A stretch of 64,000 nucleotides of DNA, from contig JAHLKC010000064.1 in assembly GCA_025449115.1 (NCBI GenBank), positions 1-64,000 of the forward strand. Direction: 5' to 3'. The notes beneath the pieces are model-generated. The model was not told where the DNA came from. It ran no database searches and saw only the letters and a list, made by a program, of their open reading frames with translations. This stretch comes from Chytridium lagenaria (Eukaryota; Chytridiomycota; Chytridiomycetes; Chytridiales; Chytridiaceae). Both the position numbers and the translations under genes were made by a program. This document shows positions 1-64,000 of this stretch, in pieces (the stretch's first letter is position 1; each line of letters opens with the position of its first letter).

Positions 1-1354
1 ATATCCGGCTCAATCGCGTGTCTTTCAAAGCGTTCAAGAACAGGCTCGATAGGCCCCCCGCAAGACGCCGTGCAACTCAACACGGAGTTGAGAACATCCC
101 TGGACATCGAAACCCCAAGCCCCTCTATATTTAACATATACTCCCGAACAGCACGTAAATCACCGACCCTCGCAACCGTCACAATCAAATCCCTTAAAAC
201 CCCTTCATCCAACTTTGCCCCTGTCTTTTTCGCACGCTCATACAAGTCTTTAACTCCTGTCACGTGCCGTTCACGTCTCAACACCCCCATAAAACTCTTC
301 ACACCTCTCTCATCGAGCACAACTCCAGCCTTTCCCATTTCATCATAAACTCTACATAAATCCTTCCACGTGCCCCTCTCAGCAGCCGCCCCAATATCAA
401 TCGATAACTCTCTAAATCCCTTAATCCTCCAAACTTGTTCCACCTTTCAAACACATTTTGCCATAACCGATCAAACGGCACGCGATCTAAAAAAAGCCGA
501 ACGTATAGGAGATGCCGCAAATCGTGTTCCTGTGGTGTAAGCCCGACTTTGAGCATGAGTTTCAAGATGTGTTCTATAGCGGAACCGCGGTCGATTTCAG
601 GAGGATCTAGGGGAGGGGCATGAGAGAGGAGGGAAAGGAGATGGCGAAAGGTCGGGGCAAAAATGGAGAGAAGACGGCTTTTATGGTCAGGGTCTGATAT
701 GCGATTGGAGTCTGATGTGAGGGTTTTGAAAGTGAACCATGCTATTCTAAGGTCTCCTCTTTGCAGTGCGTCGGTGAGTGTTTGGAGGGTGATGGAGTGT
801 GCGTCAGGATTTGATAAGGGATTTCGGGATTCCGAAGGCCAATTAAATTCTGAATGGTGTCGTGTCTCTGTATTAATGAGTCCAATGTCGGATGGTACTG
901 TTCGGCGAATAAATGCGGATGGTAATGTGGAAGATGATATTGACGGTGATTTGGATGGTAATATGGCCTGTGAATGAAGGAAGGAAGCTGACGAAGAGGG
1001 TGGACAAGTGTTTTGTGAATGGGTGGGCTCCGAAATTTGAGCATAATCAAGATTACGCCTCTTAGACGTACGCGTGTGATAAGAGGACGGCGTTAAAGGA
1101 TACGATGAGATTATTTCCACTTCCTGTGCCGGAGGATCCTTGTTGATCACTGCAGAATCATCCACAGGTCCTCTCGCGTCATCCATCCCCAAAAGCACAT
1201 TTGCTGGATCCCACATCGAATGTCCCTTGACCCTCCCGGCCCCATAAGGTCTAGATGACAGCCTCCGTTTAGTCTGAATGCACATTTCTAGACACATGGT
1301 TGTGCGGTATGATCGTGAGAGCAAAGGATTCCGCCGGCGGATCACTGGGCACAT
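1..1354 (-). CDS. Pentatricopeptide-repeat (PPR) protein, probably mitochondrial; 3' end outside the window
   Basis: The reading frame runs leftwards off the window edge. The chosen ATG at 1354 opens an Arg/Ser-rich, acid-poor N-terminus (MCPVIRRRNPLLSRSYRT) typical of a mitochondrial presequence; an in-frame ATG at 1480 lies in low-complexity Pro-rich sequence and is less likely. The first 200 residues are Ser-rich and unremarkable. From about position 700 leftwards helical hairpins appear with the PPR pattern, for example a SYRLILGRLL helix followed by a WKDLCRVYDEMGKAGVVLD helix, then KDLYERAKKTGAKLDEGVL and DLRAVREYMLNIEGLGVS. Near 385-400 the frame changes by one base; the two halves join into a good PPR hairpin, so I treat this as an indel error rather than a true stop at 299. 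PPR proteins bind organellar RNA in a sequence-specific way. The RNA target cannot be read from this sequence. Confidence 0.62.
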
Positions 1355-4295
1355 TGTTGTTGAGCTGGGATGGTGAAGAGGAGGGAAAGAGCTTGGAGGG
1401 CGGCGGGGAGGTAGGGAGATATGGAGGATGAGATCATCTGGTGGGATTCGGGAGGGTGATGGTGTAATGCGGCGGCACAACCAACGATCTAATTTCTTTA
1501 ACCCAAATGATGTCAGTATCTTGATTATTTATCGCAGTGAGCTTGTAAAAAAAAAGAAGTTGTAACTGTGAAGTTAAGTCTTCACCTGAATTGTAGGACG
1601 GCAGTATCCACGGCATTGGGTGAGTGAGGACTGCTGGCTGACAGCGGTTTGGTTGCTTTCCCCAGAAATGGTTTATTTCAAAAACCGTTTTCTCCCTCAC
1701 TCCGCTGATAATCTGCCTAGGATATCAGTTACCTCCCAAACACCTCTCCGCGGTAAGAATGAAGGTCGTGAGCAAGCGGTTGGAATGAAGGATCTCAGCC
1801 AAAGATAAACCAGGCGGCCCAGAATCGATGCTTATGAAAAAAAAGAAAATCAACAAGAGTGAGTCAAAAGTCAGCATTACGCTGACAAGCTCACCAAAAC
1901 AACACTGTCCCTCGAATACACACTTTAAATATGAGCAGCTGAATGGGTTGTTAAAAGACGTTGACGTTTATTGAACTTGATCAACTAGTGATCTGAGGCG
2001 TTTGCGGTAATAAATGTCACCATAGCTCCAACATAAATACGCGCACTTCGAAAACTGTAGGCCTGCTTTTATTTATGATACTTATGGTTAGACTCCTTTC
2101 TTTCTTGTGTTTAACTGGGATAATGATTCTTGATAGTCACCAACTGTAGTTTGACCTCTTTAACACCGATGCCTCAAAGCCCAATTTCTCAGAGACTCTA
2201 ACCCGTAATTATCACGGGAGCCCAAGTTTACCGCCCAGACATGAAGTATATATATAATATTACCATATTTATAATTGATTTAAAGCGATCGAGCCCAAAA
2301 CGGCTTGCATTTACTGAGAAACTCCATCAGTGCAGTTCAAACCTGTACAGCAACGATGGACTTTGAGTGCAAGTGCGGGAACGGAGGAGACTTTATTGCA
2401 GCATTCCTACAAAACGCTGTAATTATATTATCAATTATTAGTTGAATTTGCAGAACAAATGCTGTATCGACTTCCCGAATCAGCTGCGATACCGATGCAG
2501 GATGGAAGGAACCTTGCCAATAACGGCCCTGCAGGAGTACCCGAGACAAATTTAGGCTGCAGCGGTGGATATATTTCACCATGTAACGCGTTACCGCAGT
2601 CGGCAATTATTTATTTGAAAATATCATCTATACATAGCTCCTCAAATTTACGGAGTCCGTCGATGCGGATAGAGACGTCTAACGGTCCCTTTTTTTTTCC
2701 GTCAAGCTGTGTACGAAAACATCCGCGTTTTTCTCTTGTGAGTCGACGAATAGGATAGTGGATGGTTTCATGTTTCACTGATGAGACAAGGTCAAAAGGT
2801 ACGAGTTTATGATATGTCGGGATCTATGCATGGCGAGATATTTCATGATAGCTCCGCGTGATCGTCATTAGATGTCAAGATGAGCTTTTGATACCGACAA
2901 AGCGCGGTCATTGACCGATCACAAAACAGGGACTACTACGATGTTTGCGGTTGCTTTGCGACAAGTTAATCCCACACTCACAATGGCAGTTAAATTATTG
3001 CGTCTGCACGGTGCTGTTGATACTTAAAGTGGGCATGCGCACGCGGCTTCATATTGCGTGTGCAGTGAAACCTTTACGAAGATAAGAGAACAAAAAAAGC
3101 AGAGGAGTGTTTGATTCGCGCGTAAAAATGTTGTATCTTTTTAAAACAAGAGGACGCCACTTAACGCATTTAGAGAAATGCATAGAGACAGTATTTCCTA
3201 AACTCTATAAATCAACGCAAGAGGTACTGCCATGGAGCGTGACAAAGTTTTTTTGACCGTATTCCTTTTAATGTTTTATAGACACTGAGATACCTATAAT
3301 GAAAAAGTCAAGCGTAAAACTACAGATAATATTAAAGACAAAATTCAATCCAATTACCCGGAACGGGACATATTCTGAAGAAGGTCGAGAAAATATATAG
3401 TTCCTGAAATGGAAGTAATGTGGCAAAGTGTAAACAATGTATACGTGCATCATAGTAGCGTGAAAGTTAGTTAATTATGGGAAATTCGTGTTTTCTTAAT
3501 TTCCTTTTTTTGATGTATGCAAGATAAAACAAATGTAAAAAGGAAGGAGGCACCATAAACTCGACCTCAACGAGATTTTGATCTAGTTCGAAGTGTAAAG
3601 CATGACCGAAAGTACATAAAGGTGTTTTGAGTTTAAACACGACTCTCGGCGGATACAAGCCGACGAATCGCCGATTAGTAAAAGCGGTTGCTGGATCTGC
3701 ATTCTTTGGTGCTGCTGAAAACTCGGGAGTTTATGACTAGGGACGATTTGTCGACGCTGATACAATGAGGCGTCGTCGTTGAATAAACGGGGTGGAAAAT
3801 ATTACATGTAGTTTAGAGATGACGAATCAAGGAAGAAGGCGCAGTCCATGCCATATTCTTACAATACAGGCGCGTAGTTGAGGGGTATCTTTTGGCAATT
3901 TTGCGTGCATGCATGCATACGTCTCGTATACCATCACACGATGGTATTCTTTTCAAGACTTGCTATGTATCAACCTGCGTATAGTTTTTGTAGTTATGGT
4001 AAGACTATATAGTTTGGATGGAATGGATGAAGGTGCCGCCCCCGTTGACAGAGTCGCCTCCTCCTCCCCTCCTCTTTCTGTCTCTATCAAAAGTCAATTC
4101 AACCTCAGAAGGCCCACCTCAATAAAAAACATCCACCCCTCACATCCTGCATTCTGATTGGGCGACAGCAAGTATTATCCACTTAAAGAGACCATGATTT
4201 CTAAATATATAACATGATCTGATACTCTCCAAGTGGATGTTTCTGCCTTTGAATGTAATCCCAAAAATACACACCCAAAAGAAAAAAAAAACCTT
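1355..4295. other. Intergenic region, no supported gene
   Basis: AT-rich sequence with only short overlapping open frames that lack recognisable domains or good codon bias. Around 2355-2440 a short frame reads DFECKCGNGGDFIAAFLQN, which resembles the Cys-x-Cys core of a CFEM domain, but it is interrupted within 40 codons and no convincing exon joins it. The last 250 bases before 4296 are the actin promoter region. Confidence 0.5.
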
Positions 4296-4301
4296 TATAA
4301 A
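4296..4301 (+). promoter_or_regulatory. TATA box of the actin gene
   Basis: TATAAA lies 77 bases before the actin ATG, just after an A-rich stretch. The intervening leader is C/A-rich and ends in CAA/CAG repeats directly before the start codon, as in highly expressed fungal genes. Confidence 0.6.
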
Positions 4302-4377
4302 GCCCCGCCGTCCCCTTATCAAATTTTCTTGTTCACAAAAACACTTTTCACTTTCTTCAACAACAACAACAGCAGCA

Positions 4378-6158
<1,781 letters not shown>

Positions 6159-6815
6159 GGCGCCAACCTACCTTCAGCACCATCGCGCCCCGAATACCTT
6201 TTTCATTGTCTTCTGCTATTCCCTTGCTCCGTACTATCTCTAATGCTTTGTGTGGACATTCCCATTACCCTTATTTCTTTATGATTTCATACCTGCGAGC
6301 GGGTTTCTTTTTTATCCTGTTTAGCATTTGTTGGATCTCGTACTTTACTTAGTGTGTTCATGAATTGGCCCTTTGCGTCTTACTTTATTATTAGCACCAA
6401 TTTAATACTGTGAGTCTCTTTTGTGAAGTTCATGAGCGTTGCACTATTCTTTTATTTTCTTATTTTCTATTGCATCTGGGGTTTTGCTTCACCGATATCT
6501 TGCAGCACGTTTGTGTTGTTTGATACCAAGTATTTTTGAGAGAGTTTGTTGAGAGTGTGTAGCAAAAGGCTTTTCAGCATTTTTGTTTTTTGACGTCTTA
6601 TTCAATCTTTGTTGGTGATGTATTTCGGTAGAGGCAGAAAAGAAGAAAGTGACCTGATGGTCTCATGTTGTGGAAATAAATATGAAAAACAATCTTTGGT
6701 AATCGTTTTAGCGTTTTAGTATAGGTCTTTACCTTACACCGTCACAAAAAAAAAAAAAAAGAAACAGAATTATTATTTCTTTTCAACCACACAACTTACT
6801 ATATCTCACCCAACC
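6159..6815 (+). other. Actin 3' untranslated region and short intergenic space
   Basis: T-rich sequence without a credible coding frame. It contains a 15-base A run near 6746 just before the next gene. No terminator-like structure is needed here; poly(A) signals are AT-rich and not individually identifiable. Confidence 0.5.
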
Positions 6816-8470
6816 ATGCCCCCTAAATCCCGCAAATCCATCTCATCCAAGCCTGTTGACACCCCGTCCGTCGTAAGAGTCGTTCTCAAAAACCCAACAG
6901 CGACGAAGAAACTTCACCACCACCACTACCCTCCACCATCGTTGACACTCCATTAAGACGACGAAAGTCAACGAGGGGCGGCAAGGCTGAAGTTGAAAAC
7001 AAGGATGCGTTGAACCTGATAGGAAGTTGAGGATAAAGATGAGGAGGAGGTTGATGTTGGGAAGAAGCGAAAGGCTCCGGCTTCAGCGAGGAAGACTGTG
7101 AAGAGAGGACGGAAGGAGGATGACAAGAGGAGGAGGATGAGGTTAAGAAGGGGAGGGTGGGACGCCTGCGAAGAATGTGGGAAGGAAGAGGACGAGGAAG
7201 GATGTTGATGAGGAGGAGGAAAAGGCTGATGAAGATGAAGGTGAAGGTGAAAGCGATGAGATAAAGGAAAGTGCAAAGAAGCTGAGAAGGAAGACGAGGC
7301 AGAAGAGGAGAGTCCGCACAACCTCAGTTGACGAGTCAACGGATGAACCTATGGCGTCGACGCAGAAGCTGAAAAGTCAACGAGACGTCCCGGAGGAGAC
7401 GAATGATGCGCAGTCCGAAGATGCACACGAAGCAGACGACGCAGTGGAGGAGAATGAGGAGAGGAAGATATCCCAGACCAAGCACAAGAAGAAGACAATG
7501 ACGAAGATGACGATGGCCTCAATCTCCCTACCTCCATAAGATCAAATTCCAACCTTGCCGACCGTCTCAAAAAGTTAAAGAACTCAACCGTCTTCGCGTA
7601 AGCCCCACTCTCCCTTCCCATTTGGTTCCATTAACCCCACCTTCGCAGGACGCTACCCGCACGGAAAATCGCAAAGATGTTTACACTGAATTCCAAGCAC
7701 AAAAGAAAAACCCTCGCGACGAGATTCGTCAAGACCGTCTAAAACGCGCCGCCGATATTCTCCAACAAAAACAACATGCTGAAGAAAACGGTCTCGATTA
7801 TGATCGCATTCGAGCCATGACATATTCGGTGCAGGATGTGGAGCGGTATGAGAAGAAGGAACGGCAACGGGCGAAAAAGGCGGATACAGGGTTCACAGGT
7901 ACTTTCCCCCCAAAATTGTTCGTAGTTTTCTGATGAGGTTTTAGATTACGCGCAAGTCGCCGCAAAGAAATACAAAAAGAGCGTTGCATCCATTAAACCT
8001 AATTTCACGCAATACCAGACCAAAAGCGGACTGCAGAGGAGCTTGGAACACGTGTTGGGGGCGAAAGCGATGGCTTTTACAGGGATGCGAATTCGTTGGC
8101 TTATGCGGCACAGGCGAAACCTAATCCAAAAGCGGTTGAGAAGTTGGTCAAGATTGTTGAGAAGGATGCGGAGAAACGAAAGACGTTCTCCAGGAGACGG
8201 AGACATAATGAGGATGATGATGTGTACGTTTTCTATCTCCCCCTATTTTTCTGCCTCTCTCTTCATTTGGTGGATACTGATGTTTTGGGTAGCACGTATA
8301 TCAATGAGAGGAACATGAGGTTTAACAGGAAAATTGCGAGGGCTTATGATAAGCATACAGCTGATATTAGGGTAAGTTTTGGCATTCCCCAATCCCTTGA
8401 TCTTTTCGTATTTTTGGCCTAATATGTTACATCTATTAAGGCTGCTTTCGAACGTGGAACCGCTTTGTAA
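6816..8470 (+). CDS. SYF2: Pre-mRNA-splicing factor SYF2
   Basis: SYF2 is a component of the NineTeen/Prp19-associated spliceosome. The C-terminal half matches the family: RLKKLKELNRLR, then TEFQAQKKNPRDE, TYSVQDVERYEKKERQRAKK, FTDYAQVAAKKYKKSV, FYRDANSLAYAAQAKP and the family-defining end YINERNMRFNRKIARAYDK followed by AAFERGTAL-stop. Introns fit at 7598-7648, 7899-7944, 8224-8292 and 8372-8440. The N-terminal 220 or so codons are a Lys/Glu-rich low-complexity extension (KRTRKDVDEEEEKADEDEGE) that starts MPPKSRKSISSKPVD. The frame shifts several times in this extension and once at the G run 8057-8061, where one more G restores the family sequence. Yeast and animal proteins are shorter; the acidic/basic extension is unusual. 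Nuclear location is inferred from the family. Confidence 0.9.
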
Positions 8471-10265
8471 ATTCTTCGACACCTTTGTATTTAATGCTCA
8501 CAAAAGAGATGTTTTGGACATCATGAAAAGCTTGGGATGTTAATAAATTTTATTCATCACACTCACAGACCCCAGCTTTAAATCCGGCGTTGATGGAGCT
8601 TGCCAAAATGATATTAACACGCGTTGTAGAGTTATTTTTTCCAAGCTGATACTACAGCATAGTGAATGGCAGCCTTTAATCCCTTCACAGACTTGGTCTT
8701 ATTTAGCAGACGTAACAAATTTGCCAATGAGTTGGAGATCATTAAGGATTATATGAAGATTCACCGCGTCACCAAAAGATTAGAAAATTAAAGAGTTAAT
8801 CATTGATATCACCTGCATGAATGAGACTGATTCTCTAGGGTAAGAAAGGTCGTCAATGAAAAAATTCGAAAATGCAATCGCGCATGTTGGTTTTTTGGTA
8901 ATCGGTGGGTTTGTAGGGGATTTTACCGGCCATGAAGTGAAGGAGACGCCAGGCGGCACGTCCAAGTTAAGCTCTGAATAGTATTAGTTCAGTATATACG
9001 GAAGTTCAACGTCAAAGGGACATAGGAATTAACCTGTAACAAAGCATATGTCAGAAACACTCTCTGCTTTGAATAGAATAGTCAAACATTGCCATCATAC
9101 ATCCTGCTTCAACCAACACCAACTAAAAATCCAAACAGTAACAACCTGACACCTAACTGCATGAAGAAACGTGTCCATGATGTGGGTGATGGCTCATTTG
9201 AAAAAGCGCGCTCTGTAGATACGAAAACATCTTTTGACAGAATGGAAACAACGCCCTGGTGGGGTTTAGAGAGCTAGCTTAAACATATTTCACTAATTTG
9301 AATGACTTTATTGCTTGTAGAAGATTGCCCCAGGATAGTAGGGACACGAAACAAGAACCATATTAATGCTCAGAAATGTAACACCCTCTGCCTTGCAGAG
9401 AATGGTCAAGCATTGGTACCATGCATTAACATATGACACTAACACCCCAAGAGATCCTCCTACCAGTTAACTCTTAAGCAAGGATGCCTTAATCGCACAT
9501 TCTGTCTTAGCCCCTAGAACTCGTATGCTGAGAGATGTCTCACAGCTTAAATATTTATACATTGTGAAATAGAAATCAACACAAAATATGCAAGACTTGC
9601 CCAACCCGCGCTCATTTCAATAATTAAAAAAAAGAAACAATTTCTTTGAGCACAAAAAAGCTTAAAATCCAAAAAACAAAAAAATTGATTTGTTTGTACC
9701 ACCTTCTAAATGGTCACAGTTGTGCGGCAATTTTTATTTTTTATTTCTTTTATTTTCAAAAAAGACTATTAGCGAATGGAATTCGCTATTACCCACAGCC
9801 CTTCAGCCCTTTCATTTTCTTGCCCATCATCCATTTGGACACTTTAATAATTATTCCCGTCGTCTCCATCGAGTCCGTCTTTTTTCTGTGTCGTTGTTTT
9901 TATTTTTACATTTTATTTCACATACTCTTCTTCCTTTCATTTCAATTCATCCATCCGCTCTGTCATCCAAGAGCTATTGCTGCTGCTACTACCTACTTCA
10001 CACCTACGCACACTTCCTCATTCAGTCAAGAAGACATCTCCATTCAGAGGAACATTGAATACCAGCAAGTGGAGCCCATCATCAAGACAACAACAACAAC
10101 CAAAGGAGGGCTCCGACATTCATCTAAAGATCCAAGCTTCACTGTTTTTACCCATACGTAGAGAACCAAAGCGAGACTGGAGGCAAGGAAAAGAAACTAA
10201 AGGATCCTTTAGTAGTCTGGCATTTTGGAGGGATTCGTATATACACACATCTATACACACACATA
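8471..10265. other. Intergenic region, no supported gene; likely 5' leader of the downstream gene at its right end
   Basis: Short open frames only. A degenerate duplication is visible: about 9051-9105 and 9371-9430 share the order AGAAA..CTCTGC.TTG.A.AGAAT.GTCAA.CATTG, so one of them may be a decayed copy of the other. From 9640 the sequence becomes T- and C-rich and from 10000 contains CAA-rich stretches typical of fungal leaders before the ATG at 10266. Confidence 0.4.
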
Positions 10266-13236
10266 ATGGTTGGGAAGGCATCAGGTCGATCGCACCCTCA
10301 TACGGGGCCATTTTCACCAAGGACGTTGTTTGCAGTCATTCTTGGAGCTCATGGGGTGAGTTTTGGCAAAAGACAGAGAAAAGGATGGACGGCTGGTATT
10401 AGGGATGACAGCATATGGCTTTGGTTATATTTATTTAACGTTGGAGGCAATCGGTATCTGTCTCGACTTGAGAAAGGTACTTCTATGGAGTAGAGCAAAC
10501 GAAGGAGGCAATGCAAACGCATTCATTTTCATTTATCCACACATGAGGGATGGCTGTACAGCTGGAATGCCTGCAATGTCTACGCCTGATTTTTACAAAC
10601 CAACTAACTAGTTTGCTTTCTTTAAAACGTATGAATCAGGTTCTTGGATGCGCTGCGGTTGGGATACTGGCATCAGACGGTGCATTTGTAGGAGCAGCCG
10701 TCAATGGTGTTCTCATGCTCCTCTCTATTATTATTGGAAGTTTTGCATTAAGGAATCGTAACAATGCATTACTTTATAGCGTACGTTCATAACATTTCCA
10801 TCTATTCAGTAGCCCTTTAACCAAAAACGTCAACTTAACACCATCTCTATTGTTATTCTAGTATATCGGTGTTGCATCCCTATGGGCTCTCTTTGGCCTC
10901 GGACACATTTTCTTCCTCATGAACATCATCAAGGGTTCCGGCAACATGATCGTCGGAAACACCATTTCAAACTTTTACCAAGAATCCTCCTCCGTCCCTG
11001 TCACAACTACCATTCCCGTCACCACCTCCGCTGCCCTTCCCACTACCACAACCGCCCGTCTCACAACCTCCCGTCCTGTAGAGACTGCCTTCACCATGCC
11101 CCCTCCTCGAACCACAGCAGCGCCCGTCGAGCCAACAGTAAGCGAACCCGCTGCGGAACCAGTAGTGGATCCTGGTCAGTCGCCGACAGAAGTGCCACCT
11201 GAGACTTCGCCGCCTGTAGAGCAGCCGGCATCGTCAGAGACTCCTGCTCCCACTGAGCAACCTACAGAGAGTCCGTCAGAGACACCTGCAGAGGGCAGTC
11301 TTCGGAGGAGGGATGTTGGAGGTTTGGGATGGAGAGGAGAGCGCTAGTCAAGAGACAGGGTACTTTCACGACACAGTCGGTACCGTCCTTCTTCCTCGTC
11401 TTCAACTGGTCGTCCGGTGCGCCGTTTATAGTGAACATTGCTCCCGCAATTACTGGACTCAACATGCTTGTGTTGGTGAGTTGATTCTCCTTTATTTTTA
11501 ATTTCTCTTTGTTTCTCACATTTTTTGTTTTCAAAAGGGTGTCGGTATTGTTGCTTCTTTGTACCTCCCTATCACCAAGGAAGATACCCACCAGCCTGGG
11601 AAGTTTGGACAGCAACAATAGACTTTAACAACAACACAATGTCGACTACAAAGTCTGCTTACGAGGAAGCCTACGAGATGAAGCTGGTGCGTATCTATCA
11701 TTTGATTACACTGTAATTTTAAGGAAATTATTTGAAACAAGGAAGCTTATACTTTTTTGATATAGAAAACTCAGGCCACCCCTCCACCAGACTATAATAA
11801 TAACACCCCTCTAAGCCCATCCAACCGCACTATGGCGCTCCTCGAAGGCAGCGACCCAGACGCTCCCAAATCAGCTCGCCCCCAGCAACCCGCCGACATG
11901 CCTTACCCTCCCTTCTCGAACCCCACCAACACCTCCGCTAACCGCCCCTACAACAACGTCGGTCCTGCCCCTAACTCCAACCGTTGGATGATGACCCTCG
12001 CAACCCTTACCCCACCAATACCAGCGGACCTCGCGATATGGATATGTATGGCGCTAACCCCAGTGTACCTCGTATGATGCCTGGCGCCGGTCCCGCCCCA
12101 CGTCTCTATGGCGACGACGAATCCGACATGGGTCAACGGAACTATGGCAATAGTAAAATGAACATGAGGTCTAGGGATACGCTTTACACTGTCGCTGGTG
12201 GAGACGATAGTTACTCTGACATGGCGTCGGAACCCTCTTTAGGTCGTAACCGCAATAATCCAGGCCGTTTCGACAATGCGCCACCTATGCCCTCTCCGGC
12301 TGCTCGCCCTCCCCTCAAGCAGCACCTCCCCGAAACCATCAACAGCAACGTCCCCCTCAATCCTTTGATCGCCCTGGATACGGCGGTGGAGGCGACTGGG
12401 AAGAATCGGATTACGGTCGTCCCGCACCCCAAGAGACTGGCTCAAACCCCGTTACCCTGAATCGGATTACGGTCGTCCCGCACCCCAAGAGACTGGCCCA
12501 AACCCCGTTACCCTGAATCGGATTACGGTCGTCCCGCACCCCAAGAGACTGGCTCAAACCCCCCGTTACCCTGACTCTAACCCACGTTACCGCGGACTCG
12601 AACCCCCGCTACCCCGATTTCCAACCCAACGTTATGCCGACTCCAACCCTCGTCAACCCCAAGACGCTTCCCGTCGTCAACCACCACCGCAAGCTAACGG
12701 GTCCATGAAGAAGGAACCTAAAGTGCGGTGTAAAACATGTGGCGAGAAGATGTTTATCTCACAGAGTTCTTCGCATGTGTGCGGCAGGTGCGGATGCCGG
12801 GAATGCTGCTAGTGCGCCGCAACCTGTTGCGCAGGCGCCGCCACAGGCGAAGCGGGATGGGAGACCGGCACCGGGGAAAAGGATGAGGGTTGTGAAGCGG
12901 TATGTGCCGAAACTGGATGATGAGGTTTATTTGGAAGTTGGGGATACAGTTGAGATTGAGGATGTATTTGAGGATGGATGGGGTTGTGGAGTGAACAGTG
13001 AGTTTACTTTTTGTTTCAGTTCCTACCCCCCCCCCCCCCCGACCCCCTTTTTTCTTTCGGTTCTTCTGACTTTGCCTTTTCTTCTTCCTTTTTTGATAGT
13101 TACGAGCTCTGAATCTGGAGCGTTCCCGCTTTCGACGTTGGATTCGAATAACCGGAGCGCGAAGCAACGTGTTCAGTCCATGTATTTCGGCGGGAGGGGT
13201 GGACCTAATGAGGCTCCAGAAGATGATTTGCGATAG
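10266..13236 (+). CDS. Multi-pass membrane protein with Ser/Thr/Pro-rich segment and C-terminal SH3 domain (Sho1-like architecture)
   Basis: Exons combine into four hydrophobic helices (TLFAVILGAH; GYIYLTLEAIGICLDL; VNGVLMLLSIIIGSFAL; YIGVASLWALFGLGHIFFLMNII), then a long Thr/Pro/Glu-rich stretch (from about 10985 to 11290), a KR site, another helix (PFIVNIAPAITGLNMLVL, continued after an intron by VGIVASLYLPI), a cytoplasmic part with PPPDY, a 19-residue tandem repeat, a small CxxC...HxC cluster near 12726-12783 and finally an SH3 fold: MRVVKRYVPKLDDEVYLEVGD, VEDGWG-like FEDGWGCGVN and, after an intron at about 13000-13099, SGAFPLSTL. Stop at 13236. Fungal Sho1 couples four helices to an SH3 domain in osmosensing; here a mucin-like stretch and a fifth helix are inserted. 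Homology to Sho1 is inference from architecture only. Frame shifts near 11320, 12000 and the repeats mean the region could also hold two adjacent genes. Confidence 0.6.
12403..12572 (+). repeat. Three tandem copies of a 57-bp coding repeat (drawn as 56, 56 and 58 bp)
   Basis: Units start at 12403, 12459 and 12515 and encode ESDYGRPAPQETGSNPRYP when the C run in the middle has five bases. The assembly shows four, four and six Cs in the three units. A 57-bp unit keeps the frame, the drawn lengths do not. Degenerate DSNPRY units continue to about 12650. The repeat lies in the cytoplasmic linker between the last membrane helix and the SH3 domain. Confidence 0.85.
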
Positions 13237-14459
13237 ATATACTTCCTCGAATAATTTTTTTTTCGTTTCTCATTTCCTCTTTTTGTCCTTGGCATAAATT
13301 TCCCTTTTGCTTTTTGCGTTTCATTTAGATCCTTTGTTTTATTAGTTCAATTTGTTATTGTTCTGGAGCTAACCCCTATTTTTCGGGGAGAGGGGGAGCG
13401 AATTGTTATGTTTTAACGCTTTTTTTCTTCATGTGTTTACGACAGTATCATTCAATTTTGTTGTATGTTGCTTTTTTGTCGTCTTTGGGTCTTTTGGTTT
13501 ATCAGCATTCACACTTACAGAAAAGACTCAGCATCATTTCTTTTTCGGTCGCCCCATTTTATGTATGTTTTGGTCGCTGGTTGTTTTATTTGCTTTGCTA
13601 GAACTTTTGAGTGTATCCCCCCTAACCTCTACTTCAACCTCTATCTCGTTTATCTCCCCTTGTCTTTTACTGTTCACTTCTTTACGACGTTCTCTTTTCG
13701 TTCTTAAAAATAACCTCTACTACTCGCTTTCCCGGTTCTTTACTATTTTTTTTCTTTGCGTTTTGCTGTGCGTTTTTAATGCGCATTAGAGTTTTTGTTA
13801 TGATTATGTTGGCCTCGGTTTTGGCTGTACTTTTTTATCGTTTTGCTTTGGATAGGAATATTTGCGGATGAATAAAATGGGCAATTATATACATTGGATT
13901 CAGGTTTTTTTTGGTTGATGGTCCGATATTTTACACATGGTTCCTGTATTTCTGGCTTATGGCTTGTAATTATGCTGATCGAGCGTCCAAACAATTCATA
14001 ACGATATCAAATCATGAGCAGAATGAATCCGGACTGTTTGTTTGCTTTCTTTGCCCTTAACATGTTGGACTTTTCGAAATCAACACTTAAAATATGACCA
14101 TGCATGAGTTCAAAACAACACCTTTTTTATGATCATAAGGAATGTTGACGTTGATTATAAATCCGGATGGTTCCGACATATGGCAGTACCGTACGGAATG
14201 GTGCTATGGTAAACGCCTGTGGTGAATAACTCGGAAGACGATGAGGATTCTAAGTTGAGGAAGATGATGAATATGATGACGATGATGTGGATGAATATGA
14301 GTGGTAGAGCGTCTCAAGAAAATAATTGAGACATCTGTTTCTTTCTTATCGCTGATGCCGTTGAAGCCTTTGCGCGTACTGATTGTTGGGAACGTCAGAG
14401 AAACCAACTAAAAAATTTTTACCAAGTCCCAATCAACAGATCAACTTTTAGTTACGGAC
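13237..14459. other. Intergenic region, T-rich, no supported gene
   Basis: The left 600 bases are strongly T-rich on the + strand (3' flank of the SH3 gene) and give hydrophobic spurious frames. The right part contains GAT/GAC-rich short repeats near 14235-14300 and the promoter of the SAP gene. No domain could be recognised on either strand. Confidence 0.5.
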
Positions 14460-15899
14460 ATGGATCCACTCTCCCTGAAGATTGATGAGCTCAAATCCCT
14501 GTGCAGAGCAAGAGGGCTTCCAGTTTCGGGTTTGAAGGATGACTTGGTGAAACGGCTGATGGCAAGCTCTGAAAAAGAAGGGCCCCACATCGGCAGTCCC
14601 AAAGAAGGCACCCGTTTCAAGCAAAACCACAGCTTCGGCCTCCGGTACCTGCAAAGAAATCGACTCCAACCGTATCAGCAACAGCAGTATCCAAAAAACC
14701 ACCCCAAAACGCTCCGACAGCAACATCATCGAACAAGATTCCTTCGGCATCATCTACAACAGACACCAAAAAGCGAAAAGCAGATCAAGTCGTTGATTCT
14801 AATGTGCCATCCAAGAAAACGGTCAAGACTTTGACCGCTCCCACAAAACCCATCACTGTTATCGCCCAATCTCCCCCTAAGCCAGTTTCCGCAACCGTTA
14901 TTCCCGCCAAACCTACCGCCACATCATCCTCCAATCCCTCCGCTCTTCCATCCATCCTCACCGCAGAATGGGTCAACTCTGCCACCAACGCGCAACTCAA
15001 AGACATGTGCAAATTCAAGCACCTCCAAACCTCAGGGAACAAGGTCGATCTCGTCGGCCGCTTACTCGCCAGTTGCACACCATCCCACATGCTTGATCAA
15101 TACAAGAATGCGACTATCCCAGAGTTGAAGGAGATTTGCAAAGCCAAAGGTTTGCCGGTTTCTGGAACAAAGACCATGTTAGTGGAACGGTTGATGGATC
15201 CCATTGGATTTAAAGCATCGGCAAAGAAGGTGGCGCCACCCGTTGTCGCTGCAGATGGGCTCGTGACCCATTTCCAGGAAGTGTACGAGCCTCCCGTTCC
15301 CCGCACCTACATTCGCGAAACGCACCCCAGCCCCTTTCACCAAACCCTCAACTTATTTTGACTCACTACCAGCGGGTTACTCACTGCAAGACGATTCTGA
15401 TCGTAAAGCATTCAAGCAAACCACTTCGAGCTCATCCAAACTCCCAAGACCCAAGTCCAGCGGCTGTGGTTTGAATTCTAGCGGTAAAAAACCCACAAAA
15501 CTCATGTGCTCGCACACTGGCTTTTCGGTCATTAGTTCATTTGGGTACCCGCGTGACGGATTCCATAGCTTTGAGCCGCTTGAATATAAAGCTTGGGGAT
15601 GCTTTGATAGCGCTCAAAACGCGAACGTGTTTGCTCAACACGTGTTTATGACAAAGGCAGACTTTGGAAGCGATATGGAGGAAATATTAGAGGAAACGAG
15701 TTTAGAGGAAGACTGTACGGGGGGGATGTTGAGTATGAGGGTGCATCCGGATGATAGTGAGGCTTGGAAAGTTTGGGTTGCTGCGGTTGTGAATGGGGCG
15801 TTGGGAAAGGGGTCTGAATATGATTATGAAGATGAGGATGAAATTGAGGATGAGGATGATGGATATGGGAATGGATATGGTTATTCGTATGCTTTTTAA
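14460..15899 (+). CDS. Protein with three SAP domains, putative chromatin- or DNA-associated
   Basis: SAP motifs are helix-turn-helix-like DNA/RNA-binding modules of nuclear scaffold and repair proteins. The first SAP is at the very N-terminus (LSLKIDELKSLCRARGLPVSG then KDDLVKRLM). After a Ser/Thr/Lys-rich linker with a likely nuclear localisation signal (TKKRKADQ) come a second (NAQLKDMCKFKHLQTSGNK, VDLVGRLL) and a third (IPELKEICKAKGLPVSGTK, MLVERLM). The first and third share the CKAKGLPVSG-type core, which suggests internal duplication. The C-terminal 180 residues contain SGCGLNSSGKK and an acidic tail (YDYEDEDEIEDEDDGYG). No intron is needed, but the frame shifts at about 14580, about 14700 and about 15355. 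The C-terminal region was not matched to a known domain. Nuclear location is inferred. Confidence 0.75.
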
Positions 15900-16175
15900 G
15901 GTGGGGTTTTCGTTTACCGGGTATGATGTTGACGGGACCTTACTCTGTTCATAATCTTTCTTTGTCCGATATGTTTTTTGTGTGTTTATTCCGGCGGTTG
16001 CGCTGGGTGGTTTATTAAAGCGCGTGCTTCACGTTTTCCTGCTTCGTTTTTTTTTACCACGATACCTTTATCCACCGTGTCTTTGCACTATTTTGTTTCT
16101 TAGAGCTGACAGCAGTTGACAGTAAATACAAGTGATGGCCGATAAGGTGCTTGCTAGTGATTTTTAGTGTATTTT

Positions 16176-16247
16176 ACTTGCAGGACGGCTGTGGAATCAA
16201 ATTGGGATTCGGCGGATGGCAAGAATTGGAGGTTCACTGTGACGGCT
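16176..16247 (+). pseudogene. Relic of the last exon of the secreted two-domain family
   Basis: The stretch reads WDSADGKNWRFTVTA in frame, nearly the same as the C-terminal WDSAFGKNWRFTVTA of copy A 2.6 kb downstream, and the preceding CQD aligns with the CQT of the intact copies. No stop follows at the conserved place and no upstream exons are recognisable within 1 kb. It marks a further, lost copy of the family in the same orientation as copy A. Confidence 0.8.
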
Positions 16248-17800
16248 TCAATGATACCTTCCGTGCTTTATTTTCAGTCATGTGGGGATCATTGAATTCC
16301 AGTGATGGATGTCCTTGTTCGGCTTATTCTCACTTGTATGCACTCGGCTTTACAAAGCGGAGTGTTTCTGATTTTTATCACTTTTGTTCAAATTCACTTG
16401 TATTTTTAATTCAATCGGCTTTATCTCTGTATCATTAAAAAATTATGTCCACTTTGTACTCCTTTCTCCACTCAGAGCTTCTTGAGCAGGTCTTTGAAGT
16501 TTGTTCCTCATCGTTTCCATCAATGACAGTTTATAGAGTTATAATGATGTTTTAATTTTGTCTTCTTACAATATATTCATCCATCGATTTTTGGAGCGAA
16601 AAACCACCCGTTAACGTTCGATCTAATCAGGAAAAATAATCTCTTTACCTTTAAAAATTCTTGATTTATTGCCCGCGAGTTCCAAGATACGTACTAAAAT
16701 GTATGATCACGTTGCGAGAGTTAGGTGCTCTTTGTTTCAGCGATCTCATGCATCATATCTGAACTAACGTGTTTCTTTTCCTGCATGCTATCTATGTACA
16801 TTACATTTTAAAAGTTTTTGTGTATTGTCGTCGTTCTCGTAAAGCGTTGACACATTGTGGAAAATAGTATCAAAGTTGTTGACGGGAAAGAGTATCCGGT
16901 GTTTAACCGTAAATTGCTATATTTTGCCACGCGCATCGTGTTTTGTTCTTATGGTGCCGAATCGATTTACAACTAGTCTCATAGCATTATGGTCAGATAC
17001 AACAGATAACAGTCAGTAGTGTGTGTTGACAATGTACATGGATCTCCAATGCTCTATAATCCATGGTATATTTTTTTTACACGCAAAGACACACTAGCAC
17101 CAATTAATTATATGACATCAAAACGTACAATATAATTTGAAGTCAATCGATACCCGCCCCATTCTTCATCTTTCCAGTCTAATGGAGAACGAGTAATACA
17201 CGACTCAAATCGTTATACCTTTGAACAGCCATAATTGCCGATACAATCTTCCCTGAGGCATATAAACATATCCAAAAAAAATATACTTCGCCGTCTTATG
17301 TTCAACGTGGAAAAGCTGCTGGCAATTTTCCGTCGCACGTTTCATCGATGTAAGAGTTGCAGAGCTAATTATTCCTTAAACCCTCATTTCTATTTCTTTT
17401 GCATGTGAAAAAAAGGGTCGGAGTAAGGGAAGCCCCCGTCATCGTTCCCAAATTCAGTCGCAAGAGGCTTCAATAACACGACCATCATTCATCAATCAAG
17501 ATTGGATGTTACTTTTCCCTACCCCTCCGCAACACAAGGGTCCAGAAAAAAAAAGGGGTTGCTAAACGGCGGCTGGTAAATATGGACAAAAATGTCTATC
17601 AAAACTGCATTATTGTCGAGTTATGGGCTGTGAGCCCATCGTGTCGGCTCAGCTAGTACATTTCCACAACGTGGCCCTTTCTCCTTCCTTTTATTGCCTT
17701 ATTAGTGTGCACGGGCTTTTACAGGTTTTTTTTGCGCGAACAAAAAAGAAAAACGTTAGAATAGATATGATCGATGTCAAGGCCGCCTTTCGTCGCTGCG
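16248..17800. other. Upstream region of copy A, no gene
   Basis: AT-rich, without credible coding frames. It contains five ATCGAT palindromes (listed separately) and no other clear structure. Confidence 0.5.
16583..17775. promoter_or_regulatory. ATCGAT cluster upstream of secreted-protein copy A
   Basis: Perfect ATCGAT palindromes start at 16583, 16971, 17146, 17344 and 17770. The one at 17344 extends to CATCGATG. Five in about 1.2 kb compares with about 0.3 expected by chance at even base composition. Comparable clusters precede copies B and C, so a shared regulator is plausible. No binding protein can be named. Confidence 0.5.
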
Positions 17801-17806
17801 TATAAA
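17801..17806 (+). promoter_or_regulatory. TATA box of copy A
   Basis: TATAAA sits 103 bases before the ATG at 17904. Copies B and C have the same element at about 90 and 113 bases from their starts, which supports it. Confidence 0.6.
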
Positions 17807-17852
17807 ACACCCACACCTTCTCTCCGAATTTTCCCTCACACCTCAATCTTCA

Positions 17853-19150
17853 TCAACTTAACCAACAACGTTCCTCATTCTCTCCCTATAATTCTCAATT
17901 AAAATGACTCCCATCTCTCTCCTTCTCACCCTCGTCGCCTCTGCGGTCATGAGCACCGCCGCTCCTCTTGAGCGTCGTCGCGTCCCCCCCGCCAACCAAG
18001 CCACCATTGACTTTGGCGTTGACTTTGTTAACGCGGCTCCCATCGACTTTGAGGACGGTGTTTTCGTTACCTACGATCTCAAGCGTATTTTGCCGCTCGT
18101 GAACGCCTCCGTTGATACCGTGAGTATTTTCCCTATAAACAGCGGTCTTTTGTACCGTTTTAAAGGGCTTCGGGGTCAAACTCTGTTTGGTAATAATATC
18201 GGCTCATACTAAAAAAACAAACATCTATACTCCATTCACCAGGCCAACACCACCGTGACCGCCTACTACAAGCTCAACAATGCCGTCACCTCCGTTCCCC
18301 TTCTCAGCAACAACGCGGATGCTCTCAACCGCCCCTACCTCTACATCCCCAGCCACACCGCCACCGGTCCCCTTTCCTTCTGGTTCTCAGCCCAGGTCGG
18401 CTCAAACGCCCCCGTCTACGACTCGGCGTCCGGCAAAAACTTCAACTTTGTGATCCACGGCGGTATCATCAAGTTCAACACGGACTCCAAGTCTGTTGTG
18501 GAGGGATCGCTTAAGGCTGGTACTCCCGTCGGAATCTCATATGACCCCGCAAGGAGCCCTTGCACCGTCAAGCCTGACGAAGCTGTGAGTGTTTTAACTT
18601 TATTATTCCCCCCCGCACTTTTCTCTTTTGGTTCTAACCCAACTGTTTTGAAAATAGACTCAAACCATCACCGCCCACTGGATCTCCAACGGTCAATCTG
18701 GTGAGGGTGTTGTCTACGACGCTCACTACGTCTCCCGCAACGGTCTTGTCAAGACTGAGTCCACGGTGACCATCCCTGCTGAGAAGGTTGTCGCTGGTGA
18801 GCTCCAGGTCTTCTTCTCTTGCCAGACCGCGATCGGATCAGCCTGGGACTCTGCTTTCGGCAAGAACTGGAGGTTCACTGTCACTGCTTAAACGGTTCTT
18901 TTTTTTCATTGTCAACGCTTGAACGAACGCGTTTTTTTGCATTACAGTTTTACATACTTTTATTTTTTCTCTACGATTCTTGATCACACTTTTTTTTTTT
19001 CCGTGCATCTCCGTGACTCTTTTCACTTTCCTCATCGGTTATGATGCGTTCTCATATCACTTTAATTAATAAAATTGCATTGAAAGCTCCCATAAACATC
19101 ACTTCCAAAAATGATAGACTTTATCGAGATGCAGGGCTATAGATAAATGG
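17853..19150 (+). repeat. Left arm of a 1.3-kb inverted repeat (gene copy A)
   Basis: From about 50 bases before the ATG of copy A to about 260 bases beyond its stop, the sequence is repeated almost base for base, inverted, at 26931-28217. The introns and the 3' flank, including AATAAAATTGCATTGAAAGC, are conserved, so the duplication or last gene conversion is recent. The arms differ chiefly in homopolymer length and scattered substitutions near the outer ends. Confidence 0.92.
17904..18891 (+). CDS. Secreted two-domain beta-sandwich protein, copy A (intact)
   Basis: Three exons, 17904-18119, 18243-18584 and 18658-18891, give a 263-residue protein. MTPISLLLTLVASAVMSTAAP is a signal peptide, followed by RRR. 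The mature part consists of two similar halves, each with a YD...R start, a TAYYKLNN or TAHWISNG strand, and an end of the type FWFSAQ...YDSASGKNFNF and VFFSCQ...WDSAFGKNWRF. That ending recalls DUF6209/CBM25-like beta-sandwich modules (WDSxxGxNYxF), so a carbohydrate-binding or other surface role is possible, but this is a resemblance from memory and not a proven match. Copies B and C and a relic lie nearby. This is the only copy here that reads without a frame shift. Extracellular location follows from the signal peptide; the function is unknown. Confidence 0.85.
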
Positions 19151-20938
19151 TCCAACATCCTCGCGCCACTGTCATTCACCATCGAGCTGGTAGACAACGG
19201 GATGTTGAAAAAACGCGTCACGAATCGCGGTAATGTAGATCTTGATCGTGGTTTCGCTACAGAATTTGAGACACAATCAGGACTAATAGAGGTGAATGAA
19301 TGTTATGGATGACAGAGTGGATGTGGAAAGGGGAATTGTGATCTACCACAACTCTTCATGCCTCCATGCATGTCACAATTATTAAAATACACGTTCTCCT
19401 GAATTTTGGTTGTACGTTCGTACCTTCTCCACCACGTGCGACATTCTATTTATACTGTTATACATCTCGTTCCGTCTCTTCTCGCCTCTATTAAAGATCA
19501 TCACTGAGGTACGTTGCGCTCCATTACCACGATGTTGCTATGGCGTTCTGATTCGGATTTGGAGTTCCCGCAAACCCCCCTTTTTCGGAACATCCTTGAT
19601 AAATACTGCTTCCTTAAAATATTGCCAGAAACACCGAGGATTGGAACATTGGGGCTTCTGGAGGAAACTGGCTCCGTTAAGACGGGTTTGGGAAAGGAAG
19701 TGCCGTGAAAGAAGGGTCATTCCCAAGAATGACGGCCGATGGGGACAAAGGAGAAAACTTTTGTCCAGTGCCTTGTTCGATTTCGTACGACAGATTTGTC
19801 ATTTGTATTATGGTGACACCGAACTTGGCAGCTTCTTCTTGAGCAAAATATAGACATGCTCAAGAGGTGGGCCTTGTTGTTTTTCGCATAAAGCGTGTCC
19901 TATAAGTGCATAGAAGAAAGACGCCGAGGTTGCAAGCGCTTTGTCTGCCACCCTCCCGGTGAAAGCGCCATCATTGGCACTAACGTCCATCATGTCGACA
20001 TCATTATTATATTATTGTCGTCATAACATTCAGTCATCTGCAGGTAAGGCTCGAAACGAAGACTGCTTGGATTCGGGAAAAAGCGATTGAGAGGATCTAT
20101 GCACGCACGTCAAAACCTTATGGCGTTCACCGCTCACCATTTGGCAAATGGCGGCAGCACAAACATTACTTTCGCGTATAAAGAGGGTATTGGAACTCTG
20201 AAACCAACGGGCATGCAAGAGACATACTGGAATCAGAGTGTGATTGTGGGGACGAGCAGTGGTGTGCAATAACTCTGGAAAATAATGAAATAATAATGAA
20301 CTCTATAGAGAATTATCCGTCGATAAATAATGGTTAATAAGATGTATTTACTTTTTTTCTCTTTTTTTCTTTTCTAATTAATCAACATTTCCAAAAAAAG
20401 ACACGTGTGCTACTCGTGTACAACCATGATAATTTTTAAGGTTTGGTTTCATTTCAAATATCATTTGTACTCGGTTCCGCAGTCAGTCAAACCTTAATTA
20501 TTGAATATGAACAGTAATATTTGAGCCTTATATAGGCAAATGTATATTATTTTACAGAAGTAAAAGCAAAAGCAAAAATAAGGTTTGAGTTTGACGTTCA
20601 ATAGTGTCATCATTATTAAATATTTATTAATATTATTTCTGTTATCATTTTTACTTTTTTAGAAATATATATTTTATTTATATGACGGTGGTGGTGACTG
20701 GTGGTGGACGAATTCAAATCGAAATTTAATAGTTATTCGTTGTTGTTCCTCTTAAATATTTATCCCTCCCTCTATTACTCGTCTCCAACGACGCTCTAGA
20801 AGGAAGGAAGAGAGCTGGATAGACGGACTTGCCCCATTAGACGTATAGACTATCATACAAATAGATAGAAGAATCCGATCATCATCATCATCATCACAGG
20901 ACACGCATAAAAACAATTTTGGTAAAACGACCAAAACA
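18892..20938. other. 3' flank of copy A and intergenic region, no supported gene
   Basis: The first 260 bases belong to the inverted-repeat arm. A GC-richer stretch, 19400-20280, carries open frames of up to 147 codons on the + strand but shows no signal peptide, domain or codon bias I can support. 20280-20740 is very AT-rich. CATCATCATCATCAT lies at 20881-20895 just before the WSC-protein gene. Confidence 0.45.
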
Positions 20939-23900
20939 ATGGTCCTCGCCTTGCCAAGAAAAGCCGCCTCAATCTCCTTCCTCTATTCCATCGCATCATG
21001 TCTCGCTCAACTCGCTTTGGCGACGGCACCCACTGACTACCTCACGCTCACCGGAAGCTCCGAACGTCATGGCCATATGTGAGTACAGTTTCTTTTGCTA
21101 AAGAGTTTGAGTTGCTGCCTTTTCTGCCTACCCTTTTACGGATACTGTCATCGAACGATCAATGCCTTTCCATGTCTTGATCATCCTGCATTACCATGTC
21201 AACCAACAACTACATGGCACCCCTTTCCATACTGACGTCCTCATTCTCTCACCATCAGCCCAACCGCGAACTTGGATCCGGCAGTGGTCGGAAGCTCAAG
21301 CTTTGGGCGAATCTTCCCCGGAGGGTTTACTCGTCTTCCCACAATCAACGGGTAAGTAGTGTCTGCGCATCTGCAAAAAAAAACAACGGCAACATCAGAC
21401 TAATCCCTCGATAACATTTTTATTCGAATCAGTGTTCTCCCTGGAACCGTAAGTACTCTCGACATGAGCTTGATAGGCTCACAATGAGATCTAATGTCTA
21501 ATTACTGTTGATAGAACTATGCATCTCCCCTGGTTTACACAACAGATTCCGGTCAAACCGTCGTCTTTGTAGCAACTCAAAACAACAACAGTACGTACCT
21601 CCTTATCCTCTTTCCTTCACAACCTTGAACTCACTCTCTTCCTCCTAGTATACTCTGTTGACGGCAGTACAGGCGCCGTCCTTGCGGCTCGTCATCTGAG
21701 CACTCCCTTCGACATTGAGAGGGTGAGTTATTCCAGTCTAGGACCGTTGCATGGTTGCAATCATATATAGAGGCTAACGACCTTGTTTTGTTTTCAAATA
21801 TAGGATATTCCACAATGCGGTGACATAAATTCCAACGTCGGCGTAACAGGAACCCCTGTCATCGATCCAACAACAGGAACCGCTTACTTTTTGTCAAAGG
21901 TGTGTGATCTCTTTAATTATAAAATCCAATTAATCATTTCATGTATAGACATACGTTCAAGGAAACTCCACTGGTATGACGAACGGACGATACCGTATTC
22001 ATGCAGTAGACGTGGTGACTCTCCAAGAGAGGCCGAATTTTCCTCGAGATATTCAAGGAACCGTTGCCGAGAATGATCCAAAAACTAGATTCAACGGCGG
22101 CATTCAACTTCAGAGACCTGGGCTTCATTTTTACGAGAAAACGGTTTACGCAGCCTTTGGGTCACATTGGTAAGGATTTTCGGTTTCCACTCCCTCTCCT
22201 GAATGCAACGATTGTTCTTTTCATTTCTTTTATGGGGTTCAGGCATATTAACACTTCAACAGCGGTCTCTTCCGCGCTATCGGCTGGCTCATTGGCTTCG
22301 ATGCCTCAAGTGGTGAAGTCGTGACAGCCTGGGTAACAGACGCCGATCCCACAAACCAAGGCGGTGCCGGTATCTGGCAGTCAGGCAACGGTGTAGCAGC
22401 CGTTGGCGATAAAATGTACGTGGTGACAGGAAACTCGTTCGCCTCTCCTCTCCGCACTCCGGCTCCTGGGAATCAGATTCCAGCGACGCTCGGAAACGCC
22501 GTGATCGAATTAACCATCAATCGATTTACGCGAAAAGTCACGGCTACGGATTATTTCTTGCCGTTCAATTATCAGGCAATGAATGGAGGGGATCGGGATT
22601 TTGGAGCGGGTGGGTTTACGATTTTCCCGAATACCGTTCCTGGGATCTTTAACACGGGGAAGGTGAAGCGGATGGGAGCGGCCGTGGGGAAACCTGGAAA
22701 TATCTTCATATTTGATTTGGATAACTTGGGAGGGTTCCAACAAGGTCCAGAGAATGGGGATGTTTACCTTCAGAAAGTGAGGTCACCCAACTCTGTGTTT
22801 GGTCAAGTCTCTGCGTTCCCTGGCAACGGAGGATACATGTACTTTGGGCCAGCGGGAAATCCCGTTCAGGCATATAAGTGGGCGGTGGATTCCGAGGGAA
22901 ACCCGAGCTTCTTTTTTGCCGGACAATCCGACCGAAACACGTTCCAATTTTCTGGCTCTCCCGTGGTCACATCGATTGATGGACAAGACGACACGGGCAT
23001 TGTCTGGTATATTGATTTTTCGGGGAGGTTCATTGCATACCGCGCTGTACCTGTGGATGGGAGGCTTGTGCAAATCTGGACCGACACACCGTCTGGTTTA
23101 TACCCTTACAACAAGTTCCTTCGACCTGGGTTTGGGAATGGAAAAGTCTACACGGTCTCATCAGATGGAAGGGTGTTTGCGTTTGGGTCGCCCAACAATT
23201 TCCCGCTCAAGGCTCCCGACTCCAACTTTGGTCTCGTCATCCTGGGTCAACCCCAGACGCGGATGGTCAATTTCACCGTTCTCGCAGACGCAGTGGAAGT
23301 CGTCGCTGTTGAAATCTCAAACGGAAACTTTACGTTGGGACCCAATGCGCCAACGTTCCCGATACGATTGACAAAAGGTCAAAGTCTTTTGATTCCGGTG
23401 ACACTGAACCCTACCACCACGGGTTCCTTTACGGCGCAATTGACGGTGCAAACATCCAATGCGGCACGTGTTCTCTCGTTTGCTAATCTGAGGGGACGTG
23501 GGAAGTCCCAACCTCCTCGACTCCTCATCGCCCCATCGAGCCTCATTTTTGAAAACGTCATCACCAACGCCGGAGCAGTGACGTCGAGCTTCCAAATCTC
23601 CAATCAAGGCATCGACCCGCTCGTCATCAAGGGTCTCACCGTCCCTGAAGGCGGGAGTCCATTCCGCATTCTCAACCCGCCACCAGTGGACACTGTTATC
23701 GAAAGCGACGCATCCATCACCATTTCAGTCCAATTTAGACCAACAGAGGATGGCACGTTTTCATCATCTTTTATTGTCGACTCGACCGGTGGTCAAGGTG
23801 CCATCACCCTCACAGGAACCTCATCAGGTCCGCCCATCATGCTGCTTGAATCTGAACTCCCCGATGGCTCTTGGAGCTCCAACACCACCGTGGATTTCGG

Positions 23901-26308
23901 CGGTATCTTCCCTGGTCAAACGAAAGTGATGCGAGTTCGTGTCGTGAATGTTGGGGCGTCACGACTCACGTTGACGAAAGTGAAGCTGCCGCAAACGGGT
24001 GCTATTCAAGGAAACATCAACGATATCGGTGAAGGACTTCAATTGAAACCTGGAGAAAACGTCATCGTACCCATCACCTTTACACATCCTTCACGACCTC
24101 CTACCGTGCTTGGTGGCCAACCATTACAAGTCACTGGTGAACTTCCCCTCAATTCCGATGACGTTGAAGGTGGTGTTCGTACGTTCTTCTTTTTCGGTAC
24201 AGCACGGTTCCCTCCCCTCCCTTCCCCAGTGAACGCCTGGGTCCACATTGACTGTTTCGAATACACTGGAAGTCGCCCTCTTCCCTCTGGTTTAACCAAC
24301 GGACAATCCGGCGTGATGACCCCCCAGCTTTGTTTGCAAAACTGCGCGTCAGCTCCGCAGAGGTTCCCTGTGGCCGGACTTGAATTTGCTGGAGAGTGTT
24401 GGTGTGGAACGAGGGTTCCAGCTGTTGGAGCTGGGAGTCGGAGATGCACGTTGGCGTGTAGAGGGAATAACACGGTGTTGTGTGGAGGACCGGGGGCTTT
24501 GAATGTGTATGTGAATACGGCGGTTATGCCACTCCCTGGAGCGACGACTTCAACGAGTATCGTTACGAGTACTACTTCATTGGTGTTGACTACTGCTTCC
24601 ACAAGCCCCGTGACCACGACTGTGTTCACCCCTATCACCACCTCGAGCACCACTGCAGATCCCACCACATCGTCTACCATTCTAAGCACCACCACCTCCT
24701 CCGTCCCCATTTCCACAATGACCTTGACCACATCATCATCCGTCACAACCACCCCTCCCGCGTCCCCTATCGAAACCACCACCACCACCACCATCCCCGC
24801 TTCAACGACATCTGTAGCCACCCCCACACCCTCAGGATGGACTTACGTCGGTTGCACCGTCAGTGGCGGCTCCTTCAACGGAGTCGAGGTTCCACGATTA
24901 TTCTCAGACGGTCTACTGGGTATCGGGTACACCCCTTCGACATGTCAAACAGCCTGCTTGAATGACGTCCGTGGTTTCACGTTTGCAGGTGTAGAATATG
25001 GGTACGTATCCCCCCGTCCTTCTTTTCAACCTGCAACCCCTCTAACGCTTTTATCTACAGAGGTGAATGTTGGTGCGGTCGCTCCATACCAAACCGCATC
25101 GCATCCCTAGAATTGGAATGCTCTATTCCTTGCACCGCGGATGCCTCGCAGACTTGTGGTGGTGGAAATCGGATGAGCCTCTTTTTCTTTACTCCCACTC
25201 CTCCCACCACTTCGGAAACCCTTCCGACCACCACCGTATCAACAGAAGTCCTATCGTCCACCGTTGAAACATCATCGCCGTCCCCTCCACCTCTGTTTCC
25301 TCCACGGTCTCCATCACCATCCCTACCACTACCGACGTCCCGTCAACCACGGCTGTTGAAACATCCACGCCGTCCCCTCCACCTCGGTCTCCATTACGAT
25401 CCCCGCCACAACAGACGTTCCATCCACCACAACAATCAGCACCACGGCCACCACGACACCACGTTGGGAGTATGTTGGTTGCACGGTGAACGGGGATCGT
25501 TCAATGGGATTCAAGTTCCGCGATTGTTCCCGGCGGGTCGACTCTCGGGAACTGGGTTTACTGTGACGACATGTCAGACGAGTTGTTTGGCGAGAGGGTC
25601 ATTGTTTGCTGGAACAGAGTTTGGGTCAGTCCTTTTCCTCGTTTTTCATCTCTTCGCCTGTTCCGTGTAAATTGGTGTTTTTTACGATGCCATTCAAATG
25701 CCATTCTTTTTATACCTCGCATTACCTTCCTTTGGGATCTATCGAAACATTACTAACATTATGTTAATAGCGGCGAATGCTGGTGTGGTTCCAACATCGA
25801 TACCCGCACTCCAGCTCCTGAATCCAGCTGCTCCATGCCCTGTACCGCCGATCGCTCCCAAATCTGTGGTGGAAGTACACGTCTCTCCTTATACCGATAC
25901 GTCAACGTCCCAACAACCACAACAACCACTTCCACACCATCTCAAACTCCAGCCGACACCACCGTCCCACCTTCTCCAACTCCAGCCGTCACCACCGTCC
26001 CAACTTCCTCCTCATGGTCCTACATTGGTTGCACTGTCAACGGTGGATCTCTGAATGGCGTGTCAGTGCCGCGGTTATTCCCTGGTGGACTTTTGGGAAC
26101 CCGGTATACACCTGTGACGTGTCAAGTTGCTTGTGAGAGTCGTGGGGCGAGGTTTGCGGGTGTGGAGTTTGGTGGGGAATGTTGGTGTGGGAGTGATGTG
26201 AGTAGGAGGATTGAGGCTGTGGAAGGGGAGTGTAATATTCCTTGTGGGGTTGATAGGTCGGTGATTTGTGGAGGGAGAACGAGGATGAGTTTGTATGGGA
26301 AGTTGTGA
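20939..26308 (+). CDS. Very large secreted protein: PQQ-like propeller, ASH-type repeats and four WSC domains
   Basis: The N-terminus (MVLALPRKAAS..., then a hydrophobic stretch ending CLAQLALAT) is a signal peptide. Small exons up to about 22255 and one long exon (about 22260-25000) encode a propeller with PQQ/WD-like blades (VYTTDSGQTVVFVATQNNN, IYSVDGSTGAVLAARHL, GTPVIDPTTGTAYFLSK, KMYVVTGNSFASPL). Next come immunoglobulin-like segments of the ASH/choice-of-anchor-D type (LIFENVITNAGAVTSSFQISN; VDFGGIFPGQTKVMRVRVVN), then four Cys-rich WSC domains separated by Thr/Ser linkers: from 24240 (HIDCFEYTGSRPLPSG, FAGECWCG, CGGPGALNVY), from 24836 (YVGCTVSGGSFNGVEVPRLF), from about 25470 and from about 26010. 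WSC modules bind glycans in fungal wall and glyoxal-oxidase-like proteins. Frame shifts fall at about 25370 and 25495. About 1,500 residues; no C-terminal anchor is visible. It lies between the inverted arms but shares no sequence with them. Confidence 0.85.
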
Positions 26309-27183
26309 AAAGATAAAGTCTTCTGCTTCCTTCCTGTGATATCGTTCTCCTTCTGGGTTTTTTTTATTCCATTTCGTTCTTTCTTGCGTATCTTTTGAGG
26401 TTATGGTTTCTTTCTTTTTCCAAAGCGCTGTCATTCTCCCTTTTTTTTTATGACGGTCTTCTTTTTTTCGTGACGGTCTTCTTTTTTCTCGCGTACTTTT
26501 GATTTCTTACTGTTGCTTTAAAACGGTTACGTCTTTTTGTGAAAGCACACCGTGAATCGTTTCAGTTCTTTCCAGTTCTTTTCGTTTCGTTTGAAAATAT
26601 GATATAAACCGTGTGTTTTTTGTGCAAACATAAAGGCCTCTTTTAGCATTGGAGATTAAAAGCGAAGGCCTCTTTATCATTAGAGAATGAAATTAAGCGG
26701 ATTAAGCTGTTTTGATTTTGAGTTTAAGGTAGAGATAAGAAAGTGAAAGATGCCAGGATGGCAGAGATGTCAGGTCGTGAAGAAAGAAGACGAATATAAA
26801 GTGAAGAGCAACCACGGTGCGGGCCGGGAAAATGGCGGTACGTGAAAGGATTACCGTCGCTATCCTTCTCTGTTTTGATGCTGGTGGCTGTCTGCCCGTC
26901 TCGACTGAACAGAGAGGCAAAGATAAGTCCTTATTTATAGCCCTGCATCTCGATAAGGTCTGTCATTTTTCGCAAGTGACGTTTATGGGAGCTTTCAATG
27001 CAATTGTATTAATTAAAGTGATATGAGAACGCATCATAACCGATGAGGAAAGTGAAAAGAGTCACGGAGATGCACGGAAAAAAAAAAAGTGTGATCAAGA
27101 ATCGTAGAGAAAAAATAAAAGTATGTAAAACTATAATGCAAAAAACGCGTTCATTCAAGCGTTGACAATGAAAAAAAAACCGT
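26309..27183. other. 3' flanks of the WSC gene and of copy B, no gene
   Basis: T-rich 3' region of the WSC gene with a duplicated TGACGGTCTTCTTTTTT motif at about 26451-26490, then AAAGGCCTCTTT/GAAGGCCTCTTT near 26633-26676. From 26931 the inverted-repeat arm begins. The two genes converge here. Confidence 0.5.
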
Positions 27184-28217
27184 TTAAGCAGTGACAGTGA
27201 ACCTCCAGTTCTTGCCGAAAGCAGAGTCCCAGGCTGATCCGATCGCAGTCTGGCAAGAGAAGAAGACCTGGAGCTCACCAGCGACAACCTTCTCAGCAGG
27301 GATGGTCACCGTGGACTCAGTCTTGACAAGACCGTTGCGGGAGACGTAGTGAGCGTCGTAGACAACACCCTCACCAGATTGACCGTTGGAGATCCAGTGG
27401 CGGTGATGGTTTGAGTCTATTTTCAAAACAGTTGGGTTTAGAACTTTTAGGAGAAAAGTGCGGGGGGAATAAACTTAAAACACTCACAGCTTCGTCAGGC
27501 TTGACGGTGCAAGGGCTCCTTGCAGGGTCATATGCGATTCCGACAGGAGTACCAGCCTTAAGCGATCCCTCCACAACAGACTTGGAGTCCGTGTTGAACT
27601 TGATGATACCGCCGTGGATCACAAAGTTGAAGTTTTTGCCGGACGCCGAGTCGTAGACGGGGCGTTTGAACCGACCTGGGCTGAGAACCAGAAGGAAAGG
27701 GGACCGGTGGCGGTGTGGCTGGGGATGTAGAGGTAGGGGCGGTTGAGAGCATCCGCGTTGTTGCTGAGAAGGGGAACGGAGGTGACGGCATTGTTGAGCT
27801 TGTAGTAGGCGGTCACGGTGGTGTTGGCCTGGTGAATGGAGTATAGATGTTTGTTTTTTTAGTATGAGCCGATATTATTACCAAACAGAGTTTGACCCCG
27901 AAGCCTTTTAAAACGGTACAAAAGACCGCTGTTTATAGGGAAAATACTCACGGTATCAACGGAGGCGTTCACGAGCGGCAAAATACGCTTGAGATCGTAG
28001 GTAACGAAAACACCGTCCTCAAAGTCGATGGGAGCCGCGTTAACAAAGTCAACGCCAAAGTCAATGGTGGCTTGGTTGGCGGGGGGACGCGACGACGCTC
28101 AAGAGGAGCGGCGGTGCTCATGACCGCAGAGGCGACGAGGGTGAGAAGGAGAGAGATGGGAGTCATTTTAAATGAGAAGTAGAGAGAGAGAATGAGGAAC
28201 GTTGTTGGTTGAGTTGA
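26931..28217 (-). repeat. Right arm of the 1.3-kb inverted repeat (gene copy B)
   Basis: Inverted counterpart of 17853-19150. Alignment by eye is near-continuous through all three exons, both introns and the 3' flank, and fades within about 50 bases upstream of the start codon. The two arms are about 7.8 kb apart. Confidence 0.92.
27184..28166 (-). CDS. Secreted two-domain beta-sandwich protein, copy B (frame-shifted as drawn)
   Basis: Same three-exon layout, signal peptide and C-terminus (WDSAFGKNWRFTVTA) as copy A. Two differences break the frame: the run that encodes Val-Pro-Pro has six bases at 28081-28086 against seven in copy A, and the run at 27659-27662 has four against five. Both are length changes of one homopolymer base, while the rest of the exons is almost unchanged. 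This could be assembly error, or the first steps of loss of a redundant copy; the sequence alone cannot decide. Apart from this the deduced protein would be nearly identical to copy A. It is transcribed towards the WSC gene. Confidence 0.75.
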
Positions 28218-28253
28218 AAGTATGAGAAAAACTGGAATGGAAAAGTTGGCCTT

Positions 28254-28259
28254 TTTATA
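28254..28259 (-). promoter_or_regulatory. TATA box of copy B
   Basis: TATAAA on the minus strand about 90 bases before the ATG at 28166. It lies just outside the conserved repeat arm, so it was either retained from before the divergence or acquired separately. Confidence 0.5.
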
Positions 28260-29860
28260 GGCAGGGGATAAGGTACCGTTGATCGATTTTATATCTTTTC
28301 CTTCACGTTTTTTTCATTCCACTTACACGGTAAGCGCAGTTAGCGTGTGAAAAGCCCGTACAGGGAAACAGGGACGAGTGTACGTAGATGAGCCGACATT
28401 TCGGACTATATACGTATACTGCAGACGATTTTAACATGTGGTACATACATTTTTTTCCATTACCAGCCGTCGTTTCCCAACCCCAATTTTTTTCTATTTC
28501 TTCTTGGACCCTTAGATGGCTCGTGCTAACGAAGACTCTTACGGTCTTACCTTTGACGACAGGGCTTCCCTTGACGGCCCTGTTGTTGTCTCACATACGA
28601 CCGAGGAAACGTGGAAATGAGGGTCTACATCGATGAGTAGTGTGAGCAAGGCTGCAAGTGCAGTACATTTTCAACGGCGCAATCTGTTACCAGTTTTGCT
28701 TTTACCTCAACACGGTGTGTAAAATGGGGCTGTTGAAAAATAATGTGATATCCAAAGAATGTTTTTATTTGTTATCGCGTTAAAATATAATCTTTTTAGT
28801 TGGTGAGTGGGGTGGGCTTTACTTATCGTAAGCTATATTGTACGTTTAAATCGTCATTTATTTAGCACTCATATGTTTTCGTGATATATCAAAAAAAAAA
28901 AAAAAAACAAACGGTGAACTTATTCAATATTGCAATAGTACAAAAGAATTAGAAAAAAGAAACAAAAAAAAAAAAAGCTCTGAAAAAACAGATAGCGAAA
29001 TAGATACCCATTTCCAGTGTTTTTACCAATTTGTCGTGCTCCAGTCGATAGGCTGTTGTCGTTTAGTACGGGTTTGTTTTCTATTTTTTTCTCTTCATCA
29101 CATTAAAAAAATGCTCAAATATCGATGAGATACATGTATTTTTTTTATTCGTCGTAGAGTCTGTGTCAAGAAAGGGGCTCCATGTATCGATGGTGCATGG
29201 TTCATATTAACTAACGCTTTCATTCGTACAAGAGCATCGATGAAGTTATGGCAGATAAATGTTATGATGCGCCGTAATGATAACGGGTTTATGCAATTCG
29301 CTGAGTTGAATGGATATATAATTGACACAATGAGACGCCAATGAACCGATCACTCAAGTCGAAGCCCTTCATGTATTCTGTAATTGATCGCAGACGGGTA
29401 CGGGAGCGTTACATTCCGGATGATTGCTTCAGTATAGCCAAAGGTTGAATTTACCAGCACTAAGTTTATAAGTGAAGCGGAAGCGAAGCTGAACGCTGTG
29501 GTTAATGTTAATTCCTTGTTGATGGTTGATCCTGCAAAGGTTGAAGCAAGTCACGATTTGACAAGATGATTAATTTGTTATTTATATTTTGATAGAAGTC
29601 AGGACGATGCAACAATGTTGAGGGATTGATGGTGAGAGGAAAGGATACATTAACAAGCGGCGACATTTGGGGGGGGGTTGAGGCGGCAAGGTACACGATG
29701 GTCTGATAAAACTTGTTCACATGTGTTTGGGGAGATTATGAGGAGGAGTGGAGAAGAAGTGGGTGATCAGGGTTTGAGACGATATGGTTTACAACAACGG
29801 TCTTCAAAACCCAATGTTCGTCAAGATGACAATAATTCAAGATGAGATGAGGCAAGGAGA
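28260..29860. other. Intergenic region between copies B and C, no supported gene
   Basis: AT-rich, with 15-base A runs near 28891. A frame of 82 codons at 28388 has no recognisable domain. A nine-base G run lies near 29671. Besides the ATCGAT sites no structure was recognised. Confidence 0.45.
28282..29241. promoter_or_regulatory. ATCGAT cluster upstream of copy B
   Basis: Perfect ATCGAT palindromes start at 28282, 28629, 29121, 29186 and 29236. Those at 28629 and 29236 extend to CATCGATG. The surrounding sequence is not similar to the copy A upstream region, so the sites were not simply carried along by the inverted duplication. Confidence 0.5.
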
Positions 29861-30859
29861 TCAAGCCGATACAGTGAACCTCCAGTTTTTCCCATACGCC
29901 GAATCCCAACTTGATCCGATCGCCGTCTTGCAAGAAAAGTAAACTTGGAGTTCTCCAGGGACGACCTGTTCAGCGGGGATCGTGACAGTGTAGACGCTTG
30001 TCACAAGACCGTTTCGAGTGACATATCGAGCATCATAGACGGCGCCTTGACCACTTTGATCGCTCGCGATCCAGAACGCTGTTACGGTTTGAACCTTACC
30101 GAAATGGTTTAGAATCAAGATGTTTGATACGGAAGAGATGGACTTACGGGATCTTCAGGCTTAACAATACAGGGACTCCTCGCAACATCATCATACGAAT
30201 GCCTAAAGGTGTAGCGGCTTTGAGGGCTCCACTGACCGTGGAAGTGTATCCTTTGAGGAACTTGATGACACCACCATGGATGAAAAAGTTGAAGTTATCG
30301 CCAGAGGAGGAGTCGTAAACGGGGGCGTTTGAGCCGACTTGAGCCGAGAACCAGAAAGAGAGGGGTCCTGTGGCGGTTTTACCGCGGATGTAGACGTGCG
30401 GGCTGTTGAAGGAGGTATCGGTGTTGAAGAGGGGGACAGAAGTGACAACGTTGTTGAGTTTGTAGAAGGCGGTGACGGTGGTGTTGGGCTGTGAGGATGG
30501 TGAAGAATGGTGAGGTTAATGGGGATCAAGGTAACGGTGATGCCTTTTTTTTGCGGAATGAGGGACGTAATATTGATAGCTGGACAGATTGAATTTAAAG
30601 TAACAGATCCCCGCCTTCTCAACCTCCGTCAAAATCATTCTATACTCACAGTCTCAATCGTAGCATTCACAAGCGGCAGGATCCGTCCAAAATCATACGT
30701 CACATACACCGCCTTCTCATAGTCAATCGGATCAGCTTGTACGGTGTTGACTCCAAAGTTGATGTAAGCCTCGTTGGGTGGAAGACGACGGGGTTGAAGA
30801 GGGGCCGCTGAGGTCAATGCAGACACGGCGATCGTGAAAATGAGGGCAAGATGAGTCAT
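29861..30859 (-). CDS. Secreted two-domain beta-sandwich protein, copy C (diverged)
   Basis: A third family member in the same orientation as copy B. The signal peptide is MTHLALIFTIAVSALTSAAP, followed by QPRRLPPNEAYINFGV. The first half ends in YDSSSGDNFNFFIHGG and the second in WDSAYGKNWRFTVSA, and both introns are at the same places as in copies A and B. Unlike those, it differs at many residues, so it is an older duplicate. One frame shift occurs around 30196-30200: a missing T in the codon pair before Tyr-Asp would restore GISYDDVARSPC, matching GISYDPARSPC of copy A. I therefore regard it as a working gene with a base-call error, although loss of function cannot be excluded. Confidence 0.8.
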
Positions 30860-30970
30860 TTTGTTAATGAGGTGTTTGTGTGGAGGAATGGATGAGGATA
30901 AGGAGGTGAAGATGTTGGTTTGGAGGAACGATGAGGACTACTGAGGTGAGGGATGTACGTGGCCGGGGTT

Positions 30971-30976
30971 TTTATA
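30971..30976 (-). promoter_or_regulatory. TATA box of copy C
   Basis: TATATAAA on the minus strand, 113 bases before the ATG at 30859, at the same distance class as in copies A and B. Confidence 0.55.
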
Positions 30977-32286
30977 TAGGGAAATGGAAAACGAACATCG
31001 ATGTGCTCTTTTTCCTGTTCCTCCTTCGCGAGAAAAAAACTCCGCGCACGAGGGAACGATAACGAAACCGACACAGAGAAAACACAATACAAAGTCGTGA
31101 TGATAAAAAAAATGACCCGCCCAAATATTAGTATAAATATATAATGGCAGTCACCCAGCCTTTCTTTTTTTAGAGTTTTTTGTCTCCAGCTTTATCCTCG
31201 TTTTTGATGTGGCCCTCGGGTCCAATAAAGAGTTTAACATCGATCCTCATCGATGTCGGAACTGTCTTTCTCGTTCATCTCTATTATATTCCAGCCTTCT
31301 CAAAACGTCATCGTTTTTTTACTCCGGTGTTGGTCCAGAATGAACTTCAAGATGAACGGCTACATAGTGGGCGAAGTGGGTGAAGCCTCTCACGATCGGA
31401 CTTTCAAGGATTTGTGGGACGAGAGACAGGCTTGCCCCGTAAGAGCGATGACATCACATCTTTCTTTCACATGTTAAGCAGACAAACATCGATTTAAAAG
31501 AAAAGACGCACATGGAAGACGGACGACGGCGCGGATTCTGTTTGTTCCTCTTTAGCACTTTACATTTTCTGGAATCTGGGGTAATATATATGCGCAAGGG
31601 TTTAGGTGAAAGGCCTGGGCTTTATTTATTTGAAAGACATCGATAAAGGCGAGGTGGTGTGCACTGTGCTTTTGCTGCACGTGTCAGGAAGAACTGTGAT
31701 AACAGGCATTCTCCGCTGGTATAAACATCACTTCAAGGTTGAGCGTTTCACTTTCGTGCATCGATGAGGCAACGAGGCAAAAGCAGCGGTGAAAGTTAGA
31801 GGCTTGTTCCCACATATGAAATGCGCTGCTATGCTGGACGTTGTTCCATGTATATGGACATTATTGGACAATCATGGTTAGGCTCCACTTCATCAGCCAC
31901 CGTTTTATGAGAATGACGAAGACGCTGAACAAGATCAAAAAGATGATATCGTCTGATGTGTATGGGTGTAATGAAGGAGATATGATTTTGTCAACGATCA
32001 ATTCGCATCCGAATTCCAAGATCCCAATATTCAAGAAAGGACAGGTAAAGGAAGAATAAATCCGTGAAAGTTTAATCTCATTATCCACCCATTGCTCAAA
32101 GCTTCCTTAGTCGACGTCGACACTTGACAAGAGTGATTCCACACAAAGACAATCCTGTATTCATCTCTCTCCACACAATTTCATGAATGTATACATGTTC
32201 AGAATACGATGTACATATCATGCAACCAGAAAAAGAAAATCACCATCGCCCATATGGTTCCCTCCTACACAGTATCCTGACACCCT
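30977..32286. other. Intergenic region between copy C and the stress protein gene, no supported gene
   Basis: Short frames only. One at 31339-31440 on the + strand ends at a good donor (CCCCGTAAGAG), but no second exon, domain or signal peptide could be attached. The right part, 32060-32286, is the 3' flank of the stress protein gene. Confidence 0.4.
30997..31765. promoter_or_regulatory. ATCGAT cluster upstream of copy C
   Basis: Perfect ATCGAT palindromes start at 30997, 31239, 31249, 31488, 31639 and 31760. Those at 30997, 31249 and 31760 are CATCGATG or nearly so. Two sites are only ten bases apart, about one helical turn. Six sites in about 770 bases is the densest cluster of the window. 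Confidence 0.55.
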
Positions 32287-32947
32287 TCACTCTGGCTTTG
32301 GCACAACAAGCACAGGACACTCTGCATGCCTCACAACATAATCCGACACCGACCCCATAACAAGTCTCCTCACGGGTCCCAACCCCCGTTTCCCCATCAC
32401 TACCATTTGCGCATTCATATCCTTTGCCTATGTAACATTCATAAGTACACAGACCCAAATCCGGGAAAAACTCACCAATTCACATATTACATTCTTTGCG
32501 TTGCCAACCTTGACATCGGTCAACACCGTGACGCCCTTAAGGTCCATCTTATCCATCAATGACGTATAAGATTTCAGGAGGTATTCCGCAAGTTTCTGCA
32601 TAGCCTTTTTCAGTGAGTTTTCGGGATCATCGTTGTCGATTTGGTAGATGGCGTAGCAATCATCGTCGGATAGAACGCGGAGGATGATGAGGATGTCGGT
32701 TGGTTGGAGGAGGTTGGTGAGGGTATATGCTGGAAGAAAAAGGTTGGTTTAAAAAGGGAGAAGGATGAGGTTACTTACTCAATGCGTTGAGGCTTGATGG
32801 AGATCCATCCTCTGCTACGAGGATCTTGCGAGCTGAAGAGTTATGAAAGATGCTGGATTCCAATGACGCCGTTGGGTGTTGGAATTGAACGGGGACATCG
32901 ATGTCACCAGCGGAGGCGGAGGTGGTTGATGTGGTCGTATCCTCCAT
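32287..32947 (-). CDS. Universal stress protein (UspA family)
   Basis: Small alpha/beta nucleotide-binding-type protein linked to stress responses. ATG at 32947 gives MEDTTTSTTSASAGD; an in-frame ATG at 33040 would add 31 residues and is less likely because the added part is Lys/Tyr-rich and lies over promoter-like sequence. The core begins RKILVAEDGSPSSLNAL (first beta strand with the Asp-Gly-Ser). After an intron around 32731-32780 follow TDILIILRVLSDD and VTVLTDVKVGNAKN, and after a second intron around 32430-32476 the family signature MVVMGKRGLGPVRRLVMGSVS with the GxxG(x)9GS nucleotide-binding pattern, ending AECPVLVVPKPE. About 175 residues, a normal length for a single-domain Usp. The gene is followed 214 bases upstream by another minus-strand gene; no shared control is evident. 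Confidence 0.88.
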
Positions 32948-33160
32948 ACTGTGACTCTTCTCGCTGTATAAATAAAACTTTCCTTCTCCACCCACTCCTT
33001 TATACCTTTGGTTGTTCTGCAAAGACTCTAAATGACTCAAAAACAGGTGACAATTTCCAATCCTTTGTTTGCTTTATTTGGACATGGAACTCTGCAGTAT
33101 TTGCATGGTGCTTCAACTAAAACGATCCCCTCACACCTTCCTGCGCCTATTACTAGGACC

Positions 33161-33769
33161 TCAACAACCCTCCAAACATGCCCTAATCACATCTAGCCCC
33201 TGAACTCCGGCACCCACCAAACATCCCATCCTCACATCCATCACCTTACAACCCCCGAACTCAACTTCACCACCTTCCTCCAGCATCACACCCCTCAAAT
33301 ACTCCACAACCTCCCTCCACCCCCTCCTCTCGGCCCACCTAACCGCCCTCATCATCCAAACCCTCCCTCCTTTCATCCCCCTCCCACGCTCAACACACAT
33401 TTGCACAATCTCAATCCACCCCTCCTCAGCCGCCACCTCCCCAACCTCCCCAACCTCTCCTCCCTCATCCAAACACCTTTTGACAACCCCCAAAAACCCA
33501 AACCGACCAGCCACAAACGTCATGACATCATCCCATCCACTGTAATGCTCGTGCACCCACAACGCAACGACTTCACTGGTCGCAATCACGTCGAGAAGAG
33601 AGGTGGAGGTGTGGTGGGAGAGAAGGTGGAGACTTGCGGGAAAGTCTGCGCGGGATGATTCTGTTGAGCGTTGGAGGGTTTCTAGGTGGATTGTTGTTGG
33701 GAGAGGGAGGTAGGTGAGGATCATAAAGCGTAGTTCGGGGGTAATTCGTAGAAACTTTTGATCAAGCAT
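33161..33769 (-). CDS. F-box-like protein with degenerate ankyrin-type repeats
   Basis: A single open frame of 202 residues, MLDQKFLRITPELRFMILTYL, starts with an F-box-like LxxLPxELRxxILxYLP element. After about 65 residues come helical pairs such as GFLGVVKRCLDEGGEVGEV, AAEEGWIEIVQMCVERG and AVRWAERRGWREVVEYLRG, which have the A-A-x-x-G-x-x-x-I/V-V spacing of ankyrin repeats but lack a good TPLH turn. The end QGLDVIRACLEGC-stop is abrupt. Proteins of this type are abundant in chytrid genomes and may act as substrate receptors of SCF ubiquitin ligases; that role is inferred from the F-box-like start only. G-rich codons (GGG, GAG, GTG) are used far more than in neighbours. Confidence 0.55.
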   Translation of the reverse strand: MLDQKFLRITPELRFMILTYLPLPTTIHLETLQRSTESSRADFPASLHLLSHHTSTSLLDVIATSEVVALWVHEHYSGWDDVMTFVAGRFGFLGVVKRCLDEGGEVGEVGEVAAEEGWIEIVQMCVERGRGMKGGRVWMMRAVRWAERRGWREVVEYLRGVMLEEGGEVEFGGCKVMDVRMGCLVGAGVQGLDVIRACLEGC

Positions 33770-33832
33770 CGTTTGAGCATTTGTGGTTTACGGGTCGAGC
33801 TGTATTGTAGTGCGGGATAAGCTGCTCCAACA

Positions 33833-33942
33833 GCTCTTATATGTTGACGCGGAGTCAGACAGGTGAAGCTCAGCTCAGGACGGCTCTTTTATATTGACGG
33901 GGAGTCAGACAGGTGAAGCCCAGCCCAGGACGGCTCTTTTTG
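33833..33942 (+). repeat. Two 50-bp tandem repeats
   Basis: Units 33833-33882 and 33883-33932 share GGAGTCAGACAGGTGAAG and end in CAGGACG, followed by the first bases of a third unit. The repeat lies in the upstream region of the F-box-like gene (start at 33769, minus strand). Confidence 0.85.
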
Positions 33943-34150
33943 ACAATTGCCGAGAAACTGTGGGGTGTCGGTCGGACATAAGTGACGAAATGTGGTAATC
34001 TTTTATGGCAAGTCTAAATATAACAACAGTTCAGAGTAATGTCCTTATCAAACCCCACTCCCCACAACAACCCCTTTAAAAGGCTCAGAACGAATCAGAT
34101 AAGTGTGGTGGACTCTAGGAGAAACGTTGAAAGGTCCGTCCTTATCATAC

Positions 34151-34224
34151 AGCGGGAAGCAAAGAAAGGAACGACGTTGGGGGATCCAGCGGGAAGCAAA
34201 GAAAGGAACGACGTTGGGGATCGG
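34151..34224 (+). repeat. Two 37-bp tandem repeats
   Basis: Units start at 34151 and 34188 with AGCGGGAAGCAAAGAAAGG and differ at the last bases only. No coding role is evident. Confidence 0.85.
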
Positions 34225-35833
34225 ATATGGAAACCCCCACATATTTTCTCACTATCAGATTCAACATCCACGTCCCTACCTACCTCTTCAAGTTCATAAA
34301 GCACCATCCAATTCCATAGCATTTTTCGACGGGGCTTGACTTTAAAACCCCCACACTCCCACCACTTCCGTCGCGCATCAGCCTCAAAGCAGGGTCTTGG
34401 CCGATAATTCTCTTAAACTCTCATCCTTATATCATAAACGAAATAAGTCTCGCAACACCCACATCGCCCATATATCGCCGTGATGGCCCCTATCATACCC
34501 TAACCGCACGCCTGTCATCGCGGCTTACCCCAACACCCAATACCCCTTTACATCCCAACCCCACATAAACCCGTAGAATCCATCACAATTCTTGTTATTG
34601 GCCGGACACTCGTACCGCTCCCGGAAACCCCGTAAAACTAAAATCGGCATGCGGCCCCCTTCCCCATTAATTACATACTACCCTTCCTCACATTCCTAAG
34701 AGAAAACACCCTCGAAACAACACCAAAAAAAAAAGCATCACACCGTTCTTTCCACCCTCTGTCTAAGCTACCAAAAAGAACAAATCAAGCACTTATACTT
34801 CCTCAACTCCCTCCCATGCATGAAACGGGTAATGAAAACCAAAAAAAAAAACCAATGCAGCTCATTTTGAGAAAACACCAGCTCTATTCGCTGAACCCAA
34901 GAAACAAAGGCCAGACAATGATAAACTAACAGACTCACAAAAGGTGTCAACCCTCCCTCTAAACCAAGTCATCCACACCCTCCCGCGATCCCACCGAAAA
35001 CCATTATCCCCTCTTTCAAAAACATACAATAATCATATTTTCCTATACTCCTTGAAAAAAAAAAGGCGTTCCTCCTACAAAAACCAAAAAAGAAACGGGG
35101 GAATGGAGTCCATAGAAAAACTCCTCCAAAAAAAAAAGGGTTCTGAAGCGGAGACATAAGAATAAAAAAAAAAGAATCACAACACACCATACCTGGAAAT
35201 CAACAATGAGAGAAAACGATCGTCTTTAATATCAGGGCAAGGCGGGCACGACAGCCACGAAAAAAAACATACAGAAACACTTGAAGATACCGTCGTCAAC
35301 AGAAAAAAAAACCCAGAAACGCGGTGACGCTTTTAAAGGAAAGAAAAGAAGGAAAAGAAAAGAAAAGAAAAGAAAGGCAAGGTCACAAAAAAACATAAAG
35401 TCCGGTATTCCAAAAAAAAAACAACAAAACCAAATCGAAAAAGAAAAAGAAAAAGAAAAAACGAACTTGGTTGAAAACAGAAACCGTCAAAAAAAAGAAA
35501 AAGAAAAAGAAACCAAAAAAACGGAACTCAAACTCAGTTTCATCCATAAAAAAATCAAAAAAATTAAAAAACCCAAAACATCCACAGACCCGCTTAAAAA
35601 AACATCCAAAAAAAAAAAAAAAAGTCCTACATAAGAAAAAAAACCCCCATTCCACATTCTAAAAAAAAAAAAACACCATCACAATCACTCCACCTCCGTC
35701 TCCACATCCATCACCACAACCTCCACACACCCCTCCTCCCACCCCCCCTCTCCAAATCCATTCTCACCACCACCCATCTCAAACCCCCTCTCCTCCCCAA
35801 CCCCTCCCGCAAACACATTCTCAACAACACCCT
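34225..35833. other. Intergenic low-complexity region, A- then C-rich on the + strand
   Basis: No supported gene. 34340-35290 is poor in G. 35290-35680 is dominated by A runs, including AAAAAG repeats near 35437-35462 and A15 near 35608. 35680-35833 is nearly pure pyrimidine. The Lys-rich frame of 117 codons at 35281 is a product of the A runs and not a convincing gene. The minus-strand 3' flank of the SPRY gene is probably here. Confidence 0.5.
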
Positions 35834-37887
35834 TCACAACCCCTCCCCCTCCCCACCCATCCACCTCCACAAAAGCTCTCGATCCTCCAAATCCTCTCCC
35901 CCAAAAAAACTCAACGCCTCCAAAAACTCTACATCCCGCTTCACTCCATCACCCACATTCTCATCGTCACCACAAATCCCTCCTCCCTCATCTCCACCTC
36001 CCCGCAAACCATCCCCTCCCTCCCCAACTTCCTCTCTCTCATCTCCACCTCCCTCCGTAACTTCTCCCCCACCTCCCCTCCGACTCTCAAATCCCTCTCC
36101 CCCAACCTCCCTCCCACTCTCCAAACCCCTCCCCCAACCTCCCTCCGACTCTCAACATCCTCTCCCTCCCATTCTCAAATTCCCCTCTCAACAACCCCCC
36201 ACCACTCCCCCCACGTCTCCTCCTCCCCCCCCGTCCCCCTCCCCAACCCCAACACTCCAACACCGTCCCTCCACAACCTCCCCATAACTAGGTGGCGGCG
36301 CCTCCCCCCCCTCCGACACCGCCCTCCGTCGTCCCCTCAACCCCTCCTCCTCCTCACTCCCCAACTCCCCCCACTCCCACTCGCACTACTCATCCTCTCC
36401 ACCCACACACTCCTCCTCACAGAAAGCACAGGACTCACCACCCTCTCCTCCTGCACCTCCCTCCCACCCTCCTCATCCTCCTCCCACTCCTCCCACTCCT
36501 CCCCACATCGAACACACCCCTCCTCAAAAAATACTTCAACCTCTCCTCCACCTTCAACTCCAACACACGCATACACCTCTCCACCAAGATCAAAAAACGC
36601 TTCCCCCGTATACCGTCCATTCAACGTGAAAAAAACACTCCCAGTCGAAAATTGGAACCCACATCCAATCACATCGTGCACCGTAAAGGGTTGCGCGTAC
36701 GGGAGCGTCGTCGAGTTGGTTCGCTTGGTTCCATCACTCATGTATGCAATGGAATGAGGGGTATGCCCTGGGAGGTGGGTGAACAGGTGTGAGGCTGGCG
36801 CGAGACCAATAGCGATGAGAGTGGATGGGGAGACGTCGGTGACGCGGATTTGGAAAAAGGCGATGGGCGTGGTTGGGTTGGGTGTTAAAGGTGTGGGATT
36901 TGATGGATCTTGAGGGGGGTGAGAAACGGATGAGGGTGTCTGTGACGGTGATGCCAGTTTTCAGGCCGAGCGGGTCGTCTGGGGATGGGGCTGCATGTGG
37001 TTTCGTTTCGGTGGAGGCGGAAGGGGACGTGTTGGAGGTGGGTGGGGAGGGGCGTCATGGGAGGGGTAGCGGTGCATGGAAGTTGATGGACGTTTTCGCA
37101 GGATGCTGGGGATGGAGGTGCGGGTAAGTGAGCGGGAGCGACGGTAGTGATGGTACTGTTGGGGGTGTTGGGAGGGATGAACGTGGAGGTATGGAAGGGT
37201 TGCGTTTGTGATGGAGATGAGGGAAGATGAGGCGGCAGAGATGGGACGGACGGTGGTGGTGTCGGCTTCAATGGATTTTCGCCAGAGGAGAGAGGGGTAG
37301 GAGAAGGTCGAAGAGGAGGCGTCGGGAGATTCCCAGATTTGCGGATTTGGGTATTTTAAGGCGTCGACGCTGGTTTTCAGGTTCGGGGTTCCCCATGAAG
37401 GGTTGCTGCGACGAACGCCACGAGGGAGGGATGTGCCAATGACGTTTGCAATGCCACCGTCATCGTCTTGACCCATGACGCGCATGACGGTGACGGTGGT
37501 TCCATCCTCTTGTTGACCCGTCCAAACTTCTTTTCGAACCCTGCGTTTAGCATTGACGACGCCAGCTTTGAGTTGCAATTTTTCGTCTCTAGATCTATTT
37601 TTTCCGATACTGGCGGCGGGTTCAGGCGGTTTGATGAGTTCCTCCTTTTCAGATTTAGTGGTTGTGTCGGGGGCATCAAACACGTTGTTGGAGGTAAGGG
37701 GTGTGTCACTACTCCAGCCAATGAGCCATTTGAGGGCGTTCCATAGACGGGTCTCGCGTGGGGTGGTGATGGTGGTTGGGGGTGGTGGGGAGGTTAAGAC
37801 ATTGGTGGCAGCCTGGGATCGTGGCAGGAAGGATTCAATCGTGGCTGTCGGCATGCCATTCTCATCCACCAGTCTTTTTCTAGTCAT
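35834..37887 (-). CDS. SPRY-domain protein with PPxY motif
   Basis: ATG at 37887 gives [19 protein letters not shown]. The first 300 residues are Ser/Thr/Pro-rich with basic patches ([13 protein letters not shown]). After a frame change at about 37000-37060 comes a SPRY fold: [95 protein letters not shown] modules bind protein partners. Downstream a PPPSYGEVV element (about 36282-36308) is a possible WW-domain ligand; yeast Ssh4/Ear1 combine SPRY and PPxY to recruit the Rsp5 ubiquitin ligase, but no membrane helix is seen here, so that comparison is tentative. The last 500 bases are Gly/Glu-rich with several possible frames; the end at 35834 is the best guess. Confidence 0.65.
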
Positions 37888-38032
37888 GCATGGATTGTTA
37901 GTATTATTATGTATGTTGGTGAGATGGATTATAGTAGTAATAGAGTATAGTTATATAAAGCCCTGCTTGCAGCAGGGATAATTGAATATATGCTTGCTTA
38001 GATGAGGTGCTTGATGATTAATACTATAAATT

Positions 38033-38336
38033 GCTCGCTACGCTCGCCCAGAATTTCTCGCCTACTGTTTGATTGCTCGCTGCGCTCGCGTAAAACATAA
38101 TTGCTCGCTACGCTCGCCTAGAACTTTATAGTTCGCTACGTTCGCCTAGAACTTAAGTTCTTGCTTGAAAATTATAGCTCGCTCCGCTCGCCTATGTTTG
38201 ATTACGCTCGCGTACTAATTGATTTCTCACTTGAAACTTAATTATTGCTCGCAATGCTCGCGTGCTAATTATTACTCGCTACGCTCGCGTAAAACATAAT
38301 TGCTCGCTACGCTCGCTTAAAACATAATAGCTCGCT
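38033..38336 (+). repeat. GCTCGC-rich minisatellite array
   Basis: Eight full 15-base units of the form GCTCGCTACGCTCGC or a one- to two-base variant start at 38033, 38075, 38103, 38131, 38177, 38247, 38274 and 38302, with further half units near 38203 and 38330. Between them are AT-rich spacers such as GTAAAACATAATT and CTAGAACTT, which are themselves repeated. The array lies between the start of the SPRY gene and the end of the next minus-strand gene. Confidence 0.9.
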
Positions 38337-38432
38337 TCTCACCTTCCCAAAACAAAAGACCTCAACGAACTTGACGCTGCCGAACTCCTCTTTGAACTCC
38401 TCCTTGAACTCCTTTTCGAGCTCCATTTCGGA

Positions 38433-39314
38433 TCAGGGACAGTTCCGATGGAGGGTCCGACGGCCGAAGCCGAGCTGGCCAGTGAAGATCTCGTATGGTT
38501 ATGATTGTTGTTGGTAGGAAAAGATTTGGAGAGTTGAGGTTGCCTTGGACTAGCTGAAAAGGAAAAAGACGAAGAGTACTGGGTAGAGGAAGGATGGGAA
38601 TGAGAAGAGGAGGTGGTGGTGGTGGTAGGGGAAGTAGGAGAGTCGAGTGATTTTGAGATACGGATAAAGAGACGGTAGACGCAGCAAAAGAGGAGAATGA
38701 GGATGAGGATGAGGATGATGATGACGATGGAGAGGGAGATGATGGTGATTTTGGAGGTGGTGAGTAGGTCTGTTTGTTGTTTTTTTGGTTGGTTGGTTGG
38801 GAAAAGGTGATGAGAAGAAAACGTCCAAGTGTTTTTTGTAAAGGATGGAAAAACAAAAAAGAAAAAGAGGATTGATATATACCTGACGAGGTGTGATAGC
38901 TGTTGTGAGGTGATGATGAAACAGCGGCAGCGGATACAGTAAAGGGTGATGGATGGGGAATGTAGGTTTCTGCCATGTTGTTGAAAGGGAGACGAGTAGA
39001 AGGAGGAGGGATGGCAGTGATGAGATGATATTGATGGATGCTGATGATGCTGATGAAGGTGTTGAAGGATCCAACGCGATGGATGATTCTTGTTCTTGGA
39101 GCATGACTAGTTTAACAGGTCGTAGTGGTGGTGGTGGTGGTGGTGGTTGTAAAGTACTGGTGATGACGGTGGATGGTGGTGGTGGTGGTGGTGAGAGTGA
39201 TGAGGTGTCCTTCACATGATGCAGACTAGTAATATGATGATGATGATGATGATCATTATGACTATCCTCATCACTATTATCTAATGCACTATCATTATTA
39301 TTACCCTCAGCCAT
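38433..39314 (-). CDS. Single-pass membrane protein, Ser/Pro/His-rich, function unknown
   Basis: The frame starts MAEGNNNDSALDNSDEDSH with a poly-His stretch and Pro runs, passes through about 80 low-complexity residues, shifts frame near 38976 into AETYIPHPSPFTVSAAAVSS and is interrupted by an intron (donor GTATATATC near 38880, acceptor AACAG near 38766). The next exon encodes a strong membrane helix, ITIISLSIVIIILILILILL, directly followed by FCCVYRLFIRI, and then a Ser/Thr/Pro-rich tail with basic residues ending FGRRTLHRNCP. There is no signal peptide, so the long N-terminal part is either extracellular by type III insertion or cytoplasmic. I recognise no family. Low-complexity composition makes exact limits uncertain. 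Confidence 0.5.
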
Positions 39315-40539
39315 GAATGGAATGGAATGGAATGAATATATTCAATTGTATGTATATATAGTATAGTATGTACTGTAATAATAATGTATTCTATCTCTTT
39401 TATAAATATATATAGAATCGTGTATTTATTATTTAAGTATTTATTGATGTGCTTGCTTGCTCTCACGTATCTAATAAATAATAAAAATATTTCTACTCTA
39501 CTAATGAATGATGCTTGGTCATTATATAATAATACATACTGCATATATGTATTTAAATTTAATTAAAATAATTAATGCTTTCCCTGTCTTGTATAACCTC
39601 AAGTTGCTTTCTTGTGTAATAAAGAATTCATTATTTACAATTAATAATATATATATAATTATAAAGAAAGAAATGAAAAGACGCTCATCTCACGCAGCAC
39701 TAATAAGTTGTAAAAGTGTTCTTTTGAATAAATGTGCTCACCTATCTACTCGGTGGTCTCTACTTTAACCTTGAAAACCTCTACATGTATAGCCATTTCC
39801 TCTTCCCGCGAACGGCACTTTCGACCTTCATACGCATTTCTCCCTCCCTCGACTCGTCGACTTCAACCTTTGGACTTTTATTGTTCGCTCCCCCTTACCT
39901 CTGGGCTTACTTCTGCCCACCGCATTTTAACCATACGAACCTATTTTAGCAATACTTGCGGCGGGCTAGTCTGAACCATGCAGTCCCCTCTCAACGGAAA
40001 TCCTGCCGATTCCGCCACGTCCGTGTGCCGCTCCTACCTTGAATTTCTTCAACCAAAGGGTCAATCAGCTCTTCTCATTCCCGTCCAAGCAACTCCTATT
40101 TTTCCCCGACAAACTAGCCGTGGCTCCTTCTCAACGGTTGGCAATAGCAAAAAAAAACACGCTACCTAGACGGTTGATGCACGTCACGTCGCTGATATAA
40201 ATACTGAATCTGAGTGATGTAAATAAATAAATTTTTGTTATGTATTTAAATATTTACTTTGCATCGTCCAACAATTTTTGAACTTCCGATTCTGCAAACG
40301 TCTCACGACGACAGTGGCAAAGGCTTGATTGACGGCCGTCATCGGTCATCACACCACCATCCAAAAGGGGACTTTTCCCCCCTCATTCACAAGACACCTC
40401 TTACTCTAAAACATAAAACCTCTCTCTCTCACACTAATACTCCTTTTTCAATCCACTTTTTGCCTACAGGCATGCAGCATAGTCTGCACAGCCTCCACAT
40501 CCCATCACATCCACACCCACTTCCCACACACCCCCCACC
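39315..40539. other. Intergenic region, AT-rich with a GC-richer island, no supported gene
   Basis: 39315-39720 and 40190-40260 are very AT-rich. The island 39740-40170 contains a 63-codon frame (start 39978, + strand) with a fair start context but no domain. The right part, 40330-40539, is the C-rich leader and promoter of ATG13. Confidence 0.45.
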
Positions 40540-43500
40540 ATGCCAGACACCACACCCTCCTACATGTCAACCTCCACAACCTCCACACAATCACCCCACC
40601 CCTTTCCACAACCTCAAGCAACCCCGCATGACAGGCTCATCCAAAACTTTTACTCAAAGACCGCGCAAATCATTGTCCAGGCAAGGTTATCCCCGTCATC
40701 ATTGAAGCAAGGGACGCCGTCACCGTCGGCGCCAATGAGTCCTTTGAAGCAGAACTTTGGGAAACCTGGGATGACTGGGAAACAGGTGGGGGTGATGGAA
40801 GGTCGAGCGAGCCCAGCTCCACTGCCTGCCCGTGCCACCACTGTGGGAGCTGGATCATCAACAACATCAAAGTCCAATAAATGGGTATGCGGTTTTTGCC
40901 CTGGACATGCATCTCTCCTCTCTATTTTTCTCACCTGTTCCATCTCTTCCTTGACACGCATCTCACTCTCTTCTCATCCCTTCCATTTTTTCCCTTACAT
41001 TTAAACCGTATTTCAGCTCGTTCCACATCAACGACAAGTAAACTAACCCTTTCCTCCAACCCCTACCCCGATTCAGTTTAACATTGACCTCCCTGAAATC
41101 GAACCCCTTCGCAGCGAAATGAAACAATGGCGATCCATAGCCCTCCCCACATTCCCTCCCCTCCTCTCATCATCGATATCTTTCTAGACCTCTCCGAAAT
41201 GACGCCAACCCAACACCTCATCCTCAAAGACGAAACAACACTCCGTCGTCATCGCATCCAACACCCCCAAAAACCTCGTATCTTATTAGAAACCTGGCAA
41301 CTGAGTTTATCGTAAGTCCCCGGCCCCCCATTATCATCTTATATTAAGCAATGCAATAGATTCTTCACACCTGGCTTGAATTCACCTGAAGTCGCGGTGA
41401 TTTATAAAAAGGCGGTGGTATTTTTCAGATCTTTGTATAGTTTTGCGAGACTGTTACCTTCGTATCGTTTGTTTAAGAGGGTGAGGAGAGGGCAATGTTG
41501 TCCACTAAAAATCGGGTATCGTCTGTCAACGGCTAGGTTCATGCCGTTAGATGAAGTAGGACTCGGTAAGGCGATCCCCTACCCTTCAACTTTGCTACTG
41601 TATATTCACGTCTTCTTTCAAAAAACCTTTTTAATTTCTTTGGTGCATTAATCAACCTCACCCACACCCTTTTTTTTTTTTGCACTCCCGCATACCTTTC
41701 TGCTATCAAACAGACCAAGTTCATTTAAACGCGGATCCCAGGAAATGGGTCTCTGAATACAACTTTGGGGGATGGAGTTAATAAATGGGTGAGTATATTC
41801 TTGTTCCCCGGGTAAAAATATGTAACAAAGAGTTCCCAGTGCATTCAACCTTCACGTCACCTACCGTCTTGAATGCGAATTCACCATCAACAGTCCCGAA
41901 ACGCTTTTCAGCCCGCGGTTCACCGACATGGACGAGAATTTTTTCTCTGCCAAGCCGCATCGCCGAAAATTGGGGGATGATTGTGATGTTGTGACTTATC
42001 GGATTGGAGGGGATTGGGATGTGTTGAGGTGGTCGTTGGATTCGGTCGGGGAGATGGAGGCGAGGGAGGAGGAGGATGGGGTTGGGGAGGTGCCACCGTT
42101 TTCGATGGAGATGGTGGTGAGAGCGGGGGGTGGGGAGGAGGAGGAGAGGAGGGTGATGGATGGGTCGATGTTGATGCATTATGCGATGGGGGGGTTGAAA
42201 GGGGATGAGATGAAAGGGTTTGAGGTTAGCCCGCCGTTTGACTTTGTGAGTGTTTCTTTTTTTTTTTTTTTGTTTACTGGTTTTACCATTCCTTTTCAAA
42301 TTTCTTTTGTTTTTTTTGCTTTGTGATTGTTAACTTTCTATTGTTTCCTTTTCTGGTTTTGCCTGATCTCATAACCCGTCTTATATTTTGATCACCCATC
42401 ACAGCTCTCCCGAACCGTCGAACCACCCTCCAACCTCTCCCTCCACACCACCCGTTCCTCCCTCTCCTTCCCTCGTCGTCCCTCCCTCACCTTTCCCCAA
42501 TCCCCACTCACCCATTCCACAGGCACCCTCATCCCCACAACCCTTCTCTTTACGCCCACATCCAGCCATCATTCCCGCTTCTAGGGGCGGAACGGATGAG
42601 CCCGCCACCGCTTGTGACGGTGCAGGAGGGGAATGCGGATATGGAGGGGAGGCGGGAGACGGGGAGATGTGGCGGGTGTCTATGACGTTTGGTGTGAAAA
42701 GGGGGACGTCAAAGGTTGGTAATTTCTATCTCTCCATCCTGTTTTTTTCGTTTTCCTTTTTTTTGTTACATCTCATCCCCCTTTCCTTTTTTTCCTTTTT
42801 GTTTTATACCCCTTCTTCCTCTTCCCCATACATCCTTGTCCCATTCTTCCTCTCCCATATTCCCTTTCATCTTCATCCCCATTCTATACCTTTCCAATCT
42901 CCTTACTTGTTTCCCAAACTTTTCAACGCCACCTCGCCCTTTTTCCACTAACCAAACCCTTTCACCTCAGAACGCTTTAGCGCGATACCAACAACTCAAA
43001 GAACTCAACGCCTCGTTCTCCGATTCCCTTAACGCCGTGACCGCAACATCCCCTAAAACCCCGATGGGTAGTCCTTTGACGCGGGTTTCCTACAACGATC
43101 CCCCTTGGAATTCTGACCGCGCCACAAGGTTGTGCGGGCAACGTCATGTTGGTATTGTCAGTGAAAGTGGTGATGAGCGACAAGGTGTTGGTTATGACGA
43201 CAATTCTTTGAGGGCGTGCGCGCAACGTCATGTCGGCATGGTTTCTAGTGAAATTGATGAGCGACCGAAAGGTGTTGTTTATGACGACTCGCCTTCAATA
43301 CCGCGCGCGCAACATCATGTTGGCAATGTTTCTAGTGAAATTGATGATGAGCGACCCAAAGGTATCGTTTACGACGACAACCCTTTAAGAGCGTGCGCCC
43401 AACATCATGTCAGCACCATATCGAGCGAAACTGATGATGATCGACCCAAAGGTATCATTTACGACGATGTAAACGAGACGACTGTGGAGATGGCTGATGT

Positions 43501-43851
43501 GGATGGTCTTAAGACATTGGGAGGTCAAGTTGGGAGGTCCTTGAAACAGTTGGTGACGCCTTTGACGATTACGATGGAACCGGTTAGAGTCAGTGATGGT
43601 TTTTCCCGGTCCGTCCTTTTTCGGAAGGGAGTTTAGTTGTGTCTTTGAATTCTGCGGTGAGTGGTGGGGAGATGGGGTTTGGGGGATCGATTTTGGGGAT
43701 GAAGAGGAGGGATGGAGGGTGGTTGGTGGAGACGGGGGATGAGGGTGGGGACTTTATTATTCGGAGGAGGGGGTGGGAGGAGGGGGTTTGGGAGGAGGAT
43801 GGAGGGGGTTTATTGTTCGCCACCGGCGACGGTGAAGGAGGGGGTGTTTGA
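40540..43851 (+). CDS. ATG13: Autophagy protein Atg13
   Basis: Regulatory subunit of the Atg1 kinase complex that starts autophagosome formation. ATG at 40540. The N-terminal HORMA domain is clear: DRLIQNFYSKTAQIIVQARL, then after an intron at 40885-41076 FNIDLPEIEPLRSEMKQWR, LIIDIFLDLSEMTPTQHLIL, PRILLETWQLSLS, VIYKKAVVFFRSLYSFARLL and EYNFG. The long remainder is disordered, with Ser/Pro-rich parts and four 28-30-residue repeats at 43139-43468. The ORF that contains the repeats stops at 43636, but shifting at the T run near 43615 continues through SEGSLVVSLNSAVSGGEMGF to GGGLLFATGDGEGGGV and stops at 43851; LLFATGD resembles the C-terminal (D)LLFAMSD motif of fungal Atg13, so I chose this end. 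Other shifts occur at 41154-41162 and in 42390-42700. The gene converges with the FAM72 gene. Confidence 0.88.
43139..43468 (+). repeat. Four in-frame 28-30-residue repeats inside ATG13
   Basis: Units begin at 43139, 43223, 43310 and 43400 with QRHVG or QHHV. Each contains a SSE.D.ERPKG core and ends in (V/I)YDD before the next unit. Lengths of 84, 87 and 90 bases are all multiples of three, so length differences were selected to keep the frame. Confidence 0.88.
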
Positions 43852-44200
43852 GAGGGAGCGAGTGGGTGAGGTGAGTTTTGAGGATGGTGGGTTGAGGGTG
43901 GTGGTGGGAGGGGTTTTGAGAGATTGAGGAGGATTTGAGGGGGTTTGAGTGTGGGAGACGTTTTTTTTGAGGAGATGTAAAGGGCTTTGTTTGTTTTTTT
44001 TTATTTGTTATGCCTTTGTATTTGGGGCGGATTTATTATTTTATGTATCATGTTATTATCATGTGTTATTATAGGACATTTCTTTTATTTTTTGTTTGGT
44101 GATGAACCCTCCCCTTTTTTTTTTAAGAAGGAAAAAGACTTTTTATGGATCTAAGCTTTAGGTATAGTTGTGGGTATAGGGTATCTTGAAAGGTATTACT
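43852..44200. other. Convergent 3' flanks of ATG13 and FAM72
   Basis: T-rich and G-rich sequence without coding support; the left 76 bases may still be translated if the ATG13 frame differs at its very end. Confidence 0.5.
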
Positions 44201-45294
44201 TCATCGACACACGGTTTCTTTGACTTGGTTTACTTCAGTTTCTTTATCGAAGTACGGCAACTGTGACCATAGCAGCGCCTTCCCACCTATTAACACAAAA
44301 CAACAATAACAACAACAACACCGAAACGCGTCAGATAACCCAAGAGACAGAAAAATGAATAAATAAAGTCCCTTTTACCATCCATTCTCTCTGACGCCAT
44401 CACAGCGTCCTCATGAAACATCCAGAAATGTCCATTATTACAAGCGTTCATGCAGACTTCGCAGGGTTGGGTGACGTGGTATCCTGCGAGGTTTCCACTA
44501 CGGATAGATGAGTGAATAGGGGGAAATCGGGTTTGTTTTTTTTTTTTTTTACCATGTGAGACAGGCGACATCGCGGATCCGACATTTACAGTTCCGCGTA
44601 ACGTAGTCTTCGTTGACCATTTGAACGCCTTTAAGATGTGAGAAGGGGGGTGGGGAAAAGGGGTCACGTACCAACTGGTGGACAGTCTGTTGAATACAAT
44701 TCGACGTTGGTGTCTGCGAGGAGGATAGCTCTCATACCGCGTTGACACTATGAGAGTGAATGGGGTGTTCCTTTATCGGGGGGGGGGACTTACGACAACG
44801 GTCATACAATCTCTGCACCTTAAATCGCAGACGACCTTTGTGCGAAATTGCGAACGAAGGTTCATACGACTTGCGGCGTCACGATAGGTTGGATGAAGGA
44901 TGGAAGGGATACCGATTTGATTAGAGTAATGGGTGAGAGGTGTTGTGGTTGCAGCGACGCGATGACGGATGTAACCCAGACGTTGTCTTGGTGCGCTCAT
45001 GGTTGTAGAGGAGGGTGATCCGTCTGATGGTTCGATGATGTAGCTGTGGAAGGGGTCGGAGTGACGCGATTGGGGGGAGGTGGGGAGGATGGGTTGGGTT
45101 GAGGTTGAGACGGAGATGGTTTGAGTTGTGGGGGCTTCGCGGGTGGGTTGAAGGCGGGGTTGGGATGATGGGATGGGATGAGATGTGCGGGGTTCTGAGG
45201 GTCTCGTTACGGTGAGTTCGGTCGCGTTGTTCATGGAGAGTCGGATGGTGAACTCTCGCTGGAGTTCATCCGCGTCGGTTACGACTTCAGCCAT
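44201..45294 (-). CDS. FAM72 family protein
   Basis: ATG at 45294 opens MAEVVTDADELQREFTIRL and a Ser/Thr/Pro-rich N-terminal extension of about 140 residues. The FAM72 domain follows over four or more exons: FRTKVVCDLRCRDCMTVV, then CQRGMRAILLADTNVELYST, GVQMVNEDYVTRNCKCRIRD, VACLTCGN-like AGYHVTQPC and EVCMNACNNGHFWMFHEDA. The paired CxxC-type cysteines (CRDC, CKC, CEVC, CNNGHFW) are those of the family and probably bind zinc. After a last intron (donor GTAAAAGGG, acceptor AATAG) the protein ends in ETEVNQVKETVCR with the stop at 44201-44203. The human proteins are about 150 residues and linked to proliferating cells; the N-terminal extension is an addition. It shares a 210-base divergent promoter with the homoserine dehydrogenase gene. 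Confidence 0.93.
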
Positions 45295-45433
45295 GGATGG
45301 AATGATATGAAAGAAATGAAGGATGGGGTATAGTCCTTTCTTTGGATGTTGGAGGAGCTAGTTTTAAGAATGGGAGGTCGCGTAGAGTACGTCGAATCAT
45401 GGCCGTTGACGAAGGGGAACAATGGCGCGCGAG

Positions 45434-45443
45434 TTTCGCGAAA
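45434..45443. promoter_or_regulatory. Palindromic TTTCGCGAAA in the FAM72/HOM6 divergent promoter
   Basis: A perfect ten-base palindrome containing the TTTCGCG core of E2F-type sites, 140 bases from the FAM72 start and 62 bases from the HOM6 start. GCGCGCGAG lies directly beside it. E2F/MBF control of a cell-cycle gene would fit FAM72, but this is inference. Confidence 0.4.
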
Positions 45444-45504
45444 GCTGATTTGGGAGATGGGAAGCTTTGCTACACAAGATCTTTGAATCCAAAAAAAATC
45501 GGAG

Positions 45505-46782
45505 ATGTCTGTGAACATTGCAGTGATCGGACCTGGTCTAGTCGGATCAGAGTTTATTGCTCAGATTGCCGCTTACCAGGCAAGAGCTACCTCTCAATAC
45601 CGCCTTTCCATCATCGCCATATCAAACTCGAAGCGGTTGCTCGTTCAGCCTTCTGGCATCAACCTCAAGACTTGGTCAAACGATCTTCAAGCCTCACCTC
45701 TTGCAGCGGATCTTCAGAAACTTGCGGATGCTGCGGCTGGGAAAGCTCCTAGCGTTATCGTAGATTGCACATCGAGTGATTCGGTTGCATCCCTTTACCC
45801 GGCATGGTTGAAGAGGGGAATTCACATTGTGACTCCCAACAAGAAGGGGTTTTCAGGACCCATTTCGCTTTTTGATGAGATCAAGGCCCTCACTAAGCCC
45901 AAGCCTGGAGTCCGATACCCTCTTGCATTGCACGAGTCCACTGTTGGGTAATGATTTCATCGATGCTGTTATTGTATCTGATAAAATTATGGTTTTTTTT
46001 TTTATAGAGCCGGTCTTCCCTTGCTCTCAACTTTGAATGATTTGGTTGAGACTGGTGACGAGATTGTGAAAGTTGAGGGTATTTTCTCTGGAACTTTATC
46101 CTTCATTTTCAACAACTTTTCCGTCGCGGGAAGTGGCCCCAAACCCAAGTTTTCAGAAATCGTCAAGGCAGCAAAGGAGAAGGGGTACACTGTGAGTGGA
46201 TTTCTACCTTTTTCTAATTTAACTTGTATAAGTAGTCCTTACTTACTTTTATATTGAAAGGAACCCGACCCACGTGACGACCTTAATGGAATGGACGTGG
46301 CTCGTAAGGTTGTGATTTTAGGGCGTTTATCTGGAGTCCCCTTGACTTTGGAATCGCTTTCCATCGAGAACATTGTCCCTGAAGCTCTTCGCGGTGTTCC
46401 GTCCTCTGACGCGTTCATGGCTCAACTTCCCGATTTCGATGAATACTTTTCCAAGCTCAATGACGAGGCTTTGGCGCGTGGCGAGGTTCTTCGATGTGTG
46501 GGAGTCGTTGACCCCAAGGGCGGCAGTTGCGTGAAACTTCTTGGGTAAGATATTTAAGAACACGAAAGATATTAATTTTGTTTCCTTTTTCGTTTTAGAT
46601 ACCCTCTTTCGCATCCTTTTGCGTCTTTGAAGGGAAGCGACAATATTGTTGCGTTTACAACAAAAAGGTTCCCTAATCCCCTCATTGTTCAAGGTGCAGG
46701 TGCAGGCGCTGCAGTGACTGCGTTTGGGATGTTTTCTGATGTCCTGAAGGTGGCTTCTGCTGTCACATATGGAGCTCAATAG
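45505..46782 (+). CDS. HOM6: Homoserine dehydrogenase
   Basis: NAD(P)H-dependent reduction of aspartate-semialdehyde to homoserine, the branch to threonine and methionine. Four exons separated by introns 45948-46007, 46192-46260 and 46545-46598. The N-terminus MSVNIAVIGPGLVGSEFIAQI is the Rossmann motif. Next are VIVDCTSSDSVASLYPAWLK, HIVTPNKKGFSGPISLFDEI with the catalytic-region Lys, HESTVGAGLPLLSTLNDLVE (NADP/substrate loop) and VKVEGIFSGTLSFIFNNF, then YTEPDPRDDLNGMDVARKVV, which carries the family's Glu-Pro-Asp-Pro-Arg-Asp-Asp-Leu motif with the catalytic Asp/Lys pair. The end is FPNPLIVQGAGAGAAVTAFG. Length about 365 residues as in yeast Hom6; no ACT or kinase domain is fused. Reading frame is intact throughout, unlike many neighbours. 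Cytosolic. Confidence 0.96.
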
Positions 46783-46932
46783 AAAATATAACTTGCATTT
46801 TTAATAATAATGACGCTTGTAAACGTTTTCAGAATTATAAATACTGTCAATCGATTACAAATCGGTGCATGACAATTGCTGTATAAAAGGTCTTCTGACG
46901 AGTCTATCCCCCATCCGCTCTTCACACCCAGA

Positions 46933-47826
46933 ATGTCCTCAGTCACTGCATCCAAAGGCGTTGCCATCATTCTCGGAGTCGGTCCAGGAACGGGGGCAGC
47001 TATATCGCGTGCTTTTGCAAAGAAGGGGTTAGCAGTGGCCATGTTGGCTCGGACACAGTCAAAACTTGATGACATTGCGGCCGACATTATAAAGGAAGGT
47101 GGACAGGTTAGTTTTTGTTAGACAGAGATAATTCAAAGAGAACATATTTAACACTTTGGACGTCAGGCTAAAGGATTTGCATGCGATCTTAGCTCCGAAT
47201 CCAACATTACGTCTGTTATTCAAGACATTAAGAAGACGTACAATTTACCAGTTAGAGTTGGGGTTTACAATGCATCCTCTTTTACGATCAAACCTTTTTT
47301 GAATCAGTCAACCGATGATCTTGCTAATGGAATGGTTTGGTTTTATATAACTGCAAATTGCTTACTGACTGTTCGTACCAGAGCTTTGTAACAGGCGCTT
47401 TTGTGTTTTCTCAACAAGTCCTTAAATTGATGCAAGAGCATGATCAAGGTGGATCGTTATTGTTTACAGGAGCCACAGCAAGCTTGCGTGGAGGCGCAAA
47501 CTTTTCAACATTTGCTGCGCAGAAGGTATATGTTTATAACCATTCGTTTTTTCAACATTAACGTATTTTTTATTTAGTTTGCCATTCGTGGCATGAGCCA
47601 GTCGCTGGCTCGCGAATTCAACCCTAAAGGTATCCACGTGGCTCATGTTATAATTGACGGCCTCATCGACACTGATCGTGTTCGTTCAATGGCTGGAGAC
47701 GTCAAAGCTGCGGATTCACGTTTGAGCCCTGAAGGAATCGCTGATGCGTTTGTTTACCTTCACGAGCAGCCCAAGAGCACATGGACTCTCGAGATGGATT
47801 TACGTCCGTTTGCTGAAAAGTTTTAA
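46933..47826 (+). CDS. Short-chain dehydrogenase/reductase with Phe in place of the catalytic Tyr
   Basis: ATG at 46933 (MSSVTASKGVAIILGVGPGTG) starts a Rossmann fold with the GxxxGxG-like GVGPGTG cofactor loop; an in-frame ATG at 46876 adds 19 residues but lacks the leader context. Later motifs are VAMLARTQSKLDDIA, YNAS at the NAG-like position, SLLFTGATASLRGGANFSTF and AAQKFAIRGMSQSLAREF, then GIHVAHVIIDGLIDTDRV. The classical YxxxK is FxxxK here (F-AAQ-K), and the Ser of the triad is represented by Thr/Ala (TGATAS). This FxxxK type is known in a subgroup of SDR proteins and points to altered or lost catalysis. Introns at about 47107-47166, 47334-47392 and 47527-47578. About 240 residues. 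It follows HOM6 by 150 bases in the same direction and converges with the first polytopic membrane gene; no pathway link is evident. Confidence 0.88.
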
Positions 47827-47958
47827 TCAATGCTTTTGTAAAATATTAGCCCTGTGCATATGAATATATGTGGCATAAGATATATACTTTATCAATAATT
47901 ATACACATTATCAACATCCAACAATGTACAGTATCTTGTGTACATAAATCAATATGCT

Positions 47959-50911
47959 TTAGGACCCTAAAGCCTCTCTTAAAGCGAATAACCTTTGCCT
48001 TCCGAGCTCTCGAAGTCGGTTTAAGGTAATCAATGTAAGAACTGCTGCAAAGTACAACGCAACAATGTTTGATAAGACCGATTTCCCGTACAATAGCATT
48101 CCTAAAACCATTCCAGTAGTGGTGAACGAAATGAGGATGTAAAGCATCCCCATTGTCAGATTAGCATTACCACAAACAATTAGGAACGTGCCGACGATAG
48201 ATCTGTAATTTTGTTTGTTTGTTTGAAAGAGAAAATAACAAGCTTCAGAACTGAATTAGCGTTTGTGAGATACTCACGATATAGATATCATATTGCGCGT
48301 GTCATCTTCTGGGTTTGCTTTGTAAATAATGATTGCGAGCGCTCTAAAGATTAAGAAAGTCAGTAAAAAAAGGGGCTTATAGACTCTTCAATATTGCCTA
48401 CATGTGAAGCTGCGATGACCATAAAAGCAATCAAGGACGTTAAATCAATGAGAACGAGCAAAAGTGATCATCATGTTTCCAACTTACTACAGCTCTAAAG
48501 GTCCCAGCCGTAATAAGAACGACCTGCATGGCAATGTGTCCTTTTATCAGAGATGGAAGCCACGTGATAAAGTAAATTAGGGCGACAAATAATGCACAGC
48601 CAAATCGAATCCACTTGATGGGATCTTGAAGGTGCCCACAAAGAGAAGGTGAGGCAATAATTAAGATTTCGCTTTTTTGGCAATAACTAAAGGAAATGTT
48701 TACTTCAGTCGGTCATAACATGTCCCACCTTACAGGATCTATAAACGCTCCCAGAAGGTCGTTGATTGCCAAAATAAGCAAATTACTCTTTATCGAGTCC
48801 TTCACTTGTTCATGTCTCCAGGCGTAGTAGGTGTGTACGTTGTCGGGATTTGGCCAAGGTACCAACAATGGCTCTCCAATTCTCAACCAGAGCTGATGAC
48901 CCAGTTTTTTAAAAGTTGAAGAAAAATTGTAAACGTCGTCGTCTTTGTCCTGTAATCTTGTTTGCTCTTTTTCGCTGGCAACTTGTTGTGTTTTCTGGAT
49001 TTCATTCCCTTGCTGCATATCTTCAACCTTTTTGGTAACATGCGGAAGAAAGAATCCGGTCAAAATGAGCGTTTGCCGTCGACCTGATATCCTATGTATG
49101 ACTTGTTCATGTGACGTCTTACTCGTTTCATGCCATATTAGCGAGGTGATCGCCTTGGTAGAGAGTGCTTCGATTGCAGATAAATCCTTGTTTGCAACTT
49201 TTGATAGAGCCAGCTCCATCAAAAAGCCAATGCGGTGAGACATCTCACGCTCATGTACGACTAATAGCGCAGATATCCCACTACGTTAAAAATCAGTAGA
49301 GAACGTAAGAGAAGAGAGCATACATCGTGAGATAGTTTATAATAACTGGTGACATCGCGAATGGATTGGCTAGTCTCAATGTAATTGTGACAGTTAACCT
49401 TTAAGTATTGCTTAGCCGTCCTCAAAACGAAAAAAAAACAAATTAAAGTTAAATTTAAGCCTACCATGCCGACATAACCCCAACAAAGACGAGAAAGCAA
49501 GAGCTTGGAAAACTGAATGAAGTAGATAGGTGATTGAAAAGGAAGAAGAAGAAACCGCGAAAATGAGATTTTTGTCCAAGCTTAAATAAGAGAATGAGAT
49601 AAATATAATTACTTGAGATGAGTTACAGCAGTTGTTGCGAACAAAATAAACATATTACCGCCAGAGTGAAAGAAGTTGAACTTTCCGAGTTCCCTCATTT
49701 CCTCTACTTTCTATTCAACCAATCAAAAAATATGCATGATAAAGATAGCCATACCTCAAGCGTATATATGTGATTAAGCCATACAAAAAATGCTGAATAA
49801 GTAAAGAGAATGAGGAAAAACATGATTTTATGATTGAAATGTTCGCAGAATGGCCTAGGTCCAAATTTGAGAACGGAGAAAAATAGGAAAGTAGAAATAG
49901 AGGCCCCCCCTTGAAAGTAGACCTCTTATTTGGGTAAAACGATGTGAGTTATAAAAGAAGAACAAATGACTCTAAAGAAATAATGTAAACCTTGAGCCAT
50001 CCCAAACGCAACTGCTTCGAGAGCCGCCATTAATGAGAACCCGATGCAAGCCACTACCAAGCTAGCTTGGTGTGGTATTAGCGTAAGCCGTCGATAACTT
50101 TCCTACAAAGTTTAAAAGGACGTTTAGAAACTTACACGAAGGATGCCTATCATTGGGTCCAAGAAATGTGAACCCACTTACCAGAAACCTTTGCTCCATG
50201 TCTTTGTCAGACAGGAACGCATAATAGTTATTAAAACCGTATTCTTGAAGCCACTTTCGTTGATCTTCCATTATCAGACTAATTTGATAGTTGCCTGTGC
50301 CAGCCGCGACCAGAAGTTTTTTAACGGTCGTCTGGATAACGCGGGTTCCCCGAAATAAGGCATGGCGAATTACGCTCTAGCAATGATGTAAGAATCGGGT
50401 AAACCGTGATGAGGCAAGAGAAAGAACGCAATTAAATAATTACTTTCTGTTTTGCGGTATTTCCACTTATTACATCCAAATTTTCGGATACTATCGACAT
50501 TCTCTCTACTGTAGAACTTCTAATACTTTTTGACTTAAACTGGCATATGACCTCGCTATTTGATTTCTTAACGTCTGCCGCTACTTCTCGATCACCACTA
50601 TCACACCGCTCGAAGGTTGGTAGTTCGGTTAAAGACCTCGAGCTCCTAATATGTACTTCCTCTCCAGGTTCTGCAAGAGCTTCGTTTGAGCCATTGTTGA
50701 TAAGGTATGGGAGACGCGGAGGATTTCTAGCCCAAGTGGCGGAGCACTTTAAAATAGGTTGAATAGGTAAAGGTTGAGTTTTGGGTGTCGCCTCCAGCGG
50801 ATTAGCGATTTGGCAAGGCGCAGACTGAAGGACCGACTTGTTTTTATCCCCGAAATTCGGATCTCGTGAATTTTCTGGCAATGGTTTTGAGGAGACGAAA
50901 GGTATTGACAT
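47959..50911 (-). CDS. Polytopic membrane protein, tandem family member 1 (function unknown)
   Basis: First of three paralogues in one orientation. ATG at 50911 (MSIPFVSSKPLPENSRD). About 170 residues of disordered Ser/Pro-rich sequence (RSSRSLTELPTFERC) precede a conserved helix (EDQRKWLQEYGFNNYYAFL, DKDMEQRFLVS) and about ten or more membrane helices in small exons, among them VVGYLRYLALLVV-like segments near 49262 and MLYILISFTTTGMVLGMLL near the end. A cytoplasmic loop of about 120 residues (ISGRRQTLILTG..., many Lys/Glu/Gln) leads into the family signature GEPLLVPWP, YYAWRHEQVKDSIKSNLLIL, DLLGAFIDP. The C-terminus is LITLNRLRELGRQRLFALRE followed by ALGS. At least 14 exons. I recognise no known transporter, receptor or enzyme family. 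Membrane location is firm, function unknown. Confidence 0.7.
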
Positions 50912-51387
50912 TTGCGGTCAGTGTCCTGCAGTATAAAAAGGTATGCAACTATTAGAATCTGACCATATACAAGCTATCGCAACAATTGATCTAATACCTG
51001 ACTCCAAAATAGGTTAAGAGTTTTAACAAAACCGTAGCATACCCGTTCACAGATGCCTCTATTGTTGGGACGCCAAGATGGGATTACATTCACCAAGCAC
51101 TTCACAGAAACATCGCTCAGTTAAAGTGGTAAAAGAGGGCATGATGATAACTGAAAATCCCGGTCGTCTTTAGTCTGCGAAGATCACCAGGATTATTTTT
51201 TGTTGTTTTTCTGGACCCGTGCTTGTTTGCGAATTATTAGGATTTCCGTTATAGTACATCGGTAGTTTTGAAAATCGGTGTCTTAAAAAGTTGATTGGAA
51301 ATGACGAAACGTGGAATGCCGCACGATTCTGAAAGTAACTCTTCCGTAGTCAGCATTCTCTATTACAAAATAGAACATGATATATTT
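50912..51387. other. Spacer between family members 1 and 2
   Basis: Promoter region of member 1. It contains TGAAAATCCC followed by CTGCGAAGATCACCAGGATT at about 51149-51196; a related TGAAAATCCC...CTGCAGATCGGGATCATCAGGATT lies upstream of member 2 at 54691-54744, so promoter sequence was duplicated along with the genes. Confidence 0.55.
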
Positions 51388-54300
51388 CTAATACCCTAAC
51401 GCCTTTCTCAACGCAAAAATTCTCTGTCGCCCTAGTTCTCTCTGTCGATTCAATGTAATTAGCGCCAAAACCGAGACGATAAGCATCGAAAGAACTTCGG
51501 ACAAGGAGCCCATTCCAAAAAGTAACATCCCCAAAAGAACGGCAGCAAGGTTAAGGAAGGCGAGAATGTAAACCATCCCCATGGTTAAGTTGGCGTTTCC
51601 GCATACAAGGAGAAACGTACCAATAATAGTTCTGCAATTGAAATGTTAAAAGTTGAAGCACATCTAAAAGGACAAACACATACGAAACTGATAGCATGTT
51701 TCGAGTTTCATCGTCGGGGTGGACTTTGTAGATGACAAGGGCGAGGCTTCTATTGGAGCATACAAAAAGTAAGATAAGGGATTCTCAAGGTGCTGTTATG
51801 AAACACTTACACGTGAAGCTTACATATAAATGAAAAAGCGACAAAAAAAAAGTGAGTAAAAACGCGAGGCAATATTATATCAAAAAATGAAAAATAACTA
51901 CCAAGCCTCTAACGAAGCCTGCCATCACTAAAGCAGTCTGCATTATGAGAGGTCCTTTCGACATGGCTGGAAGCCACGTGAGAATATGCATAATAATAGC
52001 GAATAGTGCACTGCTTAGGCGTAGCGCTCTAATGGTAGGCCCAAGACCTCCGCAAAGAGACGTAGAAGCAACTATCAGTCCTTCACTTAGCCGGCAATAA
52101 CTGGAATTTAAATCATTATTAAAAGCAGAGGAGGAAAATCAATAAACCTGAGGGGATCTAAAAACGTGCCAAGAAAATCGGTGATTCCCAAGATCAATAA
52201 GTTCCCTCGAATAGAGTCTCTCACGTGATCATGCCTCCATGCGAAGTACGCTGGAGCTGTGGCAAGATCAGGCCAAGGTACTAGGAGCGGCTCTCCGACT
52301 TTTTTCCATGCCTTCAACTTTGCTATTTTGAGCATGGAGGGAACCTCGGGTGGCCCCTCATGTGTCCCCTCATGTGTAGGAGGTTGATCCGTGAGCAGAC
52401 TTTTAGATGTCTCAAATCCTTCATCTTCCTTTTCCGTATCCGCTTCCCCGCAAACGTCCCGAACCTTTCGACTGTCGGCGTAAGTAAAATGAAATCCTAT
52501 AGAAAGGAGCGTTTGGCAATAGGGCGGCATTCTTAGAACATCGGCAGATAGATGAATGTTTGCTGTGTGTTTCCATTTAGTTACAATCTCCTGAATCGAA
52601 AGATTCTGAATTGTAGATATATCTTCCTTTGTATTCCTCGATAGAGCTAGTTCCATCAAAAATGCGAGACGGTATGCAAATTCACGCTCACGAATAGTAA
52701 TGATAGCGGAGATACCGCTGCAAGTTAAGCGAGAAGGGATATTAGCACCTGAATATGGTATTAGAAATAAGCTTACACCATTAGGTGGTTCAAAATGATA
52801 GCGGACATAGCAAATGGATTAGACAACCCCAGTGTGCCTGTGACCATTAACCTTGAAATGATTTTAACTTTTAGTCAAATTATTGTAAAAAAGAAGTAGG
52901 AAGAACAAGAAGCCTCACCATGTTGATAAAATTGCGTAAAACATTGAGAAATAATGAACTCGAAAAGCTATTTAAAAAGAGAGAAAAAGAATAAATTTAT
53001 CATTGAGAGTAATTCCTTACTTCATATGTGGAACCACAGTTGAAGCGAATGAAAGGAATACTAGATATTGCGTTAGATTTTGTCAGTAGAATAGATCACT
53101 CACGATTCCCGGCAGAATGGAAATAATTGAATTTTCCCAACTCTTTCATCTCTCGGAGTTTCTGTGCAGAACGTAATGACTATCAATAAAAATAACGAAA
53201 ATGCATTACTCACTATCAAAGTATAAATCTGATGCAGCCACACGAAAAAACCTGTAAATATTATAAAAATAACAAAGAACATCATCTTTTGATGATATCG
53301 CTCTATAGTAAGTTTGGGTCCAAACTTAAAAATAACGTATACAGTCGCTGCGATGGCAGATGATGCTCCTTGAAAAACTACCTCTTGAAAAATTAAGTTA
53401 GCCTGTATTTGAAGGTGTTTCTGTTATAGAGATATACCGTATGCAAGCCCGTACGAGAGAATCTTAAATGAGGCCATAAGAATGAAACCAATGGCGGCGA
53501 TAATCGATATAAGGCGGTTTGCGGGTATCGTGAGTTTCCTGTAGCTTTCCTAAAGGTTTGATCATTAATATTGTTGAAGCAATCGACTAATAAGTCTAGA
53601 TGATACATTGGTCGAAAACTCGTTCGTTGAAGTGATTAAACTCACCAAAAAACTTTTCTCCATTTCTTTATCTTTAAATAAAATCAAAACGGGATTAATT
53701 TCGTATCCTTGCAGCCATAGCCGTTGTTCTTCCATGACTTGGGTAATTTGGGAATTGCCCGTTACAGCAAGAATCTTTTGGACGGTCGTCCCAATAGCTT
53801 GAGTTCCACGACGAACGGCATTCTGAAGTTTGCTTTGCTATCATAGAGAATGGGCAAGTTAGCGAAGAGGCCGACTCCAGAGATGAAACTAAGAACGAGA
53901 TTAAATCCCAAATTACTTTGTAAAGGCTGCCCTCTTTTTCTGCAACATCCTCTAAGACGTCTGATGACATGTTGTTTAAAACACTTCCTCTTGATTTTCT
54001 CCCACGGGTTGTCACTGCCTCCACCGTTTGAAACCTCATCGCGAGCGGCGCGACTAGATCCAAATCCTTTTCGCACTCTTCCACATCGTACGCTTTCATT
54101 GCATCGAAGGTAGATAAATCTGATAAAGATTTGGATGACTTCCGAAAGTCTGCCCTCAATGTTGGTGTCAGCGAAATCTTGCAGTCAATCTTCTCAGAGT
54201 CAATGAAGCTTGCCGAAGATGGCTTCGAACGGTGAGGAATGTCATGCTTTTTGATAGGAGGAAGCCGTGGTGCAGGTCCCGATATTGTATTGGATCGACC

Positions 54301-54528
54301 GAGAATGGGCTTAAATGAACCTGAAAACCTCTTGGGACTTGCTTGTGACGCTACGAGCTCCACGTCATCCGATAGTACACTTTGTCGGGTTGTGAATTCA
54401 AGTGCTGGATGCCTCCGGACGCTAGAGAATTTCACTTCCTCAATTAGACTGTCCCTTGAAGTTTTCGCAGGCAGGTCCGACACGTCTTCAGAGTCGATCT
54501 CAGGGCTGGGCAGTCTTGATGTTGACAT
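51388..54528 (-). CDS. Polytopic membrane protein, tandem family member 2 (function unknown)
   Basis: ATG at 54528 gives MSTSRLPSPEIDSEDVSDL, in line with the short M-S- starts of members 1 and 3; an ATG at 54612 would add 28 residues. The disordered N-terminus (KSSKSLSDLSTFDA) is followed, after an intron near 53835-53912, by QNAVRRGTQAIGTTVQKILAV and MEEQRLWLQGYEINP, DKEMEKSFLV. Membrane helices include ISIIAAIGFILMASFKILSYGL, MFFVIFIIFTGFFVWLHQIY and FAIIMHILTWLPAM. The loop after REREFAYRLAFLMELALSR is acidic with two THEGTHEG-type repeats. The signature is GEPLLVPWPD, APAYFAWRHDHVRDSIRGN, LLILGITDFLGTFLDPLR. The end is LITLNRQRELGRQRIFALRK and ALGY. Exon layout parallels members 1 and 3. 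Best-preserved member and suitable as family reference. Confidence 0.72.
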
Positions 54529-55122
54529 GGCCACTGATAATATCGTATGAATATAATATCTAAACAGTTCTTTACAATAAAAGTATCGGCCCGCTGATGC
54601 GGCCAGCACCAAGTTTCGGAAAAGGCAGATGGAGCCTAGCGATTATTCCGATGCATGGTCTTCTCAAAAAAATAAGGTAGTCGCAGGATATCTGTGAAAA
54701 TCCCTTGGTTTTTCAAGTGCTGCAGATCGGGATCATCAGGATTCTCACATGTCTTTGAGAAGAGCAGCTAAGTTTTGGACAAACCTGCCGTGCGTCGACA
54801 CGTCTCAACTGTGTTCATTTTGTATCATAAAAGCCAAAGGATCGATTATCATGGCCTAATAGTAAATCACAGAACAACAGGAGCGTTGACCTTCTTGCAA
54901 ATTGGGGACTTAATACAAGTATAAAGCGAACTATGTACCGCTCGTCGTAAATTACCACACATAAAATCTAGTGACACGATTTTACGGAGCTTGAATCCCG
55001 TTCTCTATGGTCCACTTCAAAAGCACCGATACATTCTAATCACTGCATGTAGTTTCCATTCACTGCATATGTAACAACTTTATTTACATATTGAATGCAG
55101 AAGAAAGAAAGATCCTACACTT
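54529..55122. other. Spacer between family members 2 and 3
   Basis: No gene. Contains the TGAAAATCCC/ATCAGGATT block shared with the spacer of member 1 (54691-54744). Confidence 0.55.
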
Positions 55123-58100
55123 TCAATACCCCAACGCCTCTCGTAATGCAAAAACTCTCTGCCGCCCCGTCTCCCTCAACCGGTTCAACGTGATCAACAC
55201 CAGTACTGTGGCAAGCAGCATCGACGAGACCTCAGAGAGCGCAGCTTTGCCGTAGAGAATCTGGCCCAGAACCACTCCCCCCACATTAAAAAGGTAAGGA
55301 TGTAGAGCATACCCATAGTAAGGCTGGCATTACTGCAGACCAGCAAAAAGGTCCCTACAACGGATCTATGTAGTGTTAAGGTCTAACGCTTACAGTATGA
55401 CTTACGAAACTGAAAGCATGTCGCGAGTTCTATCTTCAGGGTTGACTCGAAAGACTACAATCGCGAGAGCACTGTAAAAGTGGTAGATTTTAGTTCGAAC
55501 ATATCCACCTTTTTCTGACTAAAGCAACAACAGCAGCATAGGTTACTTACATGTGAATCTGATGATCACGATCACGTTCAGAAAACAAATCAACATTTAG
55601 AGCTATCTAAATAGAAAGGCATCAAAACAAAGGGGCCAAGATGGCCCCGTCTTACCAGGCCTCTAACGGATCCAGCCGCAACAAGCGTAATTTGCATCGC
55701 CAAGCTTCTTCTCGCGATTATCGGCAACCATGTAGAAATATAAAGAAACATGATAAACGAGGCGCTGCCTAATCTAATATTCCTAATCGGACGGCCCAAA
55801 TCCCCACAAAGAGATGGCGAAGAGACAATCAGTGCCTCGCTTATATGACAATAACTAAAGGCCTCTTTAGTGAAGACACAAGAGGTAGACCATACTTCAA
55901 TGGATCTATAAAGGTTCCTAGAATGTCCGTAATGCCTAGAAACAATAGGTTGGCTCTGATGCAATCCCTCACTTGCTCATGCCGCCATGTAAAGTAGGCA
56001 GGTGCGGTAGGTAGATCAGGCCAAGGTGCGAGCAGAATGTCCCATATAATTACTGAAGCGTTGCTCAAGTAATTACAAACGAGAAATCGACAGTCTGAGC
56101 GCTTCGCGCTGGTGGCAGGTATAATCTTTACACTACCATAATTACTCTCAACCCCCTCCTTCTCGACCGACCCACTCGTTAATCCATCATTGATCTTCCG
56201 ACACTCCATATCCATGCAATCACTCGTTTCTTGTCCCTCCCCAACCTCTACTGGTTGAATCTTTCCCGTCTCAACAGCAGAAGCCCCGAAAAATCCTGTT
56301 GCAATCACAACCTTTCCAACAGTCGTCGATTTTCGTATCCATTTTTGGCTTCTTCTATGATTTCGATTCCTCCATTTCGTCGTGATGTCTTTGATCCCAA
56401 GTTTCTGAATTTCACATGTATCTTGACCGGCAGTTTTCGATAGGGCCAGCTCCATCAAAAAGGATAGACGACAAGCTACTTCTCGATCATGAACAATCAT
56501 CAGTGCAGAGGCGCCGCTGGACAATACATAAGAGAGCGAAATGACATTGGACTTACATCATAAAATAATTCATGAGAGTAGCGGAGAGAGCAAAAGGGTC
56601 AGAGAGTCCCAATGTATACGTGGGAGTTAACCTGTAAAGAAAAAGTAATACATTCCGTTAACAGAAAATTGGGCAGAAAAGTCATTTTCAAGTGAAAAGA
56701 AGGGGTTTGAATTTACCAAATTGATAAAACCGCAAAGACTGCTAGCAAAACCGAACTCAAAAAACTAGTCGCATGAACATACATTTCATTAGTTATTCTC
56801 AAAAAAAAAAAAAAAAAAAAGGAGGAAGAAAGGAAAAAGGAACGAAGAAAAGAGGCGGTGGCGATATTAAAATGAAAAAAAGAAGGTAGCGATACCGACG
56901 TTGTGTGTGGTACTGCTAGTGCACCGTACATTAGGAACATAAATCCACTTGCATGGAAGAAATTAAATTTCTTCATCTCTGTCATCTCCTTTAATTTCTG
57001 CAACCTTTTACCAAACAGTCGAATCGAATAATCTTACCACCAGCGTGAAAAGTCGATTCAACCAGACGAAAAATACGCCAAACACGACAAGTATAATGAA
57101 AAACAATATCTTTTGATGAATGCTTTCCATAAGAGATCGAGGACCGAATTTGAGAAGGCAGCACATGCAGATGCCCATAACAGACGATATACCTTCGGCA
57201 TAAACCTCTTTCACGATGTTAGAAACAAAGGCATAGATAAGAGGTAAAGGAGTGTACCTTCCCAAAGACTGAGATCTAACCAGTCTAAAATCGCCAAGAT
57301 TGCTAACCCAGCACTGGCGACGACGAGACTAATACAATTTGCGGATAAAGTGTTTCTTCTGTAACTTTCCTGACATAATGATCAAAACGATAATGCCCGC
57401 ACCAACTTACCAAAAAAGTCTTTTCCATATCCTTATCCTTGATACAAGCAAAAAAGGGGTTGATATCGTATCCTTTCAACCATAATCGCTGTTCCTCCAT
57501 GATTTGGGTATTCTGCGTATTTGCCGACAGAATCTTTTGAACGGTCGTTCCGATAGCTTGGGTACCCTTTAGCATAGCATTTTGAAAATTGGATTGCTGT
57601 CCGTAAAAAACCGTAAGAGAAACACTGCTTGTAGACAGTAAAATAAAATACCTTTGACATTATACTCGCTTTATCTCCAAAATCTTCGCGCAGATTATCT
57701 GAAGATGCAAGCTTAGCCATAGAGCTGCTCGAACTGTTTTTCCAGATAAATGAACCTGTTTTTGGAGACGTCAACGATAGCGGTGAGATCTGTTCATTCT
57801 CCGATTCATTTCTCATTTTCCTGGATTCAGATAAGTCGGTCAAAGATTTCGTTGTTCTTCTCACGCCCGTCTTTAATGTCACGAAGGCGACCTCAATAGA
57901 AGGTGTGACAATAAGAGGCGGCAGGCGCGGTGATGTCTCTGGAAATATTGAACAGCCCAAGCTTGGTACGGACTGTGACGAGTGGGTAGAATCGCATTGC
58001 ACGGTGGGTGTGGTAACGTCGGGCGAGTCGTGATCAGAAGAGGATAAAGTTGTATCGATTCGAATAATAGTGGCACCTTGCGACGCTTTCTTTTCAAGCG

Positions 58101-58149
58101 CGGTCTCGTATGTGTCTGCAGGGCCGCCGAGGGGCTTCAACGCCGACAT
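55123..58149 (-). CDS. Polytopic membrane protein, tandem family member 3 (function unknown)
   Basis: ATG at 58149 (MSALKPLGGPADTYETALEK). The N-terminal disordered part contains RRTTKSLTDLSESRK, the same K/R-S-L-(T/S)-(D/E)-L element as in members 1 and 2, which may be a shared phosphorylation or docking site. Then NAMLKGTQAIGTTVQKIL, MEEQRLWLKGYDINP and DKDMEKTFLV match member 2. Signature part: LLAPWPDLPTAPAYFTWRH, EQVRDCIRANLLFLGITD, ILGTFIDPLK. C-terminus: LITLNRLRETGRQRVFALRE and ALGY, with the stop at 55123. One frame shift at the A run 55288-55292; one more base restores FFNVGGVVLGQ. The G of the GEPLL motif is lost (WDILLAPWP). Exon-intron layout is shared with the other members, so these are duplicates of one intron-rich gene. 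Confidence 0.72.
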
Positions 58150-58865
58150 TAGTGATAATCTGCTGTAAGAGAAAAAAAATGGCCGCAATCTTAAAGCGTG
58201 TGTGAAGGGCACTCCTCTAATGTGCACCGATCAACGTGCTTAAAAGCCCTTGCGAAGGTTATCATTGAAAATCAGATACCACATGAGGAATCTGAGGAGA
58301 AGGCTTGAAATTTTCCAGCGAGTTGGTGATCTGTGACGAAGGGAAGCCAATTATTTAGTAGAAGTTCATGGTTTATTGGGTATTGGAGGTACATTGGGCT
58401 CCTTGAGAAAATCGGATCACTTAATATTCTTACATCGCAGAGATGTCGATGGTAACAGCCTTAGTACTCATAACTGCATTTCACCGGTTTGAGAATCAAT
58501 TCTAGACTACGCATCATTTTATAGTACTGCATCGCGGTATATTTGAGTCGACATCATCGATGCCTCTTCTTCTCTACATGCATACCTATATAGGCACCTA
58601 CCATGTTACCTCATTCCAACTTGTCAGTTTCCAACCATCAACAAGTTTACAAGTACATATCTAGTTATCTACGTATACGTTGATTTCTTACATTATTTTA
58701 TCTCGTCGCGTGCAGATCTTATAGCACTCTAGTTTATCCTATTAAGCTCCGTCGTCTGAACATAGCACTACTCACACAGAAACTGGCAGTCGCAAGTACA
58801 CCCTTTCCTTCTTTACTTTTTTAAAACGCCTAAACCAGAATACAATGTGACTAATGCATTATAAA
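58150..58865. other. Upstream region of family member 3, no gene
   Basis: AT-rich, no coding support. No clear counterpart of the TGAAAATCCC/ATCAGGATT block of the other spacers was found. Confidence 0.4.
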
Positions 58866-58950
58866 TTCTTCGAGGCCTTTTCAAACACAAAAACCGTCTG
58901 CCTCCCTGTCCTTTCCACCAATTCTCTCATTCTCATCGCCATCCACATTA
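58866..58950 (-). pseudogene. Decayed 3'-end fragment of the polytopic family
   Basis: On the plus strand GAGGCCTTTTCAAACACAAA, then CCGTCTGCCTCCC, mirrors the end of member 3 (CGCCTCTCGTAATGCAAAAA, CTCTGCCGCCCC), i.e. the region encoding the Arg-rich C-terminal tail. Only about 85 bases are recognisable and no frame is kept. Confidence 0.5.
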
Positions 58951-59105
58951 CCTTTTACCCCTGACATACTTAAAGCAGTCGAGCCATCAAATCCTACGAA
59001 TTCCATATTTCATCTCATGCCATCCTTATAGCAACCCGTCTCCAAGGCTACAACTTTTACGAGTTCTTAATTTAAACCAAACTCCAATGTGACTAACGCT
59101 CTCCA

Positions 59106-59700
59106 TCAAAGCCCCATCGCTTCTCTCAACACAGCCACCGTCTGCCTCCCCAACTCCCTCAGCCGACTCAACAGAGAAACCGTCGCAAGCAGCAACATGG
59201 AAAGTTCAGAAGCACAGCTCTCCCAAACAGATTTTCTCCCATCGCCAATGCCCCTACATTGAAAAACGTAAGGAGTAGAGCATCCCCATTTCAAGGCTGG
59301 CGTTTTTACAGACAAGTATAAAAAGTCTTAACCATGGATCTGTCATAGTTAGGGGGCAAAAGTGTGGGAGAGGAGCGGGCTTACGAGACTGATATCATGT
59401 CGCGGTTTTGTGATTAGGGTTGACGCGGAACAGAGTGAGTGCGGGGGCTGTAGAGAGTTGGGGTAAGGGGGGAAAGGGGAAAAGAACTCACATATAAAGC
59501 TATTGATAAGTAAAAAGTCATAGCCCCGAAATAGGTTTTGATTGAGTTTAAGAAGGGACTAGCGGGAAATGCCCCTCGTACGAAGGGCTCGAATGGAACT
59601 AGCCGCCTTGCATAGCAATACTCGATCTCGCCACCCCAGACATCCACGTCACCCCATAAGAAACACAGCAAACACCGTCTCAGATGAGACATCATAATCT
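59106..59700 (-). pseudogene. Truncated relic of a fourth member of the polytopic family
   Basis: The end SRLRELGRQTVAVLREAMGL with a stop at 59106 matches the family C-terminus, and the preceding exon reads in shifting frames as ASLEMGMLYSLRF, FNVGALAMG and SLSMLLLATVSLL, like the last membrane helix of members 1-3. Further upstream (59400-59700) remains of the exon before (FVRG, compare GFVRGLV) can be traced with stops. Everything 5' of this, about three quarters of the gene, is missing and unrelated sequence follows. Confidence 0.75.
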
Positions 59701-59982
59701 ATGCTAAATCAATTTCCCTTTCAGATGAGTATGGAAACCTAGTTTTTGAAAAAAAAACAAAAATTACAAAACAAACGATTTTTTTGGTTGAAAGAAAAAA
59801 ATAGAAGCTCGCAGATGGCATCTCCCGTAGGGAGGCACAGGACACATGAGAAAAATACATCACGACACCCTTATCTTTGCATTTTGGCCAACTGGCCCTG
59901 CTTTCCTTCCTCCAATTTCCTTGAAACTACTCCTTTGAGTTCTAAAAGTTACGGTACCTTTACAGCAACCCCTCCATTACCA

Positions 59983-62030
59983 ATGAGCGTTCCCCTCGAC
60001 ACGCCACCTCCTCTCCGCGATCCGAAGACGTACAACTTACCGTCAGCACCTCATGGAAAGACGAACCCGGCTGTTTTGGGGATTAATGTCTCGGTTGGTG
60101 TTCAACAGGTTCAGATGTGGTGGTGGGTGGGAATGATGTCCTTGGCGTGGTCGATCTTGTGAAGGGTGTATGGGTAGATGTATGGTGCTACAGCACAGGT
60201 CAGGATGGAACCGCTGTGGATAATGACTTGAATGAGGTGAAGATATTTATGATAGTATTGTAGTGCTGACGAGCTGCAAAAAGGTTGGAAATAATCAAAT
60301 CCATGATCTCGCTTACGCTCTCGACCCGAACCGACCATTGATGGTACAACTCTTCGCATCCGGATCTGACGGGACGTTTCGGCACTACTACATTCCTTTG
60401 GATCTCTTCACCTCCAAAACGGTGGTCCCCATCATCCGTGTTAAAACCTACACCATTCCAACCGGTTTCCGCGGCATTTTCGCTCGCATCCTTCCCAGAC
60501 GGCACTAAAGTGTTTGCAGGGTGCGCCGACGGGTCCGTGTGGCAGTACGCGGTTGGAAAGGATGTGATTCGGAAGCTCGTTGGTCATGAAGTGAAGCCGG
60601 TTTGGGATATGTGGTGTGGATGGTCGCAACCGCTTTTATCGTCGATGGGATCTTCGTCGGCTTATATGGATCGACCAGCCAATTCCGCCGGAGGGTGGCA
60701 GGAGGAAGGGAGAATGGTTTTATATACTGCGTGTTTTTGATCGAACTGTGATGGAGTGGGATGATGTTGGAGATGAGGAGGTTGGGAATGGGGGTCAAAG
60801 AGATTACGTATAGGAGAATGTGGAGGTTTGGGGAGGGTGTGAATTCTGTTTGCGTGGTGGATGTGGAAGGCGCGGCGTTGTTGGCGAGTTCTGTCACGCA
60901 ACCTTTGGGTGTTTCGATGCCTGCTCGAAGAGGATTACGCCGACGCACGCTTTCCAATACGAGTCTTGATGAAGTTATTCGACGGGATCGTGAGGCGCGA
61001 CTCCTTGATGATGATTATGTTGCTCCACCTGGTGGTATGTCCCCCTCACCAGCCACACCCTCCCTGACATCATCTACCTTGACTTCCTCCATGTCGTTAA
61101 CGTCGTCCATCTCTGTGACGTCGGCGGCATCGAAAATATCAGAACCACGCGCGTTGCCATCTCCCGCTAGACTTGTTCGCCGTAGAGCTTCGATGGAATT
61201 CGAAGAAGATCCACCCTCCATAGAGACCGCTCGATGCCTCCTCGTTGGGCTTGAACGTGGCTCCATCGTTGAGCTCGACATATCAGCAGGCGCACCCACT
61301 CCAAGGCTCTCATCGTCACCTCACCCCCCACCTCCATTGATAACCCCTTTCCCCGCCCCCCTACTCGCTGACACAAACGTCATCCCCATCGCCGTCCCCA
61401 CCGCGTGCAACGTCGCCATTATCGTTTCTTATTGGAGGCACGTCGTCGACTGCATCAAGGAGACGCAAGACGGCCGCGCCTGTGATGCACGTTGGACATT
61501 CGGCATTTGTGGACGTCGCTGCAAGTAGTTCCGGGGAGTGGAGGGAAATGGTTTGTGTCTGGATGTGAGGATGGGACGGTGAGGTTTGGAGGACTGGTGA
61601 TTCGAGGAGTGGTTGTATTGTGCACTCGCAAAAGGTGGGGGGGAGGGGGGGATCATGCTTGCTTGTTTTGTTTTGTTTTTGTCGCGTTTTTGGTTCATTA
61701 ATTTTGGTTTATTTACTTTTGACTTGTTGTAGATTCCGGGCAATGAGATATACTCCGCTTTCGCTTATCAAGAAGCCTGACACACTGCAGGGACAACAAC
61801 AACCGTTGGTGGTTGGAGAAGGGGGTGGTGAGGCAGGGTACGAGGGCCAAGGTGAAAAGCACGATTTATCGATGCTTGTTCTTGTCCAGGAGGAGAAGGT
61901 CGAGTTCAAGAGGTTTTATTTCTCTGTGAATGTTGCAATATTCTTGTGTCTTTATTGTACCTATGCGTATGTTTTATTAGGGCAAGAATTACTGTATTGT
62001 ATGTACTCTACATACGTGTTTGAACTTTGA
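59983..62030 (+). CDS. WD40-repeat protein
   Basis: ATG at 59983 (MSVPLDTPPPLRDPKTYNLP). The first blade includes VVVGGNDVLGVVDLVKGVWVD, where an intron near 60236-60262 joins to VLTSCKKVGNNQIHDLAYAL, then LFASGSDGTFRHYYIPLD, KVFAGCADGSVWQYAVGKD, KLVGHEVKPVWDM and YCVFDRTVMEWDDVGDEEV, each with the GSDG/GCADG turn and W-x-Y/F ending of WD blades. A Ser-rich insert (LTSSTLTSSMSLTSSISVTS) separates these from the later blade VSGCEDGTVRFG. The tail contains EIYSAFAYQ and EEKVEFKRFYFS. Frame shifts at about 60485, 60640, 60720, 61440 and 61590 are needed. No ortholog group was recognised; it is probably a scaffold. The stop at 62030 is uncertain because a last intron is possible after FYFSVN. Confidence 0.6.
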
Positions 62031-62278
62031 AATTTGAATGTAGAAATATATGTAAAATGTCCAAGCATTTTTGTTTAGTGATATTTCCTTGTGTCACTAT
62101 CATCAAAAAATAATATCATCAATTCATCATCCTGTGACCCTTTAAAACCCAGGAACTGTTCAAAGCAACGTCTCGGCTGAGACTTTCATACGCTCCGTCT
62201 CAAGGTTAAGAGGACGTCCTTTTAGAATTATATCGTCATCCATCCATCATACAAGCGACATAGCAATTCAAAGAAATA

Positions 62279-64000
62279 ATGTCATCAACGTCTAATGCTG
62301 ATAGCCCATCACCTCCCGTCGTGGTAGTGGATGATCTGTCACTACCATCATCATCATCATCATCATCATCAACATCATCACCACAACAACAACAGCAACA
62401 CTATATCCAGAATGTCAAGGTGGTGCCCGAGCTACGCTGTGAGATTATCGGAGAATTCAACCCTCGTCTCCGAGACCTCTCCCTCAAGAACTTGGATCCA
62501 ACCATCCCCATCCGTTCCCTGAAATCCATTCTCCTTTCACACCGTCTCTCCCTCTCCCCCGTCGCAACATCCGCCTTGGCCGCCTCATCCGATACTAAAT
62601 CCACTGTAGAACACAAAAAGCCAGGTGGATCCACTGGACTCTTGACGCCTTTACAAAATGCGTGGTCCTTGGACAGGCGTAAAGCATCATCGTCATCTCC
62701 ACCCGTATCCGCCGAAGTCATTTCGCCGGGTTCAAGAAACCTTGACAATGACGATGACCTTGTTGAATTGTTTCTTGTGAACTGTCCAGAGGCGTCGTCT
62801 TCATCTCCCGACCATCTTCCCGTTGACGGAGAATGATGAACGTATCTCCCCTCTTCACATCTTCAACTCGTTTGGGACGACGGAACTCACCCCGGAGCAA
62901 GTCTCCACCGTCGTCCCCACAAGTGTTCACGTATCATCCGATCGATACGCCGGCAAGACCTTGGGCGACCTTGTGCCATGGTTACTGTCCTCAAAGAAAA
63001 CCATCGATCCTTCACCCCGTCTCACCCATGACGTGGCATCCCTAAAATCCTCTCACGGAGACAGCGACTACGTCAACGACGACATACTCGACGGAAAATC
63101 CACCGACCTCTTCATCCCCCCAACCGCCACTGCCACAACCTCATCCTCTGTCGCCAGCAGCACCCGAGTTCCCAGGCTTTCCTTCACAGCCCCTACAGAT
63201 TCCCAGCCCTCACTTGACACCTTATCCCCACCAAATGGCACCATTCATCTCCTCGTCACAATCCGCTTCTCTGCGCTCGTGAGTAACACGTCCGTCACGT
63301 CCCCGTCGTCAACGCTGTCACGGTCCATTTCGCCGCATCCGGCCCACGGATCCCTCGATGCCGTGGATCAAACCAACTCTAGCACTCTCCTTGGTAGAAT
63401 GAGGAGACGTTCTCAGCTCATGGACACGGGACCCCTGGCGGCTGTTGAGTCAACATCAGCTCGCGGAAAGAACGGTTCGCCTTTTGATTGCTGTCACACA
63501 ATTCCTTTTTGGCTTGATTTATTTATTCTCCTTTCTTTGGGCTCAACATTTAAATGTTTTTGTAGGTCCATCCGCAGGTCCTCTTATCACTCCGTCTACG
63601 TCTATGGAGTCTGTGGTAAACTCGACAAAGAGTGCCCCGGCCTCTGTGGTGGCGACACCCGGGGAGTCTACGACTCGCGCGACAAAGGTGGTGTCGTTCC
63701 ATGGCAGTACAGAGCGCATTAAGGGTAAGGAAGTTGTTTCGGATGAACCGGAGGAGGAGGAGGAGTCTGAGGATTCCACGAGTCTAGAAAGTGGGGACAA
63801 GTCAAAAGGTACGACATTTAACAGCATCTTCCCAATATCCGTTCCTGTTGTTTCAACTTGTGTCAAATGTGCCTCTCTTAGTGCCTGATCACTAACCCCA
63901 CTCTCTTCACACCGAAACCAAAAAAAAAAAAAACAACAGAGGACCCCGAACTGCGACGAAAACGCCGCCGCTTCCTCACCATCGCAGCTGGCATCTCCCT
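62279..64000 (+). CDS. Ser/Pro-rich hypothetical protein, 3' end outside the window
   Basis: ATG at 62279 (MSSTSNADSPSPPVVVVDDL) precedes a Ser run from a TCA microsatellite and a Gln run, then VKVVPELRCEIIGEFNPRLRDLSL. After a shift near 62830 the frame continues ISPLHIFNSFGTTELTPEQV, GKTLGDLVPWLLSSKKTID, then long Ser/Thr/Pro-rich stretches, MRRRSQLMDTG, an intron at about 63472-63565 and GPSAGPLITPSTSMESV. The acidic EEEEESEDSTSLESGDKSK segment is followed, after an intron at about 63810-63940, by EDPELRRKRRRFLTIAAGIS, a basic stretch leading into what may be a membrane helix cut by the window edge. No known domain recognised. A likely regulatory or membrane-anchored protein, but function unknown. 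Confidence 0.55.

Follow-up and report, generated by a model that had tools for sequence, protein, structure and literature searches.

Chytridium lagenaria carries an expanded, constrained family of membrane proteins with possible kinship to the membrane domains of adenylyl cyclases

What kind of protein is encoded by a row of large, intron-rich genes in the chytrid Chytridium lagenaria, and do these genes still work? The question is raised by a stretch of 64,000 nucleotides (referred to here as the window) on contig C64; the assembly has 356 contigs and totals 41.9 Mb. A sequence-only reading of the window had proposed a tandem array of three intron-rich genes of about 3 kb each, coding for polytopic membrane proteins of an unrecognised family that might be a new class of receptor, channel or transporter. 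To obtain gene models, the minus strand was read in three frames and exons were joined at GT-AG junctions common to the copies, with A, B and C each built using the other two as guide. The array is confirmed, with three genes spanning 2.95-3.14 kb (12-13 exons each), as had been claimed, and a decayed 3' remnant, D, all on the minus strand; this fourth copy comprises only decayed last coding exons. The models are as follows:

47959..50911, minus strand: gene A, 12 exons, intact, 744-aa product; GT-AG junctions common to B and C
51388..54528, minus strand: gene B, 13 exons; reading frame shifted by +1 once in exon 7 (52919-52967)
55123..58149, minus strand: gene C, 12 exons, the last of them with one frameshift at a G6 run (55272-55286)
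about 59109..59457, minus strand: remnant D, the last two coding exons of a decayed copy, interrupted by stop codons (tblastn against C, E 1.3e-11)
48402..48409, minus strand: 8-nt microexon of A, GT-AG flanked
51811..51818, minus strand: 8-nt microexon of B, GT-AG flanked
55551..55558, minus strand: 8-nt microexon of C, GT-AG flanked; database model P0001 has a longer exon here

All 11 introns of A, two of which flank the 8-nt exon, have counterparts of identical position and phase in B and C, with one extra intron in B, and identity to A over the conserved part is 48% for B and 47% for C. The 8-nt exon is present in all three array genes, and its coding status is supported by a paralog on contig C37 (C37b), where the same bases are joined to the upstream exon. 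The four database models of the family are all partial or mis-spliced: P0003 matches gene A up to exon 5, P0002 covers the end of gene B exon 7 to exon 10 and then runs into an intron, P0001 (BC829DRAFT_444757) is gene C without exons 3-6 and does not use the 8-nt exon as such, and P0004 belongs to C37.

The array is not the whole family, which is larger genome-wide. Searching the genome with the A, C33, C37b and C96 proteins as queries revealed further members in addition to the array and its remnant: C37 carries two genes, C80 three, and C33, C98 and C96 one each, with clusters on C64, C37 and C80. Contig C235 holds a second copy of the gene C37a. Three further places on C190 have nearly the spacing of those on C80 (offset about 65.7 kb), and one pair has an equal score; judged from spacing and score, C190 is probably a duplicate of C80. 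The count is thus 11 genes (14 if C190 is distinct) and one remnant, which is a lower bound, and the family is lineage-expanded in this chytrid. A weak match was also seen on C125 (E 0.08).

The proteins share a layout in which a K/R-rich N-tail is followed by a first group of membrane segments, a charged loop, a second membrane group and a tail of 17-42 aa. A hydropathy scan, which was crude, gave 10, 12 and 15 segments in A, B and C, in line with the earlier claim of at least ten membrane helices, and 10, 9 and 10 in the other three of six aligned members. In gene C, three of the 15 segments lie in the N-tail or loop, and the remaining 12 fall into six and six. A protein of two halves with about six helices each is supported but not proven, and the 9-15 segments are compatible with 12. 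The two halves open and close in a similar way: an opening motif of the type F.D..LE..F can be clearly recognised in the first half of six members and the second half of C33 and C96, being degenerate in half 2 of the array genes (PWPD...Y..WRH), and the closing helix reads E...R..FL after TM6 and R..FALR.AL at the end of A, B and C. When the profiles of the two halves were compared with each other, E was 0.012 across 102 columns (0.28 for the reversed control), a weak match that is suggestive of internal duplication. Residues invariant in all six aligned members are E and F of the pre-helix-1 motif, E...R after TM6, W-R-H, S.SLCG, and E, F and L near the C-terminus. The proteins of A, B and C end about 20 aa past the last helix, with no further domain. 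The main elements of the three array genes are located as follows:

50182..50217, minus strand: A, pre-helix-1 motif FLSDKDMEQRFL, start of membrane half 1
53646..53681, minus strand: B, pre-helix-1 motif
57411..57446, minus strand: C, pre-helix-1 motif
49199..49255, minus strand: A, helix following TM6 (ERE...R..FLMELALSK)
52636..52692, minus strand: B, helix following TM6
56435..56491, minus strand: C, helix following TM6
48875..49198, minus strand: A, variable charged middle loop, 108 aa
48812..48859, minus strand: A, PWPN...YYAWRH, start of membrane half 2
52231..52278, minus strand: B, PWPD...YFAWRH
55979..56026, minus strand: C, PWPD...YFTWRH
48635..48652, minus strand: A, SPSLCG in half 2
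52049..52066, minus strand: B, STSLCG in half 2
55803..55820, minus strand: C, SPSLCG in half 2
47962..48018, minus strand: A, Arg-rich C-terminus after the last helix

Most of the motifs read from the sequence at the outset stand up in the spliced models, some of them in a looser form. The (K/R)SL(T/S)(D/E)L element and the Arg-rich C-terminus are present in all three genes. The QRxWLxGY segment recurs throughout as QR.WL.(G/E)Y, so that its G is not strict; DxEMExxFLV is found as DK(D/E)ME..FL, its final V being a splice donor read through; and PWPD..YxxWRH has to be widened to PWP(D/N)...Y..WRH, with A reading PWPN. The variable charged loop is also borne out: it measures 108 aa in A, 114 in B and 131 in C, and identity among the three is 20-24% in the loop compared with 48-64% in the membrane halves.

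Selection was estimated mainly from C33 and C98 (12 hand-picked segments, 358 codons), which gave dN 0.18, dS 1.4 and dN/dS 0.13, synonymous sites being saturated in three of the 12 segments. By region, the loop had a dN/dS of 0.36, the segment immediately preceding half 2 one of 0.51, and the sequence other than loop and N-tail one of 0.11. Comparisons among the three array genes are at or close to synonymous saturation, with dN of 0.26-0.40 in the membrane halves, and dN/dS in the B/C loop is about 0.6 (0.92 over 1.54) in poorly alignable, near-saturated sequence. The family is under purifying selection. The loop values in C33/C98 and B/C indicate relaxed constraint and give no sign of positive selection; the suggestion that the loop is diversifying is therefore not upheld, and in A, B and C it is merely less conserved.

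These values bear on the reading that the family consists of non-functional relics, with the frameshifts as a sign of decay. As read, at least one shift is present in each of B, C, C37b and C33, and C98 has one as well; those of B and C are single-base shifts, and remnant D does look decayed. Gene A is intact, however, and for this gene pseudogene status was rejected. The C37a locus, assembled once on C37 and once on C235, shows what the assembly itself contributes: the two copies show no substitution across 5798 aligned columns, 17 of which are single-base gaps (blastn, taken over 8.7 kb, gave 5 mismatches and 21 gap positions), and the C235 copy reads through at points where the C37 copy is closed. 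Single-base indels are thus numerous in the assembly, and a biological origin of the shifts need not be assumed. Moreover, the dN/dS of 0.13 comes from C33 and C98, two genes that themselves bear shifts. Given the assembly indels and the dN/dS of the family, pseudogene status of B and C was judged unlikely, and their frameshifts are more likely to be assembly errors than decay. The array genes look functional, and we regard the reading of the whole family as relics as very improbable.

The family has remained unrecognised in every comparison made. Gene A has no Pfam family at E<=10, six aligned members gave single chance-level matches only (best E 0.039), and P0001 had no Pfam family and no useful match in Pfam or PDB. 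No sequence relative of gene A was found in PDB, where the six-member alignment reached only E 1.9. Protein searches detected no relative outside Chytridium lagenaria, the sole matches being the four models from its own genome, which are hypothetical proteins; this search sees fairly close relatives only (it needs shared exact 5-residue words, with about 8000 candidates scored each, and with six sequences it missed even P0001), so that absence from other species is weak evidence. Neither a confident transporter or GPCR match nor single-copy genes of known function across fungi were seen, either of which would have spoken against a new family. The GPCR 7tm profile has no match in A or the six aligned members, whose 9-15 hydropathy segments compare with seven helices. 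AlphaFold gave no usable structure for P0001, itself a partial or mis-spliced gene model, from a seven-row alignment (mean pLDDT 43). A description of the family was not found, among the matches listed, in open-access literature on the C. lagenaria genome, chytrid cyclases, cyclase membrane domains or pseudocyclases, and the locus-tag prefix of the C. lagenaria models had no literature match.

A candidate relative is suggested by the membrane domains of adenylyl cyclases. The function of their twelve-helix membrane part is still termed a blind spot (PMC12414865), and a role as lipid receptor has been proposed (PMC11606603). These domains diverge past recognition (PMC9552081), with a short invariant stretch ahead of the first helix, and TM6 and TM12 extend as coiled-coil helices (PMC9552081, PMC9433096), after each of which comes a cyclase-transducing element with the centre SxL/MP or NxLP in animals (PMC9552081). 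As far as these accounts describe them, the animal-type twelve-helix cyclases AC1-9 and the six-helix mycobacterial Cya (Rv1625c) resemble the family in their helix halves, cytosolic N-tail, conserved stretch before helix 1 and helices continuing past TM6 and TM12. They differ in that the family is without C1, C2 and the cyclase-transducing element, has an extra SPSLCG in half 2, and gives no significant profile match. In Trichomonas, membrane cyclase genes are reported to form a large, expanded family that includes pseudogenes (PMC2914791); its members are described there as adenylyl cyclases, whereas the C. lagenaria family has no catalytic domain. Neither the layout in two halves nor the likeness to the twelve-helix cyclase membrane part figured in the sequence-only reading.

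The same genome provides cyclases for direct comparison. It contains 46 PF00211 stretches, which are pieces of genes, and after the ORFs of 15 cyclase loci had been listed, four (on C8, C9, C39 and C59) were picked as those with a membrane part of the family's kind, C81 and a second C8 gene being left out. On C9, a six-helix part has one cyclase domain (E 4.9e-4, 7.9e-12) before it and a second (5.1e-9) after it; on C39, the first cyclase domain is weak (0.0098) and the second, after a six-helix part, is clear (3.8e-14). Each of these layouts may represent one twelve-helix gene or two neighbouring genes. Against Pfam, the membrane parts of these cyclases are as silent as the family itself, giving nothing in three of the four and a chance-level match in the fourth (0.024). 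With the C59 half as query, E was 6e-4 for C8 and 5.7 for C39, whereas the query with the C39 half matched only itself; such weak mutual matches agree with the published divergence beyond recognition (PMC9552081). Half lengths, with ends cut by hand at like motifs, are 217-224 aa in the family and 227-252 aa in the cyclases.

Position-based comparison was made with a start matrix built from 13 family half-starts (six of half 1 and seven of half 2, the half-2 register being set by eye). Its best window lies directly before helix 1 in all four cyclase ORFs, 22-35 residues upstream; when the columns were permuted, all four fell in this zone in 6 of 5000 matrices, the zone having been fixed after the positions were known. 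Half-1 starts alone performed equally well (4/4; 5 of 3000 permuted), and half-2 starts alone placed one of four. Compared with shuffled ORFs, the top score is clear only for C8 (P 0.005; the others 0.09, 0.19 and 0.47). Scanned at a score of at least 4, the matrix gave 73 matches in the first 47.5 kb of the window, one of them followed by a hydrophobic segment, and 118 matches in 73 kb of cyclase loci, 11 of them so followed; it is not specific at genome scale, and the permutation test within ORFs is the better one. The helix pattern after TM6, E...R..[FY]L, has its best match at the right place in two of the four cyclases (shuffle P 0.022 and 0.027) and fails in the other two. Alignment of the family halves with the four cyclase halves by hhalign was not significant, at E 0.2 each (21 and 14 columns); only the half-1 match is at a like place, and reversed controls gave 0.83-0.89.

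The local cyclases thus resemble the family in half size, in the position of the pre-helix-1 motif (4/4) and in part in the helix after TM6 (2/4), and differ from it in carrying PF00211 domains. The PF00211 catalytic domain was not found in A, P0001 or the six aligned members, and the family queries (A, C33, C37b and C96) had no match on any contig with a PF00211 stretch. The animal pattern of the transducing element (SxL/MP or NxLP) is absent from five of six members and occurs in B only in the N-tail, at residues 4 and 17. An [LIM][LM]P element (ILP), which resembles the published transducing element, follows the membrane part in three of the four local cyclase ORFs and is absent from all six family members. 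The family is made up of constrained, expanded membrane proteins that lack both catalytic domains and transducing elements; a link to the membrane domains of cyclases is suggestive, not proven.

These likenesses lead us to propose, tentatively and as a possibility that falls somewhat short of an even chance, that the proteins are cyclase-type sensors in the membrane that lack catalysis and may pair with true cyclases. Each would be equivalent to a twelve-helix class III nucleotide cyclase consisting of its membrane part only, with both catalytic domains absent. The helix bundle would bind a membrane-borne or extracellular ligand, and the helices that emerge from TM6 and TM12 would pass on the resulting change. 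Since such a protein lacks a catalytic domain, its action would depend on pairing with a true membrane cyclase of the genome or, alternatively, on another cytosolic partner held on the loop and N-tail. The more specific version, in which stand-alone twelve-helix ligand sensors regulate separate cyclases by pairing in the membrane, the receptor role having been split off into a fungal gene family of its own, is rather doubtful at present.

Two other readings have to be weighed against a cyclase-type origin. Transporters of the major facilitator superfamily have 12 helices in two halves, as in the layout of the family. Lineage-specific twelve-helix transporters or channels, with two six-helix halves as in this superfamily or in two-pore channels, would account for the gross layout of two helix halves and a charged middle loop, and also for D, R and C residues that are invariant and lie within or close to helices. 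Yet A has no Pfam match and the six members reach only chance level. No match to MFS_1 was found in A or the six aligned members, although this profile was detected at at least nine places elsewhere in the genome (9 of the 89 candidates scored, and hence a positive control rather than a census). The Ion_trans profile of two-pore and voltage-gated type channels likewise has no match in A or the six members. Conserved helices after TM6 and TM12 are not known as a transporter feature, which also counts against this reading, and we consider it unlikely. We think it equally improbable that the proteins are unrelated orphan receptors of chytrid zoospores, expanded like the chemoreceptors of insects and nematodes and with no link to cyclases. 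Gene clusters, strong divergence and the lack of a relative found outside C. lagenaria would fit such receptors; the strong purifying selection (dN/dS 0.13), the variable parts with no sign of positive selection and the preference of half-1 starts for the pre-helix-1 position in four of four cyclases do not.

If the cyclase link is wrong, C. lagenaria still possesses an expanded, constrained membrane family outside Pfam. If the proteins are indeed cyclase-type membrane sensors, an enzyme-free membrane part kept under selection would imply that the membrane part has a function of its own. The family would then supply proteins for ligand-binding tests free of catalysis, and a membrane half without its enzyme would be a natural test of whether the membrane half itself senses.

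Some contigs of the Chytridium lagenaria assembly are present in duplicate, and most differences between the copies are single-base indels. Two contigs bearing paralogs of the orphan twelve-helix membrane protein family, C37 (locus L031) and C235 (locus L033), agree at 99.70% over 8.7 kb, with 5 mismatches and 21 gap positions, and two further paralog-bearing contigs, C80 and C190, probably form a second duplicated pair. Because the duplicates differ mainly by single-base indels, frameshifts in this genome do not permit a pseudogene call without reads. Past the 3' end of gene A, the intact array member at 47959..50911 on the minus strand, the plus strand of the window carries two genes within 45487-47826, one for a homoserine dehydrogenase (PF03447, E 5.3e-19) and one for a short-chain dehydrogenase. 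A 90 bp tandem repeat of 3.8 copies occupies 43132-43467, and strand asymmetry is marked at 34001-36000 (GC skew -0.43, AT skew +0.37).

Matches to the cyclase domain (PF00211) on three other contigs are arranged as follows.

C9:26200-29800 (locus L069), cyclase domain, six-helix-like part, cyclase domain
C39:216800-220700 (locus L067), the same order, first domain weak
C19:6766-14100, tandem cluster of cyclase-domain matches
C19:104257-112079, tandem cluster of cyclase-domain matches

In the pieces read, the C19 clusters appear coiled-coil-like and not membrane-spanning. At the C9 and C39 loci, the chytrid has either a cyclase with twelve helices, resembling those of animals, or a pair of neighbouring cyclase genes. 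On C20, cyclase matches are found on both strands, approximately 3 kb apart. The locus at C20:322103-325282 (L055) combines a cyclase match with a membrane segment that resembles rhodopsin (PF01036, E 7.8e-5, narrowly missing the cut-off), and is perhaps a candidate rhodopsin guanylyl cyclase.
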